DNA from: Ornithinibacillus bavariensis
GTDB taxonomy: Bacteria; Bacillota; Bacilli; Bacillales; Amphibacillaceae
Assembly (NCBI RefSeq): GCF_018333235.1
Contig: NZ_BORP01000010.1
Coordinates: 1-51,199 of the forward strand
Reading direction: 5' to 3'
DNA length: 51,199 nucleotides
Shown here: one piece after another, positions 1 through 51,199 of the stretch
Layout: the number at the start of each line of letters is the position of its first letter
Position numbering within the stretch: the first letter of the stretch is position 1
The notes under the pieces: generated by a model
Told to the model about the DNA's origin: nothing
The model's database searches: none
The model's input: the letters and a program-made list of their open reading frames with translations, nothing else
Translations under genes and position numbers: made by a program

Positions 1-127
1 AGATTATTGTGTGGTAACTTTAATTTTATCAAAAGGTGTCCTTTTTGTGTGCATAAAAAGAGTGGTATTCACCTGTTTAGGTAAGTACCACTCTTTTTTT
101 ATTTACTGGGGTTTTGTCCCAGCCTCT
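1..127. repeat. terminal inverted repeat, left copy, with hairpins
   Basis: Bases 3-127 match the reverse complement of 51073-51198 with a single one-base difference in a T run (7 T here, 8 at the other end). The unit contains three hairpins: AAAAGG/CCTTTT at 31-45, a long GAGTGGTA/TACCACTC stem flanked by A and T runs at 55-100 (a bidirectional terminator shape), and CTGGG/CCCAG at 106-122. It has no coding capacity. It is probably one copy of a dispersed intergenic repeat at which the assembly stopped. Confidence 0.9.
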
Positions 128-315
128 TTATTTGTGTTTAGTAGATAAAACTATATGGATTTAGTTAATGGTATTCGTATGCCCGAAATAATAGATGTGT
201 CGAATATTTTTTAGTAAAAGCATGCTTATGTTAGATGGAAGTATCTCCAAATGTGGAATGGTATATTTCTAATCCTAGAATCTAAGATAAATTAAAAATG
301 CATCTATCTGATACC

Positions 316-364
316 GCCCCCGAAGGTTAGAGTGAAAATAGCTAACTTTCGGGGGCTTTTTTTT
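316..364 (+). terminator. Rho-independent terminator without an obvious upstream gene
   Basis: A 15-bp stem, GCCCCCGAAGGTTAG against CTAACTTTCGGGGGC with one G-U pair, is followed by eight T. The strong GC-rich stem stands out in this AT-rich region. No coding frame ends near it. Confidence 0.85.
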
Positions 365-440
365 CTAAACACAGTGAAGAAGTTTATCAACCAAAATAAA
401 TTTAAGAAATAATTAATAAATGTTTAATGTTTTAATAAGG

Positions 441-459
441 TATTACGTTTATCGTAATA
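441..459. promoter_or_regulatory. short dyad upstream of the 133-aa membrane protein gene
   Basis: TATTACG and CGTAATA form a perfect 7-bp inverted repeat around a 5-base centre, about 35 bases before the start codon at 495. It lacks a T run, so it is not a terminator. The spacing suits a small dimeric repressor or MerR-type operator, but the regulator is unknown. Confidence 0.35.
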
Positions 460-494
460 GTAGTAAAGATTAAACAAGGAAGGAAGTAGATAAA

Positions 495-896
495 ATGTCG
501 AACAATAGCGCGTATAAAACCTTGAATTGGGGTTTTATTGCAGTACTATCCATTTTTGCACTTATAAGACCACTTATGAGTATTTTAGGAATATCAGATG
601 CCATTGGAAAACCAGTCGTAAGCATCACTGCAACTATAATCATTTCAATTGTTTGGATAATAGCAGTTTATATAAAACAGGATTCCCAACCTATATTAAC
701 ATTAGTTTTTGTAGGGATTGGTTACGGTATATTGGCAATCATTATTAGTGGTATTTTATCACCTATTCTTACAGGTCACTTACAAGGCCCTTTAACTAAT
801 CCAATTGCGATTGTCAGTGTCTTGGTTACAAACGCTATATGGGGTTTAATAACAGGCTTAATTGCCGGCGTCTTACTAAAGGTTAATGCAAACTAG
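495..896 (+). CDS. small four-helix membrane protein, unknown function
   Basis: A 133-residue, strongly hydrophobic protein with about four membrane segments near residues 12-32, 41-60, 67-92 and 101-128 and very short loops. A GGAAGGAAG ribosome binding site lies just before the ATG. I do not recognise the family and no catalytic motif is visible. It stands alone, about 430 bases before a two-component system on the same strand, and is preceded by a 7-bp dyad that could be an operator. A target or partner of the neighbouring sensor kinase is possible but unproven. Confidence 0.7.
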   Translation: MSNNSAYKTLNWGFIAVLSIFALIRPLMSILGISDAIGKPVVSITATIIISIVWIIAVYIKQDSQPILTLVFVGIGYGILAIIISGILSPILTGHLQGPLTNPIAIVSVLVTNAIWGLITGLIAGVLLKVNAN

Positions 897-1276
897 AAAT
901 TTACTAGAAATCACTTTTGGATTTTTGTAGGCGACAAATCCGGGTAGCGATATCCTGATATTATAAAATTACACAAAAGGGTTCACCGCAATAAACTAGT
1001 AGATCAATTTCTAATATCATGCGATATAAATGTGGAAAGAACTCGAGAGGGCCTTGAGGAAATGCAAGTCTATAAAAAGTAGAGCATTTTTTAAGTAATT
1101 ACATCCTATGAAATTAAAGTAGACGTTCATAAACTAACACCAACCAGTCTCGATTAACTTACAAAACGGAAGGTAGTTAAAAATCATAAAGTACTTCTAT
1201 CAAAGGCTGTCGTAAAACGACAGCTTATTTTATATAATGACTATAACCGGGTTTTAAAATATAGGAGTATATTCTT
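897..1276. other. non-coding interval, possible terminator near its end
   Basis: No frame here has both a start with a ribosome binding site and a recognisable product; a 22-codon frame near 1031 has neither. A hairpin at 1203-1226 (AAGGCTGTCG against CGACAGCTT with one bulged G) followed by ATTTTAT may end the preceding transcript. The rest may be decayed sequence. Confidence 0.5.
1203..1231 (+). terminator. weak terminator hairpin
   Basis: CTGTCG and CGACAG close a 5-base loop, extended by an AAG/CTT step across one bulged G, then ATTTTAT. It sits about 310 bases after the membrane protein gene, so it may instead mark the end of a short non-coding transcript. Confidence 0.5.
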
Positions 1277-1345
1277 ATGTTTAGGCTAAATTATGCCATG
1301 GAACGAATAATAATTGATCAGGTGAGCAGGTGGTTATATTGTTAA
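1277..1345 (+). CDS. possible 22-codon leader ORF overlapping the kinase start
   Basis: ATG at 1277 lies nine bases after AGGAG (1263-1267), and the frame runs 22 codons to TAA at 1343-1345. It overlaps the first 16 bases of the histidine kinase gene in another frame. The kinase start (GTG) has only a modest ribosome binding site, so translational coupling from this leader is plausible. The peptide is not recognised. It may be a chance ORF. Confidence 0.3.
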   Translation: MFRLNYAMERIIIDQVSRWLYC

Positions 1346-2424
1346 TCAAGAAAAGATTAATCTTATCTAATATAGGTATGATTATCATTCCAGTTATTTC
1401 CGTCTTTATCTTTGAAATATTGCTTGGCTATTTATTATTTATTGTTTTCAAAGGAAATCCTCACGGTAGAGAACTTGATTTATTTATCGGCCTTCGATTT
1501 ATTGGTTTGTTAATCATTTTAATTATAACAAATGGACTACTAACTTATTTTGTATCAAAAAGTATTATTAAACCGATAAAAAAGTTATCCAATGCGACAA
1601 GGAAAATTAGTGAAGGAGATTTGGATTTTAGTGTTGCATCGGATAAAAAGGACGAACTTGGTGCCCTTTCTAATACATTTGAAAGAATGCGTTTGGATTT
1701 GAAAGATGCGAAAGCTAAACAATTACAATATGAAAAAGATCGTAAGGAACTCATTGCCAGTATCTCCCATGATTTGAAAACGCCGTTAACATCAATAAAA
1801 GGTTATGTGAAAGGTATTCAGGATGGGGTGGCAAATACTCCAGAAAAAATGGAAAGGTATCTCGAAACTATATATAATAAGGCAAATGATATGGATGGAT
1901 TAATTGACGAACTTTTTTTATACTCTAAACTAGACCTGGAACGTATTCCATTCAAGTTTGAGGATGTTGATCTTTATTCCTTCTTCAATGACTTTATTGA
2001 TGAGCTAAAGCTTAATATTGAAAAAGACCAGGGGAGTGCCGCCCTTTTTGCCGAGGGGGGAGAATCCTATATTGTAAAGGCAGATCGCGAGCAAATAAAG
2101 CGAGTAGTAACAAATATTATTCAAAATAGCTTTAAATATATGGATAAAGAATGTCAAAAAATTGAAGTCCACTTAAAAGCCGAATTGGATCATGTAGTCG
2201 TGAAAATAAAAGATAATGGAAGTGGAATCGCCAAAGAAGATATTCCATTTATTTTTAATAGTTTTTATCGGACAGATTCATCGCGAAACACGGGAACTGG
2301 TGGCAGTGGACTTGGATTATCAATAGTAAAGAAAATTATTAGTGAACATGGTGGAACTATTTATGCCGATAGCAGATTAGGTGAAGGTACAAGTATTAAT
2401 TTCACACTAAAGAAGGTGTTATAA
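1330..2424 (+). CDS. sensor histidine kinase, short-loop membrane type
   Basis: A 364-residue membrane sensor kinase that autophosphorylates and passes phosphate to the regulator encoded next. Two membrane helices (about 12-40 and 52-75) are separated by only about ten residues. A HAMP linker follows (about 70-128), then the dimerisation/phosphoacceptor motif SHDLKTPLTS with His147. The ATPase shows the N box around Asn266, DNGSG at 295-299 and GGSGLGL at 324-330. The tiny external loop is typical of kinases that sense membrane events or partner transporters. The start is GTG at 1330; TTG at 1339, five bases after AGGTGG, is an alternative. The stop overlaps the regulator start by one base. 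Confidence 0.92.
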   Translation: MVILLIKKRLILSNIGMIIIPVISVFIFEILLGYLLFIVFKGNPHGRELDLFIGLRFIGLLIILIITNGLLTYFVSKSIIKPIKKLSNATRKISEGDLDFSVASDKKDELGALSNTFERMRLDLKDAKAKQLQYEKDRKELIASISHDLKTPLTSIKGYVKGIQDGVANTPEKMERYLETIYNKANDMDGLIDELFLYSKLDLERIPFKFEDVDLYSFFNDFIDELKLNIEKDQGSAALFAEGGESYIVKADREQIKRVVTNIIQNSFKYMDKECQKIEVHLKAELDHVVVKIKDNGSGIAKEDIPFIFNSFYRTDSSRNTGTGGSGLGLSIVKKIISEHGGTIYADSRLGEGTSINFTLKKVL

Positions 2425-3119
2425 TGCAAAGAATCTTGATTATCGAAGACGAATTAAGTATTGCAGAGCTAGAAAGGGACTACCTTGAAGTTAACGGATT
2501 CGCCAGTGATATTGCCACAACAGGTGAGGAAGGGCTTAAAAAGGCAGAAACAAATTTTTATAATCTAATTTTATTGGACCTCATGCTCCCGGGTATTGAT
2601 GGATTTGAACTATGCAAACAACTAAGAAAAACAATGGATATTCCTATATTAATGATTACAGCTAGAAAGGAGGATATAGATAAAATACGGGGTTTTGATC
2701 GTGGAGCAGATGATTATATTGTTAAGCCATTTAATCCTAATGAATTGGTTGCAAGGGTTAAAGCCCATTTATCCAGATACGAACGTCTAGTTAATCGTCA
2801 TATGGAACCAAGCGATATTCACATAAGAGAATTGTCTATTAATCAAAACGCAAGACAGGTTTTTTTAAATGGTGAAGAGAGAACCTTCACCGCAAAGGAA
2901 TTTGATTTGCTGGTATTTTTGGCGACAAATCCCAATAGAGTGTTTAGTAAGGAGCACTTATTTGAGCGTATATGGGGTTTTGATTCAATGGGGGATTTAA
3001 CAACTGTGACGGTCCATATTCGGAAGATAAGGGAGAAAATAGAACCAGACCCTGCCAAGCCAAAATTTATTGAAACCGTTTGGGGAGTCGGCTATCGTTT
3101 TGTAAAGGTTGATTCGTAA
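2424..3119 (+). CDS. OmpR/PhoB-family response regulator
   Basis: A 231-residue DNA-binding regulator. The receiver domain (1-120) has the acidic pair Asp9/Glu10, phosphoacceptor Asp52 in LLDLMLP, Thr79 and Lys101 in VKPF. The C-terminal winged helix (about 130-230) ends with the usual WGVGYRF signature. The gene begins inside the kinase stop codon (TAATG, one-base overlap), so the two are translated together. Kinase first, regulator second is the less common order. Regulated genes are unknown; the upstream membrane protein gene is one candidate by proximity. Confidence 0.93.
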   Translation: MQRILIIEDELSIAELERDYLEVNGFASDIATTGEEGLKKAETNFYNLILLDLMLPGIDGFELCKQLRKTMDIPILMITARKEDIDKIRGFDRGADDYIVKPFNPNELVARVKAHLSRYERLVNRHMEPSDIHIRELSINQNARQVFLNGEERTFTAKEFDLLVFLATNPNRVFSKEHLFERIWGFDSMGDLTTVTVHIRKIREKIEPDPAKPKFIETVWGVGYRFVKVDS

Positions 3120-3442
3120 AAAATACATTAAATATATGATTTCTTAACTTCTTATTTGACCAATACAGGTTTGTATTGGCAAAGGTTAAAGTAAGGTGAG
3201 TTCAGTAGAGGCTACATGCAGGAATGTCTGGTGAGGTTATTACTACAGTCTGGACCATTGAAGGGAAGAATTAGTAACGCCAGAGCTAACAAGACAATTT
3301 TAAAAGTATATCTTTTATATAATCATGCGTGATCAAAAGGAAAAAAGACTGGGATGAGTCCAGTTGAATACTAAACTCACTCCAGTCAATCAGTTATAGA
3401 TTTAAACTTATGGGACTTACCACCCATAATGTTTTTTTTAAA
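3120..3442. other. intergenic interval between convergent units
   Basis: It holds a CCAATAC/GTATTGG hairpin near 3159-3178, without a T run, just after the response regulator gene, and a minus-strand terminator at 3341-3390. A 38-codon frame at 3216-3332 lacks a ribosome binding site. Nothing else is recognisable. Confidence 0.5.
3341..3390 (-). terminator. terminator for the ytfP unit
   Basis: On the minus strand the arms GACTGGAGTGAGT and ACTCATCCCAGTC pair with small mismatches and are followed by six T. It lies about 55 bases past the stop of the small membrane protein gene. Confidence 0.75.
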
Positions 3443-3655
3443 CTAGGACATTCCAAATGTGCCAAGTTTTTGAGAGTTTCCTCCATTGCCACCCATTCCA
3501 GATACAAATGGAATCATCTTAGCAATAGTCTGGCCAAAATTTTGGTTGTTTTTCGCCATCGTATAATAAGTTGCTGCTCCAACTCCAACGGATGCAATAA
3601 TTGGTAACCATATACCTTTCTTTTGCACTCGAAACCAACCCTTTCTATTTGGCAT
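3443..3655 (-). CDS. small single-helix membrane protein, unknown function
   Basis: About 70 residues if translation starts at 3655, where GGGG lies eight bases upstream; the upstream ATG at 3673 has no ribosome binding site. A basic N-terminus with RKGWFRVQKKG precedes one membrane helix (about residues 14-32), followed by a Gly/Asn/Ser-rich C-terminus. It lies 57 bases downstream of the flavoprotein gene on the same strand and before a shared terminator, so it is probably the last gene of that unit. I do not recognise a family. Confidence 0.6.
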   Translation of the reverse strand: MPNRKGWFRVQKKGIWLPIIASVGVGAATYYTMAKNNQNFGQTIAKMIPFVSGMGGNGGNSQKLGTFGMS

Positions 3656-3712
3656 TTTGTTGTCCCCGTACATTTATTAGAATGTCTCAAAAAACCGAAA
3701 TGATAAGAGGAA

Positions 3713-4987
3713 TCAAATACCAGTTGAGGAAGTGTCAGATGCTGCATTCATTCCAGCAAGTCTCCCTGTAACTAGTGCAGAGGAGATATTATAACCACCA
3801 GTATATCCATGTATGTCTAATATTTCTCCACAAAAAAATAGTCGATCCATCATTTTAGACTGCATGGTGTGAGGAACGATTTCTTTTATGGAAACACCTC
3901 CTCCAGTTACAAATGCTTTTTCTAATGGAAGTGATCCATCTACATTGAAAGTAAATTGTTTAAAGTCATGTACAATTGACCTTAAGCCTTCTTTTGATAA
4001 ATTAGCACCCTTTTGATCATCTTGGACATTATTTTTAGCTAGAATAAAATCCAAAAACCGTTCGGGTACTACTCCTTTCAAGATGTTTTTAACGGTCTTT
4101 TTAGGATTTTCTTTAACCCATTTACTGATTTCTTGTATTAATTCTTCTTCATGACTATCTGGTAACACATCTAATAGCATGGTTACCGAATTTCTTCCTT
4201 TCATAAGTTCCTTCACAACAAATTGGGAGCACCGTAAAACAGCTGGACCTGATATTCCAAAATGGGTAAAAATCATATCCATCTTATGCGAAATTATTAT
4301 TTTGTTTTTTACATTTAACACGGAAAGAGAAATATCTCTTAACGATAAACCTTGAAGTATTTTTTGTTTGATAAAAGGCTCTGGTGACGTTAGGGCAACC
4401 TCTGTTGGGTAAAGTTCTGTTATAGTATGTCCAGCTTTTTTTGCCCACGCGTATCCATCTCCAGTTGAACCAGTATAAGGTACTGCTTTTCCACCTACTG
4501 CTATCACAACTGATCTAGTATCAATTTTTTTACCGTCTTTAAGAATAACTGTATGATTATGTTCCCCGTAATGTACGGCCTCTACTGGTGTATTTAAATA
4601 TATTTGTACTTGTAGCTCTTCTAATTTATGGATTAATGCATTTACGACTGTTTTTGCTGAATTTGAAACAGGGAACATTCTTCCATGGTCTTCTTCCTTC
4701 AGAGCAACACCAAGTCCTTCAAAAAAATCAATAATGTCATAATTATTAAACACTGAAAAAGCACTGTAAAGAAAGCGGCCATTACCAGGTATATGCTTGA
4801 TAACCTCTTCTTGTGGAAGACGATTAGTCACATTGCAACGTCCGCCTCCTGATATGGCTAATTTCTTACCTAATTTATTTCCTTTTTCTAGTAGTAGTGT
4901 TTTTGCACCATGTTCTGCTGCAGCAATAGCTGCCATTAATCCAGATGGTCCTCCACCAATTACTATTACATCATAGTTCAAGCACAC
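3713..4987 (-). CDS. ytfP: FAD-dependent oxidoreductase, YtfP/HI0933 (BaiN/RdsA-like) family
   Basis: A 424-residue flavoprotein. The N-terminal dinucleotide-binding motif [16 protein letters not shown] is followed by an acidic residue in LLLEK. SGGGRCN near residues 47-53 and the C-terminal GGGV and FFCGE...GYTGGYN segments are the family signature. The reaction is not established for this family member in Bacillus. The start is GTG at 4987 with GGAAGGG five bases upstream; TTG six bases further in is an alternative. It is transcribed away from ytgP, and the adjacency matches B. subtilis. Confidence 0.9.
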
Positions 4988-5162
4988 TCATTCCCTTCCA
5001 AATTATTTTATCATTTCAGCTTGTTCTCCACAATTTCTAGTCAAAAAATAGTGATTATTGTCGAATACTATATTTGTGTTATCTCAAGTTATCCATACCT
5101 CTTGTTGTGTGATAAAATAGGCTTAATGTGTATTATTTTATATTGTAGATGCGGGTGAAAAA

Positions 5163-6785
5163 ATGTCGAAATCAACCATGATTAGAGGTGCGTTTTTACT
5201 AACAGCGGCCTCTTTCTTATCCAAATTTTTAGGAATGATTTATGTTATTCCTTTTAATGCTATGGTAGGTGAACAAGGTGCGGCCTTGTACAACTATGCC
5301 TATGCACCATATGGTATATTAATTTCTGTAGCAACTGTAGGGATTCCTGCTGCTGTATCTAAATTTGTGTCAAAATATAATTCCTTAGAGGACTATTATA
5401 CTGGCGTGAGGATGTTTAAAACTGGAATGTCCATTATGGCAGTAACAGGTATCCTTACGTTTTTAGCTTTGTTTTTTAGTGCCGAGTTCATAGCAAAGCA
5501 AATTATTACAACCGATAAGTTTGATAATACAGTAGAAGATGTAACAATGGTAATTCGGATGATTAGCTTTGCATTAATTATTACCCCTTCGATGAGTATT
5601 TTTAGAGGCTTCTTTCAGGGGAATCAATCGATGGGTCCTACCGCTGTATCACAGGTAATTGAGCAGGTTGTTCGCATTGTCTTTTTATTAATTACTACAT
5701 TTTTAATCATGTATGTTTTTAAGGGAACGATGTCTTTAGCGGTTGGATTTGCAACATTTGCAGCTTTTATTGGGGCAATTGGATCTTATATTGTACTCCT
5801 GACATATTGGAAGAAACGAAAACATTTTCTGGATCAAAAAATTGCACAACAAAAATATGTTCATGATGTTCCGAAAAAGGAACTATTACGAGAGCTATTT
5901 ATGTATGCAGGACCATTTGTAATCGTTGCTATTGCAATACCATTGTTCCAGTTAGTAGATAATTTTACATTCAACAGGGCGATGGATGCAATTGGGCAAG
6001 CGGAGATATCTGAAACGGCATTAGCTGTTATTAATGTATTGGGGCATAAGTTAGTAATTATTCCTGTTACACTTGCGACAGGGTTGTCATTAGCTATTAT
6101 GCCTGCGATCACTAACTCCTTTACAGCTAAAGCGAATTCTCAATTGAATCATCAAATTAATCAATCTATACAAATTATTATTGCATTAGTTGTTCCTGCG
6201 TCTATTGGCTTAACCTTGTTATCGAAGGAAGCCTATGGAACTTTATATGGAGGAATTGAAAAATTAGATTTTACAGGATCACTTCTTGGATGGTATGCAC
6301 CAGTTGGAATAATTTTTGCGTTAATTAGTGTTACAGCGGCTATCCTTCAAGGGATAAATCAACAAAATCATGCTGTAATAAATTTAACTGTCGCTTTATT
6401 AATTAAAATTATCTTTAATATGCAATTAATCCATATGTTTGGCGCCAAAGGATCCATCTTTGCAACCGCAATTGCGGGTGGTGTCGCTGTTGCACTTAAT
6501 TTAATTCGAATTAATCGTGCTATCAATTTTTCATTTAGACAAATTTTTAAGCGAACGATATTAGTTGGAATATTTGTTCTCATTATGAGCTTAGTAGTGG
6601 TTAGTATAAAACTAATAATCGGATTTATTTTCTCCTATGAAGATTCACGATGGGGATTAATGCTTGTTTTAATATTGGGAGTTATTTGTGGTGGATATGC
6701 TTATTTATGGTTTGCCTACAAGTCCACTTTCTTAGAGCGGATATTTGGAGAACGGGTAAGGAAACTTGGGAAAATATTTCGTTAA
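5163..6785 (+). CDS. murJ: MOP-superfamily flippase, YtgP/MurJ type
   Basis: A 540-residue polytopic membrane protein of the polysaccharide exporter/SpoVB family with about fourteen predicted helices. It opens with MSKSTMIRGAFLLTAASFLSK, the usual start of YtgP-like proteins. B. subtilis YtgP has been shown to act as a lipid II flippase (MurJ) in cell wall synthesis; function here is inferred from family and gene order. The start ATG is preceded by a weak GGGTGA. The pseudouridine synthase gene follows after about a dozen bases, so both belong to one operon. Confidence 0.88.
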   Translation: MSKSTMIRGAFLLTAASFLSKFLGMIYVIPFNAMVGEQGAALYNYAYAPYGILISVATVGIPAAVSKFVSKYNSLEDYYTGVRMFKTGMSIMAVTGILTFLALFFSAEFIAKQIITTDKFDNTVEDVTMVIRMISFALIITPSMSIFRGFFQGNQSMGPTAVSQVIEQVVRIVFLLITTFLIMYVFKGTMSLAVGFATFAAFIGAIGSYIVLLTYWKKRKHFLDQKIAQQKYVHDVPKKELLRELFMYAGPFVIVAIAIPLFQLVDNFTFNRAMDAIGQAEISETALAVINVLGHKLVIIPVTLATGLSLAIMPAITNSFTAKANSQLNHQINQSIQIIIALVVPASIGLTLLSKEAYGTLYGGIEKLDFTGSLLGWYAPVGIIFALISVTAAILQGINQQNHAVINLTVALLIKIIFNMQLIHMFGAKGSIFATAIAGGVAVALNLIRINRAINFSFRQIFKRTILVGIFVLIMSLVVVSIKLIIGFIFSYEDSRWGLMLVLILGVICGGYAYLWFAYKSTFLERIFGERVRKLGKIFR

Positions 6786-6797
6786 TGAGGTGTCATG

Positions 6798-7511
6798 ATG
6801 AGATTAGATAAACTACTAGCGAATATGGGATTTGGCTCGCGTAAAGATGTTAAACAATTGATAAAAAGTAAACGTGTTCTCGTAAATGATCAAGTGGTAA
6901 AGGACAGCGGATTAAACATCAATCCCATTCATGACACCGTACTTCTTGATGGTGAAAAAGTTGAATATAAACCATATATTTACTTAATGATGAATAAACC
7001 TCCAGGCGTGATTTCAGCTACGGAGGATAAATTTGACCAAACTGTAATAGATTTATTACCTTCTAAATACAAGCATTATAACCCATTTCCTGTAGGACGC
7101 CTAGATAAGGATACCGAGGGTTTACTTCTTTTAACGAATGATGGTCAATTAGCACATCAATTGCTTTCACCAAAAAAGGAGGTAATAAAAACATATTATG
7201 CTAAGATTCTGGGGAGGGTAACCAAAGAGGATGTAGCTAAATTTTCGAAAGGTGTACAATTAGAGGATGGTTACCAAACAAAGCCCGCAGTCTTAAACGT
7301 CCTTTCGGGAGGAGACATCTCTGAAATTGAGGTAAGCATAACAGAAGGTAAATTCCATCAAGTGAAACGAATGTTTGAGGCTATAGACAAGAAGGTTATG
7401 TATTTAAAACGTCTTAGTATGGGGGACTTAGTACTTGATAAAACTTTAGCCTTAGGTGAGTATCGTGAACTGAATGCGGAGGAGCTTTCCTATTGTCAAT
7501 CAATCAAATAA
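6798..7511 (+). CDS. ytzG: RsuA/RluB-family pseudouridine synthase
   Basis: About 237 residues. An N-terminal S4 RNA-binding domain (MRLDKLLANMGFGSRKDV) is followed by the catalytic domain. The catalytic aspartate is in GRLDKDTEGLLLLTNDG, and KFHQVKRMF marks the C-terminal part. The expected activity is uridine isomerisation in 16S rRNA. Two ATG codons occur in tandem; the second (6798) is five bases from GAGGTG, the first only two, so I chose the second. It is in the ytgP-thpR operon. Confidence 0.9.
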   Translation: MRLDKLLANMGFGSRKDVKQLIKSKRVLVNDQVVKDSGLNINPIHDTVLLDGEKVEYKPYIYLMMNKPPGVISATEDKFDQTVIDLLPSKYKHYNPFPVGRLDKDTEGLLLLTNDGQLAHQLLSPKKEVIKTYYAKILGRVTKEDVAKFSKGVQLEDGYQTKPAVLNVLSGGDISEIEVSITEGKFHQVKRMFEAIDKKVMYLKRLSMGDLVLDKTLALGEYRELNAEELSYCQSIK

Positions 7512-7527
7512 TTGTGAGGGAAGTAAA

Positions 7528-8085
7528 ATGAATACACCCCATTATTTTATTGCAATCCCAGTTGCTGCTAACGTAAAAGAAGAATTTGCTAAATGGCAGG
7601 AAGAACTTAAAAAGTCTGTATCTTATAAGCAATGGCCATGGAAAGAAGATTTACATATAACGTTGAAATTTCTAGGAGCAGTTGAAGAGGAAAGGATTAT
7701 ACAACTTCAAGAATTACTTCGAACTATTGCTAAGCAAAACCATTTTTCAATATCAGTTGGTGGAATTGGTACGTTTGGAAGACATAATAGCCCTAGGGTG
7801 TTATGGGCTGGTGTGGAAAAAACAGAGCCATTAGAAATCTTATTTAAACAAATTGAAAATGCTGTTACTTCTATTGGTTTTCCAAAAGAAACTAGACCAT
7901 ATACTCCACATATAACATTAGCAAAAAAATGGAATGGGAATGATGTTAGCCCAGAAAAATTACAAGAAATTAAGGAACATTATCAGGAGCTAACCTTCCC
8001 GATGAATGTAGATTCCTTCGTGTTATACCAGATCTTCCCGTCTAAGCGACCAAAATATGAAGTGGTAGAATTATATAAGCTATAG
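7528..8085 (+). CDS. thpR: RNA 2',3'-cyclic phosphodiesterase, LigT/ThpR family
   Basis: About 185 residues with the two signature motifs of 2H phosphoesterases, HITLKFLG and HITLAKKW, whose histidines open the cyclic phosphate. The family acts on RNA 2',3'-cyclic ends. The frame is open upstream to 7474 inside the preceding gene, but GAGGGAAG five bases before the ATG at 7528 and the N-terminus MNTPHYFIAIP support this start. It corresponds to B. subtilis ytlP. It lies 16 bases after the pseudouridine synthase gene. Confidence 0.92.
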   Translation: MNTPHYFIAIPVAANVKEEFAKWQEELKKSVSYKQWPWKEDLHITLKFLGAVEEERIIQLQELLRTIAKQNHFSISVGGIGTFGRHNSPRVLWAGVEKTEPLEILFKQIENAVTSIGFPKETRPYTPHITLAKKWNGNDVSPEKLQEIKEHYQELTFPMNVDSFVLYQIFPSKRPKYEVVELYKL

Positions 8086-8099
8086 CAGGAGGTGTGTAG

Positions 8100-9023
8100 A
8101 TGGCACAATTAATCAAGATGCAAAATTATGTATCCCGATATGAGTGGGACATGTATCGCTACCCTAGTCAATTTATTCGTCTTAAACAAGATAATTGGAA
8201 TAAACTTCATTATCTATGGCGAAATCAGGAGCCTATTGCCACTACTCGAGAAGAAGAGATACCGAAGCAATCCAAGTGGAAGGGATTATTGAGAAAAAAA
8301 CAGCAGGAGGATTTCCTGCAAACTTCTGATACAACGGAAGTAAGACTTCCTAGTACAGAAGAAGAACTTAAATTGTATTTCTTGGATCAGCTATTTCAAT
8401 TCCAAGTGAAATGGGCAACCTCTACGGTATCTAATGTATCATTTGTGGACAGCAAGTATCATACTGATCCGACACTTAAGTATTTTTTACAGCGCTTTCC
8501 AGACACATATCTTGTCATGTACTACCCTATATTTGAGATTCGTAATGCGCCTATAGAAAGTGAAATTATTATCTTTATTAGTCCAATTGGAATTGAAATA
8601 ATTTATTTGCTAGAGGAGAAACCGGATACAATTATTATGGCCTCAGATGACCGTAGCTGGGTTTTAGAGCATGGTAATCGACAAACAAAGCGTTTAAGCC
8701 CTTTATTCGCTTTAAAGCGTACAGAGAAATTGATTCAGGGAATACTGAGTAAACATGGTGTTACATTTCCGATACAAAAAGTTGTTCTATCAAGAACAAA
8801 TATCATTAACTTTTTATCAGAACCATATCTTACTAGAATTATAGGTAAGCATGATTATAATGCTTGGTTTAAGGAAAAGCGTTCATTAGCTTCTCCATTG
8901 AAAGGGAATCAAATAAAAGCAGCTGAAGCTCTTCTAAAGCATTGTCAATCCATCTATGTAAGACGCCCAGAGTGGGTAGAGGAACAAACCCAGGGTTTTG
9001 TATTTGAAAATGGAGAAGAATAG
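8100..9023 (+). CDS. ytlQ: YtlQ-like protein of unknown function
   Basis: A 307-residue soluble protein with no signal or membrane segment and a GGAGGTG ribosome binding site five bases before ATG. Position between thpR and the lipid kinase matches B. subtilis ytlQ. A middle section (about 100-180) with FVDSKYHTDPTLKYFL, LVMYYPIF and IFISPIGIEII looks like an alpha/beta fold of the nuclease-related (NERD-like) type, but I cannot confirm that. The gene ends one base before the kinase start codon. Confidence 0.75.
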   Translation: MAQLIKMQNYVSRYEWDMYRYPSQFIRLKQDNWNKLHYLWRNQEPIATTREEEIPKQSKWKGLLRKKQQEDFLQTSDTTEVRLPSTEEELKLYFLDQLFQFQVKWATSTVSNVSFVDSKYHTDPTLKYFLQRFPDTYLVMYYPIFEIRNAPIESEIIIFISPIGIEIIYLLEEKPDTIIMASDDRSWVLEHGNRQTKRLSPLFALKRTEKLIQGILSKHGVTFPIQKVVLSRTNIINFLSEPYLTRIIGKHDYNAWFKEKRSLASPLKGNQIKAAEALLKHCQSIYVRRPEWVEEQTQGFVFENGEE

Positions 9024-9024
9024 T

Positions 9025-9948
9025 ATGTATGTATTTATTGTAAACCCTGTAGCTGGCAATGGTCGAGGCGAGAAGATCTATCGTCGTCTTAGTAAGACGG
9101 ATTATTTTAAACGATTGGATTCTAAAGTATATATAACAGCTTTTCAGGGACATGCAGAGAAAATCGCAAGGCAACTCGTTCTCCAAGCACACACAAATAT
9201 AAAGACAATTATCGTGGTTGGTGGAGATGGGACGATTCATGAGGTAGTAAATGGAATTGGGAATGGTAGAATTCCAATAGGCTATATTCCTGGAGGCTCT
9301 GGAAATGATTTTGGACGTGGATGTAAGGTTAGAGGGACGCCAAAGCAAATGTTACGAAGGATTGTTGAGGATTCTGATGTTACTCCTTATTGGATTGGTG
9401 ATTATTTATTAGAGAATGGCGAAAAGCGTCACTTTGTGAATAGTATTGGATTTGGCTTTGATGCTGAAATTGCAGAACATGCGAATCAATCGGTATATAA
9501 AAAATTATTAAATCGATTTCATATCGGTAAGATTACTTATGTTATTGCACTTATTTTAGTTTTATTTAAATTTAAACCGTTTGAAATCGAAATTGAAGTC
9601 GATGGAACTAGACAAGTTATTAAGAAATGTTGGATGGTAACCATTGCTAATCATCAATATTATGGTGGTGGTATGAAAATAATTCCAACTGCTAAAATTC
9701 AACCACAACGAATGCCGGTTCTTATTATTCAAGATATATCGAAATGGAAGATTCTAGGTTTATTTTTAACGGTTTTTACAGGTAAGCACACCTCTTTTAA
9801 AGAAGTAACGGTTTTAGAGGCTGAGAAGGTTAGTATTTCCTCTACTAATTTAATTTTTTATCAGGTAGACGGACAAACAAGTAAATGTAACACATGTACA
9901 TTATTGAAAAACAGTAGGGAAATTCAAGTTCTAGGGACAAATATCTAG
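9025..9948 (+). CDS. ytlR: diacylglycerol kinase-family lipid kinase
   Basis: About 307 residues of the YegS/BmrU/DagK family, which phosphorylates diacylglycerol-type lipids with ATP. VNPVAGNGRG opens the catalytic domain, GGDGTIHEVVNGI holds the ATP-binding GGDGT, and PGGSGNDFGRG completes the site. The frame is open to 8998, but GGAGAAGA five bases before ATG 9025 supports this start. It lies at the end of the ytgP-ytzG-thpR-ytlQ-ytlR run. The true lipid substrate is unknown. Confidence 0.88.
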   Translation: MYVFIVNPVAGNGRGEKIYRRLSKTDYFKRLDSKVYITAFQGHAEKIARQLVLQAHTNIKTIIVVGGDGTIHEVVNGIGNGRIPIGYIPGGSGNDFGRGCKVRGTPKQMLRRIVEDSDVTPYWIGDYLLENGEKRHFVNSIGFGFDAEIAEHANQSVYKKLLNRFHIGKITYVIALILVLFKFKPFEIEIEVDGTRQVIKKCWMVTIANHQYYGGGMKIIPTAKIQPQRMPVLIIQDISKWKILGLFLTVFTGKHTSFKEVTVLEAEKVSISSTNLIFYQVDGQTSKCNTCTLLKNSREIQVLGTNI

Positions 9949-10100
9949 TAAACTATCAAATTATTAACATGTATTTCCAAGGCTAATTTTTAGACAGGTA
10001 TCTTGAAAATAATGATAGAATTCGTTAATCTATAATCATGTCTGTTTTTAAATAAGATAGATTTAGCTATAGATAAATTAGTTGTTTAAGGAATGGTTGG

Positions 10101-10907
10101 ATGGATTGGATAGGCAAAGTATTAGATAAAGAATGGAATATCATGCCAGCAGGTGGATTAACAGGAGAGGCATTTGTTGCAAGAAAAGGTTCAAAGCAAC
10201 TTTTTTTAAAGAGAAATTCATCGCCATTTTTAGCAGTTTTATCTGCGGGAGGCTTCGTACCGAAGCTAGTATGGACGAAACGACTGGATAATGGTGATGT
10301 TGTCACTGCTCAAAAATGGCTTCCGGGAAGAGAATTAAGACCAGCTGAAATGCAACACAATAGAGTCGCTGATCTTATTCATAAAATCCATCATTCAGCA
10401 GAGCTTTTCTCCATGCTGTTACGTTTAGGTAAAAAGCCAAAAACAGCTGAGGATCATTTTCAAACCATTCGCCAACGATTGTTGACCAACCAGCTTGAGG
10501 GTTTCTCTATTGAAATTAGAGAAGGAATCGATAATTTATATAAACATTTAGATGTTACTCGTCAACAACGATTAACTGTATGTCATGGCGACATCAACCA
10601 TCACAATCTATTATTAACAGATACAGATGAATTATTTTTAATTGATTGGGATCAAACCATGATTGCTGATCCAATTGCCGATTATGGTATGATTTTAAAC
10701 TCATATATACCAAAAGAAAATTGGAATAATTGGTTGAAAAGATATGGGATCACATTAAATAGACAATTTATTATTCGAATGTATTGGTACTTGATTGCTG
10801 ATTCCTTAGCATTTTTATCCTTTCATTTTGAACGGGATGAAAAAGATAAATTTGAGGAGAGGCTGGAAAAGCTTCAAGATCTGAACATGCAAATGAAATT
10901 ACTGTAG
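10101..10907 (+). CDS. ytmP: APH/choline kinase-family phosphotransferase (YtmP-like)
   Basis: A 268-residue protein with the aminoglycoside/choline kinase fold. The catalytic loop CHGDINHHNLLL carries Asp and Asn, and LIDWDQ supplies the metal-binding Asp. The substrate is unknown; the position before ytzH and trmB matches ytmP of B. subtilis, so antibiotic resistance is not implied. AAGGA lies eight bases before ATG. The 3' end overlaps the convergent ytzH gene by nine bases. Confidence 0.85.
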   Translation: MDWIGKVLDKEWNIMPAGGLTGEAFVARKGSKQLFLKRNSSPFLAVLSAGGFVPKLVWTKRLDNGDVVTAQKWLPGRELRPAEMQHNRVADLIHKIHHSAELFSMLLRLGKKPKTAEDHFQTIRQRLLTNQLEGFSIEIREGIDNLYKHLDVTRQQRLTVCHGDINHHNLLLTDTDELFLIDWDQTMIADPIADYGMILNSYIPKENWNNWLKRYGITLNRQFIIRMYWYLIADSLAFLSFHFERDEKDKFEERLEKLQDLNMQMKLL

Positions 10908-11186
10908 ATTCGATTGCTCGATTGCACTAATCCAATTATTTATATTGTCTTTATTAGAAAGAATATGTTCTTCGTGATTCTGTACACTTTCACCTTGCCT
11001 ACCGTAATTGTATATTTCAGGTAAGAGTTGTTGAATCTGTTCATTGGTGATGCTATTATTTGCCATTATTGATTTAACTAAGCGTTTTATTTGTTGATAT
11101 TCTGAAATTTGTGCACAGCATTCTGATTGATGCTCGTCTAACAAATCTGTAAGTAATTCTAGTTGATGATTTACATTTAATGTCAT
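10899..11186 (-). CDS. ytzH: YtzH-like small protein
   Basis: A 95-residue helical protein without membrane segments, of unknown function. It sits antisense between ytmP and trmB, as in B. subtilis. GAGGTGA lies six bases before its ATG. It overlaps ytmP tail to tail and its start diverges from trmB within about 80 bases, so there is no room for a separate terminator. Confidence 0.82.
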   Translation of the reverse strand: MTLNVNHQLELLTDLLDEHQSECCAQISEYQQIKRLVKSIMANNSITNEQIQQLLPEIYNYGRQGESVQNHEEHILSNKDNINNWISAIEQSNLQ

Positions 11187-11266
11187 CTTTTTTCACCTCA
11201 TCGACTAGTATTCGATATTTCACTAAATTTATGTATAAGTATCAAATAGAAAGAGGTGCAGCTCTG

Positions 11267-11908
11267 TTGCGACAACGAAATAAACCTTGGGCAGATACGT
11301 ATTTACTAGAACATACTAATTTAGTAATTCCCAACCCAAGTGAGTATAAAAATAAGTGGCAAGAGCTATTTGGTAATTCTAATCCAGTCCACGTAGAAAT
11401 AGGAACCGGAAAAGGTCAATTTATTACTGGGATGGCTAAGCAGTATCCTGACATTAATTTTATCGGGATTGAATTGGCAAAGAGTGTAATAGTTACTGCA
11501 GCACAAAAAGTCACTGAATCAGGTCAGAGTAACATTCGTCTCATAAACGAGAATGCAGAAAACGTAATGGATATATTCGGGAGTAATGAGATTGCTACCA
11601 TTTATTTAAATTTTTCTGATCCATGGCCGAAAAATCGTCATGAAAAAAGAAGACTTACATTTCATGCCTTCTTAAAACGATATGAGGATGTATTAAATCC
11701 ATCCGGTGAATTAGTATTTAAAACTGATAATCGAGGTTTATTTGAGTATTCATTAGTTAGCTTCTCCAATTATGGCATGGTTCTAAAAGAAGTAAGTCTT
11801 GATTTACATCAATTAAACGATCCTGAAAATATTATGACAGAATATGAGGAAAAATTCTCCGCAAAAGGTCAGCAAATCTATCGTTGTAAAGCAGCATTCA
11901 AGAAATAA
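11267..11908 (+). CDS. trmB: tRNA (guanine-N7-)-methyltransferase
   Basis: About 213 residues. VEIGTGKGQFI is the SAM-binding glycine loop, NFSDPWPKNRHEKRRL is the TrmB signature that positions tRNA, and FKTDNRGLFEYSL lies near the C-terminus. It makes m7G46 in tRNA. The frame is open to 11180, but the conserved protein begins near RQRNKPWAD; TTG at 11267, eight bases after AGAGGTG, gives the family length. ytzH diverges upstream. Confidence 0.93.
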   Translation: MRQRNKPWADTYLLEHTNLVIPNPSEYKNKWQELFGNSNPVHVEIGTGKGQFITGMAKQYPDINFIGIELAKSVIVTAAQKVTESGQSNIRLINENAENVMDIFGSNEIATIYLNFSDPWPKNRHEKRRLTFHAFLKRYEDVLNPSGELVFKTDNRGLFEYSLVSFSNYGMVLKEVSLDLHQLNDPENIMTEYEEKFSAKGQQIYRCKAAFKK

Positions 11909-11948
11909 TCGGATTCTTATCATATGTTTTAACTATAAAATGTTTTAG

Positions 11949-11990
11949 AAGGTGTTCGCTCATTAAAAGCTTCCGAACGCCTTTCTTATT
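11949..11990 (+). terminator. terminator after trmB
   Basis: AAGGTGTTCG pairs with CGAACGCCTT (one G-U) and is followed by TTCTTATT, about 40 bases past the trmB stop. Confidence 0.8.
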
Positions 11991-12065
11991 CGTATCATTT
12001 GTTAACGTTTTCATTTTGATATACTGTTTGATAAACTCTTAGTAGGAAAGAAAGGGGAGTATATA

Positions 12066-12920
12066 ATGGAATCATTACAAATAGGACGGGGAAGGATTAC
12101 CTGGCTAAATGGTGGGGTGAATTTCCTAGATGGGGGAGCCATGTTTGGGGTTGTACCAAAGCCGTTATGGGGAAAAAAATATCCTTGCAATGATAAAAAC
12201 CAAATTGAATTAAGAACAGATCCTTTGTTATTCCAAATCGATGGAAAAAATTTGCTAATCGATACAGGAATCGGCAATCACAAACTAACAGAAAAGCAGC
12301 TGCGAAATTTTGGTGTGTTAGAGGAATCGTCTGTGGAGTCATCCCTTAGCGAATTAGATTTATCAGCAGATGATATAGATATCGTATTAATGACACATCT
12401 CCATTTTGATCATGCCTGTGGGCTTACGAGTAGGACAGATGAAGGCGGCTATGCATCGGTATTTAGAAACGCAGATATATTCACGACGGATATAGAATGG
12501 GCAGAAATGCGCAATCCAAATATTAGGTCTATTAATACGTATTGGGAAGAAAATTGGAAACCAGTTGAACATCAAGTAAAGACCTTTCAGCAAGAGATTG
12601 AACTATTACCAGGCTTAAGAATGATTCATTCTGGAGGACATAGTGACGGCCATGCTATTATCATTTTTGAGGATAGTGGTGAGATGTTCATACATATGGC
12701 AGATTTAATGGCTACAAATGCACATCAAAATAAATTATGGGCAATGGCCTATGATGATTATCCGGTTACTTCCGTACATCAAAAAGAAAAATGGATGGAC
12801 TTCGGCTATCAAAGAAATGCATGGTTTACATTTTATCATGATGCTTATTTTCGTGCGATAAAATTTAATAAATTTGGTGAGCAAGAAGATGTTGTTAGAA
12901 GAGAAAGATATGAATATTAA
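12066..12920 (+). CDS. ytnP: metallo-beta-lactamase-fold hydrolase, YtnP lactonase family
   Basis: A 284-residue two-zinc hydrolase. HLHFDH at 111-116 supplies His111, His113, Asp115 and His116; His192 in SGGHSDGH, Asp213 in MADL and His258 in YHDAYF complete the usual site. B. subtilis YtnP is reported to degrade acyl homoserine lactones (quorum quenching); the same activity here is inferred. AGGGGAG lies seven bases before ATG. It is monocistronic, between a terminator and a bidirectional hairpin. Confidence 0.9.
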   Translation: MESLQIGRGRITWLNGGVNFLDGGAMFGVVPKPLWGKKYPCNDKNQIELRTDPLLFQIDGKNLLIDTGIGNHKLTEKQLRNFGVLEESSVESSLSELDLSADDIDIVLMTHLHFDHACGLTSRTDEGGYASVFRNADIFTTDIEWAEMRNPNIRSINTYWEENWKPVEHQVKTFQQEIELLPGLRMIHSGGHSDGHAIIIFEDSGEMFIHMADLMATNAHQNKLWAMAYDDYPVTSVHQKEKWMDFGYQRNAWFTFYHDAYFRAIKFNKFGEQEDVVRRERYEY

Positions 12921-12929
12921 AATGAGAAA

Positions 12930-12971
12930 ATGGGTCTGTGCTAAGAAGTTTTTTAGTGCAGACCCATTGTT
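12930..12971. terminator. bidirectional terminator between ytnP and ytzB
   Basis: ATGGGTCTG and CAGACCCAT pair, and the stem extends through TGCTAA/TTAGTG with wobbles. T-rich tracts follow on both strands, serving the two convergent genes. Confidence 0.8.
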
Positions 12972-12978
12972 TGACTAT

Positions 12979-13293
12979 TTAAATGGATTCTATCACATCA
13001 ATGACAGTACCAGTAGTCGCATCTGCATAAAATTCATACTGTTTATTTTGCCCGTCTATATTTCGTGTTACACCACCATGATAAGCAGTGTATTGTAATC
13101 CGTTTTTTTCAATGGTCTCTGGTTTCATATAAATCCAAGAGCCACTGATTGGTCCGAGTTTTTTAAAGGTTTCTTTCACTTTTACTAATGCTTTTTCTGG
13201 TGTTGTTTTTTGATTTCGGTTTAGCTGCTGCTTGGTAACATACCCTGCTGCATAGCCTAAGCCTGCAGCTAAAACTGTCTTTTTCCAACTCAT
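12979..13293 (-). CDS. ytzB: YtzB-like PepSY-domain protein
   Basis: A 104-residue protein. The N-terminus MSWKKTVLAAGLGYAAGY is a short hydrophobic anchor or signal. A single PepSY-like domain occupies about residues 32-104, ending with EFYADATTGTVIDVI, the usual strand-turn-strand. PepSY domains often modulate peptidases, but no partner is shown here. GAGGTGA lies six bases before ATG. The position opposite ytnP and before ytoP matches B. subtilis. Confidence 0.82.
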   Translation of the reverse strand: MSWKKTVLAAGLGYAAGYVTKQQLNRNQKTTPEKALVKVKETFKKLGPISGSWIYMKPETIEKNGLQYTAYHGGVTRNIDGQNKQYEFYADATTGTVIDVIESI

Positions 13294-13468
13294 TACCTAT
13301 CACCTCATGTGTAGATTGGTTTTCATTACTATTATTCCCTAAGTGTATGGTAGTAAGTATAACGTAAAAGCCTTAAAATTAAAAATATATTAAGCGTTCT
13401 TAATGGAAACAAGGATAGGCATTCGTTATACTAAAATGGTATGATACATATTTAATGGAGGGGTACCT

Positions 13469-14533
13469 ATGAATCAAGAAACGTTAGAACTATTTAAAAC
13501 GCTAACAGAATTACAAGGCGCGCCTGGGAATGAACATCCAGTCCGAGCTTTTATGAAATCACAATTAGAGAAGTACTCTGACGAAGTTATTCATGATAAT
13601 CTTGGTGGTGTATATGGGGTAAAACATGGTACAGGTCCACGGGTAATGGTGGCTGGTCACATGGATGAAGTAGGATTTATGGTCACTCAAATAACAAAGC
13701 AAGGATTAATTCGCTTTCAGACGCTTGGTGGCTGGTGGAACCAAGTACTACTAGCACAACGAGTACAGATTATGACAGATAATGGTCCTGTGATTGGGGT
13801 TATTAGCTCTATTCCTCCACATAATTTGACAGAGGAACAACGTAAGAAACCAATGGACATTAAAAATATGTTAATTGATATTGGTGCCGATAATAAAGCA
13901 GATGCTGAAAAAATTGGAATTAAGCCAGGCCAATCCATTGTTCCAATCTGTCCATTTACACCAATGGCAAATCCTAAAAAGATTTTAGCAAAAGCATGGG
14001 ATAATCGTTATGGCTGTGGTCTTGCGATAGAATTATTAAAAGAACTACAAAACGAAGTACTTCCTAACCAATTATACTCTGGGGCAACCGTACAAGAAGA
14101 GGTTGGTCTCCGCGGTGCAAAAATTGCAGCAAATTTAATAAATCCAGATATATATTATGCATTAGATGCATCACCAGCAAATGATATGACAGGTAGTGAT
14201 AGTGAATTTGGTCATTTAGGGAAAGGTGCATTATTACGTATATACGATCGGTCTATGATTACACACCGAGGAATGCGAGAATTTGTATTAGATACTGCAG
14301 AGTCTAATAATATTCCTTATCAATATTTTATTTCACAAGGTGGAACAGATGCAGGTAGTGTACATCTTTCTGGAAATGGTGTACCATCTGCAGTTATTGG
14401 AATTTGCTCACGTTACATTCATACATCCGCATCAATTATTCATGTTGATGATTATGCAGCTGCAAAAGAACTATTAATTAAGCTTGTGAAAGCAACTGAT
14501 CAGAATGCGGTTGACACAATACGTAAACAATAA
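13469..14533 (+). CDS. ytoP: M42-family metallo-aminopeptidase (YtoP-like)
   Basis: A 354-residue dinuclear metal peptidase of the glutamyl aminopeptidase/endoglucanase M family. AGHMDEVGF carries the first metal His and Asp, WDNRYGCG the bridging Asp, QEEVGLRGA the catalytic and metal Glu pair, DASPAND another metal Asp, and [12 protein letters not shown] the last metal His. It is cytosolic and trims peptides. GGAGGGG lies five bases before ATG. A terminator follows. Confidence 0.93.
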
Positions 14534-14537
14534 TCTG

Positions 14538-14572
14538 AAAAACAGCTGCCCCTTGTGAGTAGCTGTTTTTTA
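14538..14572 (+). terminator. terminator after ytoP
   Basis: AAAAACAGCT and AGCTGTTTTT flank a 13-base loop, just past the ytoP stop. Confidence 0.85.
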
Positions 14573-14612
14573 ATCATGGGTATTCGCCCGTTCACAGAAG
14601 GAGATAATTGCC

Positions 14613-15119
14613 ATGAACATAATTGTTGGCTCAAAAAATCCAACTAAAGTTAATGCTGTACAAGCAATATTCGAAGATGCTGACGTAAAAGGCATAGAAG
14701 TTCCATCACTCGTATCTGCACAGCCTTTTTCCGACGAGGAGACAATGGAAGGGGCAATAAACCGTGCAAAGCAATGTGCTAATTCAAGGTCTGGAAGTGT
14801 TGGCATAGGGCTTGAAGGCGGTGTCATGTATGTTAGGGATGAATTATATTTATGTAATTGGGGAGCGCTTGTAACGCCAACTGGAGAAGTATTTGTAGCT
14901 AGTGGTGCGCGAGTTGTATTACCAAAAAATATTGAAATCGAACTTAAAAAAGGTGTCGAGCTGGGAATTATTATGGATGAATATGCTCATAAGAAAGGCG
15001 TATCTAAAAAAGAGGGTGCAATCGGAATTTTCACTAATGGGTTATTGAATCGCATGGATATGTTCTCCCAGGTTGTGGTTTTACTAAAAGGACAATGGGA
15101 TTTCTGGAAGGATAAGTAG
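14613..15119 (+). CDS. DUF84-family NTPase, inosine/xanthosine triphosphatase (YjjX-like)
   Basis: A 168-residue protein starting MNIIVGSKNPTKVNAV, the nucleotide-binding start of the YjjX family. FSDEETMEGAINRA and GIGLEGGV are conserved further in. The family hydrolyses non-canonical ITP/XTP to clean the nucleotide pool; activity here is inferred. AAGGAG lies ten bases before ATG. It stands between two terminators, so it is monocistronic. Confidence 0.85.
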   Translation: MNIIVGSKNPTKVNAVQAIFEDADVKGIEVPSLVSAQPFSDEETMEGAINRAKQCANSRSGSVGIGLEGGVMYVRDELYLCNWGALVTPTGEVFVASGARVVLPKNIEIELKKGVELGIIMDEYAHKKGVSKKEGAIGIFTNGLLNRMDMFSQVVVLLKGQWDFWKDK

Positions 15120-15126
15120 TCATACA

Positions 15127-15173
15127 AATAGGGTTAGTCAGTAGTAGCTATAAGTTGCTGGACTAACCCTATT
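15127..15173. terminator. bidirectional terminator
   Basis: A perfect 13-bp stem, AATAGGGTTAGTC with GACTAACCCTATT, lies between convergent genes, with AT-rich tails on both sides. Confidence 0.85.
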
Positions 15174-15191
15174 ATTTATTAAAATGAAAAA

Positions 15192-15632
15192 TTATTCAAA
15201 AATATAACCGATAACATCTAATGCTTGATCAATCGTTTCTACGGTAACATTTGCTTTATTCGAAAGTTCTTTTAGTGGGTGTATGAGACTCTTCGGGCGA
15301 ATAATAATGGTTGGTTTATTCATCGTAATCGCAACACTTGTATCCATCGCTGTATTCCATTGTTTATATTGTTCACCAAAGAGTGCGATGACGATATCTG
15401 CCTTTTCCATCAATACTTGCGTTCTAAAATTATTTATATCAGAAGCAGCATCATCCTTGTAATAACTGCCAGGTTGCTTTCCTAGAATCTCTTCCCCAAT
15501 ATTATCAGAACGATCATGGTTTGTTTGAGGACCTACAAGCTTTAATGGCAGCTGACGTTCCTGTGCTTTTTTCTTTACTTCCTCACGCCAATTATCATGA
15601 ATTTGACCCGCTAAATAAACGATAAACTCCAT
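15192..15632 (-). CDS. ytoQ: YtoQ-family protein
   Basis: About 146 residues starting MEFIVYLAGQIHDNWREE. The N-terminal VYLAGQIH and later ADIVIALFGEQYKQWNTAMD resemble nucleoside 2-deoxyribosyltransferase-like/YtoQ folds, but the reaction is unknown. The frame is open to 15647; GGAGGG seven bases before ATG 15632 decides the start (ATG 15635, four bases away, is possible). It is convergent with the DUF84 gene. Confidence 0.82.
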   Translation of the reverse strand: MEFIVYLAGQIHDNWREEVKKKAQERQLPLKLVGPQTNHDRSDNIGEEILGKQPGSYYKDDAASDINNFRTQVLMEKADIVIALFGEQYKQWNTAMDTSVAITMNKPTIIIRPKSLIHPLKELSNKANVTVETIDQALDVIGYIFE

Positions 15633-15780
15633 CATACTTCCCTCCACTTTTCAATACTATTCATTTATATTAATAGTAACGAATGAATGGGGAAATGGGA
15701 AGTTATTTGGTAGGAATGCTTGAAATATCTCGAAATAATAGTAATATAAAATATGGAGTAGGCTAAAAGTAGGGGGATAA

Positions 15781-16293
15781 GTGAAGATGACAAAGACTAC
15801 TTATATTGTAACTGCCTTGTTAGTACTTTTTATTTTTGTATTGAGTACAGTTAACTATCAATCAGAGGACAGGGTTATAAAGGAAGCCGGGGAAGCGGCC
15901 CAAACTATTTTTAGTAATGAAGATATCCCAGAAGAGAATTTTCAGGGTTCATACTTTTCTTTCTACTTGCCTAAGGATATGGAAGCGGCAGAAGCCGATG
16001 CGAATAATGCTGTACTTCAGCACGGTGATCAAATGTTTATTGTTTTTTATAATCCACTGGAAACGAAAAAGAGTGATTTAAACTTCAATGCAGCTCAAAA
16101 TAAGGAAGCAATTTTGTTGGAGTCCTTTAAGGATGAAGAAAAGTTTGGTTATATTCGTATTCTTCCGGAAAAGAAAGATTATGAATTGCAGGTAGGTGTA
16201 GGTGGTGTAAAGGTGACGACCTATACCGAAAAAAGTGAAATTATTGAAGATGCCGAAAGAATTATGAAAATAGCCCTATCAATTGTAAAGTAA
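15781..16293 (+). CDS. membrane-anchored extracytoplasmic protein, unknown function
   Basis: A 170-residue protein. One N-terminal helix (about 6-25) is followed by a soluble domain predicted outside the cell, rich in Glu, Asp and Lys. There is no lipobox cysteine, so it is an anchored protein rather than a lipoprotein. The start is GTG at 15781, four bases after AGGGGG; ATG 15787 is an alternative. I do not recognise it. It occupies the place before ytpQ where B. subtilis carries the thioredoxin-like ytpP, and is not similar to a thioredoxin. Confidence 0.75.
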   Translation: MKMTKTTYIVTALLVLFIFVLSTVNYQSEDRVIKEAGEAAQTIFSNEDIPEENFQGSYFSFYLPKDMEAAEADANNAVLQHGDQMFIVFYNPLETKKSDLNFNAAQNKEAILLESFKDEEKFGYIRILPEKKDYELQVGVGGVKVTTYTEKSEIIEDAERIMKIALSIVK

Positions 16294-16306
16294 AGATAAG
16301 ACTCTC

Positions 16307-16342
16307 GCTAGCAATAAGCATTGTGCTAGCTTTTTCTTTTTT
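16307..16342 (+). terminator. terminator after the 170-aa protein gene
   Basis: GCTAGCA and TGCTAGC close a ten-base loop, followed by TTTTTCTTTTTT. Confidence 0.85.
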
Positions 16343-16435
16343 ACGAAAAGTAAAATGGTTGACATGGATATTTAGTATAATAAGATGAATAAAGAAAATA
16401 GTCTTAAATGAGGTTTTTGTGTTTTCCTAAACCAT

Positions 16436-16491
16436 AAGGAGGTGACAACCTGGTTGTTATGAAGAAAATATAAAATAACCGGGTGTATTAT
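16436..16491 (+). promoter_or_regulatory. ytpQ leader: unused strong RBS and hairpin over the ytpQ RBS
   Basis: AAGGAGGTGA (16436-16445) is a near-perfect ribosome binding site, but the ytpQ start lies more than 45 bases on. A very short frame could use it: CTG at 16450, seven bases away, runs seven codons to TAA. ACCTGGTT (16448-16455) can pair with AACCGGGT (16477-16484), covering the GGGTG that would serve ytpQ. This could be a coupled leader, or the remains of a lost upstream gene. Confidence 0.4.
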
Positions 16492-17295
16492 ATGAAAATG
16501 ACTAGTCTTACGATGAGTAGGCTTTTAAAGGATAGGCTAATCCACCCTGATTATCATACGGAGTATAATAGGGAAAATGGAACCTTCCGTGTAGAATGGA
16601 AGAACTCCAAACAGGGTGTGACCATTAAGCTTTCAAATATAATTAGTAAATACAGTATTCGTGGTGAAGAAGCAATAGATGAATTAATAGAACATATTGA
16701 TGAGTCACTAAAAATTATGAATCAATCGTATCAGCTTGAAGGAAAGGAAAAAAATATATTTCCTGTCATACGCTCTACCTCATTTCCAACGAAATCAAAT
16801 GCTGGCTTAGAGCTCGTATGGAAGGATCATACTGCAGAAACAAGGATATTTTATGCTTTAGATTTAGGGAAATCCTATCGATTGATTGATTATTCTATGC
16901 TAGAAAAAGAAGGATGGGAGAAGAACCGAATTGACGAAATTGCATCCTTCAATCTACGATCGCTTGAAAATGACTATAAGCTTGATACAGTTGCAGATAA
17001 TGATTTTTACTTTTTTGCAAAGCAGGATGGATACGATGCGAGCAGAATTTTAAATGAAGCATTATTAGAAGAGATGAAAGCGAATAGTAAGGGTGATTTA
17101 GCAGTTGCCACACCGCATCAGGATGTATTAATTATTGCTGATATTCAAAATAAAACCGGCTATGACATTTTAGCGCAAATGACCATGCAGTTTTTTACCG
17201 AAGGAAGAATACCAATTACTTCGTTACCATTTATATTCGAGGATAAGAAATTAACACCGATTTTTATTCTTGCTAAAAATAGACCCGAAAAATAA
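16492..17295 (+). CDS. ytpQ: YtpQ-like DUF1444 protein
   Basis: About 267 residues of the DUF1444 family; function unknown. There is no membrane segment or recognisable catalytic motif. The first ATG with sensible spacing is 16492, six bases after GGGTG; the frame opens at GTG 16483. It is followed after about 20 bases by ytpR, as in B. subtilis. Its ribosome binding site may be buried in a hairpin with the upstream leader. Confidence 0.85.
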   Translation: MKMTSLTMSRLLKDRLIHPDYHTEYNRENGTFRVEWKNSKQGVTIKLSNIISKYSIRGEEAIDELIEHIDESLKIMNQSYQLEGKEKNIFPVIRSTSFPTKSNAGLELVWKDHTAETRIFYALDLGKSYRLIDYSMLEKEGWEKNRIDEIASFNLRSLENDYKLDTVADNDFYFFAKQDGYDASRILNEALLEEMKANSKGDLAVATPHQDVLIIADIQNKTGYDILAQMTMQFFTEGRIPITSLPFIFEDKKLTPIFILAKNRPEK

Positions 17296-17314
17296 TGAGG
17301 AAAGAGTGAGTATA

Positions 17315-17920
17315 GTGGACGTTTTTTATAATTCAAAAGGTATTGGGGATGTACTAATTATTCCTTTAGGAGATGCGACCGATCGTTATGATATAAGCAT
17401 TGAAACGATAGGCGATGTAACTAGAATTGTGGACAAACATCAAAAGGTGCTTGGCTATAATATTCAGAATGCATCAACCTACTTCAATCTACCTGATTCA
17501 AATAAAATCAAAGTCACTCCTGAATTATTAGCTTCGTTAAAGGAACTTTTTGCAAAACTGAAGTTGGAGGATAATTTAGACTTTGATTTAAGCCCTAAGT
17601 TTGTTGTTGGATACGTGATGGAGAAAGTGCAACATGAAAATGCAGATAAATTAAGTGTTTGCCAAGTAGATGTCGGAGAGGAAAAATTACAAATCGTATG
17701 TGGTGCACCAAATGTCGAAAAGGGGCAAAAGGTAGTAGTGGCAAAGATAGGTGCTACAATGCCTAGTGGGCTTCGTATTAAACCAACAGAACTTAGAGGA
17801 GTCCCTTCAAATGGTATGATTTGTTCACAAAAGGAACTAGGCATGCCGAATGCGCCGAAAGAAAAAGGTATCTATGTATTAGACGATTCTTATACTGTTG
17901 GGGAGGCTTTTCCTGTATAA
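17315..17920 (+). CDS. ytpR: YtpR, tRNA-binding-domain protein
   Basis: About 201 residues. The N-terminal half is specific to YtpR. The C-terminal half (about 90-201) is an EMAPII/Trbp111-type OB fold like that at the start of PheT, with HENADKLSVCQVDVG, QIVCGAPNV and MICSQKELG. It probably binds tRNA or another structured RNA. The frame is open to 17270; GTG at 17315 (VDVFYNSKGIGD) matches the family start, and GTG 17306 is an alternative. A terminator follows. Confidence 0.88.
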   Translation: MDVFYNSKGIGDVLIIPLGDATDRYDISIETIGDVTRIVDKHQKVLGYNIQNASTYFNLPDSNKIKVTPELLASLKELFAKLKLEDNLDFDLSPKFVVGYVMEKVQHENADKLSVCQVDVGEEKLQIVCGAPNVEKGQKVVVAKIGATMPSGLRIKPTELRGVPSNGMICSQKELGMPNAPKEKGIYVLDDSYTVGEAFPV

Positions 17921-17924
17921 TAGA

Positions 17925-17962
17925 AAGCAGCCTATGTTCTTTGGGACTAGGTTGCTTTTTTA
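17925..17962 (+). terminator. terminator after ytpR
   Basis: AAGCAGCCTA pairs with TAGGTTGCTT (one G-U), followed by a T run. It separates ytpQR from sftA. Confidence 0.85.
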
Positions 17963-18024
17963 ATCAACAATATTTGGCAATAAAACGATATAATAGAGTA
18001 ACGTTTGGATTATGGAAAGAAAGA

Positions 18025-20274
18025 GTGAAAAAGATGTGGGATAAGTGGAAGAAACGAATTGAAAACTTTATATGGAAGGAAGTGGAAGTGGAAGACGAAC
18101 AAGAATTTTTACAGCAAGAATTCCAAGATTCCGTACAAGACATCAAGACAAGAATGACGTATCAATATCCAAATAATGATTCTTACCATATTCCAGAAAT
18201 CTCTAGCTTAAAGCGGACAGGTAGTCAGCCAAAAATGGATATGGATACTCCTGCATATCTCCGTAAGGGTAAACGACAAGTTGAAAATCAAAAACAAGAA
18301 ACTAGTATACAATCCGATAAACTAGAAGAAACGAAAGTAGAGAAGGAACCGTTTAAACGTACAGACGTACCTTCACCGGTTTATGGATTTCGTAGCCGTA
18401 AGCAACAAAAAGAAGTCGATTTAATACCTGCATTCATGCGTAAGCAGTTAGACTCCCCTTCTGAAGATGTGTCTCTTGGGACGGAAGGGCAAAAGACGCC
18501 AATAATTACTATTACTCAAGAAAATACTGCAGATGAAGAAATACATAGACCAGAGGTACTAGTAGAAAAAAACGGTTATTTAGATGAGTATGAGAGTACC
18601 AATAGTCAACCAATTGATAGCACTCGAGAGAATACTCGGGGTAGACGTGAAGCTGAAAAAGAGAAAACGCAAATGAAGGAACCATTAGATGTAAAGAAAT
18701 CATCTTCATCTAGACTATCTCCTTTCAATGTCATAATGACACCAGAGGATAAACAAAAATTACTTTTTAAATCTGTGGATACAACGCAAAATGTTGATCA
18801 TTCGAGGAAAACTGTTCCGGATGAGAGGCAACATGATCGTACAGATAAAGGGGAACAAGCACAAATACCTTTATATCTCTTAAATGACTCAGAACAGGAA
18901 AACCATAAAAATGACCAATGGATTCTTGAACAGCAGCAATTACTAGAGAAAACGTTAAAGTATTTTCATGTTCGTGCAAAGGTTGTCAATGCTACTCAAG
19001 GGCCAGCTGTAACTCGTTTTGAGGTACAACCAGAATTAGGAGTGAAGGTTAGTAAAGTAAAGAATTTAAGTGATGATTTAAAGCTAAATATGTCTGCAAA
19101 GGATATTCGAATTGAGGCTCCGATCCCTGGTAAAAATACAATAGGTATCGAGGTACCAAATCCGTCCTCGCAAATGGTTAGTCTACAGGAGATAATTGGG
19201 TCCGATACATTTCAATCCAGTTCCTCCCCGTTAACGGTGGCACTCGGCTTGAATATAGAGGGGGCCCCAATTGTAACAAATATTCAAAAGATGCCACACG
19301 GTTTAATTGCAGGTGCTACAGGATCTGGAAAAAGTGTTTGTATCAATACTATTTTGTTAAGCTTAATCTATAAAGCTAGCTATGAGGATGTTAAGTTCTT
19401 GTTAATAGATCCAAAAATGGTAGAGTTATCGCCGTATAATGGGATTCCTCACCTTGTTTCTCCAGTCATAACAGATGTAAAGGCGGCAACAGCTGCTTTA
19501 AAATGGGCTGTTAATGAAATGGAAGAACGCTATGAGCGCTTTGTTCAAGAGGGTGTACGTGATATAGAGCGCTATAACCAAAAGGTAATAAAGCAAAACC
19601 GCATGCATGAAAAAATGCCCTTTATCGTCATCGTCATAGACGAGCTTGCAGATCTTATGATGGTTTCGCCACAGGATGTAGAGGATGCTATTAGCAGAAT
19701 TGCCCAAAAGGCAAGAGCTTGTGGAATTCATCTTCTTTTAGCGACTCAGCGTCCGTCTGTAGATGTATTAACTGGGCTGATTAAAGCAAACATCCCAACG
19801 AGAATAGCCTTTAGTGTATCTTCTCAGGTAGATTCCCGAACTATCATTGATTCAGGTGGCGCCGAAAAGCTATTAGGAAAAGGAGACATGCTATTTATTG
19901 AAAATGGTGCTGGAAAAAGTGTTCGTTTACAAGGACCATTCGTATCGGATGAGGAAATTGAACGTATAACAAGCTATGTTTCTTCGCTTGCTGAACCGAA
20001 TTATTTATTCGAGCAAGAAACATTATTAAAGCAATTTATAGCAGATGAAGAAGAGGATGAATTACTACCAGAAGCCATCCAATTTGTATTTGAACAGGAT
20101 AGTGCAAGTACATCACTTCTACAAAGACATTTTAAAATTGGCTACAATCGTGCAGCTAGATTAATGGACACACTTGAAAATAAAGGTATTATTTCCGGTC
20201 AAAATGGCAGTAAGCCACGAGATGTTTTGATTACAAGAACGGAGTTAGAAGAAATTCTTGATATGGGTCTTTAG
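18025..20274 (+). CDS. sftA: DNA translocase SftA (FtsK/SpoIIIE family)
   Basis: About 749 residues. There are no membrane helices, which distinguishes SftA from SpoIIIE. A long charged, low-complexity linker (about 1-290) is followed by the motor. Walker A is GATGSGKSVC near residue 430, Walker B is IVIVIDELADLM, and LLATQRPSVDVLTGLIKANIP is the FtsK signature. A C-terminal winged-helix gamma domain reads DNA orientation. It helps clear chromosome arms from the closing septum. The frame is open back to 17821 inside ytpR; GTG 18025, five bases after GGAAAG, or ATG 18034 are the likely starts. Confidence 0.9.
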   Translation: MKKMWDKWKKRIENFIWKEVEVEDEQEFLQQEFQDSVQDIKTRMTYQYPNNDSYHIPEISSLKRTGSQPKMDMDTPAYLRKGKRQVENQKQETSIQSDKLEETKVEKEPFKRTDVPSPVYGFRSRKQQKEVDLIPAFMRKQLDSPSEDVSLGTEGQKTPIITITQENTADEEIHRPEVLVEKNGYLDEYESTNSQPIDSTRENTRGRREAEKEKTQMKEPLDVKKSSSSRLSPFNVIMTPEDKQKLLFKSVDTTQNVDHSRKTVPDERQHDRTDKGEQAQIPLYLLNDSEQENHKNDQWILEQQQLLEKTLKYFHVRAKVVNATQGPAVTRFEVQPELGVKVSKVKNLSDDLKLNMSAKDIRIEAPIPGKNTIGIEVPNPSSQMVSLQEIIGSDTFQSSSSPLTVALGLNIEGAPIVTNIQKMPHGLIAGATGSGKSVCINTILLSLIYKASYEDVKFLLIDPKMVELSPYNGIPHLVSPVITDVKAATAALKWAVNEMEERYERFVQEGVRDIERYNQKVIKQNRMHEKMPFIVIVIDELADLMMVSPQDVEDAISRIAQKARACGIHLLLATQRPSVDVLTGLIKANIPTRIAFSVSSQVDSRTIIDSGGAEKLLGKGDMLFIENGAGKSVRLQGPFVSDEEIERITSYVSSLAEPNYLFEQETLLKQFIADEEEDELLPEAIQFVFEQDSASTSLLQRHFKIGYNRAARLMDTLENKGIISGQNGSKPRDVLITRTELEEILDMGL

Positions 20275-20347
20275 GATTTTTACCTTGTTAAAACAGTAGC
20301 CTGGCTATATGATATAGAAGGAATATCTGATTCATAAGGAGAAAATA

Positions 20348-21490
20348 ATGAAAGAGATAGAACAAAAGCTTAATGGGGAAATTGACCGATTAACCAATAA
20401 AACGTTTAAATTTGATGAGAGAATTAAAGAAGGGTGGTTTTCAGCAGTATATTTCCTTAAGACAAAGGAAATTGTTGAAAAGAAGCTTCCAAACAATCAA
20501 GTGACAATGCAATTTTTTCAGAAGAATGATGCCGTACTCTGTGGAACTGATGAGGCTATTGCCTTAGTCCATACATTTGCTGATCATCCAGAAACCTTGG
20601 AAATATACTCCTTGAAGGATGGGGATAAAATAAGTCCATTTGAAACTGTATTAACTATTACAGGTTCCTATCAGCAATTTGGTTATTTAGAGGGTATTAT
20701 TGATGGGATATTGGCAAGAAGAACATCAGTCGCTACAAATGTATATAATGTAGTAAAAGCGGCTAAATCGTCTGGCAAAGAAAAACCTGTTATTTTCATG
20801 GGAGACAGAGATGATCATTATACGACACAAGCTGGAGATGGATATGCTGCATTTATTGGTGGTTCTACTGCTCAAGCAACTCACGCTATGAATGAGTGGT
20901 GGGGAAAAGAAGGTATGGGAACGATGCCACATGCTATGATCCAAATGTTTAAAGGTGATATTGTAGCGGCACTTCAGGCATATCATGAGGTTTTCCCAGA
21001 AGATGAGCTAGTAGCACTTGTTGATTATAATAATGATGTCATTACCGACTCGTTAAAAGCAGCGCGTGCATTTGGTAAGAAGCTTAAAGGTGTCCGGTTG
21101 GATACTTCTAATACGCTAGTAGATAAATATTTCTTAAGAAATCATCATTTGATGGGTTCCTTTGATCCACGTGGAGTTAATCCAGAATTAGTTTTTGCAC
21201 TTCGCAAGGCACTTGATGAAAATGGTTTTCAGCATGTTGAAATTGTTGTTACGGGTGGTTTCACAGAGGAAAAAATTCGTTATTTTGAATCTTTAGGAGT
21301 ACCAGTTAATACTTACGGTGTTGGGAGAAGCCTATTGAAAATGGGAATTGGCTTCACTGGTGATAATGTATTGCTCAACGGCTCTCCAGAGGCGAAAGAG
21401 GGACGGCGTTATCGTCCAAACCCAAGATTAGAAAAAGTTGAATACCATGCTAATCAGCATGATAGAATAATTATTGACACAACTAAATGA
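20348..21490 (+). CDS. nicotinate phosphoribosyltransferase-like protein
   Basis: A 380-residue type II phosphoribosyltransferase-like protein. Conserved pieces are FSAVYFLKT near the start, ILARRTSVATNVY, FIGGSTAQATHAM, LDTSNTLVDKY, VVTGGFTEEKI and a phosphate-binding VNTYGVGRSLL. The likely reaction is nicotinate plus PRPP to nicotinate mononucleotide (NAD salvage); quinolinate as substrate cannot be excluded. It is shorter than the usual bacterial PncB of about 490 residues. AAGGAG lies seven bases before ATG. It lies between sftA and murC, a gene I do not expect at this place in B. subtilis. Confidence 0.82.
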   Translation: MKEIEQKLNGEIDRLTNKTFKFDERIKEGWFSAVYFLKTKEIVEKKLPNNQVTMQFFQKNDAVLCGTDEAIALVHTFADHPETLEIYSLKDGDKISPFETVLTITGSYQQFGYLEGIIDGILARRTSVATNVYNVVKAAKSSGKEKPVIFMGDRDDHYTTQAGDGYAAFIGGSTAQATHAMNEWWGKEGMGTMPHAMIQMFKGDIVAALQAYHEVFPEDELVALVDYNNDVITDSLKAARAFGKKLKGVRLDTSNTLVDKYFLRNHHLMGSFDPRGVNPELVFALRKALDENGFQHVEIVVTGGFTEEKIRYFESLGVPVNTYGVGRSLLKMGIGFTGDNVLLNGSPEAKEGRRYRPNPRLEKVEYHANQHDRIIIDTTK

Positions 21491-21583
21491 CTATTTCATT
21501 GAAAGATAAGATTTGTTATAATTACTTATTGATTGTTGTATTAACAATTGATAGTTAGAGGCTGCCTAAGTGCTGATGCCAAA

Positions 21584-21607
21584 AGGAAGGTACATATGTA
21601 CCGTCCT
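21584..21607. promoter_or_regulatory. 24-bp dyad in front of murC
   Basis: Core GGTACATATGTACC (21589-21602) is a perfect palindrome. It extends to 24 bp with AGGA and TCCT arms and one mismatched pair. It has no T run, so it is not a terminator. It lies about 27 bases before the murC start, where a regulator or a leader hairpin could act. Confidence 0.45.
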
Positions 21608-21633
21608 ACACATATAGTTGGAGGTTCTTTTAT

Positions 21634-22941
21634 ATGACAACTTACCATTTTATTGGTATAAAGGGTACAGGAATGAGCGCGCTTGCTCAGATTCTACGTG
21701 ATTCTGGTGAACAAGTACAAGGCTCAGATGTGGAAAAGAGATTTTTTACACAAGAGGCCCTAGAGAATAAAAACATACCGATATATTCATTCGCAAAAGA
21801 AAATATAACAGAGGGTTTAACAATTATTGCAGGGAATGCATACCCAGATGAACATGTGGAAATTCAAGAGGCAAAACGTCTTGGCTTACCATTTTATCGA
21901 TACCATGAATTTTTAGGTGAGTGGTTAAAACAATATAAGAGTATTGCAGTGACAGGAGCACATGGAAAAACCTCTACAACAGGCTTGTTAGCACATGTAT
22001 TAGAATCCGTTTTTCCAATCTCCTATTTAATAGGTGACGGTACTGGGAAAGGGCATGTAGATAGCAATTACTTTGTGTTTGAAGCATGTGAATATCGAAG
22101 ACACTTTTTAGCTTACGAACCAGACTATGCTATTATGACGAATATTGATTTCGATCATCCAGATTATTTTTCTAGTATTAATGATGTGTTTGATGCATTT
22201 CAATCCATGGCAGATAACGTGAAAAAAGGTATTATTGCCTGTGGTGATGATGAAAAACTGCAGCAAATACAAACAAAAGTACCTGTTGTCTATTATGGAT
22301 TTTTACCTACCAATGATTTCCAAGCCCAGAATGTTAGAGAAACAGATCATGGAACTGAATTTGATGTGTTTGTTCGAAACACATTTTACGATACTTTTAC
22401 TATTCCGATGTATGGAAATCATCATGTATTGAATGCTTTAGCAGTTATTGCTATTTGCCATTACGAGGGATTATCAGCAGAAGACATGAAGAATATTAGT
22501 ACATTCAAAGGTGTTAAACGTCGCTTTACCGAGAAGAAAGTTAATGATCAAATTATAATTGATGATTATGCTCACCATCCTCGTGAGATTAATGCTACCA
22601 TCGAATCAGCACGTAAAAAATATCCAGAAAAGAAGGTAGTAGCTATCTTCCAGCCACACACCTTTACTCGTACAAAGACATTTTTACAGGAGTTTGCTGA
22701 TAGTTTAAAGGGTGCGGATGCAGTTTATCTTTGTGATATATTCGGTTCTGCTAGAGAAGAAAGTGGACAATTAACAATTTATGATCTTCAGAAACTAATT
22801 CAAGATAGTCAAGTACTTCAATTGGAGAATATTGCCGAATTAAGTAAGTATCATGATAGTGTGTTAGTTTTTATGGGGGCAGGAGATATACAAAAGTTCC
22901 AGAAAGCATATGAAGGAACACTTTCTCCAAATCAGCTATAA
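21634..22941 (+). CDS. murC: UDP-N-acetylmuramate-L-alanine ligase
   Basis: A 435-residue Mur ligase adding the first amino acid of the peptidoglycan stem. [11 protein letters not shown] opens the UDP-binding domain, [10 protein letters not shown] (about 107-116) is the ATP loop, [10 protein letters not shown] and [11 protein letters not shown] are Mur signatures, and [10 protein letters not shown] and FQPHTFTRT belong to the C-terminal domain. GGAGG lies nine bases before ATG. The position before ytxGH matches B. subtilis. A strong terminator follows. Confidence 0.96.
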
Positions 22942-22953
22942 AAAATACTAACT

Positions 22954-22996
22954 AAAGGCCTGTTACGAGCTATAAGCTGTGACAGGCCTTTTTTGT
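22954..22996 (+). terminator. terminator after murC
   Basis: AAAGGCCTGT and ACAGGCCTTT form a perfect 10-bp stem, followed by T6. Confidence 0.9.
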
Positions 22997-23126
22997 GATG
23001 TATAACTTTCGAAGCTCGGGTCTTATGTTGATAATTGGTAATGTTTTCTACTTTTTATTCGAAATTTATGATAGAAAAGCCTATAATGGTGATATACTAA
23101 TAAAGAATTGTTTTTACAATGCCAAT

Positions 23127-23152
23127 GTTTAAATGTCGAATTATTAGGGAAA
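23127..23152 (+). promoter_or_regulatory. candidate sigma-B promoter for ytxGH
   Basis: GTTTAA (23127-23132), 14 bases, then GGGAAA (23147-23152) fits the general-stress sigma-B pattern (GTTTAA, 12-15 bases, GGGTAT-like). It lies about 70 bases before ytxG. The ytxGHJ operon of B. subtilis is known to be under sigma-B control. Confidence 0.55.
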
Positions 23153-23218
23153 GTGTTAATAAACAAGCACTTGCATATTGGCAATTCACAAGTTACCAAG
23201 AAAGGAATGGTCGTCGTT

Positions 23219-23620
23219 ATGGAAATTTTGTTATACATTGCTGCAATCATTGCTGCCGTTGCTTTTGCAGTGCTAGTAATATACTTAGCAATGACATTAA
23301 AGGCATCAACAAGAACATTAAATAATGTGGCAAATACGTTAGAAGGCTTAGAAAAGCAACTTGAAGGAATTACTTCTGAGACAACACAGCTCCTGCATAA
23401 GACAAACAAACTTGCTGATGATTTCAGTCAAAAAACGGCAAAGTTGGATGGTTTATTTGATGGTGCAAAAGGTATCGGCGAAACAGTACAAGATCTTAAT
23501 CTAACATTAAAACAATTTTCCTCAAGTATTTCCAGGGCAGCTGCTGAAAATCAGGATAAGGCGTCTCAAGCCGTAACATGGGGTGCTGCTCTATTTGATT
23601 TAATTAAAAAGAGAAAATAA
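23219..23620 (+). CDS. ytxG: YtxG, DUF948 membrane-anchored stress protein
   Basis: About 133 residues. The N-terminal helix MEILLYIAAIIAAVAFAVLV anchors it, and the rest (about 35-130) is a heptad-rich coiled coil. DUF948 proteins of this type are general-stress products in B. subtilis. The frame is open to 23108, but ATG 23219 is the first that leaves room for AAAGGA and starts at the anchor. It is followed by ytxH after 15 bases. Confidence 0.85.
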   Translation: MEILLYIAAIIAAVAFAVLVIYLAMTLKASTRTLNNVANTLEGLEKQLEGITSETTQLLHKTNKLADDFSQKTAKLDGLFDGAKGIGETVQDLNLTLKQFSSSISRAAAENQDKASQAVTWGAALFDLIKKRK

Positions 23621-23635
23621 TAGGGAGGAATTATC

Positions 23636-23959
23636 ATGGCAGATAATAATGGAAGAGATTTCATAATAGGCACGATAATTGGTGCAGCAGTAGGAGCGAG
23701 CTTAGCACTGTTATTTGCACCTAAATCTGGTAAAGAGTTACGTAGTGATATAAACCAAGGTGCTATGCAGGTAAAGGAACGTGCAACAGAATGGAAGGAT
23801 ATCGCTCAAGCAAAAGGACTTGAGTGGAAAGATATTGCACAATCTAAAAGTCAGGAATGGCTAGATATTGCTACACAAAAAGGTTCACAATTAAAAGAGA
23901 AGACCCAACATGTTACTTCCAATGTTCAAGCAAAAATTCAGGATATTCGAGAACGCTAG
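23636..23959 (+). CDS. ytxH: YtxH-family stress protein with 11-residue repeats
   Basis: A 107-residue protein. A glycine-rich hydrophobic helix (8-28: FIIGTIIGAAVGASLALLF) is followed by the APKSGKELR signature of the YtxH family. Residues 51-82 hold three tandem 11-residue units of the form EWKDIAQxK, giving an amphipathic helix reminiscent of LEA-type stress proteins. GGGAGGA lies six bases before ATG. It is the last gene of the pair; no ytxJ follows, unlike the B. subtilis operon. Confidence 0.88.
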   Translation: MADNNGRDFIIGTIIGAAVGASLALLFAPKSGKELRSDINQGAMQVKERATEWKDIAQAKGLEWKDIAQSKSQEWLDIATQKGSQLKEKTQHVTSNVQAKIQDIRER

Positions 23960-24015
23960 AATTCATTCGATGAATAAGCGCAGATGGAAAGATCCGAATA
24001 TAAAATTAGGATTTA

Positions 24016-24054
24016 AAAAAAGCTGTAGCTAAGATAAAAAGGCTACAGCTTTTT
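24016..24054. terminator. bidirectional terminator between ytxH and the FtsA-like gene
   Basis: AAAAAGCTGTAGC and GCTACAGCTTTTT form a perfect 13-bp stem. It ends three bases before the stop codon of the convergent gene. Confidence 0.9.
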
Positions 24055-24056
24055 CT

Positions 24057-26186
24057 TTAGTTCCAAATAATCGCTAACCTATCTCCAGCTTCAATTGGTT
24101 CATAGAAGGTAGTGGGGAGATCATTTTTTGACAGAGTGAATTTGCCATTCGCCTGGGTTAGATCAATATCCACATATCTGAAAACATCCTGAAAAATAAA
24201 CATTTCCTGTTTTTTCTCTTCTAATGATAAACGATCGTTCGGGTAGAGAATAGTATCTTCGGTTAAAATCACATTATTTCTTTTAATAGCAACCTTTGGC
24301 TGTTTCATGGTAATCTTTTCATGGTTAAATGAAACATGCAACTCGGTATATAAATCAATTTGGAGCTTTTCAATAACCTCTTTCACTGTAACTGTATTAT
24401 CTGTAGTGATACGCAGATCATCATTGGCTCTTAATTTATATTCAAGACTTGTAGCCTTACCATTGACAGTTAATGTTGACTCAGCTAATCCGAGATTTAC
24501 CGGTTTATTGTTGACGAAAACAATGAACTCCTCATTCGTCGGGAGCTTTATTCCACTTATTGAAGATAGAAATTCCTTAATAGTTTTTGGTGTAGTAAGT
24601 ACTATCTCATCTCTGTCACATACCATATATTCTTTTTGTTGTAGACTGTTGTTTACGTAGTATTGAGTTTTCAATTCATACGGTTTTCCATTAAAATGAA
24701 TTACTATGGTAGGGACTTCACCAATTAATTCCTCCAACGTAAGTGTTGGTTGTTCGCCGTCCATACCTTTCTTAATTACAATTTCATCTCCATTTTGGAT
24801 GGTTGTGTCAACAGTAGCTTGTTCTTGATTTAATAAAAGGGTAGGTGCTTTACCGAAATTACCTGGTAAGGTAATCTGCTTTCCATTCAGGGTAATGACT
24901 TTAGCTAATCCAGGCTTTCCATATAATTTATTTATTTCAATTCCAGCATGCACTAAGCAATCTCCGATGGTTAATTGCTTCATCTCAAACATGCGAATTA
25001 CTTTTTGATTAACCTTAACCGATATATAATGTACTGGATTCTGTTTTGCAGCTATAGCAATACCAATTGGGGTCACAAAATCTGGCCCTTGTGGTAGGTT
25101 TTCTGTCTTATCTAGTGATTGAATAGCTTGGATATCCCGTATAGCAACACGGTTCTCGGGGAGCTGTAGTTTATTTGCCAGCCTTTTGGTGAACTCTGGA
25201 GTTTGACTCCCACCCCCAATAAGCATCACCGCTTTTGGTTGTGCTCCGTTCAGTCGTAATATTTCCTCGGAAATAGAGGATGCCAATTTATTAATGCTAT
25301 CATCAACACGTTGAACTAAGTCTTCATAAGTAATCGTAGACTCAAAACCTAAAATATCAGCTACAATTGCTTTTCCAGTGTTTACAATTGTCCGTTTTGT
25401 TTCCTCTGCTAAGGGGAAATCTAGCAAGTACTGATCGCTAACCGCTTCTGTAATTTCATCACCAGCAATCGGTACCATTCCGTAAGCACTAATTGTTCCA
25501 CTATTCGTAATAGCAATATCACTAGTTCCAGCACCAATATCAACTAATGCAACATTTAGTCGTCTCATCGATTCAGGTATCAGTACTTGAATGGCAGCAA
25601 TTGGTTCTAATGTTAATGCTTCCATTTCTAAACCAGCTCTATTTAATGCAGAAATTAATGATTCCACTACAACCTTTGGTAAGAAGGTCGCAATTACTTC
25701 TACAGTGGCAGTTTGCCCACTTTGGTCAATAAGTGAACCAATGTTCTCTTCATCAATTTTATAGTACAAGACAGAATAACCTACACAATAATAATTAGAA
25801 AAATCACTTGCAGATTCTGAAGCTACTTTTAATTGTGCTGTATGTACCGCACTTAATTCTAAATGTTTTATGGTTTCAAAGTCACTTATAGGCTTTTGAT
25901 TCAGCTCTATCGTTGCTTGAGATACGACTGTTTTTAAGGATCTACCAGCAGCTGCCACACAAACCTTATGTAATGTTCCAGAATTTTTTTCAAGGGATTC
26001 CTTTACTTCCCGAATAATCTCTGCTACTTCCACAACGTTGTGAATTTGTCCATCAAGCATGGACCTGACCTTATGTTCTTTGACACAATAGTCAATTAAT
26101 GTATAATTCGAACCATGCTCTTCTAATAGAATCCCGGTAACGGAACGTGTACCAATGTCTAATGCAAATATAGGTTCGTTTTTCAT
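24057..26186 (-). CDS. FtsA/PilM-like ATPase with long beta-grasp-like tail
   Basis: A 709-residue protein of the actin/Hsp70/FtsA fold. Phosphate loops are DIGTRS (10-15) and DIGAGTSD (216-223), and the adenosine loop is IGGGS (323-327). An SHS2-like insertion occupies about 85-165. After the ATPase (ending near 382) comes a 325-residue tail of repeated units with strand, short turn NG or NN, strand, then a final GD or ND plus hydrophobic strand (NGDEIVI, RDEIVL, NDDLRI, NDRLSL, GDRLAI), like ubiquitin/ThiS-type beta-grasp domains. FtsA itself is about 420 residues and lacks this tail. Function is unknown; scaffold or pilus-like assembly is inferred. GGGGGA lies before ATG. Confidence 0.8.
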   Translation of the reverse strand: MKNEPIFALDIGTRSVTGILLEEHGSNYTLIDYCVKEHKVRSMLDGQIHNVVEVAEIIREVKESLEKNSGTLHKVCVAAAGRSLKTVVSQATIELNQKPISDFETIKHLELSAVHTAQLKVASESASDFSNYYCVGYSVLYYKIDEENIGSLIDQSGQTATVEVIATFLPKVVVESLISALNRAGLEMEALTLEPIAAIQVLIPESMRRLNVALVDIGAGTSDIAITNSGTISAYGMVPIAGDEITEAVSDQYLLDFPLAEETKRTIVNTGKAIVADILGFESTITYEDLVQRVDDSINKLASSISEEILRLNGAQPKAVMLIGGGSQTPEFTKRLANKLQLPENRVAIRDIQAIQSLDKTENLPQGPDFVTPIGIAIAAKQNPVHYISVKVNQKVIRMFEMKQLTIGDCLVHAGIEINKLYGKPGLAKVITLNGKQITLPGNFGKAPTLLLNQEQATVDTTIQNGDEIVIKKGMDGEQPTLTLEELIGEVPTIVIHFNGKPYELKTQYYVNNSLQQKEYMVCDRDEIVLTTPKTIKEFLSSISGIKLPTNEEFIVFVNNKPVNLGLAESTLTVNGKATSLEYKLRANDDLRITTDNTVTVKEVIEKLQIDLYTELHVSFNHEKITMKQPKVAIKRNNVILTEDTILYPNDRLSLEEKKQEMFIFQDVFRYVDIDLTQANGKFTLSKNDLPTTFYEPIEAGDRLAIIWN

Positions 26187-26261
26187 CTGTTTATCCCCCC
26201 AAAGTCAAACGCTAAATATCCACTGACTAACTATTTTACTATTCTTTATTATAACTGAAAG

Positions 26262-26290
26262 ATGACAAAGAGAAAATTATTCGCTATAAT
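26262..26290 (+). promoter_or_regulatory. candidate sigma-A promoter of aroA
   Basis: ATGACA (26262-26267), a 17-base spacer, then TATAAT (26285-26290), about 60 bases before the aroA start. Confidence 0.6.
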
Positions 26291-26351
26291 TGTGTCACAT
26301 TATGTAAAATAATGTTTGATAATGTTTTCTTTCCGTTCAGGAGGCTTTAAT

Positions 26352-27437
26352 ATGAAATTCAATGAGTTAGACCAGTTACGTGAACGTCTTGATGACGTGA
26401 ATTTACAATTGCTAGAGCTTGTGAATTTACGAGCAGCTATTGTAAAACAAATTGGTCAAATTAAGAATAAGCAAGGTATGAATAGATTTGATCCAGTGCG
26501 TGAGAGACAAATGCTTGATCAGCTGATAAAATTTAATAATGGTCCTTTTGAAAATTCTACCATTGAGCATATCTTCAAGGAAATATTCAAGGCGGGTCTT
26601 GAGCTAATAGAGGACGACGATCGAAAAGAACTTTTAGTGTCTAGAAAAAGAAAACCAGAAAACACGGTTATTGATATTAATGGAGAATTGATCGGGGAAG
26701 GGAAGGTTCATTTTGTAATGGGACCTTGTGCTGTCGAAACCTATGAACAAGTGAAAGAAGTTGCTCAAGCTGTCAAAAGCAAAGGAATAAAACTTTTCCG
26801 TGGTGGAGCATTTAAACCGCGTACATCTCCTTATGATTTTCAAGGGCTTGGAATAGAGGGTTTACAGATTCTTCGGCAGGTTGCTAATGAGTTTGATTTA
26901 GCAGTTGTAAGTGAAATTGTAAATCCAGCACATATTGAAGAAGCATTAGAGTATGTAGATGTGATTCAAATTGGTGCTAGAAATATGCAAAACTTTGAGC
27001 TGTTAAAAGCTGCAGGTGAGGTGAACAAGCCTGTTCTCTTAAAGCGTGGTCTATCTGCAACTATCTCTGAATTTATAAATGCTGCAGAATATATCATTTC
27101 AAGAGGTAATGGTAATATTATACTTTGTGAAAGAGGAATCAGAACCTATGAGACGGCAACAAGAAATACGTTAGACATTTCTGCAGTGCCAATTCTAAAA
27201 AAGGAAACTCATTTACCTGTAATGGTTGATGTTACCCATTCTACTGGAAGACGTGATTTACTCATTCCTACTGCAAGGGCAGCAATCGCAATCGGTGCTG
27301 ATGGTGTTATGGCAGAGGTACATCCAGACCCTGCTGTTGCCTTATCGGATTCTTTACAACAGATGGATATTCCAACCTTTAATCATTTCATTGACGAAAT
27401 GTCGAATTTTGCTGCAACGATTCATAGTTATGAATAA
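26352..27437 (+). CDS. aroA: bifunctional chorismate mutase / DAHP synthase
   Basis: About 361 residues. The N-terminal AroQ-type chorismate mutase (1-85) has [19 protein letters not shown]. The DAHP synthase (about 95-361) has [41 protein letters not shown] and [10 protein letters not shown], all typical of the type I-beta enzymes. It makes DAHP, the first step of the shikimate pathway, with the mutase domain acting as allosteric sensor in B. subtilis AroA. CAGGAGG lies before ATG 26352; the frame is open to 26316. Confidence 0.95.
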
Positions 27438-27442
27438 ATAGT

Positions 27443-27475
27443 GGCATTCCCCTTGTACAGGTGGGATGCTTTTTG
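27443..27475 (+). terminator. terminator after aroA
   Basis: GGCATTCCC and GGGATGC pair around a short loop, followed by TTTTT. Confidence 0.75.
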
Positions 27476-27614
27476 CTATTTTCCATCAAATTTTGCTTAG
27501 AAGAAGTTCCATTTAAATGATAAATATTTTTGTATTTTTTTACATGGTAGAGTATGATAATTAATAGTTATTGCGTATCTTATATGATAGAACGGATTAG
27601 AGGAGGTAATGGTT

Positions 27615-28610
27615 ATGACAGTAACAATATATGATGTAGCGAGAGAGGCAAATGTTTCAATGGCAACGGTTTCCCGTGTTGTTAATGGAAATCCAAATGT
27701 TAAACCAACAACACGAAAAAAGGTTTTAGCAACAATTGAACGGTTAGGATATCGACCTAATGCAGTTGCGCGTGGTCTTGCAAGTAAAAAGACGACAACA
27801 GTAGGGGCAATTATTCCTGATATATCGAGCATCTTTTTTGCAGAATTAGCTCGAGGTATTGAGGATATTGCAACCATGTATAAATACAACATTATATTAA
27901 GTAATTCAGATCAAAATAAAGATAAGGAACTTCAATTAATTAATACGATGCTAGAAAAACAAGTGGATGGAATCATCTTTATGGGTGGTAATATCTCAGA
28001 AGAACATGTTCATGAATTCTCATCTGCATCTGTTCCGGTAGTATTGGCAGCAACGTTAGATGACTCGGATACAATTCCTTCTGTGAATATTGATTATGAG
28101 GCTGCTGGATATGAAGCTACTAAGTATCTCATTGATAAAGGTAATAAGAAGGTTGCATTTATTTCCGGGAAAGAAGAATATACCATTAATGATTTGAAAT
28201 ATAAGGGATATTTACGTGCACTAGAGGAATCATCGATAACACCAACTGATGATTTTATTGTGCGTGGAGAATATACGTACGAGTCCGGAATCAATGCGGT
28301 TAATAAGTTTATGAGCTTAAATGATAAGCCAACTGCTATTTTTGCTGCATCAGATCAAATAGCTCTAGGTGCCATTCATGGGGCACAGGATTTAGGGTAT
28401 AAGGTCCCTAAAGATATTGAGGTTTTTGGTTTTGATAATACAAAGCTAGCCTACATGGTACGGCCAACCCTATCTACGGTTGTACAGCCAATGTACGATA
28501 TTGGTGCGGTAGCGATGCGTTTATTAACGAAGTATATGAACAAGGAAGAAGTAGAAGAGAAAAAAGTAGTATTACCACATCGTCTTATCGAAAGAAACTC
28601 AACGAAGTAA
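27615..28610 (+). CDS. ccpA: catabolite control protein A
   Basis: About 331 residues. The LacI-type HTH and hinge read [31 protein letters not shown] and [16 protein letters not shown], almost identical to B. subtilis CcpA. The core binds HPr-Ser-P, and the whole represses or activates genes at cre sites. GGAGG is eight bases from ATG 27615 and only two from ATG 27609. It lies 48 bases before motP with no terminator, so the three genes may be co-transcribed. Confidence 0.96.
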
Positions 28611-28658
28611 AACTATGTCGCTAAAAATATAGAAACCAGAATTTTGGGGAGCGAGAAT

Positions 28659-29483
28659 ATGAGAAAACGGGATTTTTTAACTCCTATTGGCATTACTGTT
28701 GGCTTTGTAATAATCATGCTTGCGATATTAGCAAATGCCGGAGTACAAGGCTTTGTATCTTTTCTAGACGTTGCTTCTATTCTAATTGTAATAGGAGGGG
28801 TAATCGGATCATTGCTGATTAACTTCAATGTTGAACAGATAAAATTAACAGGCAGAGTGTTGAAGGAATCCTTTAATCAAAATGAACGCAAACTACCAGA
28901 TCTTATTAAGCTTTTTATTCGTTTATCTGAAAAAGCTAGAAGAGAAGGAATTTTGGCTTTAGAAAATGAAGTAGAAGATGTTGAGGATGAATTTATTAAA
29001 AAAGGAATATTATTAGCAGTTGACGGGGTCGAGCCTGAGGTCATCCATGATATTATGAATGCTGAGATTACGGCAATGGAAGAACGTCATGAACGTGGTC
29101 GTATGATACTAGTGAAATGTGGTGATTATGCCCCTGCGTGGGGAATGATTGGAACATTAATAGGTCTTGTATTGATGTTAAATAATCTTCAGGATCCATC
29201 TTCATTAGGTCCTAGCATGGCTGTTGCATTATTGACAACCTTATATGGTACAGTCCTTGCAAATCTCTTTTTTATCCCTGTAGCGAGTAAATTAGAAAAC
29301 AAAACGGAAGAGGAAATTTTTATCAAACAAATTATTATTGAAGGTATAATTGGCGTACAATCTGGTCAAAATCCACGAATATTGGAAGAAAAACTTAGTG
29401 CTTTCCTAGCTAAGGATTCCAAATTAAAGCAATGGAACGATGAAAAATCAACATTCGTGGGGGAGGGCCTAAATGAAGCGTAG
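28659..29483 (+). CDS. motP: flagellar stator subunit MotP
   Basis: About 274 residues of the MotA/PomA family with four membrane helices (two near residues 9-55, two near 145-200) and the conserved GDYAPAWGMIGTLIGLVLML before the third helix. It forms the ion channel part of the stator. The ccpA-motP-motS order is that of the sodium-driven MotPS system of Bacillus. GGGGAG lies seven bases before ATG 28659; the frame opens at TTG 28644. It overlaps motS by 11 bases. Confidence 0.92.
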   Translation: MRKRDFLTPIGITVGFVIIMLAILANAGVQGFVSFLDVASILIVIGGVIGSLLINFNVEQIKLTGRVLKESFNQNERKLPDLIKLFIRLSEKARREGILALENEVEDVEDEFIKKGILLAVDGVEPEVIHDIMNAEITAMEERHERGRMILVKCGDYAPAWGMIGTLIGLVLMLNNLQDPSSLGPSMAVALLTTLYGTVLANLFFIPVASKLENKTEEEIFIKQIIIEGIIGVQSGQNPRILEEKLSAFLAKDSKLKQWNDEKSTFVGEGLNEA

Positions 29484-30258
29484 AGAAAGAAGAAAAAGGA
29501 TTGATAAAGGTGCACCAAAATGGATGGTAACTTATTCAGATATGGTCACATTAATTTTAGTCTTTTTCATTTTATTATTCTCTATGTCACAAATTGACGC
29601 AGCAAAGTTCGAAGAGATTTCTGAATCATTTCGAAATCGAATGATCTTTGATTTTTCCTCTTCAGCTGTACCAATGGAAAATTCAACTGGAAATACAAGT
29701 GGCGAAGAAAAAGGACAAACAGCCAATGGTTTTGAAAATGCTAGTTCAACGAAGGACAAAGAAATTGGTGGATCTACTGACACTAATCAAACGAAAGATA
29801 CACTAGATGACTTAATGGTTGAGGTAGAGAATTACTTAGACCAAAATAAATTAAATAATGTAGTTTCTGCTAATCGATCAGAACGTGGTGTTGTCTTAGT
29901 GTTGCAGGATAGTATATTATTTGACCCAGGTGAAGCAGATATATTACCTTCCGCTTTACCATTTTTAACGAAGGTTGGAAATCTGTTATCACAGATTGAT
30001 AATCAGATAAAGGTGGAGGGACATACCGATAATGTTCCAATGTCAAGCTACCGTTATCCATCTAACTGGGAGTTATCTGGAGCAAGGGCAAGTAGTGTTG
30101 TTCGCTTTCTAGTAGATGAAAATGGATTGTCTGAAGATCGTTTTGCAATAGCGGGGTATAGTGATACTCGTCCAGTTGCTACAAATGATACATCGACAAA
30201 TCGAAGTAAAAATAGACGCGTGGAAATTGTAATCTTAGAGAAAAGCCAAGAAAGTTAA
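29473..30258 (+). CDS. motS: flagellar stator subunit MotS
   Basis: A 261-residue MotB-family subunit. The single helix near residues 18-38 carries the ion-binding Asp in TYSDMVTLILVFF. A Ser/Asn/Thr-rich linker (about 60-105) is followed by an OmpA-type peptidoglycan-binding domain with VEGHTDNVPM and RRVEIVIL. It anchors the stator to the wall. GGAGGG lies five bases before ATG. The stop codon lies inside the palindromic terminator shared with acuC. Confidence 0.93.
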   Translation: MKRRERRKRIDKGAPKWMVTYSDMVTLILVFFILLFSMSQIDAAKFEEISESFRNRMIFDFSSSAVPMENSTGNTSGEEKGQTANGFENASSTKDKEIGGSTDTNQTKDTLDDLMVEVENYLDQNKLNNVVSANRSERGVVLVLQDSILFDPGEADILPSALPFLTKVGNLLSQIDNQIKVEGHTDNVPMSSYRYPSNWELSGARASSVVRFLVDENGLSEDRFAIAGYSDTRPVATNDTSTNRSKNRRVEIVILEKSQES

Positions 30259-30289
30259 AAGGAGTTGATCATCAACTCCTTTTAACTTT
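30251..30289. terminator. palindromic bidirectional terminator overlapping two stop codons
   Basis: A 39-base perfect palindrome centred on base 30270 (AAAGTTAAAAGGAGTTGAT on each arm). It contains both the motS TAA (30256-30258) and the acuC TGA (30272-30274, minus strand), so the two convergent genes are only 13 bases apart and share it. Confidence 0.9.
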
Positions 30290-31426
30290 CGTATATTTTA
30301 GCAATTGAGAGAGGGTATTTTGATTTTTTTCCTCAATTTCTTTTTTTCTTGGGATGCATGGAATGTCTTGTATTGGATCATTCCAGGTTTTGGGTAATAG
30401 CTCTGTTGTTTGCTCTTGCCATTTCTCTATCCACTTTTCTGGCAATAAACCGCTTACAGTTTTTCCATCCTTCATTACATTCCAAACCTGTGACCATGCT
30501 CGTGGAACTACTCGCCATATATCATAGCCGCCACCACCTAGTGCAATCCATTTCCCATCACAATATTTATTTGCAACTTCTAGTGCGATTCTCGGTATTT
30601 TCTCATAAATTGCCATGGATCCACATAAATGCGTCAGTGGGTCATAATAATGGGCATCAGCACCATTTTGTGTAATTAAAATATCCGGTTTAAAATAATC
30701 TGCTATTTCATATAAGGCAGTTTCATAGATTTGAATAAAAGATTCGTCTTGGGTGAATGCATCAATTGGTAAATTAAAACTGAAGCCGTGACCTTCCTTA
30801 ATTCCTCTTTCTGTTACATTCCCTGTTCCAGGAAATAAATATCTTCCAGTCTCATGGATTGAAAACGTACAAACATTAGGATCGTCATAAAAAGCCCATT
30901 GTACTCCATCACCATGATGGGCATCAGTATCTACATAAAGTACCCTTAAATTGTAGTTTTTACGAATATATTGGACGGCAATAGCAGCATCATTATAAAT
31001 ACAGAATCCAGAGGCTTTATGTTTTAAACCGTGATGGAGCCCCCCGGAAAAATTCACTGCTGTTTTTGCACCATCTTTTAAGACAGCATCAACTGCCGTA
31101 AGAGTAGCTCCTACTATGCGTGAGGTTGCATCATGCATGTTTGGGAATACAGGGGTATCCTCTGTACCTAGCCCATACTTTAATAATTGCTCTTTTGTTA
31201 ATGTATTGGCTGATTTTACAGCATGGATAAAGCTATTGTCGTGAATTAAAGCAATTTCTTCTTCAGTTGCAATTCGCGGCTTTATGATATTTTCATGATT
31301 CAGTTGGCCTGCATCTTCTAGTAACTCTTTTGTTAACAGCACACGCTTTTGATTAAAAGGGTGTTCTTCATGAAAGTGATAGCTTAATAAGTGCTCATCA
31401 TAGACAAATCTATTTAATTTACTCAT
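30272..31426 (-). CDS. acuC: acetoin utilisation protein AcuC, class I/II deacetylase
   Basis: A 384-residue zinc-dependent deacetylase of the histone deacetylase family. FSGGLHHGLKHKASGF, VDTDAHHGDGVQ (metal Asp and His), FSIHETGRYLFPGTG and ALGGGGYD mark the active site. In B. subtilis AcuC deacetylates acetyl-CoA synthetase that AcuA has acetylated. It is the last gene of acuABC; its ATG overlaps the acuB stop by four bases. Confidence 0.94.
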   Translation of the reverse strand: MSKLNRFVYDEHLLSYHFHEEHPFNQKRVLLTKELLEDAGQLNHENIIKPRIATEEEIALIHDNSFIHAVKSANTLTKEQLLKYGLGTEDTPVFPNMHDATSRIVGATLTAVDAVLKDGAKTAVNFSGGLHHGLKHKASGFCIYNDAAIAVQYIRKNYNLRVLYVDTDAHHGDGVQWAFYDDPNVCTFSIHETGRYLFPGTGNVTERGIKEGHGFSFNLPIDAFTQDESFIQIYETALYEIADYFKPDILITQNGADAHYYDPLTHLCGSMAIYEKIPRIALEVANKYCDGKWIALGGGGYDIWRVVPRAWSQVWNVMKDGKTVSGLLPEKWIEKWQEQTTELLPKTWNDPIQDIPCIPRKKEIEEKNQNTLSQLLKYTKVKRS

Positions 31427-32073
31427 AATTTTGGCTCCGGAATATTATTTGGCCACATTAATTCATAGCCTGCTTGACGCAAGTCACGAATGATTGGAAG
31501 TGGGTTCATCGTTTGAATTCGAAAAACTAATATTTTATATTCAGGATTATTTTTATATGGGTAAACTAATACAGATGAAATGTTTAATCCACGGTTCCCA
31601 AAAACAGATGCTACCTCAGGAAGGATACCAGGTCTATTTGGGACCTTCACTTCAATATGTGATCCTTGAATATGTGTTCCTGTAAGTTGGATTAATGTAT
31701 ATAATAAGTCTTTTTCAGTAATGATTCCAACTAGCACACCATTACTTACAACGGGTAAACAAGCAATTTCATGGTCATAAAATATACGAGCAACCTCTTC
31801 AACAAAGTCTAAAGGATGTACCGTAATAACAGGGGATTTCATAATGGTTGCAATGTTTTTATTGAGAATATCTTGGTTCTCGTCTGCCGAAAAAATAGAA
31901 GGACTTGCATCACGAATATCACGATCGGATACGATACCAACAATAGAATAATCCTCATCAACTATCGGGATATGTCTTATTCGGTGAGCAAGGAGCAGCT
32001 GATGGGCAGTTACGATAGAATCTGTGGGTTGAAGTGTAATTACATCTTGCTTCATAATCTCCTCTACATGCAT
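31423..32073 (-). CDS. acuB: AcuB, CBS-pair and ACT domain protein
   Basis: A 216-residue protein. Two CBS domains (about 1-60 and 72-130; MKQDVITL, HIPIVDEDYSIVGIVSDRDI, CLPVVSNGVLVGIITEKDLL) are followed by an ACT domain (about 138-210, KVPNRPGILPEVASVF). It is a likely small-molecule sensor in the acetate/acetoin operon; ligand unknown. GGGAGGG six bases upstream lies inside the acuA end, and the genes overlap by one base (TAATG). Confidence 0.92.
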   Translation of the reverse strand: MHVEEIMKQDVITLQPTDSIVTAHQLLLAHRIRHIPIVDEDYSIVGIVSDRDIRDASPSIFSADENQDILNKNIATIMKSPVITVHPLDFVEEVARIFYDHEIACLPVVSNGVLVGIITEKDLLYTLIQLTGTHIQGSHIEVKVPNRPGILPEVASVFGNRGLNISSVLVYPYKNNPEYKILVFRIQTMNPLPIIRDLRQAGYELMWPNNIPEPKL

Positions 32074-32726
32074 TATAAACCCTCCCTCATGTCACGTAAT
32101 TGATGGCGTTTAAAAAATCGCAGTGTTTCAAATTGTTTAATGGAATCCTCCGAAACATTTTTTCCGATACGAACCATTAAACAATTTGCTGGATGGGAAA
32201 TAATCTCAGGGTCATCAGTCGGCGCAGGTAACAGGTCTCCAGCAGCCATCATTTTTTCCATCACCTTCCGATATTCCCAAACACTTAAATTTGTCCCTTT
32301 TAGATCCCAGTGCCAGTAATACTCAGTTGAAATTACTATATAGTTTTCCATAAACTCATCCATCATAGAAACCTTAAGTAAATTTGAGGCAATGCCACTC
32401 CCACGATATTCTGGGATTACTTCAATTGCACCCAACTCTATTAATTCCTTCATTTGGAAAGTAGACCATCTTTCCAATGGATCTGGGTACAGATAGGTTA
32501 CGTATCCAATGATGGTGTTATCTTTCCTAGCAATGATAATTCGGCCTTCTGATAAATCAGCAATGCTCAATATTGCTTGAAATTGCTTTGTAGCAGGTCT
32601 AAATGAAGTTAAGTTTTCGTGAAAGTGATAATTCATTAAGGAAGGTGTTGATATAGGACCCTCAATAATGATTGCTTCATCTTTTATATGAAGTTCCTTT
32701 CTGAAGTGCGTTTTCAAATGCTCCAT
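32073..32726 (-). CDS. acuA: AcuA, GNAT protein acetyltransferase
   Basis: A 217-residue GNAT acetyltransferase with the acetyl-CoA-binding segment VIPEYRGSGIASNLLK. In B. subtilis AcuA inactivates acetyl-CoA synthetase AcsA by lysine acetylation. It is first in the acuABC operon, with GGAGAG six bases before ATG. In B. subtilis acsA lies divergent at this place; here the upstream neighbour is a penicillin-binding protein gene and no acsA is in the window. No clear cre site was seen in the 150 bases upstream. Confidence 0.92.
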   Translation of the reverse strand: MEHLKTHFRKELHIKDEAIIIEGPISTPSLMNYHFHENLTSFRPATKQFQAILSIADLSEGRIIIARKDNTIIGYVTYLYPDPLERWSTFQMKELIELGAIEVIPEYRGSGIASNLLKVSMMDEFMENYIVISTEYYWHWDLKGTNLSVWEYRKVMEKMMAAGDLLPAPTDDPEIISHPANCLMVRIGKNVSEDSIKQFETLRFFKRHQLRDMREGL

Positions 32727-32848
32727 TGGATACTCTCCACCACCGATTTATCAATTATTGCTTTTATTATACCGTATTATCGTGCTAATTTTTAGTCTTT
32801 TTCTAATAGATGTAATGGAATAGTTAAAAAAGCATTTAGCTAATCAAT

Positions 32849-32881
32849 GTAAAAAAGAAGAGGGCTATAAACCCTCTTCTT
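32849..32881 (-). terminator. terminator of the PBP gene
   Basis: On the minus strand AAGAAGAGGG and CCCTCTTCTT form a perfect 10-bp stem followed by T7. It starts at the PBP stop codon. Confidence 0.88.
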
Positions 32882-35840
32882 AGTCTCTGCCATTGTTGCC
32901 TCGTCCATTTGTATTGTCGTTTCCATTCTCGCTCCCGTTCCCAGGGTCATTATTATCTGAACCATTATCATCATCACCAGTTGCTGGTTGCTCCTTATCT
33001 GGATCTGGGTCTCCTTTTGGAGGATCTGGTTTCTTAGAATCATCAGGTTTCGTGAATTTTCCTATGATTAATTCATTGGATCCGGCTGATTCTAAACCAG
33101 AATAATCGACTGCTTTTACAACATAAACACCATTACCACTAGGAGCATTAAATTTTGTCTCAACGGAAATTCCGATTAGCTTAAATTCTTCACCTGGCTC
33201 TGATGCACGATAGATTCGATATCCAATGACATCTTTGCTCTTTGAAGCCGTCCAGGTTAGTGCACGACCACTGTTTTTTAAGGATGTCGGAACAGTTGGA
33301 GCTTTTCCATCGTCATTTACTATGGTGCTTAGTCCTTTTATGCTTGGCATACTTACTTTTTCCCATGCTTCCTTTCTAAATGAAGGATACAGCTGCGTTA
33401 TATCCTTTAAGAGATCATAACCGTTACGTTTTAACCAATCTGGATTAAACGAAACCCCATCATCTTGAACGAATTCTTTTGGCGTATTTGGTCCTGCAGG
33501 AACTGCCTTACCATCCACGAGAACATAGGATCCTTGGATTAAACTATCATCTACCTTTGTTGGTACAAAATTAACATTAAATATATCACTGGAAACAAGT
33601 CCTACCTGTGAACATAATTTCGATGGAAGCATTCCAGATGTAGCACAAATATTTCGAGATACTATTCCAGATGGCTGTTGAAATCTTTTGCTAGGTGCTA
33701 CTAAGTCTGGTCGTATATCTGAGGCAGCATTTATAAGCTCTGCCCATAGTTTTATATTTCGATCGCCATGGTACAATTGACAGCTATTACATACTAATGA
33801 TTGAGGAATATCATATCCTAGCCAAGCGCCCATCGTAACATTTGGGTTGCTAGCTACAAAATGTACGTCCTGTGTATTTTGTGAAGTACCAGTTTTTCCA
33901 GCCCAATCAACATTCTTGTATTTTAGCTGTGATGGAAGATAGGCTGCAGAACCATTTGAAATAACATCCCGCATCATATCTAACGTTAAATAGCTTGTTT
34001 GCGGAGAAAATACATCCACAGGTTCACTCTTTTGTTCAAAAATTACTTCTCCATCCTGTGTGGTAATCTTGTCAATCATGTATGCATCTACAAACTTACC
34101 ACCATTTGCAAAAGTAACATAGGCATTTGTATTTTCTTCTATGGATATACCATAGGTTGTTCCACCAATTGCCAAAGCAGGATTCCCATACTCGTTATCC
34201 ATGATTGATGTTATCCCCATTTTCCGAAGATATTTATCAACGATATTATCATTCATGATTTGTGTATATACCTTAATTGCTGGAATATTATAGGAATCCT
34301 TTAAATTTGCCCGTACCGAAAGGAGTCCATGAAATTTATAATCAAAGTTATTTGGATTATATGGCCCGCTACCAGTATTAAACGTAGTTTTTACGTCCGC
34401 AACAGGAGTACCTGGTTGAACGACACCCATTTCCATCGCAGGGGCATATACTAGTAAAGGCTTCATGGTACTACCATTGGGGCGTATTGCTCCAGTAGCA
34501 TAATTTACTTGATTCTCTAAACTAAACCCACGTCCACCTAAGAAGCTAATTATTCTTCCTGTATTGTTTTCAATAAGAATGGCACCAGCCTCAACGCGCT
34601 GGGTAATCCGTTTCTTTTCTCCAGTAACTGGATCCTTCACTGTACCCGTCCAATCGGGTCCATAATGTTTAAAGTTTTTTGCCACCTCTTGAAATGCATC
34701 ATATATATCCTTATCAATCGTGGAGTGAATGTTATAACCATTTCTACGTAAGTCTCGATATGCAAGTATCATATACTGCTCACGAAGTTCATCATTTTCT
34801 GCTAAATCCTCTTTTGAATATCCATCCTTTTCAGCTAGTATATACATGATAATTTCTTTTGCTCGTTTCTCTAATTCAAACGTTAGGTAAGGATATTTTT
34901 CCATTGGTGACTCGGATTCTGAGACGAAATCTGCAGTAATATCATAATTCATTGCTTTGTTGTACTCATCTTCCGTAATGTAATTTAACTCATACATACG
35001 GCTAAGAACAACTTTCATACGATTTATACCAGGCTCTATACCTTCTTTACTTTTTAATCCACCACCAGTTTCAAATGGAGTATAGTATGATGGGCTCTGC
35101 GGTAATCCAGCTAAAAAGGCAGCCTGAGGTAAATTTACTTCATTTGCATTTATGCCAAAAATTTCTCTAGCTGCAGTCTGAACTCCAGCAATATTACGAC
35201 CATTTGGTCCACGGCCATATGGGATAATATTCAAATACGCTTCTAATATTTGTTCCTTATCAAAAAACTGTTCCAAGCGCATTGCTAATAAAATTTCTTT
35301 TGCCTTCCGTTCAAAAGATACTTCATTTGTTAAAATTTGATTTTTAATTAGCTGCTGGGTTAACGTACTACCACCAGATTTTAGGTCAGAATTGGTAATT
35401 TCTTGTACTATAGCTCGGACAATTGCCTTAGGTACAACACCATTATGTTCAAAGAAGTATTCGTCCTCAGTAGCAACAACAGCGTCAATTAAAGTCGGAG
35501 AGATATCTTCCAATTTTGTTTCTTCACGGTGTAAATCGGATTGAATATCACCGATATATACATCTCCTGCAAAATATAATTTTGATGTTTCTTCATAATT
35601 GTAAATATCCTTTTCCATGTTTTCATATGATAGGATTGGTTCATCTTTTACCAAGGATGCAAAATATCCGAATCCTATTCCAACCCCAAAGAACATTCCG
35701 ATGATTCCAATTGCAATGAAGAATAGAATAACATTCCAAATAACATCATATGTAATTCGAGAAGCACGTTGTATTTTACCTGTGCTCCACATGGATTTTG
35801 TCTTTTTTACAAAGTTATGGAGAATTTGTTTAAAGTCCAC
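32880..35840 (-). CDS. class A penicillin-binding protein with FN3 domain and acidic tail
   Basis: About 986 residues. A cytoplasmic start (1-34) and one membrane helix (36-62) precede the GT51 glycosyltransferase with catalytic Glu125 in ATEDEYFFEH and GGSTLTQQL (156-164). The transpeptidase has STMK near 456 (acylated Ser), KDSYN as the second motif and KTGTS near 648. A fibronectin type III-like domain (about 845-927) and an Asp/Asn/Gly/Pro-rich tail of about 55 residues follow. It polymerises and cross-links peptidoglycan. GTG 35840, six bases after AGGGGGG, is the start; the frame is open to 35921. It occupies the acsA place of B. subtilis. Confidence 0.92.
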   Translation of the reverse strand: MDFKQILHNFVKKTKSMWSTGKIQRASRITYDVIWNVILFFIAIGIIGMFFGVGIGFGYFASLVKDEPILSYENMEKDIYNYEETSKLYFAGDVYIGDIQSDLHREETKLEDISPTLIDAVVATEDEYFFEHNGVVPKAIVRAIVQEITNSDLKSGGSTLTQQLIKNQILTNEVSFERKAKEILLAMRLEQFFDKEQILEAYLNIIPYGRGPNGRNIAGVQTAAREIFGINANEVNLPQAAFLAGLPQSPSYYTPFETGGGLKSKEGIEPGINRMKVVLSRMYELNYITEDEYNKAMNYDITADFVSESESPMEKYPYLTFELEKRAKEIIMYILAEKDGYSKEDLAENDELREQYMILAYRDLRRNGYNIHSTIDKDIYDAFQEVAKNFKHYGPDWTGTVKDPVTGEKKRITQRVEAGAILIENNTGRIISFLGGRGFSLENQVNYATGAIRPNGSTMKPLLVYAPAMEMGVVQPGTPVADVKTTFNTGSGPYNPNNFDYKFHGLLSVRANLKDSYNIPAIKVYTQIMNDNIVDKYLRKMGITSIMDNEYGNPALAIGGTTYGISIEENTNAYVTFANGGKFVDAYMIDKITTQDGEVIFEQKSEPVDVFSPQTSYLTLDMMRDVISNGSAAYLPSQLKYKNVDWAGKTGTSQNTQDVHFVASNPNVTMGAWLGYDIPQSLVCNSCQLYHGDRNIKLWAELINAASDIRPDLVAPSKRFQQPSGIVSRNICATSGMLPSKLCSQVGLVSSDIFNVNFVPTKVDDSLIQGSYVLVDGKAVPAGPNTPKEFVQDDGVSFNPDWLKRNGYDLLKDITQLYPSFRKEAWEKVSMPSIKGLSTIVNDDGKAPTVPTSLKNSGRALTWTASKSKDVIGYRIYRASEPGEEFKLIGISVETKFNAPSGNGVYVVKAVDYSGLESAGSNELIIGKFTKPDDSKKPDPPKGDPDPDKEQPATGDDDNGSDNNDPGNGSENGNDNTNGRGNNGRD

Positions 35841-35915
35841 GTTTAACCCCCCTATTTTACCAAGATTAATTATAGCATAGACGATGTAAAGGGAGGTAGA
35901 CGAAAAATAAAATAA

Positions 35916-35944
35916 TTGCATTTTCTAATATTATTTAATATGAT
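35916..35944 (+). promoter_or_regulatory. candidate sigma-A promoter for tyrS
   Basis: TTGCAT (35916-35921), exactly 17 bases, then TATGAT (35939-35944), just upstream of the T-box leader. Confidence 0.65.
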
Positions 35945-35950
35945 AAGAAG

Positions 35951-36203
35951 TAATACTATATTTAAAAGCTATGATAGAAATAGTAGTAATGCAAATCCCT
36001 ATTCAAGAGAGCTGGTGGTAGGTGGAAACCAGTATATATTTGCTTGCGAATTACAATTCTGGAGCATTCTTAATGAGCCAAATAGGTGAAATTAAGACGG
36101 TGTAGTCATCGTTAACAACCCCAAAGTGGCAATTTCAATTGCAACAAGGGTGGTACCGCGTGTTAAAACTCGTCCCTTTATTATAGAGGAATGAGTTTTT
36201 TTA
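35951..36203 (+). promoter_or_regulatory. T-box leader of tyrS (tyrosine specifier)
   Basis: The conserved T-box sequence AAGGGTGGTACCGCG lies at 36146-36160. The Stem I region starts near 35995, and a UAC codon at 36052-36054 in the loop GAATTACAATTC is the likely tyrosine specifier. A terminator hairpin at 36164-36203 (AAAACTC against GAGTTTT, then T run) competes with the antiterminator. Uncharged tRNA-Tyr is expected to turn the gene on. Confidence 0.92.
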
Positions 36204-36235
36204 TTTTATTTTTAGAAAAGTTGGAGGGTGAAACT

Positions 36236-37507
36236 ATGCATATTTTAGAGGATTTGGCGCGTAGAGGACTTATTAATCAAGTGACAGATAGAGAAGGTTT
36301 AGAAAAGCATCTTTCTGAAAATGTAGTAACCTTATATTGTGGATTTGATCCTACAGCAGATAGCTTACACATCGGACATTTAGTACCACTCATGATGCTA
36401 AAACGATTCCAAAAGGCTGGACATCGACCAATTGCTTTAGTCGGTGGTGGAACTGGTATGATTGGAGATCCGAGTGGTCGTTCTACGGAACGTTCGTTAA
36501 ATACAGAAGATGTGGTAAAGGGCTATAGTGACAGCTTAAGAGCACAAATTTCGAAAATTCTAGAAGTAGATCAAGATGAAAATCCAGTGGTTGTTAGAAA
36601 TAATTACGAGTGGCTTGGAAGCATGACTGTTATTGACTTCCTACGTGATGCTGGTAAACACTTTGGTGTTAACTATATGTTGGCAAAAGAATCTGTTTCA
36701 GCACGTATCGAACAGGGGATTTCCTTCACGGAATTTAGTTATATGATTCTTCAATCTCTAGATTTTCAAATGCTATACATGAAGGATAATTGTACCTTAC
36801 AAATTGGTGGTAGTGACCAGTGGGGAAATATAACTGCTGGTATGGAATTAATTCGTCGTGGACGAGAAAATGAAGAGGAAGATGTAAAGGTATTTGGGCT
36901 AACGGTTCCACTCATAACGAAAGCGGATGGAACTAAGTTTGGTAAATCAGCAGGTAATGCAGTTTGGTTAGATGCTGAGAAAACCAGTCCTTATGAATTT
37001 TATCAATTTTGGATTAATACGGATGACCGTGATGTAATGAAATTTTTACGTTACTTCACTTTCTTAAGTGAAGAAGCCCTTGCTGAATTAGAGCAGGAGG
37101 TAGACACTCGTCCAGAAAAGCGAGTGGCTCAAACTAGATTAGCCGAAGAAGTTACCAGGATGGTTCATGGTCAAGAGGCAGTTGAGCAGGCGCAAAAAAT
37201 ATCAGCTTCTTTATTTAGTGGGGATATTAAAGCTTTATCTGCAAGTGAAATTGAACAAGGATTTAAGGATGTACCTACATTCCAAATGAATAGAGAAGAT
37301 TTAGGATTAGTTGATTTACTTGTTAATGCGAACATTTCGTCTTCTAAGCGCCAAGCAAGAGAGGACATTACGAATGGTGCTATTTATATTAATGGTGAAA
37401 GACAACAGGATTTAGACTATGTATTATCGGAAGCGGATCAGATTGAAGGGAAGTTTACCATTATTAGAAGAGGGAAGAAGAAGTATTTTATGATTCGATA
37501 TAATTAG
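36236..37507 (+). CDS. tyrS: tyrosyl-tRNA synthetase
   Basis: About 423 residues of class I. HIGH lies at 45-48 (SLHIGHLVPL), the KMSKS-equivalent is KFGKS near 235, and GGSDQWGNI and YCGFDPTADS bind tyrosine and tRNA. A C-terminal S4 domain occupies about 355-420. GGAGGGTG lies before ATG 36236. It is controlled by the T-box leader in front. Confidence 0.96.
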   Translation: MHILEDLARRGLINQVTDREGLEKHLSENVVTLYCGFDPTADSLHIGHLVPLMMLKRFQKAGHRPIALVGGGTGMIGDPSGRSTERSLNTEDVVKGYSDSLRAQISKILEVDQDENPVVVRNNYEWLGSMTVIDFLRDAGKHFGVNYMLAKESVSARIEQGISFTEFSYMILQSLDFQMLYMKDNCTLQIGGSDQWGNITAGMELIRRGRENEEEDVKVFGLTVPLITKADGTKFGKSAGNAVWLDAEKTSPYEFYQFWINTDDRDVMKFLRYFTFLSEEALAELEQEVDTRPEKRVAQTRLAEEVTRMVHGQEAVEQAQKISASLFSGDIKALSASEIEQGFKDVPTFQMNREDLGLVDLLVNANISSSKRQAREDITNGAIYINGERQQDLDYVLSEADQIEGKFTIIRRGKKKYFMIRYN

Positions 37508-37512
37508 GAAGG

Positions 37513-37552
37513 AAAGCTGTTCAAAGGTTTAGATCTTTGAACAGCTTTTTTT
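37513..37552 (+). terminator. terminator after tyrS
   Basis: AAAGCTGTTCAAAG and CTTTGAACAGCTTT form a perfect 14-bp stem with an eight-base loop, then T run. Confidence 0.92.
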
Positions 37553-37838
37553 GATAGTTTCAAGATGGTTAACTGATATGCTTAATGGTTGAAAAGATAT
37601 CTAGGTTGCATTACTATTACGTAGTGCTAGTTCTAAATACCTATAAATATGAATGGTCAATTAAAACAGATTTCCTAACTATTCAAATTAACCCATTAAA
37701 GAGTAGATTTTAAATACTATATAGGTATTTTGATTCATATGAAAGGAAGGGAATGAAAAGGTATTAATCATTTTGGTAGTAGTTAGGCATTATACATAGG
37801 AGAAACATTAAACTAAAGACAACTAAGGAGAGAGCATA
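37553..37838. other. intergenic region before the chemoreceptor gene
   Basis: No coding frame. AAATACCTATA (37635-37645) recurs inverted as TATAGGTATTT (37720-37730), and the latter lies in a local 19-base dyad (37712-37730). I could not find a clear sigma-D promoter (TAAA, 15 bases, GCCGATAT). The region probably holds the receptor promoter. Confidence 0.4.
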
Positions 37839-39524
37839 ATGCTAAATTTTAAAAGTATAAAACAAAAGATGCTACTAGGATTTTCAGTGGTAATTATATT
37901 AGTTATATTTCTAGGAGTGTATAATTTCATTTCGGTGTATAAAATGAATCAGGAAACAACCGAAATGGTTGATCGGAAGGTTCAATTATTAATAGCTAAT
38001 GAACAGATGTCTTCAACCATGTCGAACAGAATTGCTGCAGCCCGAGGATATGTACTATTTGGCAAGCAGGAATATAAAGACATCTTTGACCAATATACAG
38101 AGAAAGGTACAGAATATGAAGAGCTATTTAAAAGTTTAGCAGATTCGAAGGAATTTGATGAGCTTATTAATCAAACAGTTGAATGGCGACAATTTATAAA
38201 GGAACAAGTATTTGCTGAGTATGAAAAAGGCAATAAGGACCAAGCAATCAAAAACTTGGAAGCTAATAGCGTAACTGCGAGGGAATTAAGAGAAGGGTAT
38301 GAAAAACTAGCTACTGAAATGGAAGAAGAAATAAATGATGCTGGTGACTCTATTGTAGCTAGTGGTAAGACGAATCTAGTACTTGAGACTGTTATACCTA
38401 TTAGTATAGTTATACTTTCGCTTGTAGTAGCTTTATTTACAGCTTCTTCCATTACGAATCCTATACGATTAGTTATGAATCGAATGAAGGCAATTGCAGG
38501 TGGAGATTTAAGTAATAAGCCACTAGAAACTAAATTGCAAGATGAATCAGGACAGCTAATTGCGGCAACAAATGAAATGAATAGTAAGATGCGAGATTTA
38601 CTAAATCAAATTCAAATCGTTTCAGAGACTGTTAGCGGTCATAGTGAAGAATTAACGCAAACAACAAATGAAGTGAAGTCTGGTTCCGAGCAAGTAGCTG
38701 TAACAATGCAAGAACTAGCTTCAGCGGCAGAAGCCCAAGCTAACCATGCAAGTGATTTATCTACTGCCATGAATACATTTACAGTTAAGGTCGAAGATGC
38801 GAACAGAAATGGGGAAGGGGCTCTACATAATTCAAATGAAGTTCTTGAAATGACTACCGAGGGTAGTAAATTAATGGAGATGTCTACAAATCAGATGGCA
38901 TTAGTGGATGGTATTGTACATGATGCTGTTCAACGTGTTAAAGGCTTGGACATTCATGCTAAAGAAATTACGAAGCTAGTATATGTAATTAAAGATATAT
39001 CGGAGCAAACAAATCTATTAGCACTTAATGCGGCAATAGAAGCAGCAAGGGCAGGAGAACTTGGTAAAGGATTTGCAGTAGTTGCGGACGAGGTAAGAAA
39101 GCTTGCAGAAGAGGTGTCCATGTCTATTATGGATATTACCAATATCGTTACGAACATTCAGAATGAATCTCAACGTGTATCAGAATCATTAGAAGGTGGC
39201 TACAAGGAAGTAGCCCAAGGAACTGGACAAATTAAGAAGACTAGTCAAACCTTTGAAGATATTAGTAAGGCAGTAATAGGTATGGTAAATAACATAAATA
39301 CGGTGTCCCACAATTTATCCGATATTTTGGCTAGTAGTCAAGAAATGAATGCTAATATTATGGAAATTGCCTCCATATCAGAAGAATCAGCAGCTGGTGT
39401 AGAGGAAACCTCTGCAGCTTCTGAACAGACAAGCAGTTCGATGGAGGAAGTAGCAAAAAGCTCAGAAGAACTTGCTAAATTAGCCGAGCAACTGAATAAT
39501 TTAACACGTCAATTTAAGCTATAG
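37839..39524 (+). CDS. methyl-accepting chemotaxis protein
   Basis: A 561-residue chemoreceptor. Helix one (about 10-32), a mostly helical external domain of about 150 residues (four-helix bundle or CHASE3-like), and helix two (about 187-208) are followed by HAMP (about 208-262) and a long signalling coiled coil. Its tip [19 protein letters not shown] is the CheA/CheW contact. A Ser/Glu-rich end follows ([19 protein letters not shown]). The ligand is unknown. A ribosome binding site AAGGAGAG precedes ATG. It is monocistronic, between two strong terminators. Confidence 0.93.
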
Positions 39525-39527
39525 ACA

Positions 39528-39576
39528 AGAAAAGGAAAGCACTGAGGAATAAAGTGACTTTCCTTTTCTAGTTTTT
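39528..39576 (+). terminator. terminator after the chemoreceptor gene
   Basis: AGAAAAGGAAAG and CTTTCCTTTTCT form a perfect 12-bp stem, then AGTTTTT. Confidence 0.88.
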
Positions 39577-39682
39577 CTAATAACTTTATATAAGTACTTT
39601 AGAGAAGGGAAAATAGAAGTATTTTACCTACTAGCATTAAAACAAGGATTTGTAACCTTTCAACCAATTGATAAAGATTCAG

Positions 39683-39724
39683 AATAATATTTACTTTACA
39701 AAGTAAATATTATTACTCTATAAT
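39683..39724 (+). promoter_or_regulatory. 15-bp perfect dyad overlapping a promoter
   Basis: AATAATATTTACTTT (39683-39697) is repeated exactly inverted at 39700-39714 with only two bases between. A TATAAT -10 box lies at 39719-39724, and a -35-like TTACAA (39696-39701) falls on the dyad centre, 17 bases upstream. A protein bound to the dyad would block RNA polymerase, so this is a likely repressor operator for the acetamidase-like gene. The core TACTTT..AAAGTA recalls MarR/DUF24-type operators. Confidence 0.65.
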
Positions 39725-39734
39725 TAAGTTGTAC

Positions 39735-39799
39735 TGGATGAAAACATATTACATTTTCATGTGTCCGGACCACAAGAAGCCGTGTTATTCCTTCATCCA
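39735..39799 (+). promoter_or_regulatory. leader hairpin of the acetamidase gene
   Basis: TGGATGAA (39735-39742) and TTCATCCA (39792-39799) can close a 49-base loop in the mRNA leader that contains GTCCGGAC. It ends about 13 bases before the ribosome binding site. I could not match it to a known riboswitch class. Confidence 0.35.
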
Positions 39800-39828
39800 A
39801 ACCATATTTTTCTATGGAGGTTAAATCT

Positions 39829-40785
39829 ATGTCCAAAATTTATGAGTTAGATCCTACTTCTGACACCTTGCATGGATTTTTTAGCAAAGATATAGAACCT
39901 GCATTACACATTCATTCAGGAGATACTGTTATTTTTCAAACATTAGATTCGGCATGGGGATTAGAAAAGCGTTTATCTCCGGGTGCACAAAGAAAGCGAT
40001 TTACAGAGATTAAGACAGAACGACAAGCGGAGCAATTTGGCCATGCATTAGTTGGCCCAGTCTACATTCATGGTGCAAAGCCAGGACTTACTTTAGAGGT
40101 AAAGGTTAATGAGATTATTCCAGGCTCATGGGGATGGACTTCAGGAGGAGGATTTCCGAGTTACTGGAATAAAAAGCTAGGCTTGGATCAAGAGAAAGAA
40201 GTACTTCTGGATTTCGAACTTGATATTGAAAAAATGGTGGGTACAAGTCAATTTGGCGATTTTGACTACACTGTTGGGTTACATCCATTCATGGGGATTA
40301 TGGGTATGCCCCCAGAGGAAGAAGGTCAACATTCTACATTCGTTCCTCGAGAAACTGGCGGAAATATCGATTGCAAAGAATTACAAGCAGGGAGTACTTT
40401 GTTTTTACCGATATCTGTTCCGGGTGGTCTTTTTTCTACAGGAGATGGTCATGCAGCTCAAGGGGATGGTGAAGTGGCGGGCCCTGCGTTAGAGTGCCCA
40501 ATGGAACGGGTGAGTTTAACTTTTTGTGTTAGAGATGACATAAAAATAGAGAGACCACGAGCAAAAACGAATTCAGGATGGATCACCATGGCATTTCATG
40601 AAGACCTGGATGAAGCTATGTGGCTTGCATTAAATGATATGCTGGATTTAATGTCGGAGCTATACAATATTTCCCGAACAGAAGCTTATGCTTACGCAAC
40701 ATTAGTGGTGGATTTACGTGTTACACAAATTGTCAATTTCTCAAAAGGAGTCCATGCTTTTTTACCTTTTGATGCCTTAAAGTGA
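39829..40785 (+). CDS. acetamidase/formamidase family protein
   Basis: A 318-residue protein of the FmdA/AmdA family, which hydrolyses small amides such as formamide or acetamide to acid and ammonia. Conserved parts include the N-terminal SGDTVIFQTLD, GPVYIHGAKPGLTLEV, IGMPPEE-like GMPPEEEG, the GGNID segment and LFSTGDGHAAQGDGEV (metal-binding region). The substrate is unknown. GGAGGTT lies eight bases before ATG 39829; the frame opens at 39814. It is preceded by a likely operator and ends at a terminator. Confidence 0.9.
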   Translation: MSKIYELDPTSDTLHGFFSKDIEPALHIHSGDTVIFQTLDSAWGLEKRLSPGAQRKRFTEIKTERQAEQFGHALVGPVYIHGAKPGLTLEVKVNEIIPGSWGWTSGGGFPSYWNKKLGLDQEKEVLLDFELDIEKMVGTSQFGDFDYTVGLHPFMGIMGMPPEEEGQHSTFVPRETGGNIDCKELQAGSTLFLPISVPGGLFSTGDGHAAQGDGEVAGPALECPMERVSLTFCVRDDIKIERPRAKTNSGWITMAFHEDLDEAMWLALNDMLDLMSELYNISRTEAYAYATLVVDLRVTQIVNFSKGVHAFLPFDALK

Positions 40786-40817
40786 TAGATTAATCTATTA
40801 TTTTTTTCAGCTAAAAC

Positions 40818-40860
40818 AAAATAACAGACTTCCGTGGCTATGGAAGTCTGTTATTTATTT
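40818..40860. terminator. bidirectional terminator after the acetamidase gene
   Basis: AAATAACAGACTTCC and GGAAGTCTGTTATTT form a perfect 15-bp stem with AT-rich flanks. It separates two convergent genes. Confidence 0.88.
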
Positions 40861-40902
40861 GTTACGCTCTTTTGGCCGGCTAACTATTAACTTTCCAACT
40901 AT

Positions 40903-41958
40903 TTATATACCATCGTTTAATGTTCCTATATAGAACAAATTGTCAGGGGTTACGTTATCTAAATAACCTTCCAAAATGCGACTGACATCATCTAATGTAT
41001 TCGATAATGATACCGAAGCACCTTTCTTTTTAGTAAAGGGTTCTGCAACAAAAAAACGTTGCGTGAAGTAGGCTTCAAGGCGCTCGCCTCGCTTATAAAT
41101 TTCCTTGTCTGCAAATGGTAATTTATCAAAACCAAGAGCATTAACTAAAAAACGTAATTCCCGATACCGGCGCATAATCTTCCGTGTTTTTTGTTGAAGA
41201 TTGAAATGCTTTTTATCAAGTTGAGCATCTTCAATCATTACGGAGGTAGAAGAAACAGGATTTACTGCTGGAAAAAGTTTTCTTGACACTTGTTCTGCAT
41301 CAAAAATCATGAGTGTATCTAAAGGTCCATATGGAAGTTCTTCATCTACCGCTTCTCCAGTAGGGTCGATAAGGAATGTCGTAATCGTTTTTCCTTCAGG
41401 TAGCTTCACTTTTTCGAGTAATGAATAGATTTCTCCTGAGACAACTAAGGATCGATCAGTAGCTAATGCTACATCTTGTTTGTCATTTAGTCGCATCATT
41501 TTCTCATATGCGCTTTCTGTGTCTTGGCAAAGAATATTTGCAGATTCTCTAACCTCGTTTAATTCAAGACTATCCAACCTTGGCATTAAAAGTACAGTAG
41601 CATAATTTCTTTCTTTTAACCGATAAAATATTTCAGCTAGTAGTACCAATTGTCCCATTCCCGGTCTAGCGATGAAACCATTTATTCCTCCTTTCGTTAT
41701 CGGAGCTAAAAAATCCAATGCTTTAATACCAGTTTCAATCATTTGCACATTATTCCCACGAATGATTAAATCATCGACTTTACACTCTGCAAGTTCTGCT
41801 AATGCTACTAACGTTCGCACTTCTGCACGTTCTAACGGAGTCTTGCCAGTACATAAATTAGATACGGTTGCAGGGCGCAATCCTTTTTCTTTAGCTGCTA
41901 TCGTTAAATTAGGAACTCGCTTTCGCAGTAATGAAACATTAAGTTTTAAATTATCCAC
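40903..41958 (-). CDS. HTH protein fused to a degenerate F1-ATPase-beta-like domain
   Basis: A 351-residue protein. Residues 8-66 are a Cro/Xre-type helix-turn-helix (LTIAAKEKGLRPATVSNL). From residue 75 the rest resembles the F1/V1 ATP synthase beta chain: ETGIKALDFLAP, the P-loop position ARPGMGQL (97-104, where active enzymes have GGAGVGKT, so Lys and Thr are lost), KLFPAVNPVSSTS (228-239), RYRELRFLVNALGFDKL and RGERLEAYFTQRFFVAEPFT. The catalytic GER motif is also replaced (MPR). It cannot be a working ATPase of the usual kind. GTG start, with GGGAG nine bases upstream. Regulatory role inferred; no partner known. Confidence 0.78.
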   Translation of the reverse strand: MDNLKLNVSLLRKRVPNLTIAAKEKGLRPATVSNLCTGKTPLERAEVRTLVALAELAECKVDDLIIRGNNVQMIETGIKALDFLAPITKGGINGFIARPGMGQLVLLAEIFYRLKERNYATVLLMPRLDSLELNEVRESANILCQDTESAYEKMMRLNDKQDVALATDRSLVVSGEIYSLLEKVKLPEGKTITTFLIDPTGEAVDEELPYGPLDTLMIFDAEQVSRKLFPAVNPVSSTSVMIEDAQLDKKHFNLQQKTRKIMRRYRELRFLVNALGFDKLPFADKEIYKRGERLEAYFTQRFFVAEPFTKKKGASVSLSNTLDDVSRILEGYLDNVTPDNLFYIGTLNDGI

Positions 41959-42157
41959 TGACTGATGCTCCCTTACTTCTTGGATATGTATATTTTAAAT
42001 CTCTAATCATAGTGTAACAAGAATGTTTGTTTCAGTATTAATTAAAGGTAATTTACTTCATCTTACACTATTAGATATTTTTACTGAAAGAATAATCCCC
42101 TCATGCATAATAGTATTGTTTTCTCCAAATAAGAATTTATCTCTTTATTTTATAACA

Positions 42158-42201
42158 TAAAAAAGCCCCTGAAACATTGATAAAACAATATTTCAAGGGC
42201 A
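42158..42201 (-). terminator. terminator of rpsD
   Basis: On the minus strand GCCC and GGGC with inner CAAT/ATTG and AAAT-type pairs form a hairpin followed by T6, about 25 bases past the rpsD stop. Confidence 0.75.
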
Positions 42202-42224
42202 TTGATGCATAATAATTATACAGA

Positions 42225-42827
42225 TTAACGAGAGTAGAACTCAACGATTAACTGTTCGCTGATTTCAGATGGAAGCTCAGAACGTTCTGGTAAACGATTG
42301 AAAGTTCCTTCTAGTTTATCAGCATCAAATGTTAAATAATCTGGAACGAAGTTGTTTACTTCGATTGCTTCTTTCACGATATCAAGATTTCTTGATTTTT
42401 CGCGAAGGCTAATTGTTTGACCAGGTTTTACTAGGTATGATGGAATATCTACACGAGATCCATTAACTGTCACGTGACCATGGTTTACAAGCTGACGAGC
42501 TTGTCTGCGAGTACGTGCAAGACCTAGACGATAAACAAGGTTATCAAGACGAGATTCAAGAAGAACCATGAAGTTCTCACCATGAACACCTTTCATTTTA
42601 CCAGCTTTATTAAATAGTGTACGGAATTGACGTTCGTTTAAACCATACATAAAGCGTAGTTTTTGTTTTTCTTGTAGCTGTAAACCATATTCAGAAAGCT
42701 TTCTGCGTTGGTTTGCTCCGTGTTGCCCTGGAGCATAAGGGCGTTTATCTAGCTCTTTGCCAGTTCCTGTTAGTGAAATGCCAAGACGACGTGATTTTTT
42801 CCATTCTGGACCAGTATATCGTGCCAT
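42225..42827 (-). CDS. rpsD: 30S ribosomal protein S4
   Basis: A 200-residue primary 16S rRNA-binding protein. The N-terminal [16 protein letters not shown] is typical of Bacillus S4. The S4 domain (about 90-150) reads [20 protein letters not shown] and [22 protein letters not shown] lies nine bases before ATG. It is monocistronic with its own promoter and a structured leader, fitting the autoregulation known for B. subtilis rpsD. Confidence 0.97.
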
Positions 42828-42829
42828 GG

Positions 42830-43010
42830 GACATTTCCTCCTTTTTATTTTATTTGCATAAAATAAAAATCCAACCGTGATCGTTCCTCACGCCATTTTA
42901 TTTTCATGTACCATCGCTCCAGCAGCAGAGAGTTACACGATACACCTCATATGGAAGAGGAATAAAATGGTCGAGTGGTGATTCACTTAGGCTGCCATAT
43001 TATTTTACAC
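42830..43010 (-). promoter_or_regulatory. structured rpsD leader, likely S4 autoregulatory site
   Basis: The 190-base leader has a perfect 10-bp long-range pairing, CCATTTTATT (42893-42902) with AATAAAATGG (42961-42970), and a hairpin CGTGA/TCACG at 42876-42892. B. subtilis rpsD is known to be repressed by S4 binding its leader, and this layout fits a similar switch. Confidence 0.65.
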
Positions 43011-43017
43011 AAAGAAT

Positions 43018-43046
43018 AGTATATAATTTTTCAGAGGTTTAGTCAA
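43018..43046 (-). promoter_or_regulatory. rpsD promoter
   Basis: On the minus strand TTGACT, exactly 17 bases, TATACT. It is one of the best sigma-A matches in the window, as expected for a ribosomal protein gene. Confidence 0.8.
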
Positions 43047-43159
43047 ACATTCTATAAAAATTTTAAAATATTGTTGAATTCATTAACTCAAAGTAGGAGA
43101 AAAATCTATATTTATTATATAATGAAAATATATTAGTTATTACTCCGGGTGATATATAA

Positions 43160-45061
43160 ATGATAGATGAGAAGACAATACAAATAAAATTACAATTAAT
43201 TAATTATGAGTTACTGATGACAACATCACCTATGAGTGAGAATCTCTATGAAAAACTCTCTTATCAAATAAGTGGACTACTAGAATCATCTTTTCTAGTA
43301 ATCTATTTGTTTGATCAGTGGACAAATAGTTTCTTTTTAAAAACGAAAAACATTCAGCAAAATAGAATACTGTTAAATCAGATGATATATGATCCTACAC
43401 TCACATATCGACGGGCAATTGCAGATGAACAGAAATTAAGGATAAATGATAATGACTTATTTACAGTGAGCTCATCGCATATGAACTATCAACTCATCCC
43501 TCTAAAACCGACAAATGGTCCTATCGGCATGATGGTTGTCGGAATGGAGAACGGAAGCGCCATTTCAGAGGGGATACAGCAAGTAATAAGGAAAGAAGTA
43601 GAATTACTGTTAGATTATATTTATATCATTGAACAAAGAGATAAGAATGAGAAAAAGAATCAGGTTCTATTTGACATGATCTCGCATTTCTTAAACCTAA
43701 AAACAAAAACAGAAATTTTTACAGAGATTATTACTGCATTAAAAAAGGTCTATCCTAATTTTGACTTTTATCTTCATCTATCCCAAGAATATGAAAAAAA
43801 TACAGATCTCCCTGTAAAGCTTCTAGAGATTAGGAATGATGTTCAAAGCTCCAGTTCAACAGCTTTTTTAACTGCCGAAATACAGATTGAAAATCAGTTA
43901 GACGCGAATATGACGTATGTGTATGCTCCTTTAGCGGGACAGCAGGGAGTTTATGGGGTATTACAAATTATTATTCCAAAGCTTTTGGATATTCCAAAAG
44001 CTGAAGTAGACTATATTTCAAGGTTTGCAAATGCTGCTGGAAAAGCAATAGAAAGTACGACACTATACCTGAATTCAAAGCATCTTGTATCAGATTTAAC
44101 AATGATTAATGATTTAATTCATCAATTAAATTCTAATCTGAATTTAACAGAAATTACCAAAATAATTCGAAATCAAATTACGCTACTTTGTGCTCCAGAG
44201 GAAATAGGGTTTGTATACAACATTCAAGAGAACACCAGATTATTTGAAACGTTAGAAGGTAGTACAGCATTTTTTGATACAGTTGAGGGAAAAGGATTTA
44301 TTAAATACTTGCTCGGAGAAGTTGAACTTCAGCAGGAGGCTATTTTTTCTGGTGAATTTAAGCTTAAGAGTGAGGATATACCTTTTCGTTCCATTATGGC
44401 AATACCAATGGAAAACAGTGGTTCAATCAATGGTTTAGTAATCATTCTACATCGTAAGCCATATGCTTTTTCTTTTGAACAATATAAATTATTACAATCG
44501 ATATTGCGTCATTCAACACTAGCATTTATCAATACCATATTGAAGGAAAAGTTGCAAAAGGCAGCTTCAACTGATTATTTAACACAGTTATTTTCACGAA
44601 ACTATTTAGATAAGAAAATTGTTGAACATATGAAAAATGGCGAATATGGTACATTAATCTTGTTCGATATTGATGATTTTAAAAAGGTGAATGATACGTA
44701 TGGTCACTATATTGGTGATGAGGTAATTAAACAAGTGGCAGAGATTATTATGTCTACTATTGAAGATCGTGATATTCCAGCTAGATGGGGTGGGGAAGAA
44801 CTCGCAGTATATTTACCCAATACAGAAATAGACGAAGCAGTGCAAGTAGCACGAAACATTGGAGATCAAGTGGAATCTTTTACAGAGCCACGGGTAACGT
44901 TATCAGCTGGTGTATCCTCCTGGTCAAACAAAAGGAAGGTTACTCCGAAGAGCTTTTTCATTCATGCAGATAAAGCCTTATATGAAGCAAAAGGTTTTGG
45001 GAAGAACTGTGTTGTAAGATATAGTGTAGATGAGAATACAGATGAACTGATTCGTGAATAA
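43160..45061 (+). CDS. dgcP: GAF-domain diguanylate cyclase
   Basis: A 633-residue cytosolic protein with no membrane segment. Two or three GAF-like sensor domains (about 20-155, 165-310, 320-455) precede a GGDEF domain (about 465-620). The active site is WGGEEL at 543-548, complete for making c-di-GMP from two GTP. The inhibitory site RxxD upstream is EDRD here, so its arginine is missing and product inhibition may be weak. B. subtilis DgcP (YtrP) occupies the same place near rpsD. GGGTGAT lies before ATG. Confidence 0.9.
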   Translation: MIDEKTIQIKLQLINYELLMTTSPMSENLYEKLSYQISGLLESSFLVIYLFDQWTNSFFLKTKNIQQNRILLNQMIYDPTLTYRRAIADEQKLRINDNDLFTVSSSHMNYQLIPLKPTNGPIGMMVVGMENGSAISEGIQQVIRKEVELLLDYIYIIEQRDKNEKKNQVLFDMISHFLNLKTKTEIFTEIITALKKVYPNFDFYLHLSQEYEKNTDLPVKLLEIRNDVQSSSSTAFLTAEIQIENQLDANMTYVYAPLAGQQGVYGVLQIIIPKLLDIPKAEVDYISRFANAAGKAIESTTLYLNSKHLVSDLTMINDLIHQLNSNLNLTEITKIIRNQITLLCAPEEIGFVYNIQENTRLFETLEGSTAFFDTVEGKGFIKYLLGEVELQQEAIFSGEFKLKSEDIPFRSIMAIPMENSGSINGLVIILHRKPYAFSFEQYKLLQSILRHSTLAFINTILKEKLQKAASTDYLTQLFSRNYLDKKIVEHMKNGEYGTLILFDIDDFKKVNDTYGHYIGDEVIKQVAEIIMSTIEDRDIPARWGGEELAVYLPNTEIDEAVQVARNIGDQVESFTEPRVTLSAGVSSWSNKRKVTPKSFFIHADKALYEAKGFGKNCVVRYSVDENTDELIRE

Positions 45062-45063
45062 TG

Positions 45064-45107
45064 AAAGGTCTGACCCTCCAAATTAATTGGAAAGACAGAC
45101 CTTTTTA
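45064..45107. terminator. bidirectional terminator
   Basis: AAAGGTCTG and CAGACCTTT pair, with T run on the plus strand and A/T-rich flank on the other, between convergent genes. Confidence 0.8.
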
Positions 45108-45112
45108 GTTTA

Positions 45113-45598
45113 TTAGTTGAAAATATGATTTATTAAAGCTTCTACGAAATTCTCTAAAAAATGCTGATCGATTTCATCAAAACGGTTAAGAATTGGGCTG
45201 TCAATATCTAAAACACCTAGTATTTCATTATTCTTAACTAGTGGAATTACAATTTCTGATTGACTAGCACTATCACAGGCAATATGGCCTGGAAATTGGT
45301 TAACATTCTCTACACGCATTGTTTTTCTTTCTTTAACTGCTGTACCACAAACGCCTTTTCCATAAGGAATTCGAATACAGGCAGGTAGCCCTTGGAATGG
45401 ACCTAACACGAGCTGATCTTCTTTCCAGAGATAAAAGCCAACCCAATTAACTTGGTCAAGAAATTGATTTAGTAATGCTGAAGCGTTCGAGAGATTGGCT
45501 ATTGTATCGGTCTCATCATGAAGCAGTGCTTCGAGTTGTTTGATGACTAATTCATAATCTTTCACTTTATCTCCTGAATAAGCTGTCGTTTGAAACAT
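45113..45598 (-). CDS. msrC: free methionine-(R)-sulfoxide reductase, GAF type
   Basis: About 161 residues, a single GAF domain with the three cysteines of fRMsr enzymes in PACIRIPYGKGVCGTA and HIACDSAS. It reduces free methionine-R-sulfoxide. The frame is open to 45718, but AAGGGAAG before ATG 45598 and the N-terminus MFQTTAYSG fit the family. It corresponds to B. subtilis ytsP. Confidence 0.9.
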   Translation of the reverse strand: MFQTTAYSGDKVKDYELVIKQLEALLHDETDTIANLSNASALLNQFLDQVNWVGFYLWKEDQLVLGPFQGLPACIRIPYGKGVCGTAVKERKTMRVENVNQFPGHIACDSASQSEIVIPLVKNNEILGVLDIDSPILNRFDEIDQHFLENFVEALINHIFN

Positions 45599-45747
45599 AG
45601 TATTCTTCCCTTCAGTATTTGAATATAATCGCTTTATATGATAACTATCGTATGGGCTGTTGAAAATAAAAAAATGCAGGAAAAACGATCTCTTTGTCGT
45701 ATATATACATATAGTCACCTATTTCTACCCATAAGGAGTTGATATCA

Positions 45748-46356
45748 ATGAATGATATCCCAACGAAACGAAAGGTAGTGGAGGCAGCATCTGCTCTTTT
45801 CTATCAAAAAGGATTCCACGGTACCTCTGTACGGGATATTGCTGAAAAGGCCTCTGTCAATGTATCCTCTATAAGCTACTATTTTAAGGGGAAACAAGGT
45901 CTTTTAGAATTTGCAGTATCTAATTATTACGAAGAGTATCTTTCCATCATTGAAACAACTCTTGAAGAGTCTATCGAACTAGATGCGCTCGAAAGTTTAA
46001 AAAATTTAATATATAAGATTATACAATATAAGCATATGAATCTACAATTATCCTGTTTTATCCATCGTGAATTATCAATGGATTCTGTATTTGTTCGTGA
46101 AATGGCAGTAACGTATCTTGCTAAGGAAAATTATATTATTGGCAATGCTTTTTCAGCGTTATTTAAGAACAAAACTGAAGATAAGAGCAAACCTGATAGA
46201 CAATATCTTCTCATGCAGCTAAAAGGAATGTTAGTAACACCGTATATTTTACACAATGAATGGAGAAGCCAAATAGTTGGAGAATATTCCCATTCTTTAT
46301 TTATTAAAAGGTATGTACAAACAATCTGTAATTGGTTGGATTATATTGCAAGATAA
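45748..46356 (+). CDS. refZ: TetR-family regulator of FtsZ ring positioning, RefZ
   Basis: About 202 residues. The TetR HTH (about 10-55) reads VVEAASALFYQKGFHGTSVRDIA and VSSISYYFKGKQGLL; the C-terminal part has LKGMLVTPYILHNEWRSQ. In B. subtilis RefZ (YttP) binds sites near the origin and helps place the polar septum in sporulation. AAGGAG lies nine bases before ATG 45748; the frame opens at TTG 45739. Its place before ezrA matches B. subtilis. Confidence 0.88.
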   Translation: MNDIPTKRKVVEAASALFYQKGFHGTSVRDIAEKASVNVSSISYYFKGKQGLLEFAVSNYYEEYLSIIETTLEESIELDALESLKNLIYKIIQYKHMNLQLSCFIHRELSMDSVFVREMAVTYLAKENYIIGNAFSALFKNKTEDKSKPDRQYLLMQLKGMLVTPYILHNEWRSQIVGEYSHSLFIKRYVQTICNWLDYIAR

Positions 46357-46359
46357 AAG

Positions 46360-46388
46360 AAAAGGTTGTTTTCCAAACAGCCTTTTTG
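46360..46388 (+). terminator. terminator after refZ
   Basis: AAAAGGTTGTTT and AAACAGCCTTTTT pair around a three-base loop with one mismatch. Confidence 0.8.
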
Positions 46389-46580
46389 CTTTCTAAAACA
46401 AGTAAAATAGCATATAAAGTCTGAAAAAAAGCAAATAGCGACAAAAAATTTAAAAAAACTCCTGTTTTCATGGAAATTCTTAGCCAAAATTCGCAAATAC
46501 ATGGTATCATAGGGAATAGAATACATAGTTTTACGTGAAAAAGATGGAATATGTTTTGGATTTTTTTAGGGGGCTTTACG

Positions 46581-48272
46581 ATGGAGATTATTATTGGAAT
46601 TATACTAGTCATTATTGCGTTAATTATCATAAGCCTTATTATGCGTAAGAGGGTCTACGATAATGTTGATCGTCTAGATAGTTGGAAATTAGAAATTATG
46701 AATAGGAATGTTTCTTCTGAGCTAACTAGAATTAAGACGCTTAATTTATCTGGTGAGACACAGGACCGATTTGAATCCTGGAAGGACCGTTGGGAGCTTA
46801 TACTCTCGAGAGAGCTACCGGATATAGAAGAGCTGTTATTTGATGCTGAAGAAGCGGCAGATAAGTTCCGATTCTCTTCTGCGAAAAAGATATTGCGCAA
46901 AACAGAGCAAAATTTACAAGCAGTTGAAAAAGATATAGAAAAAATACTATTGGAGCTTGACGAGTTGGTTGATTCAGAGGAATCCAGCCGTAAAGGTGTA
47001 GAAACCATTCAGCCCGCTATTAAAGAATTGAATAAGAAGATTTCACAAAATAGATTCCAATATGGTAAAGCAGAGGTGCGTTTTGAGGTAGAGCTAGATG
47101 AGCTCAAAGACGCACTGCAACATTATCATGATCTAGTTGATTCAGGTAATTATATTGAGGCAAAAACGGTAGTTGATGATTTAAAGGAACGTTTAGAACT
47201 CTTGCAGGTCGAAATTGACGAGTTCCCTGACATTTATCGAGCATGTAAACAGGATATTCCTTCCCAAATCGATGACCTTTATGCAGGCATTAGGGAAATG
47301 AAGGAAGATGGCTACCGTATAGACCATCTTGGATTTGAAAAGGAATTACAGGGTTATCAACAACGATTAATTGATTGTGTGGATGCTCTTGAAAAAGGGA
47401 AAGCTATTGATGCAAAGGCACTTCGGACTGAGGTGGAAGACCGTATCCAAGAAATGTATCAACTTTTAGAGAAGGAAGCTATTGATAAGAGCTTTACGGA
47501 ATCTCAGGTACCAGGTTATCAAAAGTCTATAGAGGAAATAGTAGCATCCTTTGAAGAAACAAAGGATGAGGTAGATAATTTAAGAGACGCTTATTACTTC
47601 GAAGATTCAGATATGGAGAAGTATTTAGCACTAGATAAAAAGATTACACAGCTACAAAAGATTTACGATGAAGTTGTCGAAGGATTAGAAAATGACAATA
47701 TTCCTCATTCGGATTTAAGGGCTAAGCTAGAAAGTGGATTAAACCAACTTCAAGAAATTCAAGAGAAACATCATGACTTTAAGAAAAGTGTCTTTAACCT
47801 TCGAAAAGATGAATTAGAAGCAAAGGAAAAATTAAACGAAATTCGTGATCAAATTAATGATACGAATCGAAGAATTAAAAAGAGTAATATTCCTGGTGTT
47901 CCAAGTTATATATGGAACGCAATGGAAGAGGCAACGGAAAAATGTAATCATGTGTTAACTTCATTGGAAAAGAGTCCTTTAGATATTGGGGAAGTTCAAC
48001 GGGCTTTATTTGCAGCCAAGAGTTCTGTTGAGATGCTATTAGAGAAAACAGAGATTATGTTGGATCAAGCACGTTTAACAGAACAGGTAATTCAATATGC
48101 TAACCGTTATCGTAGTAAATTTCCTTTACTTGCAGCTAAGTTAGCTGAATCAGAAGCACTTTTTCGCAATTATGAATATGAGGTTGCTCTAGAAAATGCT
48201 GCTAAAGCACTAGAAGAAGTGGAGCCAGGAGCATTAAAACGAATTGAGGAAAATCAATTAATTTTACATTAA
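46581..48272 (+). CDS. ezrA: septation ring formation regulator EzrA
   Basis: About 563 residues. One N-terminal helix (about 3-22) is followed by spectrin-like triple-helix repeats along almost the whole chain, highly charged and rich in Leu/Glu/Lys. It binds FtsZ at the membrane and limits Z-ring formation. The frame is open to 46551 but AGGGGGC before ATG 46581 and the anchor MEIIIGIILVIIALIIISL fix the start. The order refZ, ezrA, cysteine desulfurase, thiI matches B. subtilis. Confidence 0.95.
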   Translation: MEIIIGIILVIIALIIISLIMRKRVYDNVDRLDSWKLEIMNRNVSSELTRIKTLNLSGETQDRFESWKDRWELILSRELPDIEELLFDAEEAADKFRFSSAKKILRKTEQNLQAVEKDIEKILLELDELVDSEESSRKGVETIQPAIKELNKKISQNRFQYGKAEVRFEVELDELKDALQHYHDLVDSGNYIEAKTVVDDLKERLELLQVEIDEFPDIYRACKQDIPSQIDDLYAGIREMKEDGYRIDHLGFEKELQGYQQRLIDCVDALEKGKAIDAKALRTEVEDRIQEMYQLLEKEAIDKSFTESQVPGYQKSIEEIVASFEETKDEVDNLRDAYYFEDSDMEKYLALDKKITQLQKIYDEVVEGLENDNIPHSDLRAKLESGLNQLQEIQEKHHDFKKSVFNLRKDELEAKEKLNEIRDQINDTNRRIKKSNIPGVPSYIWNAMEEATEKCNHVLTSLEKSPLDIGEVQRALFAAKSSVEMLLEKTEIMLDQARLTEQVIQYANRYRSKFPLLAAKLAESEALFRNYEYEVALENAAKALEEVEPGALKRIEENQLILH

Positions 48273-48296
48273 GAATTGAAAATAACGATTACAGTC

Positions 48297-48346
48297 AAGG
48301 GCTGCTTTATGGAAGAAAGTTTTCCTAAAGTCAGCCTTTCCATTTT
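48297..48346 (+). terminator. terminator after ezrA
   Basis: AAGGGCTGCTTTA and TAAAGTCAGCCTT pair with one mismatch, then TTCCATTTT. The loop is about 16 bases. Confidence 0.7.
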
Positions 48347-48367
48347 CTACTTAAAGGAGAAATTTTA

Positions 48368-49507
48368 GTGATTTATTTAGATAATAGTGGAACAACGAAT
48401 CCACATCCAGAAGTATTAAAAAGCTTTCAAGAAGTATCAACAAGGTTTTTTGCAAATCCTTCATCGATTCATCAATTAGGTGGAGAGACCGAAAAGCTAC
48501 TTATAAAGTCAAGACAACAGGCTGCAAAGCTTCTTAGTGTGCATGAAGATGAGATTATCTTTACCTCTGGTGGAACGGAAGGGAACAATACTGCAATTAA
48601 AGGTATTGCTCTACAGCATCAGGGTCGTGGAAAACATATTATCACGACTGAAATTGAGCATCCTTCTGTCTATGAGGCATGTAAAAGTTTAGAATCTTTA
48701 GGATTTGAAGTAACATATTTACCAGTGAACCAAAATGGTGTAGTATCAGTAAAGGATGTTACAGAAGCCATACGGAAAGATACTATTTTAATAAGCATCA
48801 TGCATGTCAATAATGAAATCGGCTCAATCCAACCAATTCAAGAAATTGGTCAACTAGCTAAAAAGTATCCTAAACTGTTTTTTCATGTGGATCATGTTCA
48901 GGGCCTTGGTAAAGTTCCTCTTACTCTTGAGAATAGTGGTATTGACCTTTGTTCAATGTCAGGTCATAAAATTCACGGTTTAAAAGGTACTGGAATATTG
49001 TATTGTCGTAGAGGAGTCAAGCTATTTCCATTATTCCATGGTGGAGAGCAGGAAAGAATGATACGTTCGGGAACTGAGAATTTAGCAGGAGTGGTCTCAT
49101 TTGTAAAGGCACTAAGACTAATAAAAGAACGAGAAGTAAATGATGGGGATAAATTACGCCAATTGCATCAGTATTTGGCAGCAGAGCTGGAAAAAATTGA
49201 TTTCGTTCAACTTAATAGCCCAGCGAATTCTGCCCCGCATATTGTGAATTTTTCTATCCCTGGCTTAAAACCAGAGGTAATGATTCATACTCTAGGTAAG
49301 CAAGGTACCTATATTTCAACTAAATCTGCATGCTCCTCAAAGAGCCTTGACGAAAGTAGGATAGTTAAAGCGTGTGGATATTCATCGGAACGAGCAAAAT
49401 CAGCTCTTCGAGTAAGTTTAACCTATGACAATACGATGGATGAAATAAAGATATTTTTAAAGCAGTTAAAAGAGGCACTGAGCCAATTAAAAGAAGTAAT
49501 GGAGTAG
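48368..49507 (+). CDS. nifZ: cysteine desulfurase, NifZ/IscS type
   Basis: A 379-residue PLP enzyme. The PLP lysine is in SMSGHKIHGLKG (about Lys201), catalytic Cys about 322 in STKSACSSKS, and HVDHVQGLGK holds the PLP Asp/Gln. It makes a persulfide that it passes to ThiI for 4-thiouridine in tRNA, as shown for B. subtilis NifZ-ThiI. The start is GTG, nine bases after AAGGAG. It is followed six bases later by thiI. Confidence 0.93.
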   Translation: MIYLDNSGTTNPHPEVLKSFQEVSTRFFANPSSIHQLGGETEKLLIKSRQQAAKLLSVHEDEIIFTSGGTEGNNTAIKGIALQHQGRGKHIITTEIEHPSVYEACKSLESLGFEVTYLPVNQNGVVSVKDVTEAIRKDTILISIMHVNNEIGSIQPIQEIGQLAKKYPKLFFHVDHVQGLGKVPLTLENSGIDLCSMSGHKIHGLKGTGILYCRRGVKLFPLFHGGEQERMIRSGTENLAGVVSFVKALRLIKEREVNDGDKLRQLHQYLAAELEKIDFVQLNSPANSAPHIVNFSIPGLKPEVMIHTLGKQGTYISTKSACSSKSLDESRIVKACGYSSERAKSALRVSLTYDNTMDEIKIFLKQLKEALSQLKEVME

Positions 49508-49513
49508 ATAATT

Positions 49514-50716
49514 ATGGAATATGATCATATATTAATTCGCTATGGTGAATTAGCCTTAAAAGGTAAAAATCGCAAAAGTTTTGTAGAGAAACTACAACAA
49601 AATATCCGTCATAAGCTTCAAGAATTTGAAAATGTAAAAGTTAAAAGGACACAAGGAAGGATGTTTGTTTTGCTTAATGGGCATGATCCTCACGAAGTCC
49701 TAGAAAAATGTAAGAATATATTTGGTATTCATAGCTTTAGTTTAGCGATAAAAGTTGAGAATGATTTAGAGAAAATAAAGGAAGCAGCACTATACGCGTT
49801 GAAAAATGGAGAAAATATAAAAACTTTTAAAGTAACAGTAAAGCGCATAGATAAGAGTTTTCCTATACGATCACAAGAACTAAATCAAATACTAGGTGGA
49901 CATTTATTAAGTAATACAGAAGATTATACTGTCGATGTTCACCACCCAGATATAGATGTGAAGGTTGAGATTCGTCAGGAAGCAACCTATATTACATCTA
50001 GTATTATTCGTGGCTCTGGTGGTCTTCCTGTTGGTACCTCTGGAAAAACACTTCTACTGTTATCAGGTGGTATTGATAGCCCTGTTGCGGGTTACTTGGC
50101 TATGAAGCGTGGAGTAGAAATTGAGGCTATTCATTTTCATTCACCACCATTTACAAGTGATCGTGCAAAACAAAAGGTTATTGACCTAGCTGAAAAGTTA
50201 ACAAGCTATGGTTCTAAAATTAATGTACATGTTGTACCATTTACTAAATTACAACAAAAGATCTTTCAAGAAACTCCGGATAACTATGGAATGACGGTAA
50301 TGAGAAGAATGATGCTTCGGATTAGTGAGCGTGTTTGTCAAAAGGAAGGGATTCTTTCGATGACAACCGGGGAAAATTTAGGCCAGGTTGCAAGCCAAAC
50401 AATGACTAGCATGTATACAATCAATGAAGTTACAAACTACCCTATTCTTCGACCTTTAATAACAATGGACAAGGATGAAATTATAGAGATATCAAAAAAA
50501 ATTGATACCTTTGATATTTCTATTCGGCCGTATGAGGATTGCTGTACCATATTTGTCCCCAAAGCACCAAAAACAAAGCCAAAAAGGGATCGGGTAAACT
50601 ATTATGAATCCAATTATGACTATGAAGAATTAATACAGGAAGCAATAGATGGTATCGAGGTCATTGAAATATCAGAGAAGAAAAGAGCAGAGGATGTGTT
50701 TGAAGGGTTATTCTAA
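49514..50716 (+). CDS. thiI: tRNA 4-thiouridine synthetase ThiI
   Basis: A 400-residue protein. Ferredoxin-like and THUMP domains (about 1-165) precede the PP-loop ATP-pyrophosphatase with LLSGGIDSPVAGYL near 183-190. It lacks the C-terminal rhodanese domain found in E. coli ThiI, as in other Bacillus; sulfur therefore comes straight from NifZ. A conserved Cys pair lies in YEDCCTIFVP. GGAG lies nine bases before ATG. Confidence 0.95.
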   Translation: MEYDHILIRYGELALKGKNRKSFVEKLQQNIRHKLQEFENVKVKRTQGRMFVLLNGHDPHEVLEKCKNIFGIHSFSLAIKVENDLEKIKEAALYALKNGENIKTFKVTVKRIDKSFPIRSQELNQILGGHLLSNTEDYTVDVHHPDIDVKVEIRQEATYITSSIIRGSGGLPVGTSGKTLLLLSGGIDSPVAGYLAMKRGVEIEAIHFHSPPFTSDRAKQKVIDLAEKLTSYGSKINVHVVPFTKLQQKIFQETPDNYGMTVMRRMMLRISERVCQKEGILSMTTGENLGQVASQTMTSMYTINEVTNYPILRPLITMDKDEIIEISKKIDTFDISIRPYEDCCTIFVPKAPKTKPKRDRVNYYESNYDYEELIQEAIDGIEVIEISEKKRAEDVFEGLF

Positions 50717-50789
50717 TTTAGCAATCTTGAATTGATTTATTGATGATATAATTTTTTAGATATTTAGCAACACTTACCAATAATTTTTC

Positions 50790-50819
50790 GAATGAAGAAC
50801 CTCTTTTTTACACAATATA
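50790..50819 (+). promoter_or_regulatory. candidate sigma-G promoter of the SASP gene
   Basis: GAATG (50790-50794), exactly 18 bases, then CAATATA (50813-50819), against the sigma-G pattern GHATR, 18 bases, CATWHTA. One base differs. Confidence 0.65.
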
Positions 50820-50843
50820 AGTGTACCAAGGAGGTGAGATACC

Positions 50844-51047
50844 ATGGCAAACAACAACAATTCAAATCAGTTGGTAGTACCTGGTGCTCAACAAGCATTA
50901 GACCAAATGAAATATGAAATCGCTCAAGAATTTGGTGTGAATCTTGGTGCTGATACTACTTCTCGCGCTAACGGTTCTGTTGGTGGAGAGATCACTAAGC
51001 GTTTAGTTCAAATGGCTGAACAACAGTTTGGTGGAATGAACGGTTAA
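50844..51047 (+). CDS. alpha/beta-type small acid-soluble spore protein
   Basis: A 67-residue DNA-coating spore protein. [20 protein letters not shown] and the germination-protease site [12 protein letters not shown] are followed by [12 protein letters not shown], the second conserved block. It protects spore DNA from UV and heat and is degraded at germination. AAGGAGGTGA lies six bases before ATG. It is expressed in the forespore if the sigma-G-like promoter upstream is real. Confidence 0.96.
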
Positions 51048-51072
51048 TGACAATTTAATAGCATAAATGGCT

Positions 51073-51199
51073 AGAGGCTGGGACAAAACCCCAGTAAATA
51101 AAAAAAAGAGTGGTACTTACCTAAACAGGTGAATACCACTCTTTTTATGCACACAAAAAGGACACCTTTTGATAAAATTAAAGTTACCACACAATAATT
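51073..51199. repeat. terminal inverted repeat, right copy, with hairpins
   Basis: This is the reverse complement of bases 3-127 with one extra base in the homopolymer run. The TACCACTC/GAGTGGTA hairpin with T tail (about 51098-51145) can serve as the terminator of the SASP gene. The next 50 bases to the end of the window are the rest of the repeat. Confidence 0.9.

Follow-up and report, generated by a model that had tools for sequence, protein, structure and literature searches.

The stretch of DNA analysed here, 51,199 nucleotides from Ornithinibacillus bavariensis and hereafter referred to as the window, contains a gene whose product joins a helix-turn-helix (HTH) of the Cro/C1 type to a shortened F1 β subunit (Table 1). 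A convergent gene encodes an amidase of the FmdA/AmdA type (hereafter fmdA). A terminator-like hairpin follows rpsD on the other side, indicating that the fusion gene is probably a separate transcription unit. Most of its relatives have ATG at the place where it has its GTG start codon. The amidase scored 94 bits against PF03069 (gathering cut-off, 27) and has solved relatives (2f4l and 2ii1); its score against the NCBIfam formamidase equivalog, 54 bits, was below the cut-off of 500 bits. We preferred its start at 39829 to that at 39814, which gives the longest ORF, because GGAGG precedes 39829 within that ORF and because of the starts of the relatives.

Table 1. Positions of the genes, domains and candidate regulatory elements in the window
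Feature	Position	Strand	Remark
Gene for the HTH-F1 β protein (predicted repressor)	40903..41958	-	351 aa, GTG start
Cro/C1-type HTH, N-terminal, residues 1–66	41761..41958	-	Pfam HTH_26; helices in model
RPATVSNLCTGK, residues 28–39, presumed recognition helix region	41842..41877	-	conservation in 66 members
F1 β nucleotide-binding domain, shortened, residues ~71–243	41230..41748	-	homology
Degenerate P-loop ARPGMGQL, residues 97–104	41647..41670	-	AtpD counterpart GGAGVGKT
F1 β C-terminal helical domain, residues ~244–351	40906..41229	-	homology
Terminator-like hairpin 3′ of rpsD	42165..42200	-	
FmdA/AmdA-type amidase gene, 318 aa	39829..40785	+	Pfam PF03069; starts of relatives
Candidate operator TTACTTTACAAAGTAA, 5′ of the amidase gene	39691..39706	.	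20.6 bits of a maximum of 22.6
Possible half-operator, left arm TTACT	39713..39728	.	exactly 22 bp past the first site
Promoter-like site TTTACA-18-TATAAT of the amidase gene	39695..39724	+	11/12 matches
Terminator-like hairpin separating the amidase gene from the convergent repressor gene	40819..40856	.	

The protein family and its F1 β ancestry

Of 299 genomes of the order, 64 gave matches to the fusion protein (E ≤ 1e-30); they represent 27 of 116 genera, and two of them (G004 and G265) have remnants. Surveys of the class and the phylum, whose draws overlap, gave 12 of 299 and 3 of 398 genomes, respectively, at E ≤ 1e-28. From 70 loci with context, representing a subset of the positive genomes, we retained 66 full-length members and left out a copy without the HTH (L051), two remnants (L053 and L054) and a truncated copy (L127). 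Between close relatives, dN/dS is about 0.1. The gene neighbourhood differs from genus to genus, every neighbour cluster being confined to at most 15 loci. In the plasmid collection, 72 records matched; among the 20 listed, one is a true member, carried by a Paenibacillus megaplasmid and annotated as ‘hypothetical protein’. A phage origin was rejected, since the 19 matching records in the phage collection are all AtpD-like, with at most 31.5% identity, and so was a defence system, with no PADLOC match. Nine unannotated phage records (H21–H29), matching F1 β across 80% of the query, look like host DNA within that collection.

All 66 full-length members carry the HTH. It matched HTH_26 at E ≤ 0.01 in 57 of them (best, 3.9e-6), the score of the window protein by itself lying under the gathering score. 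In the presumed recognition helix region, R28, A30–L35, G38 and K39 are invariant in all 66 members, and the segment as a whole is nearly so. One extra F1 β copy without the HTH lies at L051 5422–6231 (G069 C5:138421–139227), 174 bp 3′ of a symporter gene, and has the P-loop ARSGMGQV; the same genome also has a full-length repressor gene. Remnants or truncated copies are located at G004 C11:51211–51609, G265 C43:76200–76658 and G966 C23:19089–19466, from which it seems that the repressor gene is occasionally lost.

Sequence comparison established that the nucleotide-binding and C-terminal domains are homologous to those of the F1 β subunit, AtpD. The window protein matched F1 β at E 8e-30 and Rho, which has a RecA-like fold related to F1 and no HTH, much more weakly at E 0.0071; KaiC and RadA were absent among the matches listed. 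The best NCBIfam match was the F1-like β subunit MSC_0618 (141 bits, under the curated cut-off of 570 bits), and the atpD equivalog gave 122 bits (cut-off, 462.85 bits). The local homology starts at residue 70–71, and the HTH stands in place of the N-terminal β-barrel, which is absent. In a tree, the family formed one clade (100/100) on a long stem; the tree, with 17 rows and long-branch warnings, did not give the F1 β branch of origin.

The motifs on which catalysis by F1 β depends have degenerated in the family. In every one of the 66 members, Gln replaces the Lys of Walker A, and the next residue, Thr in AtpD, is hydrophobic. In the alignment with AtpD, the catalytic Glu motif GERTRE is unconserved, and the part from the P-loop to PAVNP has deletions of 9, 17 and 24 residues. 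Residues 278–284, at the DELSEED position, are variable among the 66 members. The Walker B Asp is present in 64. From the losses of Walker A, GERTRE, the β-barrel and DELSEED, neither ATP hydrolysis nor assembly into F1 is to be expected, and the domain presumably no longer functions as an ATPase. The preliminary description of the locus had proposed a DNA-binding domain fused to a dead F1 β subunit, without the catalytic Glu motif and with a segment before PAVNP missing. These points were borne out, and no member restores Walker A; the constancy of the HTH, which that description had left as a question, extends to all full-length members but not to the extra copy in L051.

Other parts of the domain are well kept. 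The adenine-packing positions of F1 β, which we take to be Tyr345, Phe418, Ala421 and Phe424 of the bovine subunit and mapped through the alignment, are occupied in the family by Phe/Tyr (66/66), Phe (64/66), Ala (61/66) and Phe/Tyr/Trp (59/66), respectively. Invariant residues in the body of the protein include G102, Q103, T193, D198, E295 and Q300.

A predicted operator at repressor and amidase genes

The upstream regions of the 66 genes, 9.9 kb in total, hold 73 occurrences of the palindrome TTAC-N8-GTAA, as against 0.29 expected from the 30 found in 1.01 Mb of flanking DNA. As a control, we varied the spacer; lengths of 2–7 and 9–15 each gave 0–2 occurrences upstream. Sites of at least 9 bits were present within 160 bp of the start codon in 59 of the 66 members, a figure that is partly circular because the scoring matrix was derived from the same upstream regions; the spacer control and the loci independent of the matrix are free of this circularity. 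The own promoters of 54 members have 2–4 sites. These are arranged in tandem: 56 of 92 adjacent matrix sites are exactly 22 bp apart and 76 are 21–24 bp apart, their usual positions being around −31, −53, −75 and −97 relative to the start codon. The upstream member of the promoter-proximal pairs starts with TTGC, which fits a −35 box, in 28 of 35 cases, and the next site of the pair falls at the expected position of the −10 box. Such a layout is that of a repressor. The family is very probably autoregulated by these promoter-overlapping palindromes, the window gene, whose own promoter has no such operator, being an exception.

Altogether, seven members have no sites in their own promoters (the window, L076, L077, L078, L060, L118 and L101), and none of them contributed to the matrix. 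In L101, two sites lie 346–391 bp 5′ of the repressor gene; the other six have a site of 20.2–22.6 bits upstream of a linked fmdA. In place of the operator, the window (~42050–42080), L076, L077 and L078 share a box close to AATAGTGTATGATAAAATAAAT 5′ of the repressor gene, perhaps the promoter of that gene in the window's clade.

The candidate operator before the window amidase gene is the top-scoring site of the window and the sole full operator there, with no tandem pair. The segment 22 bp further on scored −0.7 when considered as a degenerate full site, and is thus a half-site at most. The −35 box of the promoter-like site lies inside the operator; promoter-like matches of this kind are not more numerous than in the shuffled background. 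The pattern TTACTYTAYAAAGTAA, which was composed after the site was known, has one exact match in the genome, namely the fmdA site; with two mismatches allowed, it had 34 matches in the genome versus 65 in the control and hence no excess.

Linked fmdA genes were found in 12 of the 66 loci, seven in the window's genus and the other five spread over four further families, Paenibacillus among them, and not in the remaining 54. They follow the repressor gene in its apparent operon, precede it or, as in the window, converge with it. Each of the 12 loci has an operator 5′ of fmdA or of the repressor gene heading the apparent operon (gaps of −17 to 45 bp). Unlinked fmdA genes with an operator exist in G200 (70% identity) and G236 (69%). 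We also examined the best 30 of the 59 fmdA matches in the order, using an operator threshold of 11 bits. An operator was found at fmdA in 6 of 17 repressor-positive and 0 of 13 repressor-negative genomes; five of the six genes are under it directly and that of G062 as the second gene of the repressor operon. In the other 11 of these 17 genomes, fmdA had no operator at 11 bits. The best score at the G225 gene (61% identity) was only −0.8, and the G063 gene has a 10.4-bit site at −46. At the fmdA match of G245, where a contig end leaves 267 bp for the test, there is no site.

At E ≤ 1e-50, no fmdA was found in 35 of the 64 repressor-positive genomes of the order. The difference in fmdA presence between repressor-positive (29/64) and repressor-negative genomes (30/235) has a Fisher value of 7e-8 that ignores kinship, and is not our main evidence. 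A gene for an α/β hydrolase, an identity based on the domains of four such proteins, directly follows the repressor gene in L056, L088, L089 and L109 and fmdA in L076, L078, L086, L087 and G200. The operators and their link with fmdA, taken together, suggest that we are very probably dealing with an autoregulated repressor of an amidase unit, not with a regulator of ATP synthase.

A larger regulon was not supported by strict matches to the pattern. Of 39 such places in 50 repressor-positive genomes, 26 belong to the promoters of the repressor gene itself or of fmdA; the other 13 compare with 15 in 50 repressor-negative genomes, which amounts to background. Nine of the 13 lie within ORFs, some of them doubtful, and four outside. 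As the strict pattern misses known sites, including that of the window, weaker targets may exist. The four places outside ORFs are mere leads to possible targets, the exporter and the peptidase being recognised from their domains: a pair of sites (21.6 and 15.7 bits, separated by 45 bp) where an ABC exporter gene starts (L206 1243–1303; G227 C4:368642), a 21.7-bit site 43 bp 5′ of an ORF for an M3-family peptidase (L212 1234–1249; G200 C1:1116433), a strict site 83 bp 5′ of a 160-aa ORF in G063 and another 157 bp 5′ of a sigma-factor-like gene in G059. The symporter gene adjoining the repressor gene in L058, L099, L100 and L102 was rejected as a target, its operator-like site lying within the coding frame, and was excluded from the counts. 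The atp operon was also rejected: the window's genome has a single 13.9-bit site, 240 bp 3′ of atpC, which was judged to be a chance occurrence. No site of at least 9 bits was present in the atp regions of G006, G007 and G009; that of G003 has an 11.5-bit site at another place, so that none of the four has a counterpart to the atpC site.

Proposed mode of action and its alternatives

We consider it likely that the protein is a one-component repressor in which the HTH occupies the operator, the F1 β half serves as a module for oligomerisation and sensing, and the amidase unit and the repressor gene itself are the targets. The HTH would bind the 16-bp palindromes, probably as dimers, and in most relatives the tandem sites, two helical turns apart, would cover the −35 and −10 boxes. 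The position of the operators makes repression, rather than activation, the likely outcome, and the two-turn spacing in the relatives makes oligomeric, co-operative binding likely. Most members would repress their own genes and, where it is present and linked, the FmdA-type amidase gene, in several loci with a neighbouring α/β hydrolase gene. In the window, the repressor would act on the amidase gene, the own promoter being without an operator. The remodelled base-binding pocket would take up a small molecule, probably one connected with the substrate of the amidase, and the repressor would then be released. We put forward such a ligand as a hypothesis, which we regard as the most likely reading of the sensing half; it is suggested by the retained base pocket, by the lost catalysis and by the genes for the amidase and the hydrolase.

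The repressor family shares with other Cro/C1-type (XRE) repressors the N-terminal HTH, palindromic operators and apparent autoregulation, and differs from them in its sensory domain, which is derived from F1 β. With AtpD it shares the fold and sequence of the nucleotide-binding and C-terminal domains; it lacks the crown, the Walker A Lys/Thr and GERTRE, has internal deletions and an added HTH, and is encoded outside the atp operon. F1 β paralogues with other jobs have been reported in mycoplasmas (PMC3369863, PMC11864180). Among them, MSC_0618, the β subunit of an F1-like ATPase, and MMOB1670, a subunit of a gliding ATPase, are full length and without an HTH, and MSC_0618 is encoded beside an F1-like α subunit; the repressor family forms its own clade. 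Regulators built on enzymes are also on record, such as MocR/GabR, described as having an aminotransferase fold, and BirA. The ROK regulators are another enzyme-derived family. In all of these an enzyme fold is coupled to a DNA-binding domain and signals the presence of a small molecule, whereas here the fold comes from a subunit of a rotary motor and has lost its catalytic motifs.

The chief new result is the predicted DNA target. We found no description of an F1 β domain as the sensory half of a repressor in the literature searched. ATP synthase is not mentioned in the main text, as far as available, of PMC12565409 and PMC5882156, and the supplementary tables of PMC12565409 may hold the motif unnamed.

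Rotary ATPase β subunits are among the most conserved proteins known. If our reading is correct, a branch of them has shed catalysis and become a sequence-specific repressor, which would represent a new route for the origin of a transcription factor. The family now has a proposed operator and a proposed target gene, and a screen could identify its ligand. Should nucleotides or F1 inhibitors still bind in the pocket, the protein could serve as a soluble reporter for such compounds.

A different ligand is plausible, though unlikely: the repressor might sense an adenine compound or the energy state, the old base pocket binding an adenine nucleotide, nucleoside or second messenger, with no part played by a P-loop in co-ordinating phosphate, and DNA binding being switched thereby. 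The aromatic and Ala positions of the pocket, kept in 59–66 of the 66 members, speak for this; however, they may reflect core packing only, the Walker A Lys and Thr are gone in all members, and an amidase target, in some loci accompanied by a hydrolase, gives no hint of the energy state. We think it rather improbable that the F1 β part is a structural scaffold for oligomerisation and nothing else, in a ligand-free repressor that fixes the level of itself and of fmdA. F1 subunits naturally form rings, and the 2–4 own-promoter sites of 54 members would suit such a scaffold, but the invariant residues from G102 to Q300 listed above look like more than packing.

The preliminary description had suggested a transcription factor that perhaps senses the state of ATP synthase. 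Its regulator role is now supported by the operator predicted across the family, and its views of the ancestry, the dead P-loop and the HTH stand; the sensing of ATP synthase, for instance through binding of other F1 subunits, appears very improbable. It has in its favour the homology to the β subunit, but the N-terminal β-barrel is lacking, DELSEED is unconserved, the atp regions of the four relatives have no conserved operator that would match the atpC site, and the target identified is an amidase gene. That the gene is a decaying or chimeric one without function, as the remnants and truncated copies in G004, G265 and G966 might be taken to mean, is hardly conceivable in view of 66 full-length members, a dN/dS of ~0.1, the invariant HTH segment and the operators.

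A more specific version of ligand sensing, which we regard as improbable, is that the protein mimics a target: as a soluble stand-in for the β subunit, it would bind F1-directed natural products or another toxic ligand of the site and thereby derepress genes for enzymes that split amides and esters and remove the compound. The genes induced would be those for the FmdA-type amidase and the α/β hydrolase and, in single genomes, possibly the ABC exporter and the M3 peptidase, and a ring-like oligomer would perhaps sit on three operators spaced by 22 bp. In BlaR1/MecR1, a sensor derived from a drug target controls a hydrolase, with BlaR1 the β-lactamase. We liken only the logic of such target mimicry to that system and claim no homology, the repressor having neither a membrane sensor nor a protease.
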